Positions 1 through 64,000 of a stretch of 64,000 nt of DNA are shown here, one piece after another (positions within the stretch are counted from its first letter, which is position 1; each line of letters begins with the position of its first letter). The notes under the pieces are model-generated. The model was not told where the DNA came from and made no database searches. It saw only the letters and a list, made by a program, of their open reading frames with translations. Origin of the DNA: Truepera radiovictrix DSM 17093 (GTDB taxonomy: Bacteria; Deinococcota; Deinococci; Deinococcales; Trueperaceae). The stretch covers positions 1,741,001 through 1,805,000 of the forward strand of contig NC_014221.1 in NCBI RefSeq assembly GCF_000092425.1, read 5' to 3'. The position numbers and the translations under genes were made by a program.

Positions 1-1
1 G

Positions 2-874
2 TCAACAGAACCTATCGCCCCTAAGGCGCGCCAGCAGCGTTCGGCCCTGCGACTCGAACGCCACGTCGGCGTGCGCGCGCGCCCACACCACGGTTGAGAG
101 CGCGTGGAGCGCCGCGAGGCGCGCCACAAGGGCCTCCTCGAGCGCCGTCAGGGAACGGCCATAGCCCACGAAAAAGCTCCGGGCCAAGTCGGGGCGCGCC
201 CACCACGCCGTGCACCAGAGCTTTAGCACGTCTGTAAGCCAGAGGTCGGCTTTGGCGTGCTCGAAGTCGATGACGTAGAGCGCGCCGCCCGAAACGAGCC
301 AGTTGCGCGGGGTAAAGTCGCCGTGGGTGGGCACGCGCGGGATCGCCGCCGCGCGCGCGAGCCCGGCGGCCTCGGCGGCTTGCGCGCGCACCCAGTCCAC
401 CAGCTCCGCCTCCACGAGCCCGTGCGCGCGCTCGCACCACGCCTGGGCGCGCCGGCGCAGCGCCTCGGCGAGCGGCATGGGGTCGTGCTCCACCAAGGGC
501 TGGGCGTGCAGCGCGCGCAAAAAGGCCCCGGCCTGGCGGTAGAGCGACGCCTCCTCGTCCGGCGTGAGCGCCGCGCTCTGCACGAGGGCACCGGGCCTGG
601 CCCCCAAGAGGAGCGCGGCCGGCGCCTCGCACACGGCGATCAGCTCAGGAACCCACTTCTGAAGCCCCGGCAGGTACGCGCGGTAGGCGCGTTCCTCCTG
701 GCGGAACTTGCGCGGCTGGTGGTAGGCTTTGAGGAACGCGCGCCGCCCGCTCGCCTCGAGCACCCACACGCTGGACTCGGCGTGGTCCCACCCGCAAAAG
801 CGCGCCCGCAGCCCCTGGCCGAGGTGAGCAGCGGCAAACGCCTCTAAAGCGGGTGGCAAGCAACGAGCGGGCAC
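2..874 (-). CDS. APH-type phosphotransferase (aminoglycoside/choline kinase fold)
   Basis: A 290-residue protein with the APH kinase signature. The catalytic loop HGDFTPRNW is at about residues 184-192 and the Mg-binding Asp is in VIDFEH near residue 203, with a conserved lysine region (RAFLKAY) in the N-lobe. The family phosphorylates small molecules such as aminoglycosides, choline or homoserine; nothing here fixes the substrate. The start is GTG. The sequence TAAGCT at 881-886 lies exactly six bases before it, the spacing seen at other likely leaderless starts in this window, although GGAAGG directly before the GTG could also be a very close ribosome site. The gene is divergent from rpsO. 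The TGA stop is complete at the window edge. Confidence 0.75.
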   Translation of the reverse strand: MPARCLPPALEAFAAAHLGQGLRARFCGWDHAESSVWVLEASGRRAFLKAYHQPRKFRQEERAYRAYLPGLQKWVPELIAVCEAPAALLLGARPGALVQSAALTPDEEASLYRQAGAFLRALHAQPLVEHDPMPLAEALRRRAQAWCERAHGLVEAELVDWVRAQAAEAAGLARAAAIPRVPTHGDFTPRNWLVSGGALYVIDFEHAKADLWLTDVLKLWCTAWWARPDLARSFFVGYGRSLTALEEALVARLAALHALSTVVWARAHADVAFESQGRTLLARLRGDRFC

Positions 875-941
875 CCTTCCAGCTTACCCGCCGGCCGGCC
901 CCTCGGCTGCCGTTCGCCGTCCCCCATTTGCAAGCCAGCGT

Positions 942-971
942 TTGAAGCGCGCCCTGGCGCCGTGTTAGAGT
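942..971 (+). promoter_or_regulatory. Candidate rpsO promoter
   Basis: TTGAAG at 942-947 and TAGAGT at 966-971 are separated by 18 bases. The predicted transcript starts near 978, the first base of the 12-bp hairpin that precedes rpsO. Confidence 0.45.
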
Positions 972-977
972 AGAACG

Positions 978-1005
978 TTAGGTGCAGCTTAACAGCTGCA
1001 CCTAA
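978..1005 (+). promoter_or_regulatory. Perfect 12-bp hairpin in rpsO leader
   Basis: TTAGGTGCAGCT, loop TAAC, AGCTGCACCTAA form a perfect 12-bp stem with a 4-base loop. It lies at the predicted 5' end of the rpsO transcript and has no following T tract, so it is not an obvious terminator. Ribosomal protein S15 commonly regulates its own mRNA through leader structures. That this hairpin has that role is inference; mRNA 5'-end protection or a DNA operator are alternatives. Confidence 0.5.
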
Positions 1006-1071
1006 GTACGGGGAGCGCGGTCCCCCCACCCTATCGGGGTGCGGCTGCTCTCTGCCAGAAAGAGGCTATCT

Positions 1072-1341
1072 ATGGCGTTAACGAAAGAGCGAAAAACGGA
1101 GCTTGTGAGCGAGTTCGGCGGCAGCGCGCAGAACACGGGGTCGACCGAGGTGCAGATCGCGCTCCTTACCGAGCGGATCAACAGCTTAAGCGAACACCTC
1201 AAGGTCAACCGCAAAGACCACCACAGCCGCCGCGGGCTCCTCATGATGGTCGGACGCCGCAAGCGTCTCCTTAAATACCTTGAGCAACGCGACTTCGAGG
1301 GGTACAAGGCGCTCATCGGGCGCCTCGGGCTGCGCCGCTAG
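1072..1341 (+). CDS. rpsO: 30S ribosomal protein S15
   Basis: An 89-residue protein, the usual S15 length, starting [11 protein letters not shown]. The family signature around GSTEVQ, RIN.L..HL and DHHSRRGLL is intact, and the C-terminus is basic ([12 protein letters not shown]). S15 binds 16S rRNA early in small-subunit assembly. The ATG at 1072 is preferred over an in-frame upstream GTG because AGAAAGAGG lies about six bases upstream and family homology begins here. The gene is followed by a terminator and then pnp, the common bacterial rpsO-pnp order. Confidence 0.97.
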
Positions 1342-1398
1342 GTTGCGACACCTCCGGACGCGCCACAAGCAGCCGTCTAGAGGTCGCTAGGCTGTCGT

Positions 1399-1433
1399 GG
1401 GCGAGGCCGCTGGGGTCTCGCCCCGCTTTTTTT
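1399..1433 (+). terminator. Rho-independent terminator after rpsO
   Basis: GGGCGAG at 1399-1405 pairs with CTCGCCC at 1417-1423, followed closely by seven T residues at 1427-1433. It separates rpsO from pnp; readthrough into pnp remains possible. Confidence 0.75.
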
Positions 1434-1493
1434 CATCTCGTTCATCTCGCGCCCCACACTGGCCAACACCTGCTGCCAGGGGTTTTTAGACGC

Positions 1494-1499
1494 TATAAA
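1494..1499 (+). promoter_or_regulatory. Candidate pnp -10 box
   Basis: TATAAA lies in a short AT-rich patch downstream of the rpsO terminator and 112 bases ahead of the pnp start. I see no good -35 box, so the leader length is uncertain. Confidence 0.3.
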
Positions 1500-1611
1500 T
1501 AAAGACGCCACAACGCGCGGCGCGTCACAGGAGCGCCCGAGGGACAAACGAGGAACTTTGCCGGACCCGCCCCGCATCACGGCTGCCGGCACAACACGAC
1601 GAGGAGACGAT

Positions 1612-3792
1612 GTGAACATCCCCACCGCCAAACGCTACAGCACCCTCTTGGGAGGGCGCGAACTCATCATCGAGACGGGCAAATACGCCAAGCTCGTCGC
1701 GGGGAGCGTCACCGTGCGCTACGGCGACACGGTGGTGCTGGTGACCGCGCACATGTCGGACACCGCCGCCGACACCGACTTTTTACCCCTCACCGTCGAG
1801 TACGAAGAGCGCCACTACGCCATCGGTAAGATCCCGGGCTCGTTTCAGCGCCGCGAGGGGCGTCCCGGGACCCAAGCGACGCTCAACGCCCGCATCACCG
1901 ACCGGCAGATCCGCCCGCTCTTCCCCAAGGGGTTGCGCAACGAGGTGCAGGTGATCATCACCGTGCTCTCGGCCGACCGCGAAAACGACCCCGCGATGAT
2001 CGCCGCCATCGGCGCCTCGGCGGCGCTCTCGATCTCCAACATCCCCTGGGACGGCCCGACGGCGTGCGTCAGCGTCGGGTATGTGGACGGCCAGTACGTC
2101 CTCTACCCGAGCCTGCAGACGCTCGCCGACTCGCAGCTCGAGCTGACCGTGGCCGCCTCCGAAGACGCCGTGTTGATGGTCGAAGCGAGCGCCGACGAAC
2201 TCCCCGAAGACACTATGGTCGGCGCGATCACCTTTGCCCAGCGCGAGATGCAGGGCGTGATCGAGCTCATCAAGCGGATGCGCGCGGAGATCGGTCAGGA
2301 AAAGCTCCCCGTCGAACCCCCGCTGAGCCCCTCGGAGGAGGACAAGGAGCGCCTGTACCAAGAGGCGGTCGCCGCGGGTCTTAAAGAGGTGCTCTTAACC
2401 CCCAGCAAAAAGGAGCGCAGCGCCAAGACAAAAGCCCTTCGCGACGCGCTCATCAGCAAGCACGTGCCGGAGGTCGCGAACGAGGAGGACGCGCGGCGCG
2501 TCGCGCTCCTTAAGGAGGCCTTTGCGAGCGCGGTGCAGCGCGAGTCGCGGCGGATGATCCTCGAGGAGGATCTGCGCGCCGACGGTCGGGCGCCAGAAGA
2601 CATCCGCCCCATCTGGATCGAGGTCGGCGTGCTCCCCAAGACGCACGGCAGCGCCGTCTTTACCCGCGGCGAGACGCAGGTGCTGGGCGTCACCACGCTC
2701 GGCACCGGCAAAGACGACCGCTTGATCGACGACCTGGGGCTCGAGACCAGCGAGACGTTTATGCTGCACTACAACTTCCCGCCCTTCTCGACGGGGGAGG
2801 TCAAGCGGCTCCGGGGCGTGTCGCGGCGCGAGCTCGGCCACGGCAACTTAGCGCGGCGCGCGCTCGAGCGGATGATGCCCTCGCAAGACACCTTCGGCTA
2901 CGTCGTGCGGGTCGTCGCCGAGACGTTAGAGAGCAACGGTTCGTCGTCGATGGCCTCGGTCTGCGCCGCGACGCTCTCGATGATGGACGCGGGCGTACCC
3001 CTCAAAAAGCCGGTCGCCGGTATCGCCATGGGGCTCATTAAAGAGGGCGACACCTACAAGATCCTCTCCGACATCCTGGGCTCCGAAGACGCGCTCGGCG
3101 ACATGGACTTCAAGGTCACCGGTACCCACGACGGGGTCACGGCGCTGCAGATGGACATCAAGATTAAGGGCATCACCCCCGAGATCATGCGCGCGGCGCT
3201 CGAGCAGGCGCGGGTGGGGCGGCGCCACATCCTGAACCTCATGGACGAGGTTTTAAGCGCGCCGCGGAGCGAAGTCTCCAAAAACGCGCCGCGCATCCTC
3301 ACGGTGCAGATCCCGGTCGACAAGATCGGCGCCGTGATCGGGCCCGGCGGCAAGCAGATCCGCGAGCTCGAGGCCCTGGGGGTGCAGATCGACATCGAAG
3401 AGAGCGGCCTCGTCAAGATCTACTCGGAGGAGGCGAGCGCCGCCGAAGCGGTCAGGGAGCAGATCGAAGCGCTCACCGCTACCCCCGAAGTCGGTAAGAC
3501 CTACGACGGTCGGGTCGCCAAGATCACCGAGTTCGGCGCCTTCGTCACCCTCTTCCCCGGGACCGACGGGCTGCTGCACATCTCGCAGATCGCCGAGGAG
3601 CGGGTGCACAACATCGAGGACTACCTCAAGGTGGGCGACACGCTCAAGGTCAAAATCGCCGGCATCGACAGCCGCGGCAAGCTCGACCTCGTGCGCCCCG
3701 AACTCGAGGGCAAAGTGCCCCCCCGCGCGGGTCGCACCGGGAGTCCGCGCGGAGGCCGTCCCGACGGCCGTAACGGCGGTGGGCGCCGCTAA
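1612..3792 (+). CDS. pnp: Polyribonucleotide nucleotidyltransferase (PNPase)
   Basis: A 726-residue PNPase, the phosphorolytic 3'-5' exoribonuclease of RNA turnover. Domains run in the family order: a first RNase PH domain (about residues 10-215), an all-alpha linker, a second RNase PH domain (about 310-540), a KH domain (IGAVIGPGGKQIRELE, near 565-580) and an S1 domain (GRVAKITEFGAFV to about residue 690). A short Gly/Arg-rich tail (GGRPDGRNGGGRR) may add RNA affinity. The start is the GTG at 1612, supported by GAGGAGA at 1601-1607; the longer in-frame extension has no family homology. The neighbour RNase J suggests an RNA-decay pairing. Confidence 0.96.
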   Translation: MNIPTAKRYSTLLGGRELIIETGKYAKLVAGSVTVRYGDTVVLVTAHMSDTAADTDFLPLTVEYEERHYAIGKIPGSFQRREGRPGTQATLNARITDRQIRPLFPKGLRNEVQVIITVLSADRENDPAMIAAIGASAALSISNIPWDGPTACVSVGYVDGQYVLYPSLQTLADSQLELTVAASEDAVLMVEASADELPEDTMVGAITFAQREMQGVIELIKRMRAEIGQEKLPVEPPLSPSEEDKERLYQEAVAAGLKEVLLTPSKKERSAKTKALRDALISKHVPEVANEEDARRVALLKEAFASAVQRESRRMILEEDLRADGRAPEDIRPIWIEVGVLPKTHGSAVFTRGETQVLGVTTLGTGKDDRLIDDLGLETSETFMLHYNFPPFSTGEVKRLRGVSRRELGHGNLARRALERMMPSQDTFGYVVRVVAETLESNGSSSMASVCAATLSMMDAGVPLKKPVAGIAMGLIKEGDTYKILSDILGSEDALGDMDFKVTGTHDGVTALQMDIKIKGITPEIMRAALEQARVGRRHILNLMDEVLSAPRSEVSKNAPRILTVQIPVDKIGAVIGPGGKQIRELEALGVQIDIEESGLVKIYSEEASAAEAVREQIEALTATPEVGKTYDGRVAKITEFGAFVTLFPGTDGLLHISQIAEERVHNIEDYLKVGDTLKVKIAGIDSRGKLDLVRPELEGKVPPRAGRTGSPRGGRPDGRNGGGRR

Positions 3793-3826
3793 GGGCGCCC
3801 ACCCACCGCGTCACGTCGCGTGACCC

Positions 3827-3863
3827 GCAGGCCGCCCCACCCCCCTCGAGTGGGGCGACCTGC
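3827..3863 (+). promoter_or_regulatory. Long hairpin between pnp and RNase J gene
   Basis: GCAGG plus CGCCCCAC pair with GTGGGGCG plus CCTGC, giving 13 base pairs with one mismatched base on each side and a 9-base loop. There is no T tract. It could block 3' decay, be an RNase III-type site or act as a weak terminator between the two RNA-decay genes. Confidence 0.5.
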
Positions 3864-3987
3864 CGTCACGACCTTAGCGACATCACCTTGCCGGGCGGCT
3901 GTGAGCGCTTTAGGCAACCCCGCAGCGCGCGAACGCGCGGCGCGGGCTCGAGGGGCCGTAACACCCTACGGTATCCAAAGGAGCACG

Positions 3988-5712
3988 ATGAACCGAACCC
4001 GTAAACACCCCGCCGGCGCGAAGGGAAGCGCCGGGCGGAGCACCGACAAAGAAGCCGCGCAGAGCGCCCCCAAAGCGCTCCGCATCATCCCCTTGGGGGG
4101 CATGGGCGAGATCGGCAAAAACATGTTCGCCGTCGAGTACGAAGATGAGATCCTGCTCATCGACGGCGGCCTCGCGTTTCCCGACGCCGACATGCTGGGC
4201 GTCGACATCCTGGTACCCAAGATCGACTACGTGGTCGAAAACGCCGCGCGCGTCAAGGGCTGGGTGCTGACCCACGGTCACGAGGACCACATCGGCGGCA
4301 TCCCCTACATGCTCAAACTGCTCCCCAAGATCCCCATGTACGGCGCCAAGCTGACCCTGGGGCTACTGCGCGGCAAGTTCGAGGAGTTCAAGCTCAAAGA
4401 GAGCGACGCCGATCTGCGCGAGATCTCGACCGATGAGCGCATCAAGATCTCCAAGTACTTTACCGTCGACTTTTTCCGGATGACGCACTCCATCCCCGAC
4501 AACTCGGGGCTGATTATCCACACCCCCTTGGGCCGCGTCGTGCACTCGGGCGACTTCAAGCTCGACTACAACCCCGCCGACGGCAAGACGAGCCACCTGC
4601 ACAAGCTCGCCCAAGCCGGGCAAGAGGGGGTCTTGGCGCTCATCTCGGATTCGACCAACGCCGAACGCCCCGGTTACACCCCGAGCGAGCGCGACGTGAT
4701 GAACGGCTTTGAGCAGCTCGTCAAAGACGCCAAGGGCCGGGTGATCGTCACCACCTTCGCCTCGCACATCCACAGGTTGCAGAACTTTATCCGCGTCGCC
4801 GAACGCTACGACCGCCGGGTGATCGTCGAGGGGCGCTCGATGGTCAAAAACACCCGCATCGCGCAGGAGCTCGGCTACCTAGAGACCAAACACCCCCTAG
4901 CCAGCCCCGACGACCTCGCCGAACTCGCCGACGACAAGATCCTGTTTCTCTGCACCGGCTCTCAGGGGCAGCCGATGGCCGCCCTTTCGCGGCTCGCCGC
5001 GGGCACCCACAAGAAGATCAGCCTCAAACCGGGCGACACCGTGATCCTGTCATCGAACCCCATCCCCGGCAACGAGGAGGCGGTCGGGCGGGTCATCAAC
5101 CAGCTCTACGCGCGCGGGGTCAACGTCTTCTACCCCCCCACCTACCGCGTGCACGCTTCGGGGCACGCCTCGCAAGAGGAGCTCAAGCTCATCTTGGACC
5201 TCACGAGACCCAAGTTCTTTATCCCGTGGCACGGCGAGGTGCGGCACCAGCTCAACCACCAAAAGCTCGCCGCGGGGATGGCGACGCCGCCCCTAAAGAG
5301 CGTCATCGCGGAAAACGGCGACATCTTGGAGCTCACCCGCAACGACCTCAAAAAGGTCGGGCAGGTCGACGCCGGCGTGCTCTACATCGACGCGGTCGGC
5401 AAGAGCAGCGAGGAGATCACCGAACCGATCATCCGCGACCGGCAGACGCTCTCCTCGGAGGGCGTGGTGGTCATCATGGCGCTCGCCGGGCGCAACCCCT
5501 CGGTCGAGGTCATCACCCGCGGGGTGTCGCAAAACCACCGCGAGCTCAACAGCGAGATCGAAAAGATCGCGCTCGAGAACCTTAAGCGCGGCGTCCGCGA
5601 AAAGCGCACCCTGTCCGACATCCGCGACGACATCTTCTACCCCGTGCGCCGCTATTTGCGCAAGACCACGGGCCGAAACCCGCTCATCGTACCGACGGTG
5701 ATCGAGGGCTAA
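3988..5712 (+). CDS. rnj: Ribonuclease J
   Basis: A 574-residue metallo-beta-lactamase/beta-CASP nuclease. The zinc motif HGHEDHIGG is intact near residues 93-101, further metal ligands lie in SGDFKLDY, and the beta-CASP section contains GSQGQPMAAL and WHGEVRHQL, with the RNase J C-terminal domain after that. The family combines 5'-3' exo- and endonuclease activity and has a central role in mRNA decay where RNase E is absent. The ATG at 3988 is chosen because AAAGGAG lies at 3977-3983; the longer in-frame N-terminus is not family-like. Confidence 0.95.
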   Translation: MNRTRKHPAGAKGSAGRSTDKEAAQSAPKALRIIPLGGMGEIGKNMFAVEYEDEILLIDGGLAFPDADMLGVDILVPKIDYVVENAARVKGWVLTHGHEDHIGGIPYMLKLLPKIPMYGAKLTLGLLRGKFEEFKLKESDADLREISTDERIKISKYFTVDFFRMTHSIPDNSGLIIHTPLGRVVHSGDFKLDYNPADGKTSHLHKLAQAGQEGVLALISDSTNAERPGYTPSERDVMNGFEQLVKDAKGRVIVTTFASHIHRLQNFIRVAERYDRRVIVEGRSMVKNTRIAQELGYLETKHPLASPDDLAELADDKILFLCTGSQGQPMAALSRLAAGTHKKISLKPGDTVILSSNPIPGNEEAVGRVINQLYARGVNVFYPPTYRVHASGHASQEELKLILDLTRPKFFIPWHGEVRHQLNHQKLAAGMATPPLKSVIAENGDILELTRNDLKKVGQVDAGVLYIDAVGKSSEEITEPIIRDRQTLSSEGVVVIMALAGRNPSVEVITRGVSQNHRELNSEIEKIALENLKRGVREKRTLSDIRDDIFYPVRRYLRKTTGRNPLIVPTVIEG

Positions 5713-5732
5713 GCTGGCTCAAGGGCGACGAC

Positions 5733-5764
5733 ACGGGAGGCGGCGCGTCCGCCTCCCGTTTTTT
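5733..5764 (+). terminator. Terminator after RNase J gene
   Basis: ACGGGAGGCGG at 5733-5743 pairs perfectly with CCGCCTCCCGT at 5749-5759, with a loop of CGCGT and a run of T to 5764. Confidence 0.85.
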
Positions 5765-5782
5765 CGCGTGCCCCGTTTGAGC

Positions 5783-6082
5783 TTAAGAGCAGCAGGCGTC
5801 CTCGAAGCGCCCCCTTGCGCCGTAAGGCGGGGCACGTCCAGGCTCCGCACTCAGCCGCCCTTTGAGCTCGTGGAGGTCCCGCCTGAGGACCGCCGCCACG
5901 AGGTTAGCGCCCTCCTCGGGGAGGGTACCGCGCTCGCGCTCGAGCGCTTTCAGGGCGCCCTCGAGCCGCCACACCTCGCGCCTAAGCGCGAGGCGCCTCC
6001 AGAGGTTGATCGGTCGCGGCGATAGCCTCATCGGTCGTCCCGTTTTCCCGTCACCGTCAGGCATCTCCCCCTTCCCGTACAC
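5783..6082 (-). CDS. Small hypothetical coiled-coil protein
   Basis: An up to 99-residue ORF that I do not recognise. The central part (RREVWRLEGALKALERERG and VLRRDLHELKGRL) looks helical and heptad-like, and codon use has the high third-position GC of its neighbours. The start is uncertain: GTG at 6082, or ATG at 6064 directly behind a purine-rich GGGAAGGGGGAG. It lies on the same strand as the aldo/keto reductases and seven bases downstream of them, so it may be the last gene of that cluster. An overlapping plus-strand reading frame of similar size is less convincing. Confidence 0.4.
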   Translation of the reverse strand: MYGKGEMPDGDGKTGRPMRLSPRPINLWRRLALRREVWRLEGALKALERERGTLPEEGANLVAAVLRRDLHELKGRLSAEPGRAPPYGARGRFEDACCS

Positions 6083-6089
6083 CTCGCGC

Positions 6090-8139
<2,050 letters not shown>

Positions 8140-8210
8140 GCGCGCTTCCCCTTTCATCACCAGCTACGGCCATGGCTGCTGTGAGCCAGTTGACTCGTAG
8201 CGAAAACGGC

Positions 8211-9693
<1,483 letters not shown>

Positions 9694-9699
9694 GCGCCC

Positions 9700-9730
9700 A
9701 GGGTAGCGAACTTAAAGCGCTTGAAGTCAA
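9700..9730 (-). promoter_or_regulatory. MerR-type promoter with dyad operator
   Basis: On the minus strand, TTGACT (9725-9730) and TACCCT (9700-9705) are 19 bases apart, longer than the usual 17. The near-perfect 18-bp dyad ACTTAAAGCGCTTGAAGT (9710-9727; a single asymmetric pair) spans most of the spacer. MerR activators bind such dyads and untwist over-long spacers. The start codon lies six bases past the -10 box. Confidence 0.7.
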
Positions 9731-9754
9731 GACCCCCGGAGACCTGGGGAGCGC

Positions 9755-11158
9755 TCAGGCGTCCTCGAGCGCGACCTCGTACGCCCCATCGCGCTCGCGC
9801 AAAAAGGCCTCGAAAGCCGACAACGGCAGCGGCTCCGGCAGCGGATAGCGCACCTCGGTGAGCGCTTTAAGCTCCGTGTAGTAGCGGACGTAGGTCGCGA
9901 AGTCGCGCGGGTACGCCGCTGGGTCGCCGCCGAGAAAACGCCCCTCACGGCGGGCGTGGTCAAGGAGCGCCCGCCACCTCTCGGGGGAAACGAGCCCCAC
10001 CGACTCCGTCCCGTGCGAAAAGAGCGTCAGGTGGATGTCGTCGAAGGGGTCGCGCGCGCTCAGGTAGCGCTCGAGCGCGCGCGCCGAGGGCTCTTTGTTA
10101 AAGACCAGCCAGAAGGGTACCGAACCCGTGCGCAGCGCCCAGTAGGGGGAGTGCAGCGCAAACGACTCCACCAGGAGCCGGTTCGTCGGGACCCCCCAGG
10201 CGCGGTAGCGCTCGCGGTAGAAGTCGGCGACGAGTGGGCTTAAGTGCTCGGGCTCCTCAAAGATAAGGCGCTTGACGCGGAAACCGTGCTCGCGGGCAAA
10301 GCGCAGCACGTCCTCGCGCAAGGTCGGCTCGAAGCCCCACTCGGCTTCCGGGCGCACGCCGTCGGGTTCGGGCGCGTCCCAGCTGCGGCGGTGCGACTCG
10401 TAGCGCGCCAGAAAGTCCTCGACGCGCGCGCTCCCCGTCCGGTACTCCTCCGGCGGGAGGCCGCCCAAGCCGCCGTGCTGAAAGATGTGGCGCTCGCCGA
10501 CCCGCACCGTCGGCCACGGGAGCGTGCACTCGACCAGTAGGAGCGTGCCGCCGGGTTCTAGCGCCGCCTTTAAAAAACCCTCAAAGGCCCTTCCTAGCGC
10601 GAGGCGTTTAAGCCGAAAGAGCGTCATGTACTGCACCATCAGGCGGTCTTGGTTGCCGTCTTGCATGTGGTGCAGCTGCACCTCGGGGTTGGCCTCAAGC
10701 AGCGGCCCGGCGACCTCGCGACCGAAGGCCAGGTCGTCTTTGGGCTCGTCCGGATGGACGCCGGAGCGGCTGACGGGCACCAAGAAGGTCTGCGGCAACC
10801 AGGGGATCCCCAAAGCCGCGTAGAGGTGCGTCGCCGCGCCGTTCGAGGAGCCGATGGCGACGGCCGGAAACCGCCGCTGCGGAAACTCCGAGACCATCCA
10901 CCGCGCGACGTCCTCGGCGCGCACCGTGCGGAGCTTTCTGGGCGGGAGCGACTCCGTCCACCCGCTGAGGGCGTAGAGCTTGTCGCGCACCCCGGCGGGC
11001 AGCTTGTTGATCCCGCCGACGACCGGCTCTAGCGCGTGCGCGAGCCACTTCGGTCCCATACCCATCATCGGCATGTCCTGGCCGCGCAAGTAGCGCGCGG
11101 TGGACTGGAACATCGCCGAGGCGGAGTCGAAGCCGGCGAGGTACGGTGGGCGCTTCAC
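9755..11158 (-). CDS. Conserved hypothetical protein, about 467 residues
   Basis: I do not recognise this family. The protein has no obvious signal peptide or membrane helix; it is rich in aromatic and charged residues and contains segments such as AIGSSNGAATHLYAALG, LLLVECTLPWPTVRVGE and FSHGTESVGLVSPERW. The Gly-rich SSNGAATH segment with the later ALEPGGTLLLVE strand is faintly reminiscent of a SAM-dependent methyltransferase or Rossmann fold, but that is weak. The start is uncertain. I prefer the GTG at 11158, which overlaps the stop of a small ORF with a good ribosome site (GTGA overlap). An ATG at 11248 in the same frame gives 497 residues but a low-complexity N-terminus; ATGs at 11113 and 11074 are other options. 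Confidence 0.65.
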   Translation of the reverse strand: MKRPPYLAGFDSASAMFQSTARYLRGQDMPMMGMGPKWLAHALEPVVGGINKLPAGVRDKLYALSGWTESLPPRKLRTVRAEDVARWMVSEFPQRRFPAVAIGSSNGAATHLYAALGIPWLPQTFLVPVSRSGVHPDEPKDDLAFGREVAGPLLEANPEVQLHHMQDGNQDRLMVQYMTLFRLKRLALGRAFEGFLKAALEPGGTLLLVECTLPWPTVRVGERHIFQHGGLGGLPPEEYRTGSARVEDFLARYESHRRSWDAPEPDGVRPEAEWGFEPTLREDVLRFAREHGFRVKRLIFEEPEHLSPLVADFYRERYRAWGVPTNRLLVESFALHSPYWALRTGSVPFWLVFNKEPSARALERYLSARDPFDDIHLTLFSHGTESVGLVSPERWRALLDHARREGRFLGGDPAAYPRDFATYVRYYTELKALTEVRYPLPEPLPLSAFEAFLRERDGAYEVALEDA

Positions 11159-11226
11159 ACCCCACCGCCATCGTCCGCACGAGGCACGCTGCCACGGCTT
11201 GTCAAAAAAGGCTGAACACGTAACAT
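11155..11226 (-). CDS. Possible 23-residue upstream ORF
   Basis: ATG preceded by AGGAGGG opens a 23-codon reading frame (MLRVQPFLTSRG...) whose TGA overlaps the GTG proposed as the start of the following gene. This is the arrangement of a translationally coupled leader peptide. No conservation data are available, so this is suggestive only. Confidence 0.25.
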   Translation of the reverse strand: MLRVQPFLTSRGSVPRADDGGGV

Positions 11227-11339
11227 CCTGCCCTCCTACCTCAACCATGCCCGAGGTGCAGGGACGCTTCTGCGGAGTGTCCTACAGACCCCAGAGCGGG
11301 GGCGTGCAAAGCCCCCCACACGCGCCAACGGCCTGTGGG

Positions 11340-11984
11340 CTAGGCCCCGCTAGCTGCCCAGAGCGTTTGCAGCCGCCGCAGCACCTCCAAGACGCCCTCG
11401 CGCGCGGGCGCGATGAGGTCCGCCGGGGTCAGCTGCGCCGCTAGCGCGCGACCGGCGGCGTCGACGCCGGAAACGCGTAAGGGGGTGCCGCGCCCGTAGA
11501 GCGCCACGGCGCCCGCGAGCGGCAACGCGTAGAGCGCCGACACCTCCCCCGGGTGGGGCGTGTAGCTCGCTAGCGGGGCGTCGCGGCGCAGGAGGTAGGT
11601 CTCCTGAAACTCGCGGTCGGTGGCGTGCGGGTAGGTGCGCGCGGCGCTTAGGCAACCCAAGTAGCGCAGCTCCCCGAGCGACACGGTGAGCCCCAGCTCC
11701 TCCTCGACCTCGCGCAGCCCCGCCGCCACCCCCTCCCCCGAACGCAGGTGCCCGCCGACCGCCACGTCGAGTTTGCCCGGCTCGAGGTCTTTGTGGGGGC
11801 TCCGGCGCTGCATGAGAACGTGCGGCTCCCCCGAGTGCACGCTCAGGATCCAGAGGTGAAACGTCCGGTGCCAGAGGCCTTCGCGGTGTACGAGTGCGCG
11901 CGGCTTGCGCGCGCCGGTCGGTCTGCCAAAAGCGTCGAGGACGTCGAGGAGTTCGGCGGATTCGGGGGTGCTAGGCGCGTCCAT
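11340..11984 (-). CDS. Nudix hydrolase, isopentenyl-diphosphate isomerase-like subgroup
   Basis: A 214-residue Nudix protein. The box reads GGHLRSGEGVAAGLREVEEELGL; all acidic ligands of REVEEELG are present, but the segment between the conserved Glu and the REV is one residue shorter than the GX5EX7REUXEEXGU consensus. LHRTFHLWI-like and MQRRSPHKDLEPGKLD segments match the YfcD/IDI-like branch that acts on diphosphates of unknown identity. The start is the ATG at 11984 (MDAPSTPES). TATAGT at 11994-11999 is nine bases upstream, so the mRNA is probably almost leaderless. Forty N-terminal residues of the longer frame are not family-like. Confidence 0.85.
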   Translation of the reverse strand: MDAPSTPESAELLDVLDAFGRPTGARKPRALVHREGLWHRTFHLWILSVHSGEPHVLMQRRSPHKDLEPGKLDVAVGGHLRSGEGVAAGLREVEEELGLTVSLGELRYLGCLSAARTYPHATDREFQETYLLRRDAPLASYTPHPGEVSALYALPLAGAVALYGRGTPLRVSGVDAAGRALAAQLTPADLIAPAREGVLEVLRRLQTLWAASGA

Positions 11985-12088
11985 GGGCACGCCACTATAC
12001 CGGTTCTCGTCGCACAGCTCTGGTTTCGGGAAGAAGCCTGTACCGGATGACCCCGCGTAGGGGCCAGCACGGCGTAAACTAAAGGAAC

Positions 12089-13057
12089 GTGAAGCGAACG
12101 CCACTCCCCCCCCCGACGCCTGCAGCGCCGCGGCTCTGCGCCCCCCCTTTGGCGGCGCCTCCCTTGGGGCACCGCGCCCGACGGTTGCGGCTTTGCTGGC
12201 GACGCTGGTCGAGGTATGTAGGGCTCGCCGCCCTCCTGCTCCTTAGCGCCTGCGGCGTCAGCGAACCACCGGGGCTCGCCCACGCCCGCGATTTCGCCCT
12301 CGTCATCCCCATCTACAACGACGCCGGGCTCGCCCACGCCCGCTCGACGCTGCGGCCACACATCGGGCGCTCGGACGCCTTCATGATCGTTTCGGGCAAC
12401 AACGAGGGGGAGGCCAACGTCGCGTGGCTGAACCGCGCGGGGGGCTTTTTGCGCGACACCTACCCCGAGGCGCGCCTCTTTGCCGCCACGAGCGGGTTGG
12501 AGAACGTCGCGCGCGTGGCAGCGGGGCTCTCGGAGCTTTTCGAGGGCGTCGTCTACGTCTACGAACCCAACTTCCCCAACCAACCCGAGTTCAGCTGGGA
12601 GTTTGCAGCCACCCTCGAGCAGTTTGCGGCGGCGGCCGAAAAGGTGCGCGCGGCGGGCTTTCGCATGGTCGGCAAACCGACCGGGCGGCCGATTCTGCAG
12701 GCGAACCTGCAGCGCTACAGCTGGAACTACGGCGAGCTCGCCAAGACGGCCGACGAGCTCTTTATCCAGACCCAGACCTACTGCCGCGACAGCGTGCGGA
12801 CCTTTTCGCGGGCGCTCGACACGGTGATCGCGCAGTACGGCCCCCTCGGGGACACCCTGCGCTGGGTGCCGCAGGTGACCGTCGACCCCGAAGCGCCCAA
12901 CGGCACCTCGGTGGCCCAGGCGCGCGCCTGCGTCCGGGCGGCGCAGGCGCGCGGGCTACCCGGCGCGACGCTCTGGTGGTCGCCCACGTACGCGGCGCGC
13001 GCGGTCGACTTTCTAGAGGCCCTCAACGCCGACGCGGCGGCCCTTCCAGCGCGATGA
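12089..13057 (+). CDS. Lipoprotein of unknown function, possible TIM-barrel
   Basis: A protein of up to 322 residues. A hydrophobic stretch (YVGLAALLLL) ends in a lipobox LSAC with the cysteine at about residue 55, so an unusually long n-region is predicted from the GTG at 12089; translation may start further in. The mature part (FALVIPIYND, VVYVYEPNFPNQPEFSWEF, TLWWSPTYAARAVDFLEALN) looks like alternating strands and helices, compatible with a glycoside-hydrolase-like barrel, but I cannot name a family. TAAACT at 12075-12080 is a possible -10 box. The 3' end overlaps the convergent glycosyltransferase gene by 35 bases, and a shared role in surface polysaccharide is only a suggestion. Confidence 0.65.
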   Translation: MKRTPLPPPTPAAPRLCAPPLAAPPLGHRARRLRLCWRRWSRYVGLAALLLLSACGVSEPPGLAHARDFALVIPIYNDAGLAHARSTLRPHIGRSDAFMIVSGNNEGEANVAWLNRAGGFLRDTYPEARLFAATSGLENVARVAAGLSELFEGVVYVYEPNFPNQPEFSWEFAATLEQFAAAAEKVRAAGFRMVGKPTGRPILQANLQRYSWNYGELAKTADELFIQTQTYCRDSVRTFSRALDTVIAQYGPLGDTLRWVPQVTVDPEAPNGTSVAQARACVRAAQARGLPGATLWWSPTYAARAVDFLEALNADAAALPAR

Positions 13058-14978
13058 CGTTGGGGTTGGGCGGCTCCGGCGCGCGCCCCAAGGGGAGCGT
13101 AAAGAGCATCTCGAGCGAGAAGTAGGCGCGCAGAAGCCGAAACGCGGCGTATAGGGGGGTAAAGGGCAGCAGGTCGAAGCGGCGGTAGGCGAGCAGCACC
13201 CCGACGCTCACCAAAAAAGGCAGGCCGACGATCACCGCGAGCACCGCCGCGCCACCCCGTAAAAAGAGGGCGGAGGGCTCGAGCAGCGCCACCGCGCCGG
13301 CGTAGACGAGCACGGGCACCATGAGCGAGCGCCGCACGGTCTGCACGAGCGCCCACGGGAGGCTAAAAACCCCCCGCACCCCCTGGCGCCGCCGGATCGC
13401 CGAGCGGTTGCGCGCCGCCACGTGAAAGGTCGAGCGAAACCACCTGAGGCGCTGTTCGCGCAGCGCCGAGAGCGACCCCGGCACCTCCGAAAAGACGTGG
13501 ATCCTGGGGTCGTTGACCAGGCGGTACCCGAGGCGTCCGATGCGCAGCACGATGTCGGTATCCTCACCGTTGATCCCCTCGGCAAAGCCGCCGACGCGGT
13601 CCAAGCAGCTCCGGCGGTAGGCCGAGAAAACCCCCGTCATGCTCAAAATCCCGTCGATCGCCCCCATCCCGAGGCGCACGAAGCCCTGGTTCAAGTAGAC
13701 CTCGGCGGCGCGCAGCTTGCCTAAAAGCGTCCCCCCCGTAAGCGGCAGCGGCAACCCGCTCACCGCCCCAACCGCGGGGTCGGCGAAGTGCAGCACCGTC
13801 TGCGTCAGCAGCGTCGGGGCGACTTGCGTGTCGGCGTCCACGCGCACCACGAGGTCCTCTTCGATGTGTTTGAGGCCGGCGTTGAGCGCTTTGGACTTGC
13901 CCGGTTCGCGGCAGACGAGCACGTGCCCCTTGAGCGCGCGGCAGCGTTTGAGCTCCGCCTCGGCGAGCGCGCGGGTGAGGTCGCGCGAACCGTTGTCGAC
14001 CAAGTAGAGCGTGCAGACGCGGCCGTAGCGCTCGGCGGCGCGGTCGAGCGAGCGGATGCAGGCGGCGACGTTGTCGGCTTCGTTGAGTGCAGGCACCAGA
14101 AAGGCGACCGAAAAGCGCGCCCCCTCACCCTTGGCGCGCAGCGAGAGAAACTCGGTGACGGCGAGCGTGGCGACAAAGAGCGGAAAAAAGAGCACCACCC
14201 CGGGCCCCAAGCCCCCCAAGAGCCCGACCCCGCGCAACCCCTCGAGCACGGTCCCGAGGTAGCGGCTCGAGAGGGCCGCGAGCGCCCCGCTCAGAAGGGC
14301 CGCGGACGCAAAGCGCAACGCAAAACGCCTCGGGCGCCGCCGCACCGCCCCAACCCACACGTCTTGCGGGAGCGCACCTTGGCGTAGCAGCGCCCAGGCG
14401 AACAGGACGAGCGCGGCAAAACCCACGGCCACGTTGGCGAACACCACCGTCAGCGGCGGCCCCAAAGCGCCCCGAAGCGCGCCGAAGAGGAGGTCGAGGG
14501 TTAGGGTGGCGACGCCGAAGCCCAGGGTGAGGGTGACGAGCAGTTTGAAGCGGCGCCCCCACGAACCGGCTACAAACAGGACGAAGGTCCAGAAAAACGC
14601 GAGGAAAAAGGGGCGTAAGCGGAGCGAAAAGGACGCCTCCGGTACCCCCAAGAGTGCCGCGAGCAGCGCGCGGTAGCGCGGCGCCGCGTCGGGTAAAAAC
14701 GCGAGCAGGGCGGTTGACACGAGCGCGAACACCCCTAAAAAGGCGGGGGTCAACCACGCCGGGCGCTTGACCGAAAAGTGCGAGGGGTGGCTGTCGGCGG
14801 TGTAGAGCTCGAAGTCGGCGAGCAGCGCCGCCTCATCGCCCTCGCCCCCCCTCGCTGCTCGCCGCGTCCGCTCAGCTCGAGCCGCCGCCCGCGGCTTTAT
14901 CGACCACACGGTTGCACCCGTCGTGGCTGCATCGTGACGTGTATCATGATTCAACTCCCACCGAGGCGTGAACCCCAC
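13023..14978 (-). CDS. Membrane glycosyltransferase, family 2
   Basis: A protein of about 651 residues. Its N-terminal half holds five or so membrane helices (for example WLTPAFLGVFALVSTALLAFL and PGVVLFFPLFVATLAV). A cytosolic GT2 domain follows with FLVPALNEADN, the DADTQ metal-binding motif, NGEDTDIVLR and the QRLRWFRS motif of processive enzymes, then two further helices at the C-terminus. This is the architecture of cellulose or poly-N-acetylglucosamine synthase-like enzymes, so a role in making an exported or membrane-anchored polymer or glycolipid is likely; the sugar is unknown. The GTG start lies in a hairpin (GAGGCGTG/CACGCCTC, 14963-14983). The gene is convergent with the lipoprotein gene. 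Confidence 0.85.
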   Translation of the reverse strand: MGFTPRWELNHDTRHDAATTGATVWSIKPRAAARAERTRRAARGGEGDEAALLADFELYTADSHPSHFSVKRPAWLTPAFLGVFALVSTALLAFLPDAAPRYRALLAALLGVPEASFSLRLRPFFLAFFWTFVLFVAGSWGRRFKLLVTLTLGFGVATLTLDLLFGALRGALGPPLTVVFANVAVGFAALVLFAWALLRQGALPQDVWVGAVRRRPRRFALRFASAALLSGALAALSSRYLGTVLEGLRGVGLLGGLGPGVVLFFPLFVATLAVTEFLSLRAKGEGARFSVAFLVPALNEADNVAACIRSLDRAAERYGRVCTLYLVDNGSRDLTRALAEAELKRCRALKGHVLVCREPGKSKALNAGLKHIEEDLVVRVDADTQVAPTLLTQTVLHFADPAVGAVSGLPLPLTGGTLLGKLRAAEVYLNQGFVRLGMGAIDGILSMTGVFSAYRRSCLDRVGGFAEGINGEDTDIVLRIGRLGYRLVNDPRIHVFSEVPGSLSALREQRLRWFRSTFHVAARNRSAIRRRQGVRGVFSLPWALVQTVRRSLMVPVLVYAGAVALLEPSALFLRGGAAVLAVIVGLPFLVSVGVLLAYRRFDLLPFTPLYAAFRLLRAYFSLEMLFTLPLGRAPEPPNPNVIALEGPPRRR

Positions 14979-14983
14979 GCCTC
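14963..14983 (-). promoter_or_regulatory. Hairpin over the glycosyltransferase start codon
   Basis: GAGGCGTG at 14963-14970 pairs with CACGCCTC at 14976-14983 across a 5-base loop and covers the proposed GTG start (14976-14978). It could mask translation initiation, or it may mean that the true start lies further in. Confidence 0.3.
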
Positions 14984-15119
14984 AAGTTAGGCTGCGTGAC
15001 GGCGCGCCGCCCCCTACGCGCGTAGAGACCCATACACGCCGCACCCCGAGATCTGGGCGCGGCGCAAGCCCCCGAACCCTCACTATACCGCGCCCCCTTT
15101 TACCTCGTGCCGGAGCGCC

Positions 15120-15149
15120 TTGAAAGGGGGGCAGCGCTTTCGGTAGACT
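15120..15149 (+). promoter_or_regulatory. Promoter of tRNA-Arg gene
   Basis: TTGAAA (15120-15125) and TAGACT (15144-15149) are 18 bases apart, predicting a start about 15 bases ahead of the mature tRNA 5' end. Confidence 0.55.
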
Positions 15150-15170
15150 TTTTGTAGCCTCTGGCTTCGC

Positions 15171-15247
15171 GCGCCCGTAGCTCAGCTGGATAGAGCGGGG
15201 GACTCCTAAGCCCTAGGCCATCCGTTCGAATCGGATCGGGCGCACCA
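15171..15247 (+). tRNA. tRNA-Arg (anticodon CCT)
   Basis: A 77-base cloverleaf with CCA encoded. The acceptor stem GCGCCCG/CGGGCGC is perfect, the D stem is GCTC/GAGC, the T arm is ATCCG-TTCGAAT-CGGAT, and the anticodon loop CTCCTAA places CCT at positions 34-36. The anticodon stem GGGGA/GCCCT has one A-G mismatch at 31-39 and one G-T pair, a small irregularity. The gene is monocistronic between its own promoter and a strong terminator, and it reads AGG codons. Confidence 0.95.
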
Positions 15248-15251
15248 AAAA

Positions 15252-15281
15252 GCGGCACCCATGCGGGGTGCCGCTTTTTTT
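15252..15281 (+). terminator. Terminator after tRNA-Arg, possibly bidirectional
   Basis: GCGGCACCC (15252-15260) pairs with GGGTGCCGC (15266-15274), with A residues before and seven T residues after. The A run on the other side lets it also serve icd, which ends at 15303 on the opposite strand. Confidence 0.85.
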
Positions 15282-15302
15282 AGGCGAGCTGCGGGGCGTG
15301 AC

Positions 15303-16781
15303 CTACTGGCCCTGACCGAGCGAGTAGCCGGGTTCACCGTCAAAGGTGTAGAGGTGCTCGGTCTTGATAAAGTCGAGCCCTTCGTCGGCGAGGCGGCCTA
15401 GCAGCGACGCCACCGTCTGGTGCGTCAGCGTCTGCCCCTCGGGGACGAGGAAGCGGCAGCGCCAGTGGTCGGTGCAGAAGGTCTCGGGGAGCCCTTCGGG
15501 CCAGACCTTGACGCCGCGGTTGGTGATCATCGCGAGCGGCACCTCCCCCGCCGCCGAACGCAGCCGCTCGGCGAGCACCTCGGGGTTGCGCTCTGCGTCG
15601 CGCCACGCCACGAACACGTCGACCCCGACGAGCCGCTTTTCGGCCTCCGGCCGCGCGGCGGGTTGCGGCAGGGCGAACGGTTCGCGCGCGGCGTACGAAA
15701 CCCGCTCGAGGCGCTCGGGGACCTCGCCCAGTCGGGCGATGACCGCGTCCGCAAAGGCGCTCGTCCCCACGCGCTCGCGGCTCACCCCCTCTTTAAAGAT
15801 GTCGTAGGTGTGCACGCCGTCCTCGAGGGTGCGGAGCCAGGCGTTGTGCACGCGCTCGGCGACGTCGCCCTGGCCGATATGCACGAGCATCATCACCGCG
15901 CCCAGAAGCAGCCCCGAGGGGTTGGCGACGTCTTGGCCCGCGCGGCGCGGCGCGGAGCCGTGGATGGCCTCGAACATGGCGCCGTGCTCCCCGATGTTGG
16001 CCGAGCCCGCGAGCCCCACCGAGCCAGCGATCTGCGCCGCCACGTCCGAAAGGATGTCGCCGTAGAGGTTGGGCAGAACCACCACGTCGAAGGCTTCGGG
16101 GGTGTCGGCGAGCTTGGCCGCCCCGATGTCGACGATCCAGTGCTCGTTCTCGATGTCGGGGTAGTCGGCCGCCACCTCCTCGAACACCTTGTGAAAGAGC
16201 CCGTCGGTCAGCTTCATGATGTTGTCTTTCGTGAAGCAGGTGACCTTTTTGCGGCCGTTCGCTTTGGCGTACTCGAAGGCGTAGCGCACGACCTTCTCGG
16301 TGCCGGGGCGCGAGATGAGCTTGAGGCACTGGTAGACCTCGTCGGTCTGGCGGTGCTCAATGCCGGCGTAGAGGTCCTCTTCGTTTTCGCGGACGATCAC
16401 CACGTCCATGACGGGGTGCTTGGTCGCTACGAAGGGGCTGTACGAGCGGCAGGGGCGGACATTGGCGTAGAGCCCTAGCCCTTTGCGGATGGTGACGTTG
16501 AGGCTTTTAAAGCCGCCCCCCTGCGGGGTGGTGATAGGCGCCTTTAAAAACACCTTGGTGCTGCGCAGCGAGTCCCACGCGCTCGGCTCGATCCCTGCGG
16601 TGTGACCGCGGGCGTAGACGCGCTCGCCGATCTCGATGACGTGCGGTTCGATCTGCGCCCCCGCTGCCTCGAGGATGCGCAGGGTGGCCGTCATGATCTC
16701 CGGGCCGATGCCGTCGCCGTAGGCTACGGTGATGGCGGTCTTCGTCCCCGCCGCGGGGGCTTCGCTCAGCTTCTGTACCAC
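15303..16781 (-). CDS. icd: Isocitrate dehydrogenase, Thermus-type
   Basis: A 492-residue enzyme of the TCA cycle that converts isocitrate to 2-oxoglutarate. The core motifs are ITVAYGDGIGPE, the substrate-binding LNVTIRKGLGLYANVRPC, YAGIEHRQTDEVYQCLK, a metal-binding region (VVVLPNLYGDILSDVAAQIAGS) and HGSAPRRAGQDVANPSG. A C-terminal extension of about 140 residues (from KRLVGVDVFVAWR) is the feature of the larger Thermus enzyme. The start is the GTG at 16781, six bases behind AAGGAGG; the longer frame adds 29 residues with no homology. TACACT lies a few bases ahead of the ribosome site. Coenzyme preference was not determined from sequence. Confidence 0.93.
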   Translation of the reverse strand: MVQKLSEAPAAGTKTAITVAYGDGIGPEIMTATLRILEAAGAQIEPHVIEIGERVYARGHTAGIEPSAWDSLRSTKVFLKAPITTPQGGGFKSLNVTIRKGLGLYANVRPCRSYSPFVATKHPVMDVVIVRENEEDLYAGIEHRQTDEVYQCLKLISRPGTEKVVRYAFEYAKANGRKKVTCFTKDNIMKLTDGLFHKVFEEVAADYPDIENEHWIVDIGAAKLADTPEAFDVVVLPNLYGDILSDVAAQIAGSVGLAGSANIGEHGAMFEAIHGSAPRRAGQDVANPSGLLLGAVMMLVHIGQGDVAERVHNAWLRTLEDGVHTYDIFKEGVSRERVGTSAFADAVIARLGEVPERLERVSYAAREPFALPQPAARPEAEKRLVGVDVFVAWRDAERNPEVLAERLRSAAGEVPLAMITNRGVKVWPEGLPETFCTDHWRCRFLVPEGQTLTHQTVASLLGRLADEGLDFIKTEHLYTFDGEPGYSLGQGQ

Positions 16782-16881
16782 GTATAACCTCCTTGGGGCA
16801 GTGTAGGGGGGGAGTAGCGGCGCGCGCTGCAGTTGCCGAAACGGTGCGCGCCACCGTACACTGCACATACTGTCGCCCGAT

Positions 16882-16896
16882 ACAGCCTAACGCAAA
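16882..16896 (-). promoter_or_regulatory. 15-bp motif upstream of icd (copy 1)
   Basis: On the minus strand TTTGCGTTAGGCTGT lies about 100 bases upstream of the icd start. The identical 15-mer recurs at 17562-17576, about 80 bases upstream of the next minus-strand gene. It contains a TAGGCT that could be a -10 box, or it may be a shared regulator site. Confidence 0.35.
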
Positions 16897-16916
16897 CTGT
16901 CCCCTGACCCCCAACC

Positions 16917-17480
16917 CTATTCGGCGGCGCGCTCGCGCCCCTCGCCGAGGCGCGCGAGCGCGCGGCTGATGTCCGCCGTCCACGCGTCGATAATCTCCCA
17001 ATCGCGGTAGTCGCCCTCGAGGGCGAGCAGCTGCGGGTTGCGGCGCCGGTCCTCGCGGGAGAGCCGGGCGTGCTCGAGCTTACCGCCAAAACAGATGACG
17101 CCGCGCGGCTTGAGGGCGCGGCTAATCGGCCGGAGCTTGGTGGGCAGCCACACGCGGCTCGAGAGCCCCAACGTCATCAGCACGCCGCTCGAAAAGAGCC
17201 ACAAGGGGCGCGCGCCGAGCACGTCGAACTCGCGCGCCAAAAACGCCTCCGCCTCGGGGAGCCAGTTCTCCTCGTAGACGGCGCTGCCGAGCACGACCGC
17301 CTCGAAGGGCGCGAGGTCGGCCACCTCACTAAGCGGCGCCACCGTCGGTCGGTGCCCTGACGCCTCGAGGCGCTCGCCGATCTCCTCGGCGATCTCCACC
17401 GTGCCGCGGTGCCTGCTCGCGTAGCCCACGAGCACCGACGCCGCGTAACCGGTTGCGTCCGCTCGGTCTTGCCTCGTCAT
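16917..17480 (-). CDS. Flavodoxin-domain protein
   Basis: A 187-residue protein starting MTRQDRADATGYAASVLVGYASRHRGTVEIAEEIGERL. The flavodoxin-like phosphate-binding loop (YASRHRGT) is followed by VVLGSAVYEENW, WLFSSGVL and PRGVICFGGKLEHARLS, matching the HemG/menaquinone-linked flavodoxin group. An FMN-dependent redox role is likely, but the electron partner is unknown. The start at 17480 has AGGGG about five bases upstream. The 48-residue longer frame is rejected because it crosses the upstream 15-bp motif region. Confidence 0.8.
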   Translation of the reverse strand: MTRQDRADATGYAASVLVGYASRHRGTVEIAEEIGERLEASGHRPTVAPLSEVADLAPFEAVVLGSAVYEENWLPEAEAFLAREFDVLGARPLWLFSSGVLMTLGLSSRVWLPTKLRPISRALKPRGVICFGGKLEHARLSREDRRRNPQLLALEGDYRDWEIIDAWTADISRALARLGEGRERAAE

Positions 17481-17561
17481 CGAACCCCCTAAAACGCCCT
17501 TTAAAGTCCGGGTGTCCGAAACGCCCGTCGCAAAGACCCTGAAAGGGCGACGCCTCACGTA

Positions 17562-17576
17562 ACAGCCTAACGCAAA
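17562..17576 (-). promoter_or_regulatory. 15-bp motif upstream of flavodoxin-like gene (copy 2)
   Basis: The second exact copy of the motif at 16882-16896, in the same orientation and at a similar distance (about 80-100 bases) from its start codon. It also borders the divergent MATE exporter gene. Confidence 0.35.
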
Positions 17577-17668
17577 GGTTTTGCGGGCGTCACTACCCTC
17601 GGCGGCTTGGCGTCCGCGCGACACGCCGCTGACGCGGCGGGCGTAGACTAGCAGGCTGGAGGTTTTTG

Positions 17669-19042
17669 GTGCGCACCACGACGCGAACAGGCCTAACCCG
17701 CAACATCACCCTTCTCGCCGGCCCGCTGATTCTGCAAAACCTCTCGTACACGCTGCTGGGCGTCACGGACACCTTTTTTGTCTCACGCATCTCGACCGCA
17801 GCGGTCGGCGCGGTGGGGCTCGCGGGGGTGCTCTTCTTCGCGCTCATGCTGCTCTTTCGCTCGACCGCCGCGAGCAGCGTGATCTTCGTCGGGCGGGCGC
17901 ACGGCGCGCGCGACCGGCGCGGGGTCGGGGACGCGGTGTGGAGCGTTCTCTGGGTCGTCGCTTTGCTCAGCCTTCTGGCCTTCGCCCTGCCCTGGGTGTT
18001 TACCTTTCTCTTCCGCTTCGCCGCCCCAGCAGGCAGCCCGGAGGTGCTCGAGCTCGGCACGCGGTACCTCCAGATCCGCGCCTTCGAGGTTCCCTTGGCG
18101 ATGTTTAACGCCCTCGTGTGGGGCTTTTTGGTGGGCCGCGGCGACTCGCGCACGCCGATGCTGCTCGCGTGGCTGCAGGTCGGCCTCAACATCGTGCTCG
18201 ACTGGCTGCTGGTGCTCGGCAACCTGGGGTTCCCGGCGTGGGGGGTCGCGGGGGCGGCCGTCGCGACCGTCCTGGCCAACGCGGCGGTGACGCTTTTAAG
18301 CGCTTGGATCTTGTGGCGCCCGGACTCGCACGTGCGCTTCCGGACGCGCCGCGTGCGCCCGCCCCGGCTCGCCGAGCTGCGCCGCGTGCTCGCGACGAGC
18401 CTGCCTCTAGGCGTCGGCGACTTCGTCGACGTGGCCTCCTTTACGGTCTTTTTCGCCCTCATCGGGCGGCTCGGCACCGAGATCTTGGCCGCCAACAACA
18501 TCGCGCTGCAGTTTATGAGCCTCTCGTTTACGCTGGGGATCGCCGTGGCGCAGGCGAGCTCGAGCCTTGTCGCGCAAGCTCTCGGCGCAGAGGACCCGAA
18601 GCGGGCCGAGCGGGTGGGCTACCGCGCGATGGGGCTCGGCATGGCGCTCATGGGGCTCGTCGGGCTCGGTTACCTGGTCGCGCCGGAACGGCTCATGGGG
18701 ACCTTTAGCGGCGACCCCAGGGTGATCGAAGCCGGTACCGCGATCTTGCAGCTCGTCGCGCTCTACCAGATCTTCGACGCGGCCGCCATCGTCCTCGGCG
18801 GGGCGCTCAACGGCGCGGGCGACACCACCTACACGATGCTCGCGCGGCTCGTGTGCGCGTGGGGGATTTTTCTGCCGCTCGCCTACCTCTTCGCCTTCCC
18901 CTTGGGAGGGGGCGTCCGCGGGGCGTGGGCGGGGGCGATGGCGTACCTTGTCGCGCTCGCGCTCGCGTACCTCGTGCGCTTCCGCTCGGGGCGTTGGAAA
19001 ACGCTCAAGGTGGCGCCCGACGTCGCCCCTTCGGTCGTCTAG
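17669..19042 (+). CDS. MATE-family multidrug/sodium antiporter
   Basis: A 457-residue integral membrane protein with about 12 helices in two related halves. ITLLAGPLILQNLSYTLLGVTDTFFVSR and the matching second half starting RRVLATSLPLGVGDFVDVASF are typical of the MATE/NorM family, which exports organic cations or drugs in exchange for H+ or Na+. GTG at 17669 is preferred over the TTG codon before it because GGAGG (17658-17662) lies six bases upstream. TAGACT at 17645-17650 is a possible -10 box. The gene is divergent from the flavodoxin-like gene. Confidence 0.92.
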   Translation: MRTTTRTGLTRNITLLAGPLILQNLSYTLLGVTDTFFVSRISTAAVGAVGLAGVLFFALMLLFRSTAASSVIFVGRAHGARDRRGVGDAVWSVLWVVALLSLLAFALPWVFTFLFRFAAPAGSPEVLELGTRYLQIRAFEVPLAMFNALVWGFLVGRGDSRTPMLLAWLQVGLNIVLDWLLVLGNLGFPAWGVAGAAVATVLANAAVTLLSAWILWRPDSHVRFRTRRVRPPRLAELRRVLATSLPLGVGDFVDVASFTVFFALIGRLGTEILAANNIALQFMSLSFTLGIAVAQASSSLVAQALGAEDPKRAERVGYRAMGLGMALMGLVGLGYLVAPERLMGTFSGDPRVIEAGTAILQLVALYQIFDAAAIVLGGALNGAGDTTYTMLARLVCAWGIFLPLAYLFAFPLGGGVRGAWAGAMAYLVALALAYLVRFRSGRWKTLKVAPDVAPSVV

Positions 19043-19081
19043 AGCGCCAGCCACCCATTCGGCTGGGTTCGGTTGACGCTC

Positions 19082-19113
19082 CGTCCAACGGGTGGTGCGT
19101 CCAACGGGTGGTT
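19082..19113. repeat. Tandem 16-bp duplication
   Basis: CGTCCAACGGGTGGTG is followed immediately by CGTCCAACGGGTGGTT (15 of 16 identical). It lies in the 275-base convergent gap between the MATE gene and the metallopeptidase gene, which also resembles the gap at 27595-27700. Confidence 0.7.
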
Positions 19114-19232
19114 TGGCGTCCGGCGAGCCAGTAGCCTTGGCGGGTAGCACCTGGTTGGAGACGCTCACACCGATAAAAAGCTGCTCTGCACGCACGTTCT
19201 GAGAGGGGCAGCGACGTTTTGTGACACGGCTA

Positions 19233-19261
19233 CCCGTAGCTCGTGATCTGCAAGCTACGGG
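19233..19261. terminator. Inverted repeat in convergent gap
   Basis: CCCGTAGCT (19233-19241) and AGCTACGGG (19253-19261) form a perfect 9-bp stem with an 11-base loop and no T tract. It may end transcripts from both sides or be part of a dispersed palindromic repeat. Confidence 0.4.
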
Positions 19262-19317
19262 CCACCAGCCCCTTCCGAAACGGTTCCCGCGGGATCAAGG
19301 GGACAATGGAAGCTAAC

Positions 19318-20169
19318 CTAGAGGTCCACCCCAGAAAAGGTGTCGCACGCGCTCGGGTCCCCCGTCTCGAAGCCCCTCCCAAACCAGCGCATGCGCTGCG
19401 CCGAGGAGCCGTGGGTAAAGGTCTCCGTATTCACCTGCCCGGTGGCCTGGCGCTGCAGACGGTCGTCACCGACCGCCGCCGCCGCGCTTAGACCCTCCTC
19501 GAGGTCGCCGCGTTCCAGACCGCCGCGCTCGGCGACCGACCGGCCATAGACGCCGGCGTAGCAGTCGGCTTGCAGCTCGAGGGCGACCGACAGGCGGTTG
19601 GCGTAGCGCGGCTCCGCCCGCTGCAGCTGCCGCACCTCCGCGGCGGTCCCCAACAGGTTCTGCACGTGGTGGCCGACCTCGTGCGCGAGCACGTACGCTT
19701 GCGCGAAGTCGCCGGCCGCACCGTAGCGGTCGCGCAGCACGTCGTAAAACGCGAGGTCGAGGTAGACCCGGCCGTCTAAAGGGCAGTAGAAGGGCCCGGA
19801 GGAGGCGGGCGCGTACCCGCAGCCCGAGGTGATTGCACCTTCGTAGAGCACGAGCACAGCGTCCTCGTAGACGAGGTCGTTTTCCGCGAAGATAGCAGCC
19901 CACATCGCCTGCGACTCGTCGAGCACCGCCGACATGAAGTGCGCGCGCTCGTCGTCGGTGGCCTCAGCCCCCGGCACCGACCAGGACGCCGCCGCGGTGC
20001 CGAGCGGCGAGGACACCCCCAAGAGGCTAAAGAGGTCGGTGCCGAGAAAAAGGCTCAAGGCGAGCAGCAAGAGCGTCCCCCCGACCCCCAAGGGCACCCC
20101 CGCACCCCCTGCGCGCCGAGCGCGGCGGTCTTCGACGTTCTTGCTGAGTCCTCGGTTCTCCCACTTCAT
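19318..20169 (-). CDS. Neutral zinc metallopeptidase (YpfJ family)
   Basis: A 283-residue protein starting MKWENRGLSKNVEDRR. One N-terminal membrane helix (VGGTLLLLALSLFLG) is followed by the family hallmarks GPFYCPLDGRVYLDLAFY, the zinc motif AHEVGHHVQ and LELQADCYAGVYG. The terminal part (TETFTHGSSAQRMRWFGRGFETG) is also family-typical. It should be a membrane-anchored protease facing outward; its substrate is unknown. The start at 20169 is supported by AAAGGGGGAG, and a GC palindrome (20187-20204) sits in its leader. Confidence 0.9.
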   Translation of the reverse strand: MKWENRGLSKNVEDRRARRAGGAGVPLGVGGTLLLLALSLFLGTDLFSLLGVSSPLGTAAASWSVPGAEATDDERAHFMSAVLDESQAMWAAIFAENDLVYEDAVLVLYEGAITSGCGYAPASSGPFYCPLDGRVYLDLAFYDVLRDRYGAAGDFAQAYVLAHEVGHHVQNLLGTAAEVRQLQRAEPRYANRLSVALELQADCYAGVYGRSVAERGGLERGDLEEGLSAAAAVGDDRLQRQATGQVNTETFTHGSSAQRMRWFGRGFETGDPSACDTFSGVDL

Positions 20170-20186
20170 GTGCTCCCCCTTTAGGC

Positions 20187-20204
20187 GGCCCCGCAGGCGG
20201 GGCC
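20187..20204 (-). promoter_or_regulatory. 8-bp palindrome in metallopeptidase leader
   Basis: GGCCCCGC-AG-GCGGGGCC is a perfect inverted repeat about 20 bases upstream of the metallopeptidase start codon, next to its ribosome site. It could be an operator or leader hairpin. Confidence 0.35.
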
Positions 20205-20335
20205 ACACCGGCTCGAGCCGAGTTTATAGGGCTCCAGGGGTGACGTGAAGGGGTACGTGCGGCACTCGGGAGGTGCTGCCGCGTCCCAAACTGCCGCCCC
20301 ACCGAGGCGGCGGCCCCTCCAAAAGCGCGTCGCCG

Positions 20336-21268
20336 CTAGCCGTAGTGGTTGCCGTTACGCGTCGCCGCCAGCACGTCCTTGAGGGGCGCTTTGGCGAGGC
20401 CGATAACGGTGTCGGCGGCGCCGTAGTAGACCCACACCTCGGCCTCGTCGCCCGTGCCCCGGACGAACGCCCCGCAGGTAAAGACGATGTTGTAGCCGTT
20501 GCCGTGCCGCTCGTAGGGCTCTAGGGGCGCGAAGACCGGGTATCGCCCCCGCGCGATCACCTTGTGGGGCTGCTCGAGGTCTAGTAGCGCCACCCCTAGG
20601 CGGTAGGTCGGGATGCGCGCAACCTCCTTGACGCCGTGGTAGATCATCAGCCAGCCCTCGGGGGTCTCGATGGGCACCGCCCCGCCGCCGATACGCACGC
20701 TGTCCCACCAGGTACCGCCGCGCTGGCGCATCACCAAGGCCGGTTTGCCCCAGTAGTGCAGATCCGGCGAGTGCAGCGTCCAGATGGTCCCCGAGTCGGG
20801 GCGGTGGAGCATCACCCACTCGCCGCCGATACGGCGGGGGAAGAGCGCGGCGTTTTTGTTCGACGGCGGCACGACGATCCCCAAACGCTCGACCCGCTTC
20901 CAGTCTTTGGTCACGGCCAGCGCGATGCTCGGCCCGGCGGTGCCCGCCGCCACATACGCGATGACCCAGGCGCCCAGCTCCGGCGCGTAGGTGATGCGCG
21001 GGTCTTCGCAGCCGAACTCGGCGTGGGGGCTGTCCGTGTCCTCGGGTGACAGCAAGGGGGTGGGCTCGAGCCGCCAGTTCGTCTCGCCGTCGGCGCTGCG
21101 GGCGACGTGGAGCCGCGAGACCCCGTCGACCCCCTCGACCCGCACGAGCATCAGCACCTCGCCCGCAACTTCAGCGACCCCGGGGTTGTAGGCGCCGATC
21201 GCCGGCAGGGGCAGGTCATCGACGGCGAGGATCGGGTTGTGGCACGAGCGTATGAAAAGGTCATGCAT
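20336..21268 (-). CDS. GH130-family glycoside phosphorylase/hydrolase
   Basis: A 310-residue five-bladed propeller enzyme of the GH130 type. Visible family segments are NPGVAEVAGEVLMLVRVEG, EFGCEDPRITY (which carries the conserved acid of the family), NKNAALFPRRIGGEWVMLHRP, WWDSVRIGGGAVPIETPEGWLMIYHG and the closing YYGAADTVIGLAKAPL. GH130 enzymes phosphorolyse or hydrolyse beta-mannosides. The exact linkage cannot be read from sequence. GGAGAGAC precedes the ATG at 21268. The region upstream holds three CGTCGT hexamers at exact 10-base spacing. Confidence 0.9.
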   Translation of the reverse strand: MHDLFIRSCHNPILAVDDLPLPAIGAYNPGVAEVAGEVLMLVRVEGVDGVSRLHVARSADGETNWRLEPTPLLSPEDTDSPHAEFGCEDPRITYAPELGAWVIAYVAAGTAGPSIALAVTKDWKRVERLGIVVPPSNKNAALFPRRIGGEWVMLHRPDSGTIWTLHSPDLHYWGKPALVMRQRGGTWWDSVRIGGGAVPIETPEGWLMIYHGVKEVARIPTYRLGVALLDLEQPHKVIARGRYPVFAPLEPYERHGNGYNIVFTCGAFVRGTGDEAEVWVYYGAADTVIGLAKAPLKDVLAATRNGNHYG

Positions 21269-21360
21269 GGCGTCTCTCCTCTCGCTGCCCGTGTGGGGTC
21301 ACCTCAACCCTACCCCTAGCGCCATGCGGTGCAGCTATCAGAGGTCACACGTTCATAACA

Positions 21361-21390
21361 CGTCGTAACGCGTCGTGGTGCGTCGTACAG
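21361..21390 (-). promoter_or_regulatory. Helically phased CGTCGT repeats upstream of GH130 gene
   Basis: CGTCGT begins at 21361, 21371 and 21381, an exact 10-base period, with a looser fourth copy (GCGCGTCGG) after it. TATGAA on the minus strand just downstream of the repeats is a possible -10 box. Phased half-sites of this kind suit a multimeric regulator. Confidence 0.4.
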
Positions 21391-21469
21391 GCGCGTCGGT
21401 CATCATGGAGCGCGCGTCTCGCTGGCCGTCGGCCGTGGTGCACCGTAGCGGACGCGCTCCCAAAGAAGT

Positions 21470-23467
21470 TTAGGCTCGAGCTGCTACGGGCGCCGCCAGC
21501 GGCGTCACCTCCAAGGCGCGCGCCCCGACGTGCGCCTGCAGGTGCGCGACGAACGCCTCGACGCTCACCCCCTTCTGCTCGGGCTCTTTGCGGCTCCTAA
21601 ACGAGAGCGCGCCCGCCTCGACCTCCTTGTCGCCGACGATGACGGTGTAGGGCACCTTGAGGAGTTCGGCGTCCCGGACCTTGGCGTTCATGCGCTCGCC
21701 GCGCAGGTCCGCCTCGGCGCGCAACCCCGCCTCGGCCAGGCGCGCCTTGAGGCTCTGCGCGTAGGCGTTGTGCCGGTCGGCGATCGGCACCACGCGCACC
21801 TGCTCGGGGGCGAGCCAGAGGGGGAAGTCGCCGGCGAAGTGCTCGAGCAAAAACCCCACCAGGCGTTCGTGCGTCGAGAGCGGCGCGCGGTGCAAGCACA
21901 AGGGGGTCTTGCGCGAACCGTCCTCGGCGACGTACTCGAGCCCGAAGCGCGCCGGTACGGCGAAGTCGACCTGATTGGTGGCCAAGGTAAACTCGCGCCC
22001 GATGACGCTATAGATCTGCACGTCGATCTTGGGGCCATAAAAGGCCGCTTCGTCCTCGACCTCGATGAAGTTGATCCCGCCGCGCTCGAGCGCCCCGCGC
22101 ACCATCGCCTCGGTCTGCTCCCACAGCTCGGGGTTGTTGACGTACTTTTTCCCGAGCCCCGCACGGCTATGCTTTGAAAGGCGCATGACGTAGTCGCGGA
22201 TGCCGAAGAGGCGGAAGTACTCGAGGTAGAGCGCGATGACGCCCATAAACTCGTCCTCGAACTGCTCGGGGGTGCAGTAGATGTGCGCGTCGTTCATCTG
22301 CATCGAACGCACCCGCATGAGCCCCATGAGCGCGCCGTGGTCTTCGTAGCGGTAGCAGGTGCCGTACTCGGCGAGGCGCAACGGCAGCTCGCGGTAGGAG
22401 CGGGGGCGCGCGGCGAAGATCTTGTGGTGAAAGGGGCAGTTCATCGGTTTGAGGTAGTAGCGCACGTTGTCGAGCTCCATAGGCGGGAACATCGACTCGG
22501 CGTAGTAAGGCAGGTGCCCCGAGCGCGTAAAGAGCTGCTCTTTGGTGACGTGCGGGGTTCTGACCTGCTGGTAGCCCGCGCGGCGCTCCATCTCCTTGGC
22601 GAGCTTTTCGATCTCCTCGACGATCACCGCGCCGCGCGGCAGCCATAGGGGGAGGCCGGGGCCGATGTCGTCGTCGAGGGTAAAGATCTCGAGCTCCGCA
22701 CCGAGCTTGCGGTGGTCGCGCTTTTTGGCCTCTTCCAGGCGCCAGAGGTGGTCTTCGAGCTCCTCTTTGGTGCGAAACGCCACCCCGTAGACGCGCTGGA
22801 GCATGGGGCGGGTCTCGTCGCCGCGCCAGTAGGCGCCGGCGACCGACATGAGCTTGAAGTGCTGAGGGAGGTCGCCGGTATTCGGCACGTGCGGCCCGCG
22901 GCAGAGGTCGGTGAAACCGTCCGCGCCGCCCTGCTCGTAAAAGGTGATGGGGACGTCCTCGGGGAGGTTCTGGATGAGCTCGAGCTTGTAGGGGTCGCGC
23001 CCCTCGAAGCGCGCCAACGCCTCCGCGCGCGGCAGCGCAAAGCGTCGCAGGGGCAGCTTGGCCCGGATGATCTCACGCATCCGCGCCTCGATCCTCTCCA
23101 GATCGTCCGGGGTGAGGGTACGCGGCAGGTCGAAGTCGTAGTAAAAGCCGTTGTCGATCACCGGTCCGACACCCATCTTTATGCGCTCCGGCGCGTAGCC
23201 TTCGGCGACGAACAAATCGCGCACCGCTTGGGCCATGACGTGCGCCAAGGTGTGCCGCATGAGCCGCACCACCGCCTCGTCCTTTTTGGTCAGGATGGCC
23301 ACCTCGGCGCCGTCGGGCAGCTCGCTCAGTAGGTCGGTCAGCTGACCGCCCACGGTCGCGCCCAGAGCCGCTTTGGCGAGGCCGGGGCCGATCGCTTGGG
23401 CCACGTCGCGCGCGGTCGCGCCCGCGGGGAGCTCCAGGCGTTTGCCGTCGGGTAGGGTTACAAACAT
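21470..23467 (-). CDS. thrS: Threonyl-tRNA synthetase
   Basis: A 665-residue class II synthetase. Domain order is TGS (MFVTLPDGKRLELPAGATARDVAQAIG), editing domain with HTLAHVMAQAV, the catalytic core with MNCPFHHKIF (zinc cysteine), the motif 2 region RYEDHGALMGLMRVRSMQMNDAH, and an anticodon-binding domain near the end (VRVVPIADRHNAYAQSL). The start is the ATG at 23467, five bases behind GAGG; the longer frame begins two codons upstream. The nearly 390-base upstream gap carries a small leaderless ORF and possible promoters. No T-box sequence was found on this strand. Confidence 0.96.
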   Translation of the reverse strand: MFVTLPDGKRLELPAGATARDVAQAIGPGLAKAALGATVGGQLTDLLSELPDGAEVAILTKKDEAVVRLMRHTLAHVMAQAVRDLFVAEGYAPERIKMGVGPVIDNGFYYDFDLPRTLTPDDLERIEARMREIIRAKLPLRRFALPRAEALARFEGRDPYKLELIQNLPEDVPITFYEQGGADGFTDLCRGPHVPNTGDLPQHFKLMSVAGAYWRGDETRPMLQRVYGVAFRTKEELEDHLWRLEEAKKRDHRKLGAELEIFTLDDDIGPGLPLWLPRGAVIVEEIEKLAKEMERRAGYQQVRTPHVTKEQLFTRSGHLPYYAESMFPPMELDNVRYYLKPMNCPFHHKIFAARPRSYRELPLRLAEYGTCYRYEDHGALMGLMRVRSMQMNDAHIYCTPEQFEDEFMGVIALYLEYFRLFGIRDYVMRLSKHSRAGLGKKYVNNPELWEQTEAMVRGALERGGINFIEVEDEAAFYGPKIDVQIYSVIGREFTLATNQVDFAVPARFGLEYVAEDGSRKTPLCLHRAPLSTHERLVGFLLEHFAGDFPLWLAPEQVRVVPIADRHNAYAQSLKARLAEAGLRAEADLRGERMNAKVRDAELLKVPYTVIVGDKEVEAGALSFRSRKEPEQKGVSVEAFVAHLQAHVGARALEVTPLAAPVAARA

Positions 23468-23689
23468 AGTCACCTCGAAGTCGTCGCTGTAGAGGCCTCG
23501 GCACCGGGTCGCGCCGGGCCAGTTCTGTGCGTGGCTACCGGTATCGTCTCAGCCAGTTTCATCTCGGCAAATGCGTGCAGGTGTTGGGGGCGCGAGGGCA
23601 GCTTTGCGCACGTCGTAACGAGCCGAGCAGGCAGTACCCGCTCACTGTAACAGGTTCGCTAGGCGTGCCGCCAAAAGGCCGCGTAACGC
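23468..23689 (-). other. Long untranslated leader of thrS
   Basis: About 220 bases lie between a small upstream ORF and thrS. On the minus strand TTGGCG and TACAGT are 19 bases apart near the middle and may form a second promoter. I see no tRNA, no terminator with a T tract and no T-box core in this stretch. Confidence 0.35.
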
Positions 23690-23770
23690 TCAGGACGTTC
23701 GTCCGAAGGGGCCGCAGACGCCTCCGCGCAAGGTCAGGACGTGCGGCGGGGCGCTGGAGGGTGCGGCCAT
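23690..23770 (-). CDS. Putative 26-residue leaderless leader peptide upstream of thrS
   Basis: ATG at 23770 lies six bases behind TACCTT (23777-23782) and opens MAAPSSAPPHVLTLRGGVCG plus six more residues ending RTS. The spacing equals that of the likely leaderless genes here. Two Thr codons are present, one being the next-to-last codon. A regulatory leader peptide for thrS is an inference; it may also be chance. Confidence 0.3.
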   Translation of the reverse strand: MAAPSSAPPHVLTLRGGVCGPFGRTS

Positions 23771-23855
23771 GGGTTCAAGGTAGCACAAGCGCCCACCGCT
23801 CGCGGAGCGTCAAACGCCTGAACGTCGGTGGCACCGCGTTCGCTCCCTGCCCCAG

Positions 23856-24761
23856 CTACGGGGCGACGCGGGGGGCGAACGCAAACGGCAGCAGCGTAGC
23901 GCCCCGCTCGCTCAGCGCCCCCTCGACCGCCGCGCGCCGCCCTTCGGTGCAGAGAAAGAGCAAGCAGCCGCCCCCGCCCGCACCGCACGCTTTTGAGCCC
24001 AGTGCGCCGGCTCGGTGCCCCGCCTCGAAGAGCTCGTCGAGCCGCGGCGGGACGAGGCGCGCATCAAGACGGCGCGCCGCCTCGCGGTTTTCCGTCAGCA
24101 CCTCCGCCAATGCCTCGAGGTCACCCGCCAGGAGCGCGTCGCGCGCGGCGTAGGCGCTGTCGCGCAGTCCCCGCACGGTCTTTCCGACCTCCCCTTCGCC
24201 GCGCCGGTAGCGTTCCCACACCCTTTCGTGAGCGTCACCCGAGGACGACGAGACGCCCGAGTAGGCGAGCACGCAGCGCGCCTCGAGGGCGCGCAGGGTC
24301 GCTTCGGGAAGCTCCAAGGGCTCGACCTCCGCCGACGCCTCCGCCCCCGAAAAGCGCAACAAGTGCACGCCGCCTAGAGCGGCCGCGTACTGGTCCTGCT
24401 TCCCGCCCGCCTCCCCGAGCAGCTTCTCCAGACGAAACGCCCGCTCGGCCAGTTCGGTTGGGGGTGGGGTGTCGCCGATGAGCCCATGCGTCAGCCGCAG
24501 CCACGCCACGTTGATCGCCCCCGAGGTGCCGAGGTGGGCGTCTGGCGGCAGCGCCAGGTCGTACTCGAGGCGCAAGCCCCCTTCGTCCCAACGCGCGCGC
24601 CCCTCGACGTAGCGCGTGATGGCGGCGTTGACGACCGCGCCCCCTTCGCGCGCGGCGAACGCGGGTACGTCGGACCACCCGCCGGCGAAGTCGATCCGCG
24701 TCGGCACCCGTACCGTGACCTGCCAGCGCGGCTCATGTCCCCTGTCGGTGCTGCGTTCCAT
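23856..24761 (-). CDS. GHMP-family sugar kinase (fucokinase/heptose kinase-like)
   Basis: A 301-residue GHMP kinase. The N-terminus RVPTRIDFAGGWSDVPAFAAREGGAVVNAAI is characteristic of the L-fucose kinase/D-glycero-D-manno-heptose kinase group; the ATP loop is LPPDAHLGTSGAINVAW and the third motif is SKACGAGGGGCLLFL. A sugar-1-kinase feeding nucleotide-sugar synthesis is likely. The ATG at 24761 is chosen because it is six bases behind TACAAT and homology begins there. A much longer in-frame extension upstream lies antisense to the divergent neighbour and is not a gene. Confidence 0.88.
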   Translation of the reverse strand: MERSTDRGHEPRWQVTVRVPTRIDFAGGWSDVPAFAAREGGAVVNAAITRYVEGRARWDEGGLRLEYDLALPPDAHLGTSGAINVAWLRLTHGLIGDTPPPTELAERAFRLEKLLGEAGGKQDQYAAALGGVHLLRFSGAEASAEVEPLELPEATLRALEARCVLAYSGVSSSSGDAHERVWERYRRGEGEVGKTVRGLRDSAYAARDALLAGDLEALAEVLTENREAARRLDARLVPPRLDELFEAGHRAGALGSKACGAGGGGCLLFLCTEGRRAAVEGALSERGATLLPFAFAPRVAP

Positions 24762-24767
24762 GGCGGC

Positions 24768-24773
24768 ATTGTA
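24768..24773 (-). promoter_or_regulatory. -10 box of leaderless GHMP kinase gene
   Basis: TACAAT (minus strand) lies exactly six bases ahead of the ATG, placing the predicted first transcribed base on the start codon. No -35 box is evident. Confidence 0.55.
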
Positions 24774-24929
24774 GGGCACCCGTAGGGCTCTGCGGCCGAG
24801 CTCCCCCTCACGCACCGCATAGACCGCGTGGTGACCCTGACGCCCCCTACCGGCCCCCGAAACGCCCGTCGACGGCTCGAGCCTTCGAGCGGCCGCCCAG
24901 AGCGCAGGGAGGTCCCGAAGGTATAAAGG

Positions 24930-24935
24930 TATACT
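24930..24935 (+). promoter_or_regulatory. -10 box of leaderless AroE-like gene
   Basis: TATACT lies exactly six bases ahead of the GTG at 24942. There is no Shine-Dalgarno sequence between them. Confidence 0.55.
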
Positions 24936-24941
24936 GCGCCC

Positions 24942-25724
24942 GTGCATCTGGTTGCCCTCATCACCCAGGACTACGCGCTGCGCCAGGCGCTCGCGCAGTT
25001 TCGCAAACCCAGCCTCGGAGTGCTTTTGCACCCCGTCACGCCGACCGAGTTCGGGGCGCTCGCGAGCGCCCTTGCGCCGCTCGACTTTCGCGGCGCTTTG
25101 GTGCTCGACCCCAACTTTCACGAGGCGGCCTTTCGGGTCGCGCTGCGCTCGTCGCTGATCGCCCAAGAGACCGGCGCTGCGGACGCCTTGACCGTCTCCT
25201 ACGGCGGGCTCATCGCCGAGTACACCCTCGGACGCGCGGCGCTCGCCGCCCTCCAGAGCAAAGGGTGGGACGCGCGCGGCGCGCGGGTCGTGGTGGTGGG
25301 TTCGGGGGCGCTCGCGCGGGCCGTCTGCCGCGAACTCTCGAGCCTCGGCGCGGCGCACCTGACGCTGCTCGCACCCGACATCCCGACCGCCGAACGCACC
25401 CTCGGGGTGCTCGCCGCGAGCACCGAGTGCTCGCCGCGCTCCTACCGCGACCCCCTGCTCGGCAGCCACCTGATGCGCGCTGACCTGCTCGTGCGGCTCG
25501 AGCCGACGTTTGAGGTCGACGACACGCACCTCGGACCGCACCTAAGCGTCCTCGACTTTTCACCGGAGCCCATGAGCCGCCTTCGCCAGGTCGCGCGCGA
25601 CGCGGGCGCGATCGCTCTGAGGAGCCGCGACGTCGAAGCGCAGCAGATCGCTCTGGGGCTCGAAAACATCTTGGGGACGCGGGTCAACCCGAGCGACTTT
25701 CTCGGGGTGCTGCACTCGCTGTAG
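24942..25724 (+). CDS. Shikimate dehydrogenase-like protein
   Basis: A 260-residue protein laid out like AroE: an N-terminal half-domain, then a Rossmann nucleotide-binding domain beginning ARVVVVGSGALARAVCRELSSLG. The NxTxPxK and NTDG segments that carry the catalytic Lys and Asp in true shikimate dehydrogenases are not recognisable; the corresponding part reads LTVSYGGLIAEYTLG. I therefore call it AroE-like rather than aroE. The GTG start lies six bases behind TATACT, implying a leaderless mRNA. It is divergent from the GHMP kinase gene. Confidence 0.65.
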   Translation: MHLVALITQDYALRQALAQFRKPSLGVLLHPVTPTEFGALASALAPLDFRGALVLDPNFHEAAFRVALRSSLIAQETGAADALTVSYGGLIAEYTLGRAALAALQSKGWDARGARVVVVGSGALARAVCRELSSLGAAHLTLLAPDIPTAERTLGVLAASTECSPRSYRDPLLGSHLMRADLLVRLEPTFEVDDTHLGPHLSVLDFSPEPMSRLRQVARDAGAIALRSRDVEAQQIALGLENILGTRVNPSDFLGVLHSL

Positions 25725-25834
25725 CCTGCCGGCGCCCTGCGGCGGCCCCAGGCGGCTCTCACAAACAGCTGGTATCGCTCTATGCGTGTGGAGAACTCCG
25801 TATCGCTTCGTCCAACGACCACCGGGCTGTCCAG

Positions 25835-27574
25835 GTGACCGCGCGCGTGCGTAACGCCCTCCGACGCGGGGGGGGGCGCGCGCTCGTCTGGCTCCTCGCG
25901 CTCGCCGCGGGCGCGGGGGCGTGGGCGCAACCCCTCTTCGCGCTGCCGGGAGCCACGGCGCACGAAGCGCAAGGGAGCGTCACCGTGACCTACGCGGGGC
26001 GCACCCTGGCCTACACGCCCGGCTTGGGGTGGCTCGGCGAGGGTCTCGCGGCCTCCGCCGCAGCGCCCGTGCTCGACCAAGGCGCCGTCTACCTGCCGGC
26101 GGAGGCGCTCGCGGCGCTCGGGGTGACGCTGCCGCGCCTGACGGGGGTGCGCTCGAGTAGCGGCAGCGCGGTGCGCATCGTCTTCGACCTCGAGGGGTTG
26201 AGCGAGGGCGCGCTCGAACGGGTGCGGCGCACCGGCGCGGTCGGCCCGCAGGAGCCGCTCACCCTCTTTCTGCCACCCCTGCTGCTCCCCCGCGACCTGC
26301 CCACCCAGGTCGCAGGGATCGCGCTCGCCGTCCGTGCGGAAGCCAAAGGGACGCGGCTCGAGCTGCGCGGTCCCGCCTTCTCTTTCGAGGCGTTTGCGCT
26401 GCGCGAACCGAGCCGCGTGGTCGTCGACCTGAGCGCCGATATCGCAGCCGATATCGCAGCCGGGGTCGACGTCGGTGACGAAGCCAAAGTCGAAGCCGAC
26501 GTCAAAACCCCTGCCGCAGCCGACGCCCAGCTCGACCTGCGCGAGCGCCTCCTCTTAGGCCTCACCCCCGAGGCGCCGAGCGCGACGCGCACGCTCGCTC
26601 CAGGGGTGACGCTGCGGCGCTTTAGCCACCCCACGGTCGCCGGTACGAGCCGCGTCGACCTCGTCGAGATCGCCCCCGGCAGCGGGCGCTTCGAGGTCGT
26701 GCAGGCGCCCGCGGGGGCGCAGGTGCTGAGCGACCTCGCGGCGGGGGCGCTCGTCGGCCTTAACGCGAGCTACTTCAACACCCAAACGGGCCAGACCATC
26801 GGTTTTCTGAAGTCAGCGGGGGAAACGCGCTCGCTGCCGACGCGCAACCGCGCGGCCATCGGCTTCGGCTTCGGCCGCCCCCTCATCGGTCGGCTGCAGG
26901 CCGAGCTGCGCTTTTCGCTTAACGGCCACCCCTACCGCCTCCCGCAGACGGGCAAGGTGGCGCTCTTTACCACGCCGGGCGAGACCGTCGGGAGTCCGCG
27001 GTGGGGAGCGCTCGTGGTGCGCGGGGAGCGGGTTTTAGAGAACAAGGTCGGGCCACGCACCGTGCCGCCGGGGGGGTTTGTCCTGTCGTACGCGCCGGAG
27101 GAGCGCCCCCTGGCCCTCCTCGACGCGGGCGACCGTTTAAGCTTCGAGCTGCGGCTGACGCCGCGGGCGTTCGCCTTTGCGCCCGAGGCGGTCGAGGCCG
27201 GGCCGCTCCTCGTGCAAGGGGGGAAACCCGCTTACACCCCCGAGCTCGAGGCGTTCGACCCCCTCGACCCCAACAGCAACGTCAACCGCCGCACCACCCG
27301 CGCCGCGGTCGGCGTCCGCGACGACGGCACCGTGCTGCTACTCACCGCTACCGAGCTCACCGCCGCCGAGCTCGTACCGCTCTTTCTCTCGCTCGGCGCC
27401 GAGAGCGCCTTGCAGATGGATTCGGGTGGCTCGAGCACGCTCTTTGCCGCCGGCGAGGTGATCAACCGCCCCGCCTTTTCCCAGCGCCCCATCGCCTCCG
27501 CCATCGTCTTTTCGCCTGCCGCGACCCCGGTCGCCGCGCGTGACGAAACGGCGCGCGAAAGGCACGCGGACTAG
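25835..27574 (+). CDS. Secreted NAGPA-domain (phosphodiester glycosidase) protein
   Basis: A 579-residue protein with a Sec signal peptide (ALVWLLALAAGAGAWA). The first 240 residues hold beta-rich segments (TVTYAGRTLAYTPGLGWL and FDLEGLSEGALERV) resembling copper-amine-oxidase-like and AMIN domains that bind the cell wall. From about residue 255 the NAGPA (DUF2233) domain follows, with LNASYFNTQTGQTIGF, RRTTRAAVGV and QMDSGGSSTLF intact. A role in cell-wall glycan phosphodiester cleavage is the family expectation. A small ADIAADIA duplication lies near residue 205. The GTG start has no clear ribosome site. Confidence 0.85.
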   Translation: MTARVRNALRRGGGRALVWLLALAAGAGAWAQPLFALPGATAHEAQGSVTVTYAGRTLAYTPGLGWLGEGLAASAAAPVLDQGAVYLPAEALAALGVTLPRLTGVRSSSGSAVRIVFDLEGLSEGALERVRRTGAVGPQEPLTLFLPPLLLPRDLPTQVAGIALAVRAEAKGTRLELRGPAFSFEAFALREPSRVVVDLSADIAADIAAGVDVGDEAKVEADVKTPAAADAQLDLRERLLLGLTPEAPSATRTLAPGVTLRRFSHPTVAGTSRVDLVEIAPGSGRFEVVQAPAGAQVLSDLAAGALVGLNASYFNTQTGQTIGFLKSAGETRSLPTRNRAAIGFGFGRPLIGRLQAELRFSLNGHPYRLPQTGKVALFTTPGETVGSPRWGALVVRGERVLENKVGPRTVPPGGFVLSYAPEERPLALLDAGDRLSFELRLTPRAFAFAPEAVEAGPLLVQGGKPAYTPELEAFDPLDPNSNVNRRTTRAAVGVRDDGTVLLLTATELTAAELVPLFLSLGAESALQMDSGGSSTLFAAGEVINRPAFSQRPIASAIVFSPAATPVAARDETARERHAD

Positions 27575-27747
27575 GTTCTGTTGCCCTTCGTGCGCCGTCC
27601 AACCGCTCTATCGCCCAACCGGCGAGTAGCCTGCGGCTGGTAGCTTGTGGTTCACGGGCCATGCGTGACGAAGCCCCTGCCAACCCTATGCGCCCACCGG
27701 AGAGGAGAAGCCGTCAACGGCCTCACGATAGCCGGCACCGGGTCCGG

Positions 27748-27753
27748 TAGAGT
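27748..27753 (+). promoter_or_regulatory. -10 box of leaderless membrane-operon gene
   Basis: TAGAGT lies exactly six bases ahead of the GTG at 27760. The six bases AAGGGG are purine-rich but too close to act as a normal ribosome site. Confidence 0.5.
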
Positions 27754-27759
27754 AAGGGG

Positions 27760-29466
27760 GTGCTGAACAACGCCAAGCGGTCTTGGGGCCGGCTCGCAGC
27801 GCGGGTGCTGCCGCGGCTACTGTTACCGTGGCTGCTCGGATGCGGCGCCGCGTTCGCACAGTTCGAGGTGGAAGTCGAGGTGGTCTTCGGCTTCGAGGGT
27901 GAGATCGTCGCCGACGCCTGGAACCCCGTACGCGTGAGTTTGCGCGACGCGCCCGACGCCGAGCTGCTCCTTGAGCTCGACCGCGGCACGCTGCGCGGCG
28001 GCGAACGCTGGCTGCGTTTTCGCGCCCCCTTAGCGGGCGGCGGTGGACGCCGCACCTTTGAAGAGGTCATCTTCATCCCCGCCTGGCAGCAGTTCGTGTG
28101 GTCGGTGCGCACCCCCGACCGGGTGCTCGCGAGCGGGAGCGTCGAGCGGCGGCGCCTCGACCCGCGCCCCCTGCACCTGGTGCTGTCGCGCACCCTGGGC
28201 GCCGAACGCGACCTCTTCGACGCCGACGCGCGGGTGCTCGAGGTCTACGGGGCGCTGCCGGAGCGCGCGAGCGCCTTTGACGGGGTGGCCACCGTGGTCG
28301 TCGGCGACACCTTGACCCCCTCCTCGCCCGCCGCGCTCGCCGCTGCCGCCGCCGGCGGCAGCACCGTACTGCTCTTAGAGCCCACCGGCAACGCCCCGCT
28401 CCCCGAGGGCTACGACGCCCTCTTCGGGGCGCCCCTGCAGCGCCTAGGGGCGGGGTGGCTCGCGCGGAGCGAACGCGAGGAGGCCGCGGCGCTCCTCGCG
28501 GGCTTGCCGCGCCTCGAGCGGCGGACGCTCGAAGCCGCCCTGCTCACCCCCGACCTCGCCGCTCCCCCCCCGCACCTGCCCCCCAGCACGCTCCTCTGGG
28601 CGCTCTTCGGCTACGCCCTCGCCGCCCTTTTGCTGGTGCGCTACGGGCGCCTACCGGGCCTCTGGAGCGCGCTGCTGCTCGCCACCGTGGGGAGCTTGGC
28701 GGGCTTTTGGGCGCTGCGCGGCGAGGAAGTGGTGCAGGAGCAGGCGCGCACGCTCGTGCTCGCCGGCGGCCCCCTGGCGCAACGGCTCGAGGGGCGCGGC
28801 CTCTTTTCGCCCGCGCGGCGCGACCTGACGCTAGACACCGAACGTTACGGCCTCCTCTACCCGCTCGACGAGGTGGCTTCGCCGCGCACGGTGCCCCCGA
28901 GCGCCGTGCCCACGCTGAGCCCCTCGGGGCTCAGGCTGTCTCTCGGACGCTACGAGGCGCTCCTCCTCGCGCGCCGCCCCGAGCTCGAAGACGCCCGCTT
29001 CTACTGGCGCGGAGATGAACTCATCAACGCCGGCAGCCGCGCTCTTGAAGACCTCTTTATCCTCGGCCGCGGCCAGCAGAAGGCGCTCGCGGCGGACTCG
29101 AGCCTCCGCCCCGAACTCGGCGACAACCTCCCCCCCGACGCCTACACCCCGCTCTTACCCCACCTCCCCCGCGGCAGCGCGCTCGCCCGCGACGGCGACC
29201 TCGTCCTCGTGGCGCTCCCTACGGTTAGCGGCTCCAGCCGCCGGCCTAGCGGCCGTGACCGCTCGGTTAGCGGCTCCAGCCGCCGGCCTAGCGGCCGTGA
29301 CCGCTCGGTTAGCGGCTCCAGCCGCCGGCCTAGCGGCCGTGAGTACGAAGTTGCGCGTAGCGACCGCTCGGTTAGCGGCTCTAGCCGCCGGCCTAGCGGC
29401 CGTGACCGCTCGGTTAGCGGCTCTAACCACCGGCCTAGCGGCCGTGACCGAAAGAGGCTGCCGTGA
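27760..29466 (+). CDS. Membrane-anchored exported protein with C-terminal tandem repeat
   Basis: A 568-residue protein with a signal peptide (LLLPWLLGCGAAFAQ), a large extracytoplasmic beta-rich part (VVFGFEGEIVADAWNPVRVSL), and two membrane helices near residues 270-325 (LLWALFGYALAALLLVRY and ALLLATVGSLAGFWAL). I do not recognise the family. From residue 489 to 564 the sequence changes abruptly to five copies of VSGSSRRPSGRDRS, encoded by 42-bp DNA repeats that kept the frame. The preceding GDLVLVALP reads like a natural end of the protein. The stop overlaps the next gene's GTG (GTGA). Confidence 0.75.
   Translation: MLNNAKRSWGRLAARVLPRLLLPWLLGCGAAFAQFEVEVEVVFGFEGEIVADAWNPVRVSLRDAPDAELLLELDRGTLRGGERWLRFRAPLAGGGGRRTFEEVIFIPAWQQFVWSVRTPDRVLASGSVERRRLDPRPLHLVLSRTLGAERDLFDADARVLEVYGALPERASAFDGVATVVVGDTLTPSSPAALAAAAAGGSTVLLLEPTGNAPLPEGYDALFGAPLQRLGAGWLARSEREEAAALLAGLPRLERRTLEAALLTPDLAAPPPHLPPSTLLWALFGYALAALLLVRYGRLPGLWSALLLATVGSLAGFWALRGEEVVQEQARTLVLAGGPLAQRLEGRGLFSPARRDLTLDTERYGLLYPLDEVASPRTVPPSAVPTLSPSGLRLSLGRYEALLLARRPELEDARFYWRGDELINAGSRALEDLFILGRGQQKALAADSSLRPELGDNLPPDAYTPLLPHLPRGSALARDGDLVLVALPTVSGSSRRPSGRDRSVSGSSRRPSGRDRSVSGSSRRPSGREYEVARSDRSVSGSSRRPSGRDRSVSGSNHRPSGRDRKRLP
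29222..29450. repeat. 42-bp tandem repeat inside coding sequence, five copies
   Basis: Copies start at 29222, 29264, 29306, 29369 and 29411. The third carries a 21-base insertion (GTACGAAGTTGCGCGTAGCGA) that also keeps frame. Copies 1-3 are identical over their shared part; copy 4 has one change and copy 5 a few. Each unit contains the hairpin GCGGCT-CC-AGCCGC and the self-complementary GGCC..GGCC block. All length changes are multiples of three. Confidence 0.9.
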
Positions 29467-30092
29467 ACGCGCAGCAGGCGCCCGGAACGGGTCTTGGCGA
29501 CCTGCTAACGCGCGGCGATACGCTGCAGCTGCTCATGGCCTTTTTCGGCCTCCTGCTCTTTGCCGTCGCCATCACCTGGCCGACCGCGCCGGGGCCCAAC
29601 GACAGCTGGTACACCCTCGTTCAGGTAAAAGCCGGCGCGCTGCTGCTGTTGAGCGTCGGTTACGGCGGGAGCGTCGCGCTGGCGCCCCGAGCGGCAAGCT
29701 GCGCCGCGCTGGGCGTTCCGCTCGTCTTTTGGGCGCTGGGGCTCCCCTTCGAGCTCACCACCTACGCCGCCACGCACCCCGAAGCGCCCCTCTGGTGGTC
29801 GCTCGTCACGAGGCCGCTAGGGGTGCTCGGCTACTTCGGCGTCGGCCTCGTCTGCGGGCGCGCGCTGGCGCGGGCGCGGGCGGCGCTGCCGCTCATCCCC
29901 CCCCTCGTTTTGGTCGGCACGATCAGCTTCGACGTCTGGCTCGGACGCGCCGTGCTGAGCCCGGTCGCGGTCGCGGGGGGGGTCTCGCTCCCGCACGTCG
30001 GCGCCATGGCCCTGCTCGGCGGCCTGACGCTCGTTCTGCTGACGCGCGCGCCGGCGCACCCGGCGGGGCATAATGAGATCCATGCAGATTAG
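29463..30092 (+). CDS. Polytopic membrane protein, middle gene of operon
   Basis: A 209-residue protein with about six hydrophobic helices (LLMAFFGLLLFAVAITW, LLLLSVGYGGSVAL, ALGVPLVFWALGLPFEL, PLGVLGYFGVGLVCGRALA, LIPPLVLVGTISFDVW and ALLGGLTLVLL). I do not recognise the family. It starts with GTG overlapping the upstream TGA by a base pair, so translational coupling is likely, and it overlaps the next gene by about 20 bases. The three genes probably form one membrane assembly. Confidence 0.75.
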   Translation: MNAQQAPGTGLGDLLTRGDTLQLLMAFFGLLLFAVAITWPTAPGPNDSWYTLVQVKAGALLLLSVGYGGSVALAPRAASCAALGVPLVFWALGLPFELTTYAATHPEAPLWWSLVTRPLGVLGYFGVGLVCGRALARARAALPLIPPLVLVGTISFDVWLGRAVLSPVAVAGGVSLPHVGAMALLGGLTLVLLTRAPAHPAGHNEIHAD

Positions 30093-31656
30093 ACCGAGCC
30101 AGCGGCAGACGCCGGGGCCCTACCCCCCGCGCGGTGGACCCCTCCTGCACGAGCAGCTCGCGCAGCGGCGGCGCGCTGGCGCGCGCCTCCTGCGGGGGGG
30201 TGGCCTCGCGCTCGCCACCTCGCTCGTCGCCTGGGCGCTCGCCGCGCCGCTGCCCTATCACCTCTTGGCGCTCGCGCTCGCGTTCGCGCTCGGGTACCTC
30301 TGGCGCCCCAAACGCACGGACGAGCGCGCCCACGCCTGGGCCCTCAGCTGGATCGACGCGCAGTCGGGGCTCGCCTACCGCACGGCGCTCGAGCTCCCCC
30401 CCCAGGAGGACCCTTACGGCCTCGGGGCAGCGGTGCGGCGCCGCGCCGAAGCGAGCGCCAAACGCCTCGCGCCCCCCCCGACGCAGCCCTGGTGGCTCCC
30501 ACTCGTGGTGCTCGCCACGCTCTTCGCGCTCCTGCCCGCCTTACCGGTGCCCAACCTCGGGGCGCCACTCAGAACCCCCTTCGGCACCCCCTCTACCCCT
30601 CATGGAGGCGGTGACACCCCTGCCCCACCCCCGCCGGAGCCTTCGACCGCCGCAGAACCCTCGGAGGAGGCGTCCGCTGCAACCCCCTCCGGTCGCGCCG
30701 CGGGCGATCCGGTTGCGGAGGAGACGCCTTCAGAAGCTCGCGTCGGGGCAGGTGCGGGCGGCAGCGGCGAGGCGGGCGCCCCGTCCGGCGAGGTGGGTGA
30801 GGCGGCAGCGCTCGAGCGCTACCTCAGCTCGCTCGCCGAGCTCGAGGCGGCCGAAGGTGCCCCCCAGACGCGCCCAACGAGCCCCTTCGGCAGCCTCGGC
30901 GCGCCCCCCGACGACCTCTCCCCCGAGATGCGCTTCGGCGACGCCGAGACCCTCGACGGCCGTGACCTAGCGGACGCGCAGCGCGGCACGGAAACCGCCC
31001 CGCCCGAGGAGGCGGCCTCGGAACCGTCGGCTGGCGATACCGGCGGCGACGAGGCGGAAGGCGGCGGGGCAAGGGACGACGCCGGACAGGCGGGCAGCGC
31101 GGAGAGCGCGGCCGGGGAGGCAGAAGACGGCTCAGGCTCGGGCGAGGGGTCTGCCCCCCAAGACGCCCCCGCAGCGCCACCTCCGGGGGGGGCGGGGGCC
31201 GAGGGCGCACCCTCGCCAGAGGCCGGTGAGGAGGCGGGGCTGCAGGGCGACGAAGCTACGGGCGACGAGGCGGTCGGTGAGGGCGCGGCGGGGAGCCCTA
31301 GCGCCCCCGAAGAGAGCGGCGCGGAGATCGGCGGGGGCGGCAGCGCAGAGACCGCCGGCGACGCGCCGAGCGACGCCGCGCAGGGCGCCGCGCAGGGGGG
31401 TGGAGGCGAGGACGCGGCCGGCGAACCCCAGGACCGACTCGGCGATCCCCCCCAAGGACCCCTCCAACGCCTCCCCGGCGTGCGCGGCGAGGACGGCCCC
31501 AGCCAGCGCGGCGAGGTGCTGCAACCCGGCACGGAGAACTTCGTACTACCTAGCTCCAGAGAGCCCGCCGAGTACGCGCGCGCCGCCGAGGAGGCGATCC
31601 GCGAAGGGCGGTTGCCCCTGGAGTACCAGGACATCGTGCGCGAGTACTTCCGCTAA
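30073..31656 (+). CDS. Membrane protein with long acidic low-complexity linker
   Basis: A 527-residue protein. Two or three N-terminal hydrophobic segments (ALATSLVAWALAAPLPYHLLALALAFALGYLW and PLVVLATLFALLPALPV) are followed by about 300 residues rich in Gly, Ala, Glu and Ser, then a compact C-terminus (FVLPSSREPAEYARAAEEAIREGRLPLEYQDIVREYFR) that looks like a conserved interaction motif. A similar tail closes membrane proteins encoded near MoxR/DUF58 genes, but no such genes are here. The start may be ATG 30073 or ATG 30082; the latter is seven bases behind CATAAT. Confidence 0.7.
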   Translation: MRSMQIRPSQRQTPGPYPPRGGPLLHEQLAQRRRAGARLLRGGGLALATSLVAWALAAPLPYHLLALALAFALGYLWRPKRTDERAHAWALSWIDAQSGLAYRTALELPPQEDPYGLGAAVRRRAEASAKRLAPPPTQPWWLPLVVLATLFALLPALPVPNLGAPLRTPFGTPSTPHGGGDTPAPPPPEPSTAAEPSEEASAATPSGRAAGDPVAEETPSEARVGAGAGGSGEAGAPSGEVGEAAALERYLSSLAELEAAEGAPQTRPTSPFGSLGAPPDDLSPEMRFGDAETLDGRDLADAQRGTETAPPEEAASEPSAGDTGGDEAEGGGARDDAGQAGSAESAAGEAEDGSGSGEGSAPQDAPAAPPPGGAGAEGAPSPEAGEEAGLQGDEATGDEAVGEGAAGSPSAPEESGAEIGGGGSAETAGDAPSDAAQGAAQGGGGEDAAGEPQDRLGDPPQGPLQRLPGVRGEDGPSQRGEVLQPGTENFVLPSSREPAEYARAAEEAIREGRLPLEYQDIVREYFR

Positions 31657-31699
31657 GGGTCCCGGCTAGCAACTGCTAACGGCCATACATGCGGTTTGA

Positions 31700-32106
31700 G
31701 GCTTTTTGAGATGGCTTACACAGCGTCTACGTAGCTGGGCACCTCTACGACGAACACTACACCGCCACCCTCTCGAAGCATGGCAGCAGCGGCCGACGCC
31801 TCTGGCAACAGCGCGCTGCGGTAGATTTATAGCGACGTCGCCACCGACAGCAGCGGCAACATCTATGTAGGTGGCTATGGCTTCGATGGTCTCGACGCCG
31901 ACTACCTGGTGAGGAAGTACACCCCGGCAGGTCGCGCCGCGTGGACGAGCACGGCCGAACTGAACGTGACCAACAAGCGCGTGAACGCTGGTGAGATCTA
32001 CGCCGCCGGTGTCACCGACGGCAAAGTCAACGGTAAAAACTTCGGCAACGACGACGCCTCCTCGCTCCGCCTCGACAGTCAAGGCAAACGGGTCTGGGCG
32101 CGCTAG
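31700..32106 (+). pseudogene. Decayed SBBP/beta-propeller repeat gene
   Basis: Conceptual translation gives two in-frame halves broken by a frameshift and stop near 31829. Part one contains SVYVAGHLYDEHYTATLSKH and GRRLWQQRA; part two reads SDVATDSSGNIYVGGY, then LDADYLVRKYTPAGRAAWTST, and later GEIYAAGVTDG and SLRLDSQGKRVWAR before a stop. VATDSSGNIYVGGY and the KY-G-W pattern are signatures of SBBP-type propeller repeats in secreted proteins. Base composition is lower in GC than the neighbouring genes. No start, signal peptide or full propeller remains. It is followed by a terminator, so this is probably the 3' end of a once larger gene. Confidence 0.6.
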
Positions 32107-32121
32107 GCGGTTAGAGCCCCC

Positions 32122-32150
32122 AAAAGCCCCGACACCCCGCCGGGGCTTTT
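32122..32150. terminator. Bidirectional terminator
   Basis: AAAAGCCCCG (32122-32131) pairs with CGGGGCTTTT (32141-32150). It serves the convergent YigZ-family gene and the pseudogene remnant. Confidence 0.8.
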
Positions 32151-32156
32151 GACGTG

Positions 32157-32747
32157 TTACGCGAGCCGCGCCGCCCCCCTCGTCACCTGCGTGAGCGCCT
32201 CCCGCAGCGCCCCCTCGTCCTCGGCGAAGAGCGTCACGCGCAGCTTAAGCCCCGCCGCCGTGTACGCCGGTTCCCCCTTGACGAGCCCCGGCCAGTCGTT
32301 TAAAAGGCGGTGCACCGCGTCGAGGTCGCTAAAGGGCGCGCAGACCGTGCGCGAGACCGTCTCGCGAACCTCGGCGCACCCGGCCTCGTCGAGCGCTCTA
32401 GCGAGGCTTCCGCCGTACGCCCGCACGAGCCCGCCGGCGCCCAACTTGGTCCCGCCGTAGTAGCGCGTCACGACGGCGAGCACGTGGTCCAGACCGCGCT
32501 TTTGCAAAACCTCGAGCATCGGCCGCCCCGCTGTGCCCCCCGGCTCGCCGTCGTCCGAAAAGCGCACCTCCGGGCCGACGCGGTACGCATAGGGGTTGTG
32601 AGTCGCCTCGGCGTGCTCGGCGCGCACGGCCGCGAGGTGCTCGAGCGCCTCCGCCACGCTCGCTACCGGCGTCACAAAGGCGATAAACGCGCTTCCCTTG
32701 ACGAGCTCCTCGCGCCTCCAGGCTCTCGCTACCGTCAGGTAACCCAC
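32157..32747 (-). CDS. yigZ: YigZ/IMPACT family protein
   Basis: A 196-residue protein with the UPF0029/IMPACT signature: SDDGEPGGTAGRPML, then VVTRYYGGTKLGAGGLVRAYG, followed by a smaller C-terminal domain (VCAPFSDLDAVHRLLND). In bacteria the family is linked to translation or RNA binding, but the activity is unclear. The start is the GTG at 32747, six bases behind TAGAGT (32754-32759). CTGAAA (32777-32782) at 17 bases further upstream is a plausible -35 box. It is divergent from cysS and its upstream ORF. Confidence 0.9.
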   Translation of the reverse strand: MGYLTVARAWRREELVKGSAFIAFVTPVASVAEALEHLAAVRAEHAEATHNPYAYRVGPEVRFSDDGEPGGTAGRPMLEVLQKRGLDHVLAVVTRYYGGTKLGAGGLVRAYGGSLARALDEAGCAEVRETVSRTVCAPFSDLDAVHRLLNDWPGLVKGEPAYTAAGLKLRVTLFAEDEGALREALTQVTRGAARLA

Positions 32748-32753
32748 CCCGCT

Positions 32754-32782
32754 ACTCTACCCTTTGCCCAGCGCGTTTTCAG
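32754..32782 (-). promoter_or_regulatory. Promoter of leaderless yigZ
   Basis: On the minus strand CTGAAA (32777-32782), a 17-base spacer and TAGAGT (32754-32759) precede the GTG by six bases. Confidence 0.5.
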
Positions 32783-32789
32783 CTCGTGC

Positions 32790-32795
32790 TACACT
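32790..32795 (+). promoter_or_regulatory. -10 box of cysS upstream ORF
   Basis: TACACT lies exactly six bases ahead of an ATG at 32802. It faces away from the yigZ promoter about 30 bases away. Confidence 0.45.
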
Positions 32796-32801
32796 CGCCC
32801 C

Positions 32802-32873
32802 ATGCGCCCGCTTCGCCCTCAAACCGCGCGATGTCGCCCGGCCCAGCCCGCGACCTTTCGCCCTGCGTTTTGA
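32802..32873 (+). CDS. Putative 23-residue leaderless leader peptide upstream of cysS
   Basis: ATG at 32802 opens MRPLRPQTARCRPAQPATFR plus three residues (PAF) and stops at 32873, 115 bases before cysS. It contains one Cys codon and several Arg and Pro codons. The -10 spacing equals that of likely leaderless genes, and a similar small ORF precedes thrS. A role in cysS control is inference. Confidence 0.35.
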   Translation: MRPLRPQTARCRPAQPATFRPAF

Positions 32874-32988
32874 GGCGCCGGTCGCGGGCACCATCGCCGA
32901 CGCGCGCACCCTAAGGTCAGCTATCCCGACGCGTCCGCAGACGACGATGCCCGCACGACCATAACTCCGCGATGAGGACAGTTTTTTC

Positions 32989-34449
32989 ATGCCTGCAACC
33001 CCCCTACAGCTCTACAACACCCTGACCCGCCGCAAAGAGCCCTTCGAACCAATCACCCCCGGTCACGTCGGGATGTACCTGTGCGGCCCCACGGTCTACT
33101 CGGAGCCCCACCTGGGGCACGCGCGCGGGCCCATCTTGTTCGACGTGCTGCGCCGTTACCTCGAGTACCTCGGTCTGCGCGTGCGCCTAGTCACCAACAT
33201 CACCGACGTCGGGCACTTAACGGACGACGCCGACGACGGCGAGGACAAGCTCCTAAAGCGCGCCAAGCTCGAGCAGCTAGAGCCGATGGAGATCGCCGAC
33301 AAGTACTTCTGGGCCTACTTCGACGCCATGGCCAAGCTCGGCGTGCGCCGCCCCGACATCACGCCGCGCGCCACGGGGCACATCACCGAGCAGATCGCGA
33401 TGACGCAGACCCTCTTGGAGCGCGGGCTCGCGTACGAGCGGGGCGGCAACGTCTACTTCGACGTCTCGGCGTGGGAGACTTACGGCGAGCTCTCGGGGCG
33501 CAACGTGGACGACCTCGTCGAGGGCACCCGCATCGCCACCCGGAGCGACAAGGACGACCCGCGCGACTTCGCCCTCTGGAAGCGCGCCGAGGGCGGGCAC
33601 CTGATGCGCTGGCCGTCGCCGTGGGGCGAAGGGTACCCGGGTTGGCACATCGAGTGCTCGGTGATGAGCACCAAATACCTGGGCGACGCGTTCGACATTC
33701 ACGGCGGCGGCTTGGACCTCATCTTTCCGCACCACGAGTGCGAGCTCGCCCAGGCGAAAGCGGCGGGCAAACCCTTTGCGCGCGTGTGGCTGCACTTCAA
33801 CATGGTGACGCTAGAGGGCGAGAAGATGGCGAAGTCCAAGGGGCACTTCGTCACGCTCGAGGAGCTCTTTAGGCGCTTCGACCCCATCGCCGTGCGCTTT
33901 CACCTGTTGGGCACGCACTACCGCTCGGTCTCGGACTTTTCCGAGGCGAGCTTGCGGGCCTCCGCGCAGGGGCTCCGGCGGTTGCGGGAGGGTTACGCGG
34001 CGCTCGCGCGGGCGGTCGAGGACGGAGGTGACGAGGACGCGGACCCGAGCCCCTACCGCGAGCGCTTCGAGGCGGCGATGAACGACGACCTCAACACGGC
34101 GCAGGCGCTCGCGGTGCTCTACGACGCCCTTCGCGAAACGAACGCGGCGCTCGCGCGGGGCGCCGACCAGGCGACGCTGCGCGCCGCCAAACGCTTTTTT
34201 GACGACGCCGCGGGGGGCGTCTTGGGGATCCTCGGGGGTGCGGCGGAGACGCAGGGCGACGCCGAACTCGTCAGCGGCCTCGTGGAGCTCATCAGCGCGC
34301 AGCGGCAAGAGGCGCGGCTGCGGCGCGACTTCGCCACCGCGGACGCCATCCGCGAGCGCTTGGCGGCGCTCGGCATCGTCCTCGAGGACACCCCGGACGG
34401 CGTGCGCTGGAAGCGGGGGGTGCCCAAAACCGAGGCGGAGACGCTGTAG
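32989..34449 (+). CDS. cysS: Cysteinyl-tRNA synthetase
   Basis: A 486-residue class I synthetase. [20 protein letters not shown] holds the HIGH-type motif and the first zinc cysteine; HIECSVMS and HHECELAQ complete the zinc site, and KMAKSKGHF is the KMSKS loop. The C-terminal helical part ends [17 protein letters not shown]. It charges tRNA-Cys in the cytosol. The ATG is preceded by GAGGA at a longer than ideal distance. The 115-base leader follows a small upstream ORF. Confidence 0.96.
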
Positions 34450-34507
34450 CAAACCCGAAGCCACCGGCCAAGCCAAAAACTTTATAGGGGGCGCGCGCAG
34501 CGGGCGG

Positions 34508-34513
34508 TAGAGT
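34508..34513 (+). promoter_or_regulatory. -10 box of leaderless dprA
   Basis: TAGAGT lies exactly six bases ahead of the GTG at 34520, with no Shine-Dalgarno sequence between them. Confidence 0.5.
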
Positions 34514-34519
34514 GCCCGC

Positions 34520-35638
34520 GTGCCCCCGACGCCCTCCCCCCTGCTCGCCCTCGCGTTTACCCCGGGCCTGGGCCCGCGCAAGCTCAAGGCGCTCCTGGAG
34601 CACTTCGGCGACGCCGCCTCGTTGGCTGACGCCTCCGCCGGGGCGCTCAGGGAGGTCGAGGGGGTCGGCCCGAAGCTCGCCCAGACGATCGTGGCGTTTC
34701 GCGCCGAGGGGGAGCGCAGAGCCGCCGAGGAGCGCGCCCGCGCCGAGCGGCTGGGAGTGCAGCTCCTCACGTTAGATGACCCCGACTACCCGGCGAGCCT
34801 GCGGGGGATTTACGACCCGCCACCCGTGCTCTACGTCCGCGGGACCCTGCCCGCGCACCTGCAGGGCGACCTGGACGCGGTGCGCGCGGTGGCCGTGGTC
34901 GGCACGCGGCGCGCGAGCCCCTTTGCCCTCGAGCTGAGCCGCGAGATCGCGCGCGAGCTGGCCCGAGCCGGCGTCGTGGTGGTCTCGGGGCTCGCGCTCG
35001 GGGTCGACACCGCCGCGCACGAGGGCGCGCTCGAGGCTGCGCCCGGCGCGACGGTCGCCGTGCTGGGCTCCGGCGTCGACCGGCCCTACCCGGCCCAGAA
35101 CGCGCGCTTGGCGCGGCGCATCGCCGACGGTGGCGGGGCGGTGGTGAGCGAGTACCGCCTCGGCACGCCGCCCCGCGCCGAACACTTCCCGGGGCGCAAC
35201 CGCATCATCAGCGGGCTCGCGCGCGGGGTGCTCGTCGTCGAGGGGGGGGTCACGTCGGGTGCTCTCATCACCGCCGAGTTCGCGCTCGAGGAGGGCCGCA
35301 CCGTCTTCGCCGTCCCCGGCCGCGCCCGCGACCCGCGCGCCGCGGGGCCGCTCGAGCTCCTCAAGCAGGGCGCCGTGCTGACCGAGCGCGCCGACGACAT
35401 CTTGAGCGAGCTCGGGTGGCGTCGGGCGCCGAGCGCGCCCCCGAAGCGCGACGCGCCGGAGCTCACCGGCCTCCCCCAGGAGCTCCTCACCGCCATCCGC
35501 CAGGGGGGCGAACCGCTCCTCGACGACCTCGTCACGGCGACCGGCAGAGCCGCCCCCGAGCTGCTGAGCGCGCTGATGACGCTCGAGCTTAAGGGCCTCG
35601 TCCGCAGCCTCCCGAGCGGGCGTTACGCGGCGCTGTAG
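34520..35638 (+). CDS. dprA: DNA processing protein DprA
   Basis: A 372-residue DprA/Smf protein that loads RecA onto incoming single-stranded DNA during natural transformation. An N-terminal helix-hairpin-helix region (LAFTPGLGPRKLKALLEHFGD) precedes the Rossmann-like core with VAVVGTRRAS, VVSGLALGVDTAAHEGAL, AVLGSGVDRPYP and FPGRNRIISGLA. A C-terminal winged-helix domain follows (LLDDLVTATGRAAPELLSALMTLELKGLV). The GTG start is six bases behind TAGAGT. It follows cysS by 70 bases and converges with the GH13 gene with five bases between stops. Confidence 0.94.
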   Translation: MPPTPSPLLALAFTPGLGPRKLKALLEHFGDAASLADASAGALREVEGVGPKLAQTIVAFRAEGERRAAEERARAERLGVQLLTLDDPDYPASLRGIYDPPPVLYVRGTLPAHLQGDLDAVRAVAVVGTRRASPFALELSREIARELARAGVVVVSGLALGVDTAAHEGALEAAPGATVAVLGSGVDRPYPAQNARLARRIADGGGAVVSEYRLGTPPRAEHFPGRNRIISGLARGVLVVEGGVTSGALITAEFALEEGRTVFAVPGRARDPRAAGPLELLKQGAVLTERADDILSELGWRRAPSAPPKRDAPELTGLPQELLTAIRQGGEPLLDDLVTATGRAAPELLSALMTLELKGLVRSLPSGRYAAL

Positions 35639-35643
35639 CGCCC

Positions 35644-37542
35644 TTAACCGCAGAACACCGCGCTCGCGCGCGCTGCCAGCGTCACCTCGAGCACCCCTTC
35701 GACCGCGACCTCGGCGCCGTCAAACAGCGACCTCAGGCGCGTTGCGGGTCGCCCCAGCGCGTCCAGCGGCAGCGCCACACGCGTCTGCGGTCCCCGGTTG
35801 AGCACCACCACGACGAGCTCCTCACCGAGGATGCGGGCGAACGCGTAGACGTCCCCGCGCGCGTAGAGCTCGGCGAAACCGCCCTCCTGCAGCGCCCTGC
35901 TCCCGCGGCGCAGCGCGATCAGCCGCCGGTAGTGCGCCCGCAACCTTTCGTCCCACGCCGCGTCCCAGGGAAACGGCCGGCGGTTGTCGGGGTCGTGACT
36001 ACCCTCCAAACCGACCTCGTCGCCGTAGTAGAGGCACGGCACGCCGATGTAGGTCAGTAGCGCCGTCGCGGCGAGCCGGTGCAGGGCGGTGTCGCCGCCC
36101 AGCTCGGTCTGCAGGCGCGGGATGTCGTGGCTGCTCAGGAGGTTGAGCTGCGAGAGCTGGTGCTCGAAGGGCAGCTTCGCGCGCGCGCGGGCGAGCATCG
36201 CCCCGAGGTCGGCGGCGTCGACGCGCACCGGGTGGGCGCGGTGGTCGCGCCCCGTCAAAAAGGCGCGCAGCGGCGCCGTGAACCCGTAGTAGTTCATCGC
36301 GCCGTCCTCCTGGTCGCCCTGGAGCCAAGGGGTCGCCTCGAAAAAGTGCTCCCCCAACACGTACGCCTCGGGGTTCTCCTCGCGCACCGCCCGGCGGAAG
36401 GCGCGCAGGTAGCGGGCGTTGTTGCGCGCCCCCGGGCCCTCCCCGATCATGTGCGCGACGTCGAAGCGCCACCCGTCGATGCGGTAGGGCGGCCGCAGCC
36501 AGACGCGCAACAGGGCGTTCTGGTCACTGTACACGCGGCGCTGCACCTCGGGGTGGGCGAAGTTGAGGACGGGCAGCGTCGCGACGCCGAGCCAGCCGTG
36601 GTAGGGGTCGTCCGAGCGCACGACGCCCTCGGCCTCCAGAACGTCCTCTCCCCCCTCCGCACCATCTTTTACGAAGGTGTAAAAGCCGCGCGTCGGGGCC
36701 TCCGGGTGGCCGTAGGCGCCCGGCTCGAGCGCCTCGCCGTAGCGGTCGAACCAGGGGTGGCGCTCGGAGGTGTGGTTGACGACCGCGTCGAGCACGACGC
36801 GCATCCCGCGAGCGCGCAGCGCCGCGCAGAGCGAGGCGAAGGCGTCGTTGCCGCCGAGGTGCGGGTCGACCTGGAGGTAGTCGACGGTGTCGTACTTGTG
36901 CGAGCTCGGCGAGGTGAAGATGGGGTTTAGGTAGAGCGCCGTGACGCCCAGGTCCTGCAGGTAGGGCAGCTTGGCGGTGATCCCCTGGAGGTCGCCGCCG
37001 TAGAACTCCCGCGCCCCTTGCCCCCGGACGGGCCGCTCGTCCCAGGTTTTGGCCACGACGGGTTTGCCCTCGTAGCGATAAGCGCCGCTCGAGACGTTGT
37101 TGCTGGGGTCGCCGTCGCAGAAGCGGTCGGGGAAGATCTGGTAAAAGACCGCCGACCACACCCAACGTGCGGGGACGTAGCGCGGGTTCCAGCGGAAGTG
37201 CAGGTCGCGCTCGGGAGCGTGCGGCGTCACACCCGCCTCGCTCACCCAGAGCTGCGCGCTCTCCAGCACGACCTTAAAGGCGTAGCGCGTCACGGGGTCG
37301 GCGGGGTTGAGGCGCAAGGGGCCGGACCACCGCTCCCAGGGGCCGTGCGCGCCGACGGGCTCGAGCTTCGAGAGCAGCTCCTCGTTGTTGGGCTCGCTGC
37401 GGACGTACACGCAGACGGGCTGCAAGGCGCGGGGCAGGCGGAGCGAGACGGTCGCGCGCCCCTCGTGCAAGCAGCGGTCGGCGAGGGGGTAGTGCAGCAC
37501 GTGTGGGGCGAGCGCGTGAGGCGTCGGGTGCGGCGGGTGCAT
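35644..37542 (-). CDS. GH13 alpha-glycosidase (neopullulanase/maltodextrin glucosidase-like)
   Basis: A 632-residue enzyme. An N-terminal beta domain (VCVYVRSEPNNEELLSKLEP) precedes the (beta/alpha)8 barrel. Catalytic regions are DAVVNHTSERHPWF (region I), GWRFDVAHM (nucleophile Asp), VLGEHF (acid/base Glu) and LLSSHDIPR (transition-state Asp). The layout with the N-terminal module matches the maltogenic amylase/neopullulanase/MalZ subgroup, which degrades maltodextrins. No signal peptide is seen, so it is cytosolic. The ATG at 37542 is taken because TAGGGT lies seven bases upstream. Confidence 0.92.
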   Translation of the reverse strand: MHPPHPTPHALAPHVLHYPLADRCLHEGRATVSLRLPRALQPVCVYVRSEPNNEELLSKLEPVGAHGPWERWSGPLRLNPADPVTRYAFKVVLESAQLWVSEAGVTPHAPERDLHFRWNPRYVPARWVWSAVFYQIFPDRFCDGDPSNNVSSGAYRYEGKPVVAKTWDERPVRGQGAREFYGGDLQGITAKLPYLQDLGVTALYLNPIFTSPSSHKYDTVDYLQVDPHLGGNDAFASLCAALRARGMRVVLDAVVNHTSERHPWFDRYGEALEPGAYGHPEAPTRGFYTFVKDGAEGGEDVLEAEGVVRSDDPYHGWLGVATLPVLNFAHPEVQRRVYSDQNALLRVWLRPPYRIDGWRFDVAHMIGEGPGARNNARYLRAFRRAVREENPEAYVLGEHFFEATPWLQGDQEDGAMNYYGFTAPLRAFLTGRDHRAHPVRVDAADLGAMLARARAKLPFEHQLSQLNLLSSHDIPRLQTELGGDTALHRLAATALLTYIGVPCLYYGDEVGLEGSHDPDNRRPFPWDAAWDERLRAHYRRLIALRRGSRALQEGGFAELYARGDVYAFARILGEELVVVVLNRGPQTRVALPLDALGRPATRLRSLFDGAEVAVEGVLEVTLAARASAVFCG

Positions 37543-37619
37543 GCGCCGCACCCTAACACGCCGCCACCTACGCGCTCACCCTCAGGGCGCCACGACCCGT
37601 GATGACCCGTGATGGCCCG

Positions 37620-38459
37620 TTACGACCACACGGCCAACACCCGCGCCGGCCCCCCCGACGCGCCCGCGACGGCAGGTGCGCCGACGAAGACGGTCGCGCC
37701 CAGCGGCGGCAGGCGGCCGAGGTTGGCGAGGTTCTCCAGGCCCCACAGCCCGGCGCCGAGCACCGCGACGTGCGCGTCGAAGCGCGTCGCCGCGCCGATA
37801 TCGAGCGAGGGGGTGTCGACGCCGACCCCGACGATGCGGCGCTCGCTGACGAGAAACGCGGCCGCTTCGGGGGAGAAGCCCGGGAAGTGCAGCGTGCCCT
37901 CGGCGTCGGCGTTTAAAAACGCTCTGGCGTCGCCCGCGCGGGCGTCCCACCCCGAGTAGAGAAAGACCGCCGCGCCGTCTGGCAGGGGGCCGTGCTCGGC
38001 CTCCCAAGCGGTGAGGTCGTCGACCCCTAGGGCGGTGTCGGGATCCGCGGCCGCCCGCTCACGGAGGTCGATGACGGCGACCGGCGCAAGCAGGCTCTCG
38101 GGCTCGAGCCCGTCGGCCGCGACCCCGTTCGCGATAAAGTGCGCGGGCGCGTCGAGGTGCGTACCGGTGTGCTCGGCGAGGTCCCAGCGGTTGGCGAAAA
38201 AGCCGTCGGCTTCCACGTCGAAGAGCTTCGTCACGCGCATGGGTTCGTAGGCGGGAAACACCGGAAAGCGCGGCGAGAGGGGGTGCGTGAGGTCCTGCAC
38301 GTGGGCAACACGCAGGTTGGCAAAACGCAGCGTGCGGGCCGCTTGCGCGCGGGTCGCTGCCGGAAACGCCCCGGCGAGCGCCGCCCCCGCCCCGAGCTTG
38401 AAGAGGTCGCGGCGGCTCAGCGCCTGGTGAACGTGCCGTAAAACGCCGGGTGGACACAT
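37620..38459 (-). CDS. Cyclase-family (kynurenine formamidase-like) protein, Tat-exported
   Basis: A 279-residue protein with a twin-arginine signal (SRRDLFKLGAGAALAGAFPA). The cyclase/formamidase metal motif HTGTHLDAPAHF is intact, and VFLYSGWDAR and VGVGVDTPSLD are further family segments. Members hydrolyse N-formylkynurenine or related amides and lactones; export makes the tryptophan pathway role doubtful. AGAGG precedes the ATG at 38459. Confidence 0.85.
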   Translation of the reverse strand: MCPPGVLRHVHQALSRRDLFKLGAGAALAGAFPAATRAQAARTLRFANLRVAHVQDLTHPLSPRFPVFPAYEPMRVTKLFDVEADGFFANRWDLAEHTGTHLDAPAHFIANGVAADGLEPESLLAPVAVIDLRERAAADPDTALGVDDLTAWEAEHGPLPDGAAVFLYSGWDARAGDARAFLNADAEGTLHFPGFSPEAAAFLVSERRIVGVGVDTPSLDIGAATRFDAHVAVLGAGLWGLENLANLGRLPPLGATVFVGAPAVAGASGGPARVLAVWS

Positions 38460-38572
38460 ACCAACCTCTTAGCGGCCCCGCCCCCGTAACGCGCGCCACC
38501 CGCCAAACGGGCGCCCCTCGCCGCGCCGACCGGACGGGTCCTGCCCAAAAGTATAGGGGCTGGCGCGGCCGC

Positions 38573-38932
38573 CTACGCGAACGCTTTGCGGTAGGCGTCC
38601 AAAGCGGGTGCGCCGCCCAAATGCACGTAGAGCACCCGGCTCCCCGGGGGGATCTCCCCCGAACGGGCCAACCCAATAAGCCCCGCTAGCGACTTGCCCT
38701 CGTAGACCGGGTCGGTGATCATCGCCTCGAGCTCGGCACCCATGCGAATCGCCGCTAGCGCCCCCTCGTCCGGGACGCCGCAAAGGGGCCCGGCAAAGCG
38801 CAGCTCGAGGACGTTCGTCCTCGTCTCCCGCCCCACCCGCTGGGCGGTCTGGCGGGCGATCTTCGCGACGGCGGCGCGGGTCATCCCGGGGTTGGCGGCG
38901 GCGCCGAGGCCGACAGCCTGCGAGGGCCACAC
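38573..38932 (-). pseudogene. C-terminal remnant of ACC deaminase/D-cysteine desulfhydrase-like gene
   Basis: A 119-residue reading frame matching only the last third of a PLP-dependent enzyme of about 330 residues. The tail DPVYEGKSLAGLIGLARSG followed by GSRVLYVHLGGAPALDAYRK is diagnostic. The N-terminal two thirds with the PLP lysine are absent; in the frame upstream a TAG occurs within 30 bases, and the promoter and start of the divergent Crp-type gene lie immediately beyond. I call it a 5'-truncated remnant rather than a small protein. Confidence 0.65.
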
Positions 38933-38952
38933 CCCCGACGCCGGCGCTCCCC

Positions 38953-38958
38953 TACACT
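38953..38958 (+). promoter_or_regulatory. -10 box of leaderless Crp-family gene
   Basis: TACACT lies exactly six bases ahead of the ATG at 38965. Confidence 0.5.
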
Positions 38959-38964
38959 AAGGTC

Positions 38965-39648
38965 ATGGTTGACTCGGTGCGCCCCCTCGAGGCCCTCGCC
39001 CACTGCCCGCTCTTCGCCAAACTCCCCGAGGACGACCTCGCGGCGCTCGCCGCGATCGCGCAAGAGCGCCGCTACCCCAAGGGGGCGGTGCTCTTCTGGG
39101 TGAGCGAAAAGCCCGAAGGGCTCCACATCGTCACCTCGGGTTGCGTCAAGACCTTTATCCTGTCGCCGCAGAGCGGCCGCGAGGTGATCTTGGCGCTCGA
39201 GCGCCCCTTCGCCGCCGTCGCCGACCTCGCGCCGCTCGACGAGGGGCTCTCCCCCGCCAGCGCGCAGGCGATCGAGCCCACCACCACGCTGCTCCTCGAA
39301 CAGCACGCGCTGATGGCGGTGCTGCACGAACGGCCCGCGATCGCCCTGCACCTGTTGCGGCGGGTGGGGCGGCGGCTGCGCCGGCTCGTGTGGCTCGTCG
39401 AGCAGCTCTCGTTTCAGGAGGTCGTCCACCGCTTGGCGGGATACCTGCTCGAGCGGGCCGAGCAGGGGGTGCCGTTTGCGCTCGAGACGAACGTCAGCAT
39501 CGCCGCGCAGCTCGGCACGGTGCCGGAGCTCGTCAGCCGCAACCTCACGCGGTTGCAGCAGACCGGCGCGGTGCAGCTCGAGCGGCGCACCGTCGAGCGC
39601 GTCGACGCGGCCGCGCTGCGCGAGTTGGCGCGCTCGGCGAGCCGGTAG
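38965..39648 (+). CDS. Crp/Fnr-family transcriptional regulator
   Basis: A 227-residue regulator with an N-terminal cNMP-binding-like barrel (CPLFAKLPEDDLAALAAIAQ, YPKGAVLFWVSEKPEGLHIV and SGREVILALERPF), a long dimer helix and a C-terminal winged helix (SIAAQLGTVPELVSRNLTRLQQTG). The cysteines typical of an FNR iron-sulfur cluster are absent, so its ligand is unknown. The start is leaderless by the -10 spacing. Ferredoxin lies downstream on the same strand after 94 bases with its own ribosome site. Confidence 0.88.
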   Translation: MVDSVRPLEALAHCPLFAKLPEDDLAALAAIAQERRYPKGAVLFWVSEKPEGLHIVTSGCVKTFILSPQSGREVILALERPFAAVADLAPLDEGLSPASAQAIEPTTTLLLEQHALMAVLHERPAIALHLLRRVGRRLRRLVWLVEQLSFQEVVHRLAGYLLERAEQGVPFALETNVSIAAQLGTVPELVSRNLTRLQQTGAVQLERRTVERVDAAALRELARSASR

Positions 39649-39742
39649 CGGCGGCCACCTAGGTCATGGCGCCCACCCGACGCGGCACGTACCTTAAAGA
39701 CGGTTCGCCCAGCACGCGCGCGGCGGACCCGAAAGGAGACCC

Positions 39743-39979
<237 letters not shown>

Positions 39980-40008
39980 CGGCGCGGCCACACCCAGCAC
40001 CTCGCGTC

Positions 40009-40037
40009 CGCGTGGGCAGCGCTGCCCACGCGTTTTT
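40009..40037 (+). terminator. Terminator after ferredoxin
   Basis: CGCGTGGGCAGC (40009-40020) and GCTGCCCACGCG (40021-40032) are perfect inverted repeats, followed by TTTTT. Confidence 0.85.
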
Positions 40038-40062
40038 AGCGCCTTGGCTCCTCGCCCGGCGC

Positions 40063-40091
40063 GTGACAGGTCGGCGCGCACGTGTTATGAC
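40063..40091 (+). promoter_or_regulatory. Promoter of leaderless FAD oxidoreductase gene
   Basis: GTGACA (40063-40068), a 17-base spacer and TATGAC (40086-40091) precede the ATG at 40098 by six bases. This is the most complete promoter of the leaderless set. Confidence 0.6.
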
Positions 40092-40097
40092 GGCCTG

Positions 40098-41210
40098 ATG
40101 GAGACCTCGGCCCACCCCAACCAACCCCTCTGGGACGACCACCCCTGGACGCCCCTCCCCCCCTTGGAGGGCGAGGTCACAGCCGAGGTCTGCGTCGTCG
40201 GTTTGGGCGGCTCCGGCTTAAGCTGCCTGCTCACGCTCCTCGAGCACGGCGTGAGCGCCGTCGGGCTCGACGCGCTCGCCGTGGGGGGCGGCGCCGCGGG
40301 GCGCAACGGCGGCTTTTTGCTGGCCGGGCTCGCGCCCTTTTACCACGACGCCGTCGCCCGCTTCGGCCGGGAGCGCGCAAAGGCGCTCTACACCCTTACG
40401 CTCACCGAGCTCGACCACATAGAGGCGCTCACCCCCGAGCTGGTCCACCGCCCGGGAAGCCTGCGGATCGCCCTCTCCCCCGAAGAAGAACACGACTGCG
40501 AGCGCCAGTACGCGGCGATGCGCGCCGACGCCCTGCCGGTCGCGCGGTACCGAGGCCCCGAGGGGCGGGGGCTCCTCTTCTCCACCGACGGCGTCGTGAA
40601 CCCCCTCGCGCGCTGCCGCGCGCTCGCCCGCCGGGCGCAGGCGCAGGGCGCGGCGCTGTTCGAAAGGAGCCCCGCCCTCGGCCTCTCGGGCACCCTGGTG
40701 CGCACCCCCAAGGGGCGGGTGCGGTGCAACGGGGTCGTGGTGGCCATCGACGGGCGGCTCGAGCGGCTCCTCCCCGAGCTCGCCGGCACGGTCCGCACCG
40801 CGCGGCTCCAGATGCTCGCCACGGCGCCGACGCACGAGGTTCACTTCCCCCGGCCCGTCTACGCCCGTTGGGGCTACGAGTACTGGCAGCAGCGCCCCGA
40901 CGGGCGCGTCGCGCTAGGTGGCTTCCGGGACGCGGGCGGCGAGGCCGAGTGGGAGCCCTCGCCGACCGTGCAGGCTCGGCTCGAGCGCTTTTTGCGCGAG
41001 CAGCTGGGCGTCCGGGCGCCCATCACCCACCGCTGGGCCGCACCGGTCGGTTACACCACCTCGGGGCTGCCGGTGCTGCGCGAGGTGCGGCCGCGCGTGT
41101 GGGCCATAGGCGGCTACAGCGGTACGGGCAACGTCATCGGGGCCCTTTTGGGGCGCCTCGCGGCGCGCCTCGCCCTCGCCCAACCGGCGCCCGAAGCGGC
41201 CCTCTTTTAA
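40098..41210 (+). CDS. FAD-dependent oxidoreductase (DAO family)
   Basis: A 370-residue flavoprotein. The dinucleotide-binding loop is VCVVGLGGSGLSCLLTLLEHG, followed by GGGAAGRNGGFLLAG, and the C-terminal FAD-binding segment is WAIGGYSGTGNVIGALLGRLAA. This matches the D-amino-acid oxidase superfamily, close to gamma-glutamylputrescine oxidase-like enzymes; the substrate is an amine or amino acid of unknown identity. The ATG at 40098 is set by the promoter spacing; the longer frame begins 18 codons earlier inside the promoter. It overlaps the convergent small membrane-protein gene by four bases. Confidence 0.88.
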   Translation: METSAHPNQPLWDDHPWTPLPPLEGEVTAEVCVVGLGGSGLSCLLTLLEHGVSAVGLDALAVGGGAAGRNGGFLLAGLAPFYHDAVARFGRERAKALYTLTLTELDHIEALTPELVHRPGSLRIALSPEEEHDCERQYAAMRADALPVARYRGPEGRGLLFSTDGVVNPLARCRALARRAQAQGAALFERSPALGLSGTLVRTPKGRVRCNGVVVAIDGRLERLLPELAGTVRTARLQMLATAPTHEVHFPRPVYARWGYEYWQQRPDGRVALGGFRDAGGEAEWEPSPTVQARLERFLREQLGVRAPITHRWAAPVGYTTSGLPVLREVRPRVWAIGGYSGTGNVIGALLGRLAARLALAQPAPEAALF

Positions 41211-41611
41211 GCCCGCGCGACCGGCCAGAGCGCGGCGGCCGCCGCGACGACGTGCATGAGCTCGAGCACCACGATCATCCCCACGGGCGCGCCCGGAATG
41301 GAGAAGGGCGTAAAGAACATCAGCGTAAAAACGAGCGCCGCGACCGTCCAGAAGACGCGTTTGGGGCGCGGCGTCGCCCAGAGGACCAAGCAAAACATCA
41401 GCGCCGCCCCCAACACCCCGATGAGGGTAAAGACGATCACGGGAACCACACTAAAGGGCGCATTGGCGCGCGGCACGAGCACGCTCTGCGGAAACGCCCC
41501 GAAGGCGGCGCTGGCGTAAAAGAGGAGCGCGTTCGCGGCGGCCCCCAAGGGGGCGGCGACGAGCGTGTCGCGTAACAGGCGGCGTCTTTTGGGGCGGGCC
41601 GTGGCGTACAT
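41207..41611 (-). CDS. Small four-helix membrane protein
   Basis: A 134-residue protein starting MYATARPKRRRLLRDTLVAAPLGAAANALL. Four hydrophobic helices are separated by short loops (VVPVIVFTLIGVLGAALMFCLVLW, VFWTVAALVFTLMFFTPF and MIVVLELMHVVAAAAALW). It resembles the DUF6069 group; function is unknown. AAAGGAG is correctly spaced for the ATG at 41611. Confidence 0.75.
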   Translation of the reverse strand: MYATARPKRRRLLRDTLVAAPLGAAANALLFYASAAFGAFPQSVLVPRANAPFSVVPVIVFTLIGVLGAALMFCLVLWATPRPKRVFWTVAALVFTLMFFTPFSIPGAPVGMIVVLELMHVVAAAAALWPVARA

Positions 41612-42130
41612 CGCGCTCCTTTCTGTAGCAGGTGTCAGCTCGTCAGCTAAACTCTCACATCGACAAGCGCCTTGAAGCAAGCGCCGCGACGATACCGGTA
41701 GCAACGGTCGTAACGTTTGGTAGCGCTCCTAGAGCGCGTTGGCCCCCCAAGGAGGTGCCGTGTGAGGGGCACGTGGTCGAACAAGACGATAAGGGTACGG
41801 CGTCTATTGTACCGCATCCTCGAGCCGCTCGCAGCCCCCCGCAGGGCGACGTGTATTCCGGATAGAGACCTGTGACGTGCCTGCTCTACACATGGGCGCG
41901 CATCTGTTGTCTACGGTTGTGTACCGGGCTGTATAGTAGGTTGCGTACTTGGGCCCCGTACTTGGCGGCACACGGCGGCGCAGCGCCCGTTCTCGCGCCC
42001 GCCGAACGGGTCACGCTGCGCCCTTCTGGGCTGTCGCGCCGTCACCGGGCCGTCAGCTACGCGCGCCGCACCGAACGAGAGCGGCCTCTGAGCCCACCCG
42101 TCTGCGGGTCAGGGACCAGCGCGGAGCGCT
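41612..42130. other. 519-base gap with promoter-like sequences, no convincing gene
   Basis: This stretch is upstream of the small membrane-protein gene and downstream of herA. On the plus strand TATAGT at 41932-41937 is a strong -10 box with TTGTCT 19 bases upstream (41907-41912), yet no plus-strand gene follows, so an untranslated RNA antisense to the herA end is possible. Plus-strand reading frames through here are Arg/Pro-rich and look non-coding. Confidence 0.3.
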
Positions 42131-44008
42131 CTACCCCAGCTCCCCCAAGACGCCCAACGCCTCGTCGTCCGAGACGCGCGTGTCGCACTCCTTTTTGCGC
42201 GTCGCCCAGGCTGGAAAGGGAAAGTTGAGCATCATCGGCTGCGGCACGTCGGGTTGGTGCACGATCATCGTGCCAGGCGCCAAGATGGTCGCGCGGCCCA
42301 GGTACGAGCGCGGCATAAAGCGGTACTCGGCGCGTTCGCTCTCGGCCGCGTCCAAGCGCCCGACGACGCGCACGGCGGCATTACCCACCACGCGGCGCTC
42401 GACCTCGCTGGCGGTCTGCTGCGCTCCGATCAGGCTGATGCCCAAACTGCGCCCGCGCTCGGCGATGTCTAAAAGCACGTCCTTGATGGGCGAGTCGCCC
42501 TCGGCGGGGGCGTACTTGTTGAGCTCATCCAACACCACGAAGACCTGACCGCGGCCGCTGCGCGCCTCTTGCGCCTCGAAGACGCTGCGCAGCAGCACCC
42601 CCACGACGAACATCTGCGCCAGGGGCGCGAGGTCGTGAATGTCGACGACGTGCACCTGCTCGGGGCTCCCCAAGATATCAAGGCGCGCGCGCGCCGCCTC
42701 CCGGGCCGAGAGGTCGCCGCGCACGAGCGCCCGCAGGTGCTTGGCGGCCCCGCGCAAACGGCGGACGAAGGCCTCGCGGGTCGCCCTGGCCTGGTTCGCC
42801 GTCCAGCGGCGGTCGCCCCCCTTGCCGTCGTCCCCCTCGGCGTCTTTGAGGAGCAGCTTGTACTCTAGGTACGACACCAGGTCGTCGAACGTTTTCAGGC
42901 GCGCTCTAGGGCCCAGGCTCTCTACCGACACCTCCTCGTCGGGGTCGATGCGCCCGCGCCCGTAGAGGTCGCGCGACCCCTCGGGCACGAAGCCCGCGTC
43001 CTCGTCCTCGACCTCGAGGTGCGGGCCCCGCTGCGCCTGCGCGAGCGCGTAGAGCCGCTCCTCGACGTGCGCGACCAAAAAGCCCAGGTTGGTCATGGCG
43101 TCCTTGTCGGCCAACACGAAAGGCAGCATCCGCTCGCGCGCGAAGTCGTGCAGCGTCCAGAGGTACGGCGCGACCCCCTCGCGGGTCTTCGTGCTCGCCT
43201 GCAGGGTGCGCCCTTCGGCGGCGGGGGCGTGCAGACCGACGCTCTCAAACGGGCGCGTGGGGAGCCCCAGGAGGTCGTAACGGGTGCGCGCCGAGCGGTG
43301 CTTTTCCTGCCACTTGCGCTCGGCCTCGGCGAACGTGCGGTTTTTCTGGTCCAAAAAGAGCAGGTCTTCGCCCTTGACGTTGAAGATGAGCGCTTTGGAG
43401 CCGTTCGGGTTCTCGAGCAAGCTCGCCCCCGTCTTGGGGTGGCGCGCGTGAAAGATGCTAAAGAGCAGAAAGAGCGCGTAGGAGGTTTTCGTGGCGATCC
43501 CCGAGATCCCCGAGATGTTGATGTGCGCGCCCTTTTGGCCGCTGATAAAGTCGTAGTTGAGGTACCCCGGCTCGCCGTTACGCAACACGCCTGCGGGCAG
43601 GGGCGCCTCCATGCTGTCGACGTAGAGCGCCTTTTCGAGCGCCGCTCCGGTCGCCGCGAAGACGCGGTCGCCGGGCGTCGGGGGGATGTAGTCCTCGGGT
43701 TCGACGCGGGTCACGAGCACGTGCGCGGCGTAGGCGACGTTGGCGGGCAGGAGCCCCTCGGTGACGAGTTCGGTGTCACCGTCGAACTGCACCCCCTCGA
43801 AACGCCGCCGCACCTCGTCGACGACACCGTAAAAGCGCACCGTGTCGCCCGCCTCGGCGGGGTCGGCGACGGCGACGTAGACGAGGTCGTCGAGCTGCAC
43901 CTTGACCCCCTCGGCGACGCCGAACCAAAACGCCAAGGGGGTCGCGTCCTCGGTGCCCAAAACCATCCCGATGGGCGCCGTGTCCGGCGCGCTGCGGTCG
44001 TGGCTCAC
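42131..44008 (-). CDS. herA: HerA-family DNA translocase
   Basis: A 625-residue ATPase with an N-terminal HAS-barrel-like part (PIGMVLGTEDATPLAFWFGV), then the ATPase core. Walker B is VFVVLDELNKYAP, and the later SLGISLIGAQQTASEVERRVVGNAAVRVVGR holds sensor and arginine-finger positions typical of HerA/FtsK. The P-loop reads GISGIATKTS, where Thr replaces the usual Gly before the Lys. With the overlapping NurA-type nuclease upstream it should form a DNA end-resection machine. The coding start overlaps the nuclease stop by four bases. Confidence 0.85.
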   Translation of the reverse strand: MSHDRSAPDTAPIGMVLGTEDATPLAFWFGVAEGVKVQLDDLVYVAVADPAEAGDTVRFYGVVDEVRRRFEGVQFDGDTELVTEGLLPANVAYAAHVLVTRVEPEDYIPPTPGDRVFAATGAALEKALYVDSMEAPLPAGVLRNGEPGYLNYDFISGQKGAHINISGISGIATKTSYALFLLFSIFHARHPKTGASLLENPNGSKALIFNVKGEDLLFLDQKNRTFAEAERKWQEKHRSARTRYDLLGLPTRPFESVGLHAPAAEGRTLQASTKTREGVAPYLWTLHDFARERMLPFVLADKDAMTNLGFLVAHVEERLYALAQAQRGPHLEVEDEDAGFVPEGSRDLYGRGRIDPDEEVSVESLGPRARLKTFDDLVSYLEYKLLLKDAEGDDGKGGDRRWTANQARATREAFVRRLRGAAKHLRALVRGDLSAREAARARLDILGSPEQVHVVDIHDLAPLAQMFVVGVLLRSVFEAQEARSGRGQVFVVLDELNKYAPAEGDSPIKDVLLDIAERGRSLGISLIGAQQTASEVERRVVGNAAVRVVGRLDAAESERAEYRFMPRSYLGRATILAPGTMIVHQPDVPQPMMLNFPFPAWATRKKECDTRVSDDEALGVLGELG

Positions 44009-45066
44009 GCTTCGCCCCTCCTCACGGTGCGTGGTGCTCGCCGCGCCCCCTCCTGGGCTACCCCTTCTTGCTGTGCCAGGTGCCGCATCACCCGGCGGCG
44101 GATCACCTGCGCGCTCCCCATCCGCCTCGCGAGCTCGCGTTCAAGCGCGCGGATGGGCAGCAGCTGCTGCGGCGCGCGCGGGTCCTGGTGCTGGCGGCTC
44201 GCAAAGCGCGGCAGCGTCAAGCAGCTCCAATCGGCGAGGTTCTGCGCCCACGCGAGGCGGCCCTCGGCGTTCGGCCCCGCGTAGGCTTGCAAGCGCACCA
44301 TGCCGGCGAGGCTGTAGAGCCAGGGGCGCGGGTCGCGCAGGCGCACGAACCACTCGAAGTAGCTGTGTTCGGGGTCTTGGGTCCGCACCAGGTAGAGGGG
44401 TGAGCGCTCGCCCTGCTCGAGCGCGCGCACCACGTCGAGCTCCCGTTCGCCGACTTTGGGTTCGAAGATGGTCTTGAGGTACCCCACCACGTTCGGCTCG
44501 CCGCCCACGAGCGGGCGCGGCCCGTCGCAGATCACGAGCGCCTCGGGGGAGCGCGACAGGAGCCGCGAGGCGAGCTTTCTCTCGGCGGCGAGCATCTCCT
44601 GCTGCACGCGCCGGATCACCGCGTCCGAATCGCGCTCGTCGGTCTCCAGCACGGCGTACTCGAGCTGGCCCAAGCACGAACGCGTTGCGGCGATCACGAA
44701 GGGCGCGGTGCTCTGCCCGCTGCTTAGGGCGCACACCCGTTTGACGAAAAGGGTCTCGGGGTCGCACAAAAACGCCGCCGCGCGGTCCCCGCGCGCGCAG
44801 CACGAGACCACCCCGACACCGTAGGAGCCGAGCGCCCCGAAAGCGACCTGCGCCGACCCCTCCTCGAGCAAGACGCGCGCCTCGACGCGGCGGCTGCCGT
44901 CTAGAAAGAAGAGGTCGCGCCAAAGGGTCTCGGCGCGCGCCGGGCGGATGGGGCGCCACGCGTCGCACTCGCAGCGCACGTCCACCCCTGCGCGCGCCTC
45001 CGGGGAGCTTTCGGCGTGATAGGCGGTGTTGTACTCCATCGCCCAAGGGTCGAGCCTGAGTCGCAT
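44005..45066 (-). CDS. nurA: NurA-family nuclease
   Basis: A 353-residue protein with the NurA signature LFFLDGSRRVEARVLL (the first catalytic Asp near residue 56), a second conserved region LVICDGPRP (near 200) and a C-terminal half with HSYFEWFVRLRDPRPWLYSLAG. NurA is a Mn-dependent 5'-3' nuclease that works with HerA in DNA-break processing. The gene pair overlaps by four bases. TAAGCT lies five bases upstream of the ATG, similar to other short-leader starts here. Confidence 0.82.
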   Translation of the reverse strand: MRLRLDPWAMEYNTAYHAESSPEARAGVDVRCECDAWRPIRPARAETLWRDLFFLDGSRRVEARVLLEEGSAQVAFGALGSYGVGVVSCCARGDRAAAFLCDPETLFVKRVCALSSGQSTAPFVIAATRSCLGQLEYAVLETDERDSDAVIRRVQQEMLAAERKLASRLLSRSPEALVICDGPRPLVGGEPNVVGYLKTIFEPKVGERELDVVRALEQGERSPLYLVRTQDPEHSYFEWFVRLRDPRPWLYSLAGMVRLQAYAGPNAEGRLAWAQNLADWSCLTLPRFASRQHQDPRAPQQLLPIRALERELARRMGSAQVIRRRVMRHLAQQEGVAQEGARRAPRTVRRGEA

Positions 45067-45121
45067 GGGTTAGCTTACCGTAGCTGCCCGCGCGGGTGAC
45101 ACCCCGTAGCGGGGCCGACGC

Positions 45122-47533
45122 CTACTCCTCGCGGGCGGGCTCGAGCCGCAGCGTCCCCACGGCCCCCTCCGCCACCGCCGCGCGGTCGGTGAGCATCGGC
45201 AGGTATTCGACGTCGCGCCACTTTGAGAGCAGGTTCCGGTAAAAGGGCGAGAAGACGTTGCCCGACTGCCCGGTGGGGTGCATGAAGCGGCTGCGCTCCA
45301 GGTCTGACAGGTCGTAGAGCGCTCGGTACCCCGGCCCCGAGGTCTGCGCCGCCCCCTCGCGCGCGAGCGCGTAGCGCGCGGCGTTCACCGTAAACGCGTC
45401 GCCACCATTTGGGATGCGGAGGTTGAAAAGGCGGCCGAGGGGGGTGTTGGCGAACACCAGGTGATCGTGGTCGGCGTAGTGCACCTCGCCCCAACGCCAG
45501 CGGTCCGGGTCGGCGCCGTAGCGCTCGCGTAGCCGCACCGACGCCTCGGTGAGGGCGCGCGCGGCGAGCTCGTCGCACGTCTCGCGCCGCGGCGTGCGCA
45601 CGTCGTCGCACCAGCGCTCGCTACGCGCCAGCACGTGGCGCATCAAGAGCGGCCGGAACTCCCAGAAGTCCTCGAAGAGCGCCCCCAGCTCGTCCTCGAA
45701 GACGAGGCGCGTCAGGGAGCGGTACCACTCGGAAAAGACCAGCGGTTCGGGGCGCTCGGCGGCCATCTCGCCGTCCCACCTTAAGAGCAGCTCCTGCAGC
45801 GCCCGCGCCCCCGCGTCCTCGACGGGGGCGGTCAGGAGCACCGGTAAAAACTCCGCCGCCATGCGCGAGTGGACGTCCGCCTGCACCGCGCGAAAGCTCC
45901 CGAGGGTGTGCTGCGGCTGCCCCGCGAGCAGCAGCTCGATGCGCTCGGCGCGGTACGGCTCCGCCCAATCGTGGGTGATGAAGTGCGGGTAGTCGTCGCC
46001 TACGAGCTTGTGGTTGGCGGTCATCAGCTGCCCCGAGGGGGGATTCAGGGCGTGCGGCAGCTCCTCGAAGGGGATGAAGCCCGTCCAGTCGTAGTCTCCC
46101 GTCCAACCCGGCACCGGCACCAGCCCGTCGCCCGAGGCCCGGATCGGCACCCGGCCGGGGGCGTACAAGCCTATGTTGCCCTCGATGTCGGCGTAGACGA
46201 TGTTCTGCTGCGGCGCGTGAAAGTCGCGCAGCGCCTCGACGAAATCCTCCCAGGTGCGCGCGCGGTTGAGCGCCAGCCCCGCCTGAAACGTCCGGTCATC
46301 CTCGCGGAGCGCGGTCCAGGCGAGCGTCAGCACGTACGCCTCGCCGGAAAACGCCGCGACCTCCTCGGCGGCCCCTACCACGTCGGAGATAACGGGCCCG
46401 TGGCGGCTCTCGCGCACCCGCACGACGACGTCCTCTTGGCCGCGCACGCGGATCACCTCGAGCCGCTCCTCGAAGGGTTCAAAGCCGCCTGGCGTCTCGT
46501 AGCGCGTCGGGTCATCCGGGTCGAGGCGCTCGATAAAGAGGTCTTGAACGTCCGGCCCGGTGTTCGTAAAGCCCCAGGCGATGCGGTCGGTGCGCCCCAA
46601 CACCACGAAGGGCAGCCCCGGCAGGGTGGCCCCGATCACCTCCAGGTCTGGCGCGGAGAGGTGCGCGAAGTACCAGAGCGCGGGGGCCTGCAACCCCAAA
46701 TGCGGGTCGTTGGCCAGCAGCGGCGCCCCCGTCGCGGTGCGCGCACCCGAGAGCACCCAGTTGTTCGACCCCGCCCCCGGCGGCAGCGGTTTGAGCGAAA
46801 CGGCCCAGAGGCGGTCTAAGGGCAGCTCGCGGTAGAGCGCGGAAAAGTCCGGCAGCGCGACCGGCGCGTCGCCGGGGTAGGGCGGCCACAGCTCGGCGAC
46901 GCGCTCCGGCGGCAGCAGGCGCAGGAGCCGCGCCCGCAAGAGCTCGTCGTCCCAGTTGCCGCCCAGGTCCCAGGCCATCATCTTCATCCAGACGAGCGAG
47001 TCCGCGGGCGCCCAGGGCTCGGGCTCGTAGCCCAGGATCAAAAACTCCGGCGGCAGCGCCCCGCGCCGCGTCGTCAAAAAGGCGTTGACCCCTTCCGTGT
47101 AGGCCCCCAGCGCCCCCCGCGCCTGCGCCGAGAGGTTCGGCAGCGTGCGCTCGGCGACCCGGTAGACCCCGAGCGTCCGCAAAAAACGGTCGGTGTCCAC
47201 GGTCGCTTCGCCCAGCACCTCGGAGAGCCGCCCCGCCCCGACGCGCCGCTGAAAATCCATCTGAAAAAGCCGGTCCTGCGCGTGCACGAAACCGAGGGCA
47301 AAGAGCGCGTCCTCGGTGCTCTGCGCGTAGATGTGCGGCACCGCGTACCGGTCGCGCACCACCTCGACGGGTGCGCGGAGCCCGGGCAGCGTCAGCGTCC
47401 CGCGCACCTGCGGGAGCGAGGTGCGCAGGTAGAAAAACGCCCCCAACAGGAGCAGCAAGAGCAGCGCCAGCGTCCAGGTAACGACGCGCACAAACCAGCG
47501 CGCAGCGGAGGGTGAGGAGGGTGACGTCTTCAC
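45122..47533 (-). CDS. Penicillin acylase-family Ntn hydrolase
   Basis: An 803-residue protein anchored by one N-terminal helix (VVTWTLALLLLLLLGAFFYL). The precursor layout is alpha chain (VVRDRYAVPHIYAQSTEDALFALGFVHAQDRLFQMD), a spacer, then the autocatalytic Ser256 in PPGAGSNNWVLSG that starts the beta chain. Members cleave amides such as penicillins or acyl-homoserine lactones; the substrate is not readable. TAAACT lies 11 bases upstream of the GTG start. The gene is divergent from the CRISPR-Cas locus. Confidence 0.92.
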   Translation of the reverse strand: MKTSPSSPSAARWFVRVVTWTLALLLLLLLGAFFYLRTSLPQVRGTLTLPGLRAPVEVVRDRYAVPHIYAQSTEDALFALGFVHAQDRLFQMDFQRRVGAGRLSEVLGEATVDTDRFLRTLGVYRVAERTLPNLSAQARGALGAYTEGVNAFLTTRRGALPPEFLILGYEPEPWAPADSLVWMKMMAWDLGGNWDDELLRARLLRLLPPERVAELWPPYPGDAPVALPDFSALYRELPLDRLWAVSLKPLPPGAGSNNWVLSGARTATGAPLLANDPHLGLQAPALWYFAHLSAPDLEVIGATLPGLPFVVLGRTDRIAWGFTNTGPDVQDLFIERLDPDDPTRYETPGGFEPFEERLEVIRVRGQEDVVVRVRESRHGPVISDVVGAAEEVAAFSGEAYVLTLAWTALREDDRTFQAGLALNRARTWEDFVEALRDFHAPQQNIVYADIEGNIGLYAPGRVPIRASGDGLVPVPGWTGDYDWTGFIPFEELPHALNPPSGQLMTANHKLVGDDYPHFITHDWAEPYRAERIELLLAGQPQHTLGSFRAVQADVHSRMAAEFLPVLLTAPVEDAGARALQELLLRWDGEMAAERPEPLVFSEWYRSLTRLVFEDELGALFEDFWEFRPLLMRHVLARSERWCDDVRTPRRETCDELAARALTEASVRLRERYGADPDRWRWGEVHYADHDHLVFANTPLGRLFNLRIPNGGDAFTVNAARYALAREGAAQTSGPGYRALYDLSDLERSRFMHPTGQSGNVFSPFYRNLLSKWRDVEYLPMLTDRAAVAEGAVGTLRLEPAREE

Positions 47534-47887
47534 GTTTGCGTGACAGTTTAACGCACGTCACCCCCGACGCGAGGTGCCGCCTGACCACACCGCCGTCACG
47601 GCGACGCGCCCTAGCGAACGCCGCGCAAACTTGCCATCAAAAATCATACGCGTTAGTTTATGTAGACAGTTTACGATAGACCCAACCCCAGGGGTCACCC
47701 TCGAGGCGTGTGGTTTTGTCGTGACGTCTTCTCATCGCTTTGTGAGGTCTAGGATGAAAAGCCCAACGTCGGAGTCGCGGTCGGTGTTACGCGGTGGAAA
47801 GCGTTTCGCCGTTCGTGGTGGCGAACGCTCTAGAGCGCCCGGGCGGGTAGCGCCCCCAGGCCCGCACCCACGGACCCGGAGAGGGCC
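47534..47887. other. 354-base gap ahead of the CRISPR-Cas operon
   Basis: An AT-rich patch (47630-47680) stands out against the GC-rich surroundings and carries a promoter-like element and a tandem motif, listed separately. Downstream, TTCGCC and GGCGAA near 47806-47826 can form a hairpin. I see no CRISPR repeats, tRNA or ORF here. Confidence 0.4.
47631..47681 (+). promoter_or_regulatory. Candidate promoter and direct-repeat operator of the cas operon
   Basis: TTGCCA (47631-47636) and TAGTTT (47654-47659) are 17 bases apart. Overlapping and just after the -10 box are TTTATGTAGAC (47657-47667) and TTTACGATAGAC (47670-47681), a direct repeat with a 13-base period. The placement suits a regulator that blocks or assists polymerase. 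Confidence 0.4.
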
Positions 47888-50206
47888 GTGACGCGCTACA
47901 TGGCCCACAGTCCCAGCGAAGAGAATCCGCGCTGGCAAACGCTTAAAGCTCATGCTGAAGGTGTGAGCGCGCGGCTCGAGCATCACCTGCGCTACCTCTT
48001 CGAGAGCGTTCCGGAACTGAGGCCCTACGCCAAGCTGACGGCCTACCTGCACGACCTCGGCAAATATCGTGATGGCTTTCAGGAGCACCGCTTGGGTTGG
48101 AACCCACACACTCAGCGACCGGAGGCGTTTCCACGACGGGCGCTTGAACATAGCGACGCCGGGGCGAAGTTCGTGCAAGCGCTGCTAGAGATGGACAGGG
48201 AAACCGCCTCGGAAGTGCCCTTCGTCATCGCCAGCCACCACGGGCGCTTGCACGACGTCGACGCGCTGCTCAGGCGGCTACAAGGCACTGACCTCGCCGA
48301 AGTCGAAACGCTCATGGAACGCGCTATCGCTGAGCTGCCGGAACTCGAGGCGCTACTCGATGAACCGCTGCCCGACTTGCCGCTCGACAAGACCGCTCGA
48401 GCCTTTCTCATCCGCTTTTTGCTCAGCGCTCTGGTCGATGCCGACCGCCTCGACACCGAAGCGCACGGCAACCCGAGCAAAGCCGAACTGAGAAACCAGC
48501 ACGCCGCCGAGCAGGACGAAATGAGGCAGCTGCTGGAGCGCGTGCGAGCTGACCAGGACGAAAAGGCTGCTGAGGACGGAAAAGACCCGCAGCCCATCAA
48601 CGCGCTGCGCCGGGAGATGTACGCTTCAGCCCTCGGCAACGCGGCGCTTCCCCCTGGGTTTTTCCGCCTCACCATGCCCACGGGGGGCGGCAAAACGCTC
48701 ACCTCGCTCGCGTTTGCCCTCGAGCACGCTAGGCAGCACGGGCTGAGGCGCGTCATCTACGCCGTGCCCTTTACGACCATTATCGACCAGACCGCCAAGG
48801 TCTTTCGGGAGGTGCTCGAGCGGTGTGACTTCAAGGTCTTAGAGCACCACAGCAACTTGGAGGTCAAGGAGCCGAAAGAAGGCGAGGAAAACCAGACCAC
48901 CGCCCCCGACCTCGCCACCGAAAACTGGGACGCGCCCGTCATTGTCACGACGACCGTCCGGCTCTTTCAGGAGACCCTCTTCGGCACGCGCACCGCGCAG
49001 CTGCGGCGACTGCACAACGTTTCAGGGAGCGTCATCGTCCTGGACGAAGCCCAAACCCTCCCCGCCAACCTGCTCCAGCCCACGCTCGACGCCCTGAGTT
49101 TCCTCGTCAAGTACGCGCGCTGCAGCGTCGTGCTGTGCACTGCCACCCAGCCCGCGCTGGACGAGCGCCTGGGCTTCCCGGCTTTAAAAGGCATCCGCGA
49201 GCTGGTGCCGGACGCCGCCCGCTACTTCAATGCTCTAAAGCGCGTGGAGTACGCATTTCGCATTGCCGAGCCAACACCTTGGGTTGAGCTTGCCGATGAG
49301 CTGAAGAAAAAAGAGCAAGTGCTGTGCATCGTCAACACCCGCCAGCACGCCAGCGACCTCTACACCCTGCTCGGCGAAGATGAGGCGAACTTTCACCTCT
49401 CGACCCACCTCTGCCCCGCCCACCGCCAACGTGAGCTAGCAGTGATCAAGCAGCGCCTCGGCTTGGGCAAGCCCTGCCGCGTCGTCTCGACGCAGCTCAT
49501 CGAAGCTGGCATCAACGTGGACTTTCCAACCGTCTACCGCGCGCTGGGGCCGCTCGAGGCGATCGTGCAGGCCGCAGGCCGCTGCAACCGCGAGGGCTTG
49601 TTGAAAGACGAAAACGACAACCCTACCTTGGGCCAGGTCATCGTCTTCTTGCCCGAAGATCACCGAACGCCGCCAGGGGATTACGAGGTGCGAACGACGC
49701 TGACCCAGAACGAGCTAACGGGAACCGACCTGCACGACCCGACGGTGTTCACAACTTACTTCCGAGAGGTCTACAGCCGCATCAGCCAGGCCCCCGAGGT
49801 CGAGGTGGCAGGCGGCAGGCGCCCCTTTCAAAAGGCGCACGCCGAGCTCTATTTCGCACAGGTTGCTAAAGCCTACCGGATGATCGAGGGCGAGACGCTT
49901 CCGGTCATCATCCGAGGCTACGACCCGGTGCGTGTGACGGCGCTCCTTGGGACGCTCCGCGACAGCCAAAATCGCGAGGAGCGCCAGCGCGCGTGGCGGG
50001 CGCTGCAGCAGTACACCGTCAACTTGCAGGTGTATCAGGCGAAGGGGCTCGAGCCTTTTCTCGGCAAGGTCGCCGAGCTGGAAGAGCGCGCCCGGTGGCG
50101 CAAGGTGGAGCCGCCCTATCTGCGCGAGTGGCCCGCGAGTTCCAGGTATCACGACAAGCTCGGCATCGTGCCGGAATTCAACACCGACCTCCTCACGAGC
50201 TTCTGA
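47888..50206 (+). CDS. cas3: CRISPR-associated helicase/nuclease Cas3 (HD plus helicase)
   Basis: A 772-residue fusion of an N-terminal HD nuclease and a superfamily 2 helicase, the effector of type I CRISPR interference. HD motifs are YLHDLGKYRDGFQ (H55-D56), EHSDAGAKF and ASHHGRLHD. Helicase motifs are PTGGGKT (264-270), VLDEAQTLP (386-391), TATQPALD and the RQ-type QAAGRCNREG. It degrades DNA selected by the Cas8c complex. GTG at 47888 has GGAG six bases upstream; ATG 47900 is an alternative. It is the first gene of the locus. Confidence 0.95.
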   Translation: MTRYMAHSPSEENPRWQTLKAHAEGVSARLEHHLRYLFESVPELRPYAKLTAYLHDLGKYRDGFQEHRLGWNPHTQRPEAFPRRALEHSDAGAKFVQALLEMDRETASEVPFVIASHHGRLHDVDALLRRLQGTDLAEVETLMERAIAELPELEALLDEPLPDLPLDKTARAFLIRFLLSALVDADRLDTEAHGNPSKAELRNQHAAEQDEMRQLLERVRADQDEKAAEDGKDPQPINALRREMYASALGNAALPPGFFRLTMPTGGGKTLTSLAFALEHARQHGLRRVIYAVPFTTIIDQTAKVFREVLERCDFKVLEHHSNLEVKEPKEGEENQTTAPDLATENWDAPVIVTTTVRLFQETLFGTRTAQLRRLHNVSGSVIVLDEAQTLPANLLQPTLDALSFLVKYARCSVVLCTATQPALDERLGFPALKGIRELVPDAARYFNALKRVEYAFRIAEPTPWVELADELKKKEQVLCIVNTRQHASDLYTLLGEDEANFHLSTHLCPAHRQRELAVIKQRLGLGKPCRVVSTQLIEAGINVDFPTVYRALGPLEAIVQAAGRCNREGLLKDENDNPTLGQVIVFLPEDHRTPPGDYEVRTTLTQNELTGTDLHDPTVFTTYFREVYSRISQAPEVEVAGGRRPFQKAHAELYFAQVAKAYRMIEGETLPVIIRGYDPVRVTALLGTLRDSQNREERQRAWRALQQYTVNLQVYQAKGLEPFLGKVAELEERARWRKVEPPYLREWPASSRYHDKLGIVPEFNTDLLTSF

Positions 50207-50219
50207 AAGGAGAGAGCAT

Positions 50220-50951
50220 GTGTTAACGCTCAAAGTCTGGGGCGACTACGCCTGCTTCACCCGCCCCGAGAACAAAGCCGAACGCGTCTCCTACGACGTG
50301 ATGACCCCCTCGGCGGCGAGGGGCGTGCTCGAGGCCGTCTTCTGGAAACCCGAGTTCACGTGGCGGGTGCGGGAGATCATCGCCCTAAAGCCCGTCAAGC
50401 GCCTGAGCATCCTGCGCAACGAGGTCAACACGCTGGCGTCCGAACGCGCGGCGAAGGGTTGGGCGGCGAATGGCGGCGGCTTCGATGCCGAGAGCGACCG
50501 CGCGCAGCGGCACGCGCTCGTTCTCAGAGACGTGGCCTACCTCATCCGCGCCGAGATGGTGCTCAGGCCGCATGCGACCGATCCGCTCACCAAGTACACC
50601 GAGATCTTCGAGCGCCGCGCCGAGAAGGGACAGGCGTTCGCGCAGCCCTACCTGGGAACGCGCGAGTTCAGCGCCTTTTTTAGCCTGCCTGACGGCAGCG
50701 AAACGCCTGCCAACCTGGTGCGTCAGTTAGGCGGCGAGTACGCCGAGCGAGCAGGCGAGCTGAGCCTGGGGCGGATGCTCTTCGACCTCGAGTTTCAGGA
50801 GGCTGCCAAGGGCCGCCTCACCTACCGCCAGCACAGCCCAGAGGGCGGGCGCTGGGTCGCGGGGGACGCCGTCCCGCGCTTTTTCGACGCCAAGCTGACC
50901 GATGGGGGCGTTCTGCGCGTGCCGCCCGAACTTTACGGGGAGACGTCATGA
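50220..50951 (+). CDS. cas5c: Type I-C Cas5 (Cas5c/Cas5d), crRNA endonuclease
   Basis: A 243-residue RAMP protein. The start MLTLKVWGDYACFTRPENKAERVSYDVMTPSAARGVLEAVFW is diagnostic of the I-C type, in which Cas5 also cuts the precursor crRNA and so replaces Cas6. GTG at 50220 is chosen because AAAGGAGA lies about seven bases upstream and homology begins there; the nearby ATG-TGT-TAA in another frame is not coding. The stop overlaps the cas8c ATG. Confidence 0.95.
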   Translation: MLTLKVWGDYACFTRPENKAERVSYDVMTPSAARGVLEAVFWKPEFTWRVREIIALKPVKRLSILRNEVNTLASERAAKGWAANGGGFDAESDRAQRHALVLRDVAYLIRAEMVLRPHATDPLTKYTEIFERRAEKGQAFAQPYLGTREFSAFFSLPDGSETPANLVRQLGGEYAERAGELSLGRMLFDLEFQEAAKGRLTYRQHSPEGGRWVAGDAVPRFFDAKLTDGGVLRVPPELYGETS

Positions 50952-52810
50952 ACCTGCTCAGCCAACTGCGCGATTACGAGCTGCGGATGCGCGCCGAGAG
51001 CGAACGTGACGAGACCGCGAGCGACGTGCTCCCCTTTATGTACGCCATGCAAAAGGTGCGCTGGGAGATCCGGCTGCGCGAGGACGGCAGCTTTCGGGAC
51101 GTCCTGCCCCGCAGCGGGGGCGAGGCGCGGGGCAAGGACCTTGGTCTGCCGCTCGCCGCGCCCAACATCGTCCGCACCGTCGGCATCAAACCACGCCTCT
51201 TAATGGACAACGCCGAATACGCGCTGGGATTACCCAAGAAGGCGAACGATAAAAACACCCTAAAGCGCCACGAGGCGTTTAAAGCCCTCGTGCAAGCCTG
51301 CGCCGACGCCACCGGCGAACCGAGCGTCCGCGCCGTCGCCACCTTTTTGAAGGGCCACGACCCAGAGGCGTTTCGAGCGATGCTCGAGCAGCGCCACCCC
51401 ACCTTTGAAGCTGACAGCAACGTGATGTTCACAGTTGAAGGTGTAAACCCGCTCGAGCTGCCTAGCGTGCAAGCCTTTTGGGCCGCGCAATTCGCCCAGG
51501 ACGACGAGGACGGGGAGGGCCTCACCGCCGAGTGCCTCATTACGGGCGACATCGGCCCGGTGATGGAGCGCGAACCCGTCAAGATCAAGGGCATTCAGGG
51601 CGGGCAGACGAGCGGTATGAACCTGATTAGCGCCAACGCTCAAGCCTTCGAGTCCTATGGGCTGAAGGCTTCGCAGATCGCCCCCGTGAGGCTCGAGGTC
51701 GCCGAGCAATATGCCAACGGCTTAAACCGCCTCTTGGCCGACCCCAACACCAGCCTCAAAGTCGGGGGCATCACCTACGCCTTCTGGACGGGAGCGGGCG
51801 CGGTGCCCTTAGTGGGCGAAAGCCTGCGTGAGCCGCCGACGGGCCTACGCTTGCGGTTTAAGGCGCAGAAGACTCGAGGCAGGCAGGCGCACACCGAAGA
51901 GGTCCGCGCGGCACTCTGGAGCCTTTTCACCGGCAAACAGCACGACCTCAAACCCGGCGCGGCCTTCTTCGCTGTAGGCATGACGCCGAGCGGCAGCCGC
52001 ATCGCCGTGCGCACGCACTTAACGAGCACCGTGCAGGAGGTCGTTGACCGGCTCGCTGCCTACTTCGCCGCGCAAGCGCTCGCCCCTCTAAGCGAAAACG
52101 ACCGCGACGCCTACGACCTGCGCACCTTGGTGAGCGCCATGTACCGCGACGTGAACAAGGAGCACACCGCCCCCGACGTCGACGCGCTCGTGCAGTTCGC
52201 CCTGGCGGGTCGCCCGCTGCCCTATGCATTCCTGGTGCGCCTAGCGGGGCGCAGCCGCGCTGAGCGGCGCGTCACCCGCCCCCGCGCCGTGCTGACCAAG
52301 ATGGTGCTGCTTTCTCGCAACTGGAAGGAGTTAGCGATGGACAAAGACACGCTCGAGGCCCTCAACCCGAATCAGCAGGAGCCCGCCTACCATTTGGGCC
52401 GCCTGCTCGCGGTGCTTGACGACATTCAGTACGCGGTGATGCCCAAGGCGAACACCACCCTGGTCGACCGCTTCTACGGCTCGATGAGCACCACCCCCTA
52501 CGCCGTCGTCGGGCGCTTGATGCAAGCCTCCCAAGCGCATCTGCAAAAGCTCCGTAAGGAGAAGGAAGGGGCGTACATCAGCAAGCAACGCGAGCTAGAG
52601 AACGTCATGCGTCACTTGACGGACATCCCGGCAAAACCCCTCAGCACCGCCCAGCAAGCCCTCTTCGCGCTCGGCTACTACCACCAGCGCGCCCATATCA
52701 GCGCCAGCATAGGAGAGCGCACGGCCGCCAAGAGAGAACGTGAGGCGCAAGCCAAAGCCGAGCCCGCCACCCAACCCGCCCTGCTCACCGACGAAGGAGA
52801 CGCCCAATGA
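50948..52810 (+). CDS. cas8c: Type I-C large subunit Cas8c (Csd1)
   Basis: A 620-residue Csd1/Cas8c protein that recognises the PAM and recruits Cas3. Family segments include GIKPRLLMDNAEYALGLPKK, VMFTVEGVNPLEL, CLITGDIGPVMEREPVKIKGIQGGQTSGMNLISANAQAFESYGLKAS and LNRLLAD. The C-terminal 157 residues can also be made separately from an internal start (Cas11c). ATG overlaps the cas5c stop; GGGGAG precedes it. It is followed by cas7c with an ATGA overlap. Confidence 0.95.
   Translation: MNLLSQLRDYELRMRAESERDETASDVLPFMYAMQKVRWEIRLREDGSFRDVLPRSGGEARGKDLGLPLAAPNIVRTVGIKPRLLMDNAEYALGLPKKANDKNTLKRHEAFKALVQACADATGEPSVRAVATFLKGHDPEAFRAMLEQRHPTFEADSNVMFTVEGVNPLELPSVQAFWAAQFAQDDEDGEGLTAECLITGDIGPVMEREPVKIKGIQGGQTSGMNLISANAQAFESYGLKASQIAPVRLEVAEQYANGLNRLLADPNTSLKVGGITYAFWTGAGAVPLVGESLREPPTGLRLRFKAQKTRGRQAHTEEVRAALWSLFTGKQHDLKPGAAFFAVGMTPSGSRIAVRTHLTSTVQEVVDRLAAYFAAQALAPLSENDRDAYDLRTLVSAMYRDVNKEHTAPDVDALVQFALAGRPLPYAFLVRLAGRSRAERRVTRPRAVLTKMVLLSRNWKELAMDKDTLEALNPNQQEPAYHLGRLLAVLDDIQYAVMPKANTTLVDRFYGSMSTTPYAVVGRLMQASQAHLQKLRKEKEGAYISKQRELENVMRHLTDIPAKPLSTAQQALFALGYYHQRAHISASIGERTAAKREREAQAKAEPATQPALLTDEGDAQ
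52325..52330 (+). promoter_or_regulatory. Internal ribosome site within cas8c
   Basis: AAGGAG is six bases ahead of an in-frame ATG (52337) inside cas8c, ideal spacing. It marks the start of a Cas11c small subunit. Confidence 0.7.
52337..52810 (+). CDS. cas11c: Internal small subunit Cas11c from the 3' part of cas8c
   Basis: A 157-residue product in the same frame as cas8c, beginning MDKDTLEALNPNQQEPAYHLGRLL and mostly helical. Type I-C systems are known to make Cas11c by internal initiation in cas8c. The in-frame AAGGAG six bases upstream is direct sequence support that the same happens here. There is no separate cas11 gene in the I-C part of the locus. Confidence 0.7.
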   Translation: MDKDTLEALNPNQQEPAYHLGRLLAVLDDIQYAVMPKANTTLVDRFYGSMSTTPYAVVGRLMQASQAHLQKLRKEKEGAYISKQRELENVMRHLTDIPAKPLSTAQQALFALGYYHQRAHISASIGERTAAKREREAQAKAEPATQPALLTDEGDAQ

Positions 52811-53706
52811 CCGCAACCATCCAGCTCCCTACCGACGCCGCCAACCGCCACGACTTCGTGCTGCTCTTCGACGTGACCAACGGCAACCCCAACGGCGACC
52901 CGGACGCGGGCAACCTGCCGCGCGTCGACCCGGAAACGGGCCTAGGCATCGTCACGGACGTGGCCCTCAAGCGCAAGGTGCGCAACTACGTGGACGCGCT
53001 CAAGGGTACCGAGGAGCGCTACAAGATCTACGTGCAGCAGGGCGCGATTCTCAACAACCAGCACGCGCGCGCCTACAGCGCGCTCGGCAAAGACCCCAAG
53101 AAAGCCAACCAAGCGGACATCGGCGCGGCCAAGGCGTGGATGTGCGAGAACTTTTACGACATCCGCACCTTCGGCGCGGTCATGAGCACCGACGTGAACG
53201 CGGGCCAGGTGCGCGGGCCGGTGCAGCTCACCTTTGGCCGCAGCGTCGACCCGATTTTGGGCCTCGACGCCGCCATCACCCGTGTCGCGCTGACCAAACC
53301 CGACCCCAAGCAAGCCGCCGAGGACGAAACCGCCCGCAGCGGCACGATGGGGCGGAAAGCGTACATCCCCTACGGCCTCTACGTCGCACACGGCTTCTTC
53401 GTTCCGAGCTTCGCCAAAGCGACGGGCTTTGACGATAACGACCTAACGCTTCTTTGGCAGGCGCTCGTCAACATGTGGGACTTAGACCGCTCGGCCTCGA
53501 GAGGTCTCACGGGCTGCCGCGGGCTCTACGTCTTCAGCCATAGCAGCCCCCTTGGCAACGCACCTGCACACAAGCTTTTGGAGCGGGTGCAAGTGCGGCG
53601 CAAAGACGGGGTAGAAGCGCCAAGGGCTTTTTCGGATTACACCGTCACCGTCAACCAGGATGACTTGCCAGACGAGGTGCAGCTTCACGTCTTGGCCGAG
53701 GGCTGA
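52807..53706 (+). CDS. cas7c: Type I-C backbone subunit Cas7c (Csd2)
   Basis: A 299-residue RAMP protein that polymerises along the crRNA. Typical Csd2 segments are FVLLFDVTNGNPNGDPDAGNLPR, AWMCENFYDIRTFGAVMST, NAGQVRGPVQLTFGRSVDPI and YIPYGLYVAHGFF. The ATG overlaps the cas8c stop (ATGA), and AAGGAG precedes it inside cas8c. Forty bases later the III-B genes begin; in standard I-C loci cas4-cas1-cas2 would follow here instead. Confidence 0.95.
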   Translation: MTATIQLPTDAANRHDFVLLFDVTNGNPNGDPDAGNLPRVDPETGLGIVTDVALKRKVRNYVDALKGTEERYKIYVQQGAILNNQHARAYSALGKDPKKANQADIGAAKAWMCENFYDIRTFGAVMSTDVNAGQVRGPVQLTFGRSVDPILGLDAAITRVALTKPDPKQAAEDETARSGTMGRKAYIPYGLYVAHGFFVPSFAKATGFDDNDLTLLWQALVNMWDLDRSASRGLTGCRGLYVFSHSSPLGNAPAHKLLERVQVRRKDGVEAPRAFSDYTVTVNQDDLPDEVQLHVLAEG

Positions 53707-53745
53707 TCCAGCACAACGCTGCTTAACGCTACCTGAGGAGGTTCT

Positions 53746-54987
53746 ATGCCACGCACGCCACCTACAGCCGAGCTGCCAAGGCTCGAGCTTAAGCCCCCTG
53801 AGCAGTGGACGCTACACCTCAAGACCATCACCCCCATGTTCGGCGGCAGCGCCGAGACCCGCCAGGTAGACCCCGAGCACCCCGTGCGCGCCGCCAGCGT
53901 GCGCGGGCATCTGCGCTTTTGGTGGCGAGCGACGGCGGGGGCGCAGTACGAAAGCGCCGACAAGCTCTTTAAAGCCGAGTCCGAGATTTGGGGCCGAGTG
54001 CCGCAGCCTCTAAAAGATAAAGACGGCAAGCCAAAGATAGACCCGCACGCGCACGGCAAGGTGCGGGTGGAGGTGGCGGTCACGAACCCAGGACAAAGCA
54101 TCAAGCCTTCTTCCTTGGGAAGAGCCAAGGGCAGCCCCGCTCAGAACGGCCCCTTAGAGGGCTATTTCGTTCATCCATTTCGCGAAAACAAGAAGGACAA
54201 CTTTCCGGAAGCGCCAGGACTGACGGACGTGTCTTTCTCGGTGCACTTGACCTTCAAGGACGCGCTGAGCGAGGCGCAGATGCAGCAGGTGAAGGCTGCC
54301 GTAAGGGCTTGGATTGCCTTTGGTGGTGTCGGTGCTCGCACGCGTCGCGGTTGTGGCGCTCTGACGGTGATGGCTGACCAAGCCGAATGGCTAGCGAGCG
54401 ACCCAGAGCAGTTAAGTGAGTGGTTCGCGGGACAACGCGAGGAGAGGGTCAACCACAGCGTGCTGTTGGGTGCTAGGGTCTTCCTCTCGCGTCCGAAGGA
54501 AATAGCAATGGAGGAGGTGTGGCGCGACCTAGGACGTTTTTGGGCGCGGTTTCGCAAGGGCCACTTCACTGAGAAGCGCCCATCGTATAGCCCTATGAGC
54601 GGCGGGGCGTGGGAAGACCACAGCACGCTCAAGCGCGTTAGAAGGGGTGAGACAATACGTCTTGCCAAACCCTACTTGGGCCTGCCCATCGTCTATCAAG
54701 CCTTTCCCAACGCTTTTGCAGGGACACTCGAGGCCATCACCAGCCACGGCACGCGTATGGCCTCACCCGTCATCCTTAAACCCTGTGCCTTTCAGGACGG
54801 CGTTCGGGGGCTGGTGCTCGTCATGAGCGCGCCAATACCCGAGCGCATCTCGGTCAAGGGACAGGAGCACACCCTTGAGGTTCCACAAAATGACCCCGTC
54901 CTGCGGACACTGCAAGCACGAACACCGCTCGAGGCGGTAGGGATCGCCGCGAAAAAGAGCGGCTATAGCCTTGAGGTCACCCTGTGA
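53746..54987 (+). CDS. cmr1: Type III-B subunit Cmr1
   Basis: A 413-residue RAMP-superfamily protein. The N-terminal section (LHLKTITPMFGGSAETRQVDPEHPVRAASVRGHLRFWWRA) is the classic Cmr1 signature, and WIAFGGVGARTRRGCGALTV is the glycine-rich loop. Cmr1 caps the 3' end of the crRNA and helps target RNA binding. GAGGAGG is placed well ahead of the ATG. It is the first gene of the III-B block, separated from cas7c by 39 bases, so co-transcription is likely. The stop overlaps the cmr2 start. Confidence 0.93.
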   Translation: MPRTPPTAELPRLELKPPEQWTLHLKTITPMFGGSAETRQVDPEHPVRAASVRGHLRFWWRATAGAQYESADKLFKAESEIWGRVPQPLKDKDGKPKIDPHAHGKVRVEVAVTNPGQSIKPSSLGRAKGSPAQNGPLEGYFVHPFRENKKDNFPEAPGLTDVSFSVHLTFKDALSEAQMQQVKAAVRAWIAFGGVGARTRRGCGALTVMADQAEWLASDPEQLSEWFAGQREERVNHSVLLGARVFLSRPKEIAMEEVWRDLGRFWARFRKGHFTEKRPSYSPMSGGAWEDHSTLKRVRRGETIRLAKPYLGLPIVYQAFPNAFAGTLEAITSHGTRMASPVILKPCAFQDGVRGLVLVMSAPIPERISVKGQEHTLEVPQNDPVLRTLQARTPLEAVGIAAKKSGYSLEVTL

Positions 54988-56411
54988 CCCGCCACCTCAT
55001 CTCACTTTCCATCGGCCCGGTGCAGGACTTCATCGCGGCAGCGCGCCGGACGGCCGACCTCTACGCGGGGTCGCAGCTTCTTATGGAAGTGGTAGGCGCA
55101 GCGGCAGAGGAATTTGCAGAGGAAGAGCGCATCTATCCCGCCGACACGCACTCCGGCGGCGCGAACAAGATTTTGGCCGTCGTCACGGGCGACCCGGCGC
55201 GGCGCACTGAGAATGCTGAAAAGCGCGCCAGGGAGCGGCTGCAAGAGCTTTGGAACAAGACCATCGCACCGCTTGGGGGCCACATCGACAGGGAGCGTGC
55301 GGAGAAACAGCTAGCGAGCCTGCTTGAAATCTACGCCGCCTGGACGCCGCTCCTTGAGGGTGCAGACGGCTACGCCAGGGCGCGGCAGCGGGTTGAACGG
55401 CTGCTCGCGGGGCGCAAGGCGCTGCGCGACTTTCCGGCGACGCAGCAAAACGACGAGGGCGTTCCCAAGTCGCCGCTCGACCCAGCCTTCGCGGCGGTGC
55501 TGAGGCTCGAGCGCGGACAGGTTCCCGAAACGCTGCAAGAGCGCTACGGCTTTAAGCCCACCGAAGTGTTGGACGCCGTATCGCTCCTCAAACGGCTCTA
55601 CGGGCGCGGCGAACTCAAGAAGGTCTTAAACACGCACACGCTGGCCCACCGCGCCAAACACCCGGACGCTCCCAACAGTGACGAGGACGATTTCGTTCCC
55701 GATTACGCCTACTTCGCCATTTTGATTGCTGACGGCGACAACATGGGCAAGCTGCTGAGCGCCCGCGAGTCTGAGGAGGCGCACCACGAGCTGTCGCGCC
55801 GCCTTGACGACTTTGCCGAGCGAGCGCGGGACATCGTAAAGGAACATAGCGGCATGGCGGTCTTTGCCGGTGGCGACGACGTGCTCGCGCTCTTGCCCGT
55901 GACGACTGCGCTGGCGTGCGGCCAGGAGCTATCTGAAACCTTCAAGCACACGGTGCGCGGCACGCTCTCCACCGGCATCGCCATCGTCCACTACCGCGAA
56001 CCGCTCAGCATCTCGCTAAACCACGCTCGAGCCGCCGAAAAGCGCGCCAAGGCCGTAGACGGCAAGGACGCCGTGTGCGTCGCGCTGCACACGCGCGGAG
56101 GCGCGCCCTTGTGGGTGGCGCAGAAGTGGGATAAAGCCGAGGCCATCCAAACCTGGCAGAGCGCAACCTTGCCCCGCGGCCTGCCGCACGAGCTGTTTGA
56201 ACTGGCCCGCGAGTGGCCCGAGGACGTGGGCGCTGACATCCTCACCGCCGAAGCGAAGCGCATCGCCAAACGCAAATCCGACCAAGATGCCCAGGCAATC
56301 CCCGAAGCGGAGCTCAACAAGTGGGACTTTCGGCGCATCGATGAGCTTCAGAACTTCGCTCGCCAGCTCATCCTCGCCCGGTTCTTAAGCGGCAAGGGAG
56401 ACCGCGCATGA
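54984..56411 (+). CDS. cmr2: Cas10/Cmr2, short form without HD domain
   Basis: A 475-residue Cas10, far below the usual 800-1000. It begins directly with the first palm-like region (LISLSIGPVQDFIAAARRTADLYAGSQLL), contains FAILIADGDNMGKLL (D-GDN at 250-253) and the cyclase motif VFAGGDDVLALL (GGDD at 296-299). No N-terminal HD nuclease and no CxxC zinc-finger pairs are visible. It should therefore make cyclic oligoadenylates but not cut DNA itself. Two CARF proteins downstream fit that role. GTG start overlaps the cmr1 stop; the stop overlaps cmr3 (ATGA). Confidence 0.93.
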   Translation: MTRHLISLSIGPVQDFIAAARRTADLYAGSQLLMEVVGAAAEEFAEEERIYPADTHSGGANKILAVVTGDPARRTENAEKRARERLQELWNKTIAPLGGHIDRERAEKQLASLLEIYAAWTPLLEGADGYARARQRVERLLAGRKALRDFPATQQNDEGVPKSPLDPAFAAVLRLERGQVPETLQERYGFKPTEVLDAVSLLKRLYGRGELKKVLNTHTLAHRAKHPDAPNSDEDDFVPDYAYFAILIADGDNMGKLLSARESEEAHHELSRRLDDFAERARDIVKEHSGMAVFAGGDDVLALLPVTTALACGQELSETFKHTVRGTLSTGIAIVHYREPLSISLNHARAAEKRAKAVDGKDAVCVALHTRGGAPLWVAQKWDKAEAIQTWQSATLPRGLPHELFELAREWPEDVGADILTAEAKRIAKRKSDQDAQAIPEAELNKWDFRRIDELQNFARQLILARFLSGKGDRA

Positions 56412-57565
56412 GCGACACCGTTTTAGAACTCTCGACCCTCGCGCCGCTGCTCTTGCGCGATGGGCGGCCCTTCGCGGGAGGCGGCGAGGAAACGCGGGCG
56501 CAGAGCCTACCTGCGCCGCTGCCACACACGCTGGCGGGCTTTCTTCGGACGCAGCTCGGCAACGCTAGGCCGGGTTGGCAGTGGCAGTCGCTCAAGGGGC
56601 TCAGCGATGACCAACTTCACGCGCGCTTGCAAGAGCTGCACGCCACCCCCATTCGCTCAGTCTTGGTGCGCGACGACGCCTTTATGTTCCCCGCCCCGCT
56701 GAATGCGGTGGTCGATAAGGCGGGTAAGGTCTACCGCTCGAGCCCGCACGATCTTAAAGACGGCGAAGGCACGAACCTTCCCGGCTTGCGCCCACTCCTG
56801 CTTGAAGGCGCGCCGGACGAGGACTTTAAACCCGAAGGCGGCTACCATTACTGGCCGCTCGAGGCCATGCGGCGCTGGCTGCTTGGGGGCGTTCCTGAGA
56901 AGCTCGAGAAAATCGGCGGCCCACCTACCGATGAGCGCGTTCACGTCGCCATCGACCCGGAGAGCAGGACTGGCGACGAAGGAAAGCTGTTCACGGTCAC
57001 GTACCGCAGTTTTGAAGAACGCGATGAAGATGGCCGGTTTCACCGCTGGGGCATCCGCGTCAAGCTCGACCTCAAAAGTGGCTTTGCCCCAGTTGGGCAC
57101 CTGGGCGGCGAGCGGCGGCCGGTGGCGCTCAGCGCGCTTGGCAACAACGGGAAGTGGCCCAACAAAGGGTTGTTCCAAGAGGTTACCGACAAACTTCTTG
57201 ACCCCAAGCAGACGAGGCTTCTCTTCATCTTAACCAGCCCTGCGCTCTTTGACCACGGTTGGCGGCCCGCCTGGCTCACCGAGGACACCGGCCCGCACAC
57301 CCCCGCCGGGGTGAGCGCGCTGCGCGGCAAGGCCGAACTGGTCGGCGCTGCCGTGGGCCGGCGCATTCCGGTAAGCGGCTGGAACCTGCGCGAGAACAGA
57401 CCCAAAGCGGTGCGCTGGGCGGTACCGGCGGGCAGCGTGTACTTTCTTAAGCTCACGGCGGACGTCGACCGCGAGAAACTCTTGGACGCCTGGCTCAAAC
57501 CTCTAAGCGACCATCAAAACGACCAGCGCGACGGCTTTGGCTGTGCGCTGTGGGGAGTGTGGTAA
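56408..57565 (+). CDS. cmr3: Type III-B subunit Cmr3
   Basis: A 385-residue Cas5-like RAMP subunit. Diagnostic are LLLRDGRPFAGGGEETRAQSLPAPLPHTLAGFLRTQLG at the N-terminus and GKAELVGAAVGRRIPVSGWNLRENRPKAVRWAVPAGSVYF near the end. Cmr3 holds the 5' handle of the crRNA beside Cas10. Its ATG overlaps the cmr2 stop. Confidence 0.93.
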   Translation: MSDTVLELSTLAPLLLRDGRPFAGGGEETRAQSLPAPLPHTLAGFLRTQLGNARPGWQWQSLKGLSDDQLHARLQELHATPIRSVLVRDDAFMFPAPLNAVVDKAGKVYRSSPHDLKDGEGTNLPGLRPLLLEGAPDEDFKPEGGYHYWPLEAMRRWLLGGVPEKLEKIGGPPTDERVHVAIDPESRTGDEGKLFTVTYRSFEERDEDGRFHRWGIRVKLDLKSGFAPVGHLGGERRPVALSALGNNGKWPNKGLFQEVTDKLLDPKQTRLLFILTSPALFDHGWRPAWLTEDTGPHTPAGVSALRGKAELVGAAVGRRIPVSGWNLRENRPKAVRWAVPAGSVYFLKLTADVDREKLLDAWLKPLSDHQNDQRDGFGCALWGVW

Positions 57566-57573
57566 GTGTGGCA

Positions 57574-58383
57574 ATGAACGCGACGTTACTCATCTGGCAA
57601 GCCCTCACTCCGGTGCACTCGGGTACGGGGCAGGCGAGCGCCGGGGTGATCGACCTGCCGATCGCCCGCGAGACGGCAACTGGATTTCCCATCGTCCCCG
57701 CGAGCAGCATCAAGGGGGTGTTGCGGGATGGGCGCACCGACGAGGAGACAAACCAGCGCTACGGCTCACTGGACGCGGCCGCCAAGCTCACCTTCACTGA
57801 TGCTAGGCTGCTCTGTTTGCCGGTGCGCTCCTACCGGGGCACCTTCGCCTTTGTGACCTGCCCGCTCATCATCAACCGCCTCAGGCGCGATGCGGGGGCT
57901 TTGGGGCTGGGCCTCGAGCTGCCTGACCTGCCTGAAACCCTCGACAAAGCCCACGTCACGGGGAACACGCTTCAACACGGTGGCAAGGTCTTATTCGAAG
58001 ACATCGACCTAAGCGCCTTCGAGTGCCCGAACGCCAAAGCGCTTGCCAACGCGCTAGCCCAATATGCAGGGCTAGGCGAGAGCTTTAAGAGCCGCCTCGC
58101 CGTCGTTCCCAACGACATCTTCACCTTCTTCAGCGAGACGGCCACCGAGGTCGCGGCGCACATCGCCCTGGAAAGCGAAACCAAAACCGTCAAAGGCGGC
58201 GCGCTCTGGTACGAAGAGGCGCTGCCCGCCGAGAGCTTGCTCTCGAGCTTCGTTTTGAAAGAGCTTGACAAAAACGGTAAGCCCGTAAACTTCGACGCCA
58301 AAAAGCGTTCACCCCTCCAAATCGGCGGCAAAGGGAGCGTCGGCAAGGGGCTCTTGCGAGTCGTAGAGGCTAGCGGTGGCTAA
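57574..58383 (+). CDS. cmr4: Type III-B backbone subunit Cmr4 (target RNA nuclease)
   Basis: A protein of about 269 residues with a Cas7-like fold. LTPVHSGTGQASAGVIDLPIARETATGFPIVPASSIKGVLRD carries the catalytic Asp region, and LQIGGKGSVGKGLLRVVE is the typical glycine-rich end. Several copies line the crRNA and cut target RNA at 6-base steps. The start may be ATG 57574 (MNATLLIW) or a GTG two codons earlier; GGGGAG lies about 17 bases upstream. The 3' end overlaps cmr5 by eight bases. Confidence 0.92.
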   Translation: MNATLLIWQALTPVHSGTGQASAGVIDLPIARETATGFPIVPASSIKGVLRDGRTDEETNQRYGSLDAAAKLTFTDARLLCLPVRSYRGTFAFVTCPLIINRLRRDAGALGLGLELPDLPETLDKAHVTGNTLQHGGKVLFEDIDLSAFECPNAKALANALAQYAGLGESFKSRLAVVPNDIFTFFSETATEVAAHIALESETKTVKGGALWYEEALPAESLLSSFVLKELDKNGKPVNFDAKKRSPLQIGGKGSVGKGLLRVVEASGG

Positions 58384-58780
58384 GCTGCAGACGCGCGCTC
58401 AGGCGGACTTGAAACGGGCTGCCGAGGCTATCAGTTCACTGCAGCGCCAAAGTGACGGCGTGAAGAAGAACTACTTAAGCCGCGTCAAGCAGTTTCCGGC
58501 GCTGGTGATGACCGTGGGGCTGGCGCAGGCGCTGGCCTTTAGCGCTGAAAAAGCTGGGAAGGACAGCGACTTGGGTAAGGCGCACCAGAAGGTGCTCGAG
58601 CACACCGCCGCCATCCTTGGCGTATCCGACGCGCTTGCTGCCGCGCAAAATGCCGACGCCGCCCAGTACATGCACATGACCCGCCGCGTGCTCGCCGCCT
58701 GGGTCTACTACCGCCGCTTGGCCGTGAGCCTGCTTGACCCAGAGGGCAAGTTGGCTGCCGAAGGGGAGGATGAGGCGTGA
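58376..58780 (+). CDS. cmr5: Type III-B small subunit Cmr5 (Cas11)
   Basis: A 134-residue all-helical protein: QTRAQADLKRAAEAISSL, KKNYLSRVKQFPALVMTVGLAQALAFS and TRRVLAAWVYYRRLAVSLL. It forms the minor filament that contacts the target RNA. Starts with GTG inside cmr4 and ends in a GTGA overlap with cmr6. Confidence 0.92.
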   Translation: MAKLQTRAQADLKRAAEAISSLQRQSDGVKKNYLSRVKQFPALVMTVGLAQALAFSAEKAGKDSDLGKAHQKVLEHTAAILGVSDALAAAQNADAAQYMHMTRRVLAAWVYYRRLAVSLLDPEGKLAAEGEDEA

Positions 58781-59841
58781 GGCGGCTTGCTGGCTTTCCC
58801 CTCAAAGGGGCGTCGCACGCCGGGCACGCCATTCACCGCCTGTTGCCCCAAAAGGAGAGAGGGGGCGAAGACGCGCAGAAGGAGCGGCTAAAGACCATCG
58901 TCGCTCTGCCGATTTCCGACGCTTACGCCATCGCCTTCAAGCTTTGGCAAGAGCAGCTAGAAGAGCATGCTGCGAACGTTGCAGAGGCCGAAAAAGCCCT
59001 AAATGAACCGGTACCTGAGGAGCAGCGCACCGCCTGCGTCAAGCTGAGCGCCACCACCCGCGGCCCGCTCGCCATTGGTCTGGGCAACCCCAGCCCGTAT
59101 GAAGTGGGCCTCACGCTCCACCACACCTACGGTGTCCCTTATCTGCCGGGCACAGCGCTCAAAGGGCTGGCGCGGCGGGCAGCGCTAAAGCAGGGTATGA
59201 GCGAAGCAGATGCGGCGTTTCGGGTGCTCTTTGGCGATACCAAGAGCGCGGGCTACGTGACCTTTTGGGATGGGTGGTTGGACGCGGGCTGCGAGAAGCC
59301 GCTGCAACTTGACACCATCACCGTGCACCACCCTGAGTACTATCAAGGCGGCAAGGCGTGGCCGACCGACTTTGACGACCCCAACCCGGTTGCGTTCTTG
59401 AGCGTGCGCGTGGGTGTGCGCTTTCAGCTGCGGCTGACTGGGCCAGGCGAATGGGTGACGCTCGCTGCGCAGCTCCTCGAGTGGGGGCTAACGCACCTGG
59501 GCTTAGGCGGTAAGACGAACGCGGGGTATGGGGACTTTGAGGTCAGGCGCGAGAAGTCCGAGGCTGAGCTTGCCGCCGAAAAGCGCCGCGAGGAGGAGGC
59601 GCGCGTGCTGCGGGCGCATCAGGACCGGTTTGAGACCTATCAGGGGCGCATCAACCGCTTGAGGATGAATAACCCCATGGGCGAGGTCAGCAACATCGTC
59701 AATGAGACGCAGAACCTGCCCGAACCCTTGCGGCGTCAGCTGTTAGAGGCGCTGCTTGAAAAGCTCGAGTCCGATAGCCGTACCCGCAACAGCGGCAAAC
59801 TCCTCAAGAAGGTTCGAGACGCGCTCGAGGCTCTCTCATGA
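58777..59841 (+). CDS. cmr6: Type III-B subunit Cmr6
   Basis: A 354-residue RAMP protein. LAIGLGNPSPYEVGLTLHHTYGVPYLPGTALKGLARRAA and FLSVRVGVRFQLRLTG are family segments; HLGLGGKTNAGYGDFEV is the glycine-rich loop. A charged helical tail follows (AELAAEKRREEEARVLRAHQ). It caps the Cmr4 filament with Cmr1. GTG overlaps the cmr5 stop and the end overlaps the next ATG (ATGA). Confidence 0.92.
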   Translation: MRRLAGFPLKGASHAGHAIHRLLPQKERGGEDAQKERLKTIVALPISDAYAIAFKLWQEQLEEHAANVAEAEKALNEPVPEEQRTACVKLSATTRGPLAIGLGNPSPYEVGLTLHHTYGVPYLPGTALKGLARRAALKQGMSEADAAFRVLFGDTKSAGYVTFWDGWLDAGCEKPLQLDTITVHHPEYYQGGKAWPTDFDDPNPVAFLSVRVGVRFQLRLTGPGEWVTLAAQLLEWGLTHLGLGGKTNAGYGDFEVRREKSEAELAAEKRREEEARVLRAHQDRFETYQGRINRLRMNNPMGEVSNIVNETQNLPEPLRRQLLEALLEKLESDSRTRNSGKLLKKVRDALEALS

Positions 59842-61094
59842 TCATCCTCTCTTCGCTCGGCACGGGCCGATACCGCGAAGCTCGCTATCAGTCCGAGCAT
59901 CATGCCGAGGACGTAACCACAGGACTTTTTGCGACCGTCCTACACAAATGGCACCCGGAAGCCAAGATCAAAATTCTTGCGACCAAAGCCGCACGTGAGA
60001 GTGAGAACGGTCGCTATCTTCAGGAGCATCACCCTGACTTTGAGTTGGTGGACATTCCCGAAGGGCGGAATGAAGCTGAGGCGTGGGCGCTCTTTGAAAC
60101 GCTGGCTGACCCGGCGGTGTTGCCCGAAGGCGAACGGGTCATCTTCGACATCACCCATGGCTTACGCTCGCTGCCGATGCTGGGCTTTCTGGCGCTCTCC
60201 TACTTACGCGTGGTTCGGAACATCACGATTGAGAAGGTCTACTACGGGGCGTTAGAACTCACACCGAAGGGCGGAGAGAAACCCCTTACACCCGTCGTTG
60301 ACCTGACCCCGCTGGTCAATCTGCTCGACTGGGCGCAGGCGGCCAAGCGCTTCCAGGATACGGGCGACGCGCGGCTTTTCAAAGCACTGCTTCGCGACAA
60401 AGAGCACCACGGCCTTAATTCCCTAGCAGATAAGTTGACGCAGTTTTCAGAAGCGATGGTGTACAACCGGACGCGTGAAGCAAGTCATGTTGTCAATCAG
60501 CTCAAAGGGGATGTCTCGAAGTCCAGAAAAGCCGTCATGACGCATAAACAAACGCCCTTTAATCTTGTTTTTGACCAAATAGATGGCGCGATCCGTGAGC
60601 TTTGCACTGAGGATGTGTCTGACGGACAAAGCTTGCTAATCGCCCATTATGGTCAGATTCAATGGTACTTGCAGAGGAAGCACTACGCCCAAGCCATTGC
60701 GCTGGCGCGTGAATGGCTGGTGTCGTTTTGGCTTTGGAAGGCTCACGGTCATTTTGACCATGAGCACAATGAGTTGATTTCTCGGGAGGTGGCAGAGGAC
60801 TGGCTTAAAGAGAAGGCCAATGCTGACAAGCTGCGGAAGATGTCCTGGCAGGAAGCGCTCGACGCGGTTTCAAACAAGCCAAAAAACCGCGATATCGCGT
60901 GGTATCCGCTCATCAAGCTGTGGGGCGAATTGGCGGATGTGCGCAACGATTTTGCCCATTTCGGCTTTCGGTCAAATCCAAAGTCAACCACGACGCTTCA
61001 ACGAGATATTTCGGAACTCATCGCTCGCATCCCCGCCGCCGTCCGCCCCCTCGGCCTCGAGCTCAACCCCCACACCCAAGGGAACGCATCATGA
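59838..61094 (+). CDS. CARF-HEPN ribonuclease (Csx1/Csx2 type)
   Basis: A 418-residue effector. The N-terminal CARF domain has [10 protein letters not shown] and the DxTHG motif DITHG at 104-108 ([16 protein letters not shown]). The C-terminal half carries a HEPN RNase motif RNDFAH (R369-x4-H374). Such proteins are inactive until cyclic oligoadenylate from Cas10 binds the CARF domain, then cleave RNA unspecifically. It overlaps its neighbours by ATGA. Hand-counted GC for 60481-60600 is about 46%, well below the window, suggesting that part of the gene came from another source. Confidence 0.85.
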
Positions 61095-62134
61095 GCCAAC
61101 GCATCATCTCCACCGTCGGCACCAGTCTGCTCACCAACGCCCGCCGTCTGGGTTTCAACCCGGACGACCCGCCGGCGCTGCATGCGCTGCTGCGGCAGCG
61201 CCCTCAAGAAGCCTGCGCCGAATCCAACGCGCTCTCTCGCCTGGCCCAAGCGGGCGACGAGCTGGTCTTCTTGCATTCCGACACCGAGGAAGGAGAGCGC
61301 TGCTCGCGGGTGCTGGCCGACTTTTTCACCGAACGCGGCTACAGGGCGCGGGGCGAGCGCGTCGCGGGGCTCAGCTACAACGAAAAGGGGTTTGTCCAGC
61401 GCGGTTTGAGGCGGTTCGTACGCTTGCTGGCCGAGGAGCTTCGGGAGGCGCAGCGCCGCGGCTTGACCCCTAGCATCAACGCCACGGGCGGTTTCAAAGC
61501 CGAAATCGCCTACGCCACGGCGGTCGGGCTGGTCTTTCAGACACCGGTCAGCTATATTCACGAGAAGTTCGGCGACATCGTCACCCTGCCCGCAACCCCC
61601 ATTGCGTGGGACTACGCACTCTTCTCTTGGTACCGCGACTTTTTCGAGTGGGTCGACGCGGAGCCGCGCGCGACGCGCGAGGTGCAAAGGCGCCTGCGCG
61701 CCATGCCCGACGCGGTGGCCTTGCTCCTGGACGACGCCGAGGACGGCCACACCTACCTCTCGCCGCTGGGCGAAGCGTACCTGGAGGCGTTCAAGGGGCA
61801 GCAGGAGAGCCGCCGCCCGCTTCGGTTGTCGGCGAGCGCGGAGAAGACGTACCGCAACTTAGACCTCAGCGCGCAAGACCGCTACCGTCAGGTGCTCGAG
61901 CGCCTCCGCCTCGGCGAGGGGGGGGACTGGCAACGCAGCGCCGAGACGGTGCGGAATGGCATCTACAAGTTTCCGAAAGGCCACACGGCCGAGCGGGTAT
62001 TTTTTAGCGAGCAGGACGGGGTGCTCTACGTGCTCGAGCTCTGCGGCCACGACGACGAGCGGCGTTACCAACACCTGATTGCGAGAATTGACTGGGATGA
62101 CTACGACCAAGACGCCTTCACCGAGCTCCCCTGA
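61091..62134 (+). CDS. CARF-RelE ribonuclease (Cami1-like)
   Basis: A 347-residue protein. The N-terminal CARF domain shows [12 protein letters not shown] (residues 6-17) and the [17 protein letters not shown] motif (128-144) of the APE2256-type group. The C-terminal 100 residues ([62 protein letters not shown]) have the order of helices and strands of a RelE mRNA interferase. CARF-RelE proteins (Cami1) are known to cut ribosome-bound mRNA after cyclic-oligoadenylate signalling. That assignment is by layout; catalytic residues were not matched. ATG overlaps the preceding stop. Confidence 0.72.
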
Positions 62135-62741
62135 CGACCCCGTCCCCATCTCCGCGCTGCAGCACTACCTCTACTGCCCGCGCCAGTGCGCCCTCATCCA
62201 TGTCGAGCAGACCTTTGAAGAGAACCTCTACACCCTGCGCGGTCGGCGCGTCCACGAACAGGCGCATGAGAGCGGCGGTGAAGTGGTCGCGGGGGTCAGG
62301 CTCGAGCGCGCCCTCCCCCTCTATTCGGAGAGCTTGGGCCTCATCGGCAAGGCAGACGTGGTGGAGTTTTTACCAGATGGTGCGCCCTACCCCGTCGAGT
62401 ACAAGGCGGGGGCGCGCAAAAAACGCAACGCCGACGACGTGCAGCTCTGCGCGCAAGCGATGTGCTTGGAGGAGATGCTGGGCGTGAGCATCCCCGAGGG
62501 CAGCCTCTTTTACGACCGCTCGAAGCGGCGGCGGGTGGTGGCCTTTACCGAGGCGCTGCGGGAGACAGTGCAAAGCGCGGTGCAGCGGGTGCGCGAACTT
62601 TTTGAAGAGGCGACGCTCCCCGCACCCCCCGCCGACGAGCGCTGCAAGGCCTGCTCGCTCTTAGACGCCTGCATGCCCTACGAGGTCCAGCACCTTCACC
62701 AACGCGGCGTCCCCGACCCCTTCACGGTGGAGGACGCGTGA
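62097..62741 (+). CDS. cas4: Cas4 nuclease
   Basis: A 214-residue RecB-like nuclease with iron-sulfur cysteines. The first cysteine pair is YCPRQCALI (27, 31), the last [18 protein letters not shown] and PVEYKAG hold the metal-binding D, E and K. Cas4 trims prespacers and sets PAM and orientation with Cas1-Cas2. The ATG at 62097 overlaps the CARF-RelE gene by 38 bases; a later start is possible. The stop overlaps cas1 (GTGA). Confidence 0.93.
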
Positions 62742-63769
62742 CGGAGCTGCTCAACACCCTCTACGTCCAGACGCAGGGGAGCTACTTGAGGCTCGAGCAC
62801 GACACCCTCAAGCTCGACATCGAGGGTAAAACGGCCGCGCAGATCCCTTTGCACCACCTGGGCGGCTTGGTGGTGTTCGGCAACGTGCTCCTCAGCCCCT
62901 TCCTCCTCCACCGCTGCGCCGAGGACGGGCGGAGCGTGGTGTGGCTCTCGCAAAACGGGCGCTTCAAAGCGCGGCTTTCGGCCCCCACGAGCGGCAACGT
63001 GCTGCTGCGCCGCGCGCAGCACGCCACCCTCGACTGCCCTGAGAGGACGCTTCAGCTCGCGCGCCGCATGGTTGCGGGCAAGCTGCAAAACGCCCGCACG
63101 GTGCTCCTGCGCGCGGCGCGGGAGGCGAGCAGCCCCGAGAGCGAAGGCACCTTGCGCGGCGCCGCCGCTCTGCACGCACAAGCCATCCTGGGTCTGCCGC
63201 GGCTGCGCTACCTAGACGAAGTGCGCGGTGCGGAGGGCGACGCAGCAGGGGCCTACTTCGCAGCGTTTAATGCGATGATCCGCACCCAAAAGGCGGACTT
63301 CACCTTTACCGGACGCTCCCGCCGCCCACCGCGCGACCGCGTGAACGCGCTTTTGTCCTTTCTTTACGGGATGCTCCGCAACGAGTGCGCGTCGGCGCTA
63401 GAGGGCGTCGGGCTTGACCCGCAGGTGGGCTTTTTGCACGCCCTGCGCCCCGGCCGCCCCACTCTGGCTCTCGACCTGATGGAGGAGCTGCGCGCGCCCT
63501 TGGCCGACCGCTTCGCCCTGACGCTCATCAACTTGGGCCAGATTAAACCCCAGGACTTCACGTCGCGGCCTGGCGGCGCAGTAGAGCTCAACGAAACCGG
63601 TCGCAAAACCGTCATCACGGCCTATCAGAAGCGCAAGCAAGAAACCCTTACCCATCCCCTTCTCAAAAAGCCGGTTCCAGTCGGCCTCATCCCGCACGTG
63701 CAAGCGCGGCTCTTGGCGCGGCATCTGCGCGGCGACTTGCTCGAGTACCCACCCTTTTTCTACCGCTAG
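62738..63769 (+). CDS. cas1: Cas1 integrase, type I-C
   Basis: A 343-residue Cas1 of the I-C kind ([25 protein letters not shown]). The metal-binding residues are E166 (RGAEGDAAGAYF), H234 (GFLHALRPGRP) and D246/E250 (LALDLMEEL). It integrates new spacers into the array. GTG overlaps the cas4 stop. It is the only cas1 in the window, although two interference modules are present. Confidence 0.95.
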   Translation: MTELLNTLYVQTQGSYLRLEHDTLKLDIEGKTAAQIPLHHLGGLVVFGNVLLSPFLLHRCAEDGRSVVWLSQNGRFKARLSAPTSGNVLLRRAQHATLDCPERTLQLARRMVAGKLQNARTVLLRAAREASSPESEGTLRGAAALHAQAILGLPRLRYLDEVRGAEGDAAGAYFAAFNAMIRTQKADFTFTGRSRRPPRDRVNALLSFLYGMLRNECASALEGVGLDPQVGFLHALRPGRPTLALDLMEELRAPLADRFALTLINLGQIKPQDFTSRPGGAVELNETGRKTVITAYQKRKQETLTHPLLKKPVPVGLIPHVQARLLARHLRGDLLEYPPFFYR

Positions 63770-63784
63770 GAGGCCAAAACCGCC

Positions 63785-64000
63785 GTGAACGTGCTCGTCA
63801 CCTACGACGTCAACACCGAAACCCAAGCGGGGCGCCGCCGACTTCACAAGGTCGCAAAGACCTGCAAGAACTTCGGCCAGCGCGTGCAGTACTCCGTCTT
63901 CGAGTGCCGCGTGAACGCCGCTCAGTACGAAGACTTAGTCGCTAAGCTCAAAAGGATCATCAACCCCAAGAGTGACAGCTTGCGCGTTTACAAGCTGCGC
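63785..64000 (+). CDS. cas2: Cas2, cut by the window end
   Basis: Seventy-two codons are visible, starting MNVLVTYDVNTETQAGRRRLH and running through RVQYSVFECRVN. The ferredoxin-like fold with the conserved YDV metal site is clear. AGGAGG lies about 10 bases upstream of the GTG. The end and the expected CRISPR array lie outside the window. Confidence 0.93.
   Translation, partial: MNVLVTYDVNTETQAGRRRLHKVAKTCKNFGQRVQYSVFECRVNAAQYEDLVAKLKRIINPKSDSLRVYKLR

Follow-up and report, generated by a model that had tools for sequence, protein, structure and literature searches.

The window, that is, the whole stretch of 64,000 nucleotides analysed here, corresponds to C1:1741001-1805000 of the single chromosome (C1) of the radiation-resistant bacterium Truepera radiovictrix, whose 3,260,398 bp match the length reported for strain RQ-24 (PMC3072082). 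At positions 29222-29450 it carries five copies of a 40-nt palindromic unit at the 42-bp spacing given by the original prediction, and we refer to these and related units as family A. The array is in frame near the end of ORF 27760-29466 and encodes VSGSSRRPSGRDRS; as had also been anticipated, a 21-bp insert, located in the third unit, keeps the frame. This insert is not a local accident, because the same dimer with its spacer occurs at C1:383905-384007 with 96% identity. The 16-nt core CCGGCCTAGCGGCCGT has five mismatch-free occurrences, all within the array, and the 18-nt sequence GACCGCTCGGTTAGCGGC has four, versus 0.33 expected even when up to three mismatches are allowed; the recurrence in the array is far beyond chance.

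Table 1. Features of the array and its surroundings (window positions), other host genes, and related loci (chromosomal positions, prefixed C1)
Feature	Position	Strand	Remarks
Host ORF (window protein), 568 aa	27760..29466	+	signal peptide and two membrane segments by eye; units read in frame +2
Unit 1, family A (CGGTTA / hairpin / hairpin / TGACCG)	29222..29261	+	R1 64.1 bits
Unit 2, family A	29264..29303	+	R1 64.1 bits
Unit 3, family A	29306..29342	+	outer stem split by the 21-bp insert
21-bp insert GTACGAAGTTGCGCGTAGCGA	29343..29363	+	common to dimer in DdrA/Rad52-like gene
Unit 4, family A	29369..29408	+	R1 64.4 bits
Unit 5, family A	29411..29450	+	hairpin 1 partly decayed (TCTAACCAC); R1 58.6 bits
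Next gene	29463..30092	+	GTG start overlaps host stop (GTGA, 29463-29466)
Host: Rad52-family protein resembling DdrA			frame -0
Host: NfeD			frame +2
Host: (S)-ureidoglycine aminohydrolase			frame -0
Host: DeoC/LacD-type aldolase			frame -2
Host: metallo-beta-lactamase-fold protein, two sites			frame -2 (site 1), +2 (site 2)
Host: luciferase-domain protein			frame +2
Host: SDR protein, C-terminus			frame +0
Host: IS3-type transposase			frame -0
Host: ValRS			frame -2
Type B repeat loci	C1:2933148-2933265; C1:2205812-2205876; C1:1740674-1740787; C1:867181-867276
Y1/IS loci	C1:600741, 1012653, 2939273, 1283072; C1:603839, 672179, 697337

The body of the host ORF matched no Pfam or NCBIfam family, and homologues of it were present in 33 of 61 genomes. 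Homologues ending near an ...ALP motif had been proposed as a point of comparison, and the nine examined stop 4 to ~16 residues past an ALP-like motif; seven of these nine share the Truepera arrangement in which the stop codon and the start of the following gene overlap. The original prediction had pictured an intergenic repeat that expanded into the gene. However, the GTGA overlap is retained as in most homologues, so the array lies a few codons ahead of the native stop, and elsewhere the family also occurs in frame in the middle of genes. The array thus did not arise by read-through from an intergenic region.

Fold and reading frames of the unit

The hairpins noted in the original prediction are present but are not two separate structures: the 40-nt unit forms a three-way junction in which a 6-bp outer stem, CGGTTA/TGACCG, encloses two 5-bp hairpins. 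In a gap-free alignment of 11 units from the same genome, two-sided changes were found in 9 of 16 pairs; shifting the pairing by 1-3 columns reduced this to 2-3. We then scored 22 distinct units in a structural alignment made by hand, because MAFFT misplaced hairpin 1 of the class with a three-base loop. Standard pairs made up 344 of 352 pair cells (97.7%), and there were 797 pairwise double changes, where shuffles averaged 161 and never exceeded 250, although an alignment fitted to the fold favours it in such pair scores. The aligned units start with CGGTTA or AGGTTA and end with TGACCG or TGACCT. A T.G pair in the outer stem was kept in 21 of the 22 units, each read on its proper strand, indicating that the element has polarity.

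All six relevant reading frames had been described as open, but this does not hold for two of them: stops close frames +1 and -1 in 15 of 15 units checked, and the other four are open in nearly all. The host genes use all four stop-free frames (+0, +2, -0 and -2) and never the closed two. If every frame were tolerated, the absence of the closed frames would have a probability of ~0.01 by chance for 11 sites; the sites are few, and any insert retained within a gene would be expected to show such an absence. This frame use is what blind insertion produces once bad frames have been weeded out. Because the same DNA is read in four open frames, it is the DNA and not the peptide that is conserved.

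These observations bear on whether the repeat peptide is functional, for example as a beta-roll or as a surface or binding tail, and is selected as protein. If the two predicted segments span the membrane, the tail would be located outside it, and the match of the tail to the Pfam ice-binding beta-roll model (29222-29450) reaches 29.7 bits, just under the cut-off of 30. This match is based on V, S and G recurring with a 14-residue period and is probably an effect of composition and period. Homologues of the window protein lack the repeat tail, and the same repeat peptide, whose presence in distant homologues the original prediction had regarded as incompatible with its view, was not found in them. 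The four frames of the same DNA give unrelated peptides in different hosts, and the frame pattern argues against selection for one peptide. We consider a selected peptide very unlikely.

Dispersed copies and their host genes

The search for further units revealed a dispersed family rather than an intergenic repeat grown into one gene. Model searches detected at least ~30 canonical family-A units at no fewer than ~17 sites in T. radiovictrix RQ-24, a census that is a lower bound because the searches score best candidates only. Tandem groups of 2, 3 and 5 units occur. Identical 40-mers lie at 469734, 469776 and 1532496, at loci more than 1 Mb apart with unrelated flanks.

Slippage alone, copying a palindrome that had arisen by chance at the gene's 3′ end and without involvement of a mobile family, would account for near-identical units at a clean 42-bp period and for the copy number in the window. 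It would not account for the family, with its compensatory changes and with a dimer and spacer shared with a distant locus. Purely local expansion is refuted by the dispersed copies, and we regard it as the least credible of the explanations weighed here.

At least 10 genes carry family-A units in frame (Table 1), and two short ORFs (469412-469909 and 2937024-2937455) are uncertain further hosts. The Rad52-family protein resembles DdrA. Comparison of the aminohydrolase with its D. radiodurans homologue 1SFN revealed a gap of exactly 14 residues. The genome contains no second copy of the IS bearing the insert that could serve as a DNA-level empty site, and the IS3-type transposase was therefore compared at the protein level with three plasmid-borne homologues, relative to which its QCW...WDITKL is split by exactly 14 residues (42 bp). 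In ValRS, about 41 (~40) extra codons come between residues that lie nearly side by side in the Thermus enzyme (1GAX). The genome has no other ValRS gene, so the cell very likely makes a working enzyme that contains the insert. More generally, the in-frame units apparently leave their host genes undestroyed.

Copies at C1:867300, 736673 and 2118780 lie between genes. At C1:736673-736731 the units are tandem, 30 bp long, and combine the family-A outer stem with one hairpin only; the neighbours are the end of an acyl-CoA-synthetase-like gene and a stretch that on visual inspection looks like a cobalamin riboswitch and has no Rfam match at gathering score. These intergenic copies, the conserved fold and the retained T.G pair would fit elements that are primarily RNA or DNA regulatory structures (terminator-like, stabilizing mRNA or binding protein) kept by selection at their sites. 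Against this, units occur in both orientations relative to host genes, many lie within coding sequence, and the elements have no match in Rfam. Family A also had no match in 109 of 110 other genomes of the class, including one of the same genus, and this absence from relatives argues against a core function. We judge a primarily regulatory role unlikely.

The single weak match in the remaining genome reads as ordinary coding sequence. Weak model matches in relatives had E-values of 2e-4 to 0.5, which are rough for both RNA models owing to short calibration; the best six and one more were ordinary coding sequence, and we took them as chance.

Spread and nesting

Our preferred reading, with a probability of roughly 0.78, is that the window array groups in tandem several copies of a dispersed palindromic element that genes tolerate, 42 bp long (the 40-nt three-way junction plus 2 nt), that this element spread by insertion, and that the peptide is a by-product and not a selected feature. 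Family A probably moved as a non-autonomous mobile element served in trans, perhaps by an enzyme that acts on single-stranded folded DNA. Because one insertion lengthens the DNA by 42 bp and four of the six frames are without stops, insertions into genes can survive as 14-residue inserts. The surviving copies would sit in tolerant places, with selection removing bad frames and positions. In the window gene, a unit would have landed a few codons before the stop and then multiplied to five copies, presumably by slippage or unequal recombination.

Terminal inverted repeats, a criterion for MITEs, are present as the outer stem, which is paired in nearly all units. No consistent target-site duplication was recognised in the flanks of the occupied family-A sites. 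The genome contains 11 genes for Y1 (IS200/IS605-type) transposases. As candidate partners these were set aside, the ends of the IS200/IS605 copies inspected, a subset of all copies, being unlike family A. Seven of the Y1 genes are equally scoring, encode 145 aa and are IS200-like (~574 bp), with four compared copies identical or nearly so, and three IS605-like copies are identical. Such identity points to recent transposition in this genome.

Older elements hold related ones in their hairpin loops, and in ValRS this nesting reaches three levels. A repeat of ~70 bp, type B (GCTCACAGGGGC...GAGGCTGAGTG), lies in the second hairpin loop of a family-A unit in all four of its copies. Parsing by eye placed type C in family-A loops at three loci (ValRS, 2118 kb and 2933.4 kb) and type D in type C loops at the first two of these. 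The in-frame ValRS segment of 123 nt (C1:2933960-2934080) folds as A enclosing C enclosing D. At 2933.1 kb, a neighbouring unit of the tandem provides an empty site for comparison, which shows that the insert sits in mid-loop with no duplication beyond 1 nt. Nesting may reflect targeting of loops or the copying of composites already formed. A bolder and rather doubtful proposal is a self-nesting branched element, in which a structure-recognising enzyme would insert further three-way junctions where existing ones expose single-stranded loops (A holding C, C holding D, and A holding B), and this tree-like growth would carry protein inserts into essential genes such as ValRS. If true, self-nesting would be a mode of mobility that targets a fold and not a sequence.

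Comparison with known palindromic elements

A literature search, whose coverage excluded most subscription papers, returned no description of the element for Truepera. Several known classes of short palindromic repeats resemble it in part. PARCELs (PMC2996958) are likewise tandem palindromic coding repeats, often in membrane-protein genes, but they encode an amphipathic protein motif of 25 residues that occurs across many taxa, whereas the family-A peptide varies with the frame and the DNA fold alone is kept. The enterobacterial RU small mobile sequences, as outlined in PMC2759123, are similarly MITE-like and sometimes intragenic, but measure 103-168 bp in contrast to the branched 40-nt unit.

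The GTAG/CGTC REPs, including intragenic ones (PMC3733652), are short palindromes (20-40 bp) that also form dimers and clusters and in some cases lie inside genes; the intragenic examples listed in 2013 include DNA repair and tRNA synthetase genes (PMC3733652), and neither Truepera nor Deinococcus appears in the main text of that paper. A REP of this class is a tagged single stem-loop. Family A has no GTAG or CGTC end tag and is branched, and is thus not a GTAG/CGTC REP. No RAYT-type gene linked to family A was found among the Y1 copies whose ends were inspected.

The closest parallel is with the Rickettsia palindromic elements (RPEs; Ogata et al. 2000, 2002, as presented in PMC10969869), which are dispersed palindromic DNA found in frame in unrelated protein genes and apparently tolerated there. 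Family A likewise is a palindromic repeat dispersed in one genome and inserted in frame in unrelated genes whose homologues lack it. By description rather than sequence, the two differ: RPEs are ~150 bp long, a length that family A does not reach, and belong to an alphaproteobacterium (PMC10969869), whereas family A is a 40-nt three-way junction with a 42-bp period, often in tandem and with nested copies in its loops, in the Deinococcota. Family A works like RPEs with a different architecture. A 2024 review presented the high frequency of palindromic in-frame inserts as peculiar to Rickettsia and a similar process elsewhere in prokaryotes as conceivable (PMC10969869). Our results suggest that a separate phylum reaches the same outcome with a different, branched element. 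Exact 42-bp inserts, the occupation of every stop-free frame and of no other, and an insert in an essential single-copy synthetase make it directly testable in a cultivable bacterium whether selfish DNA gives rise to new segments of proteins.
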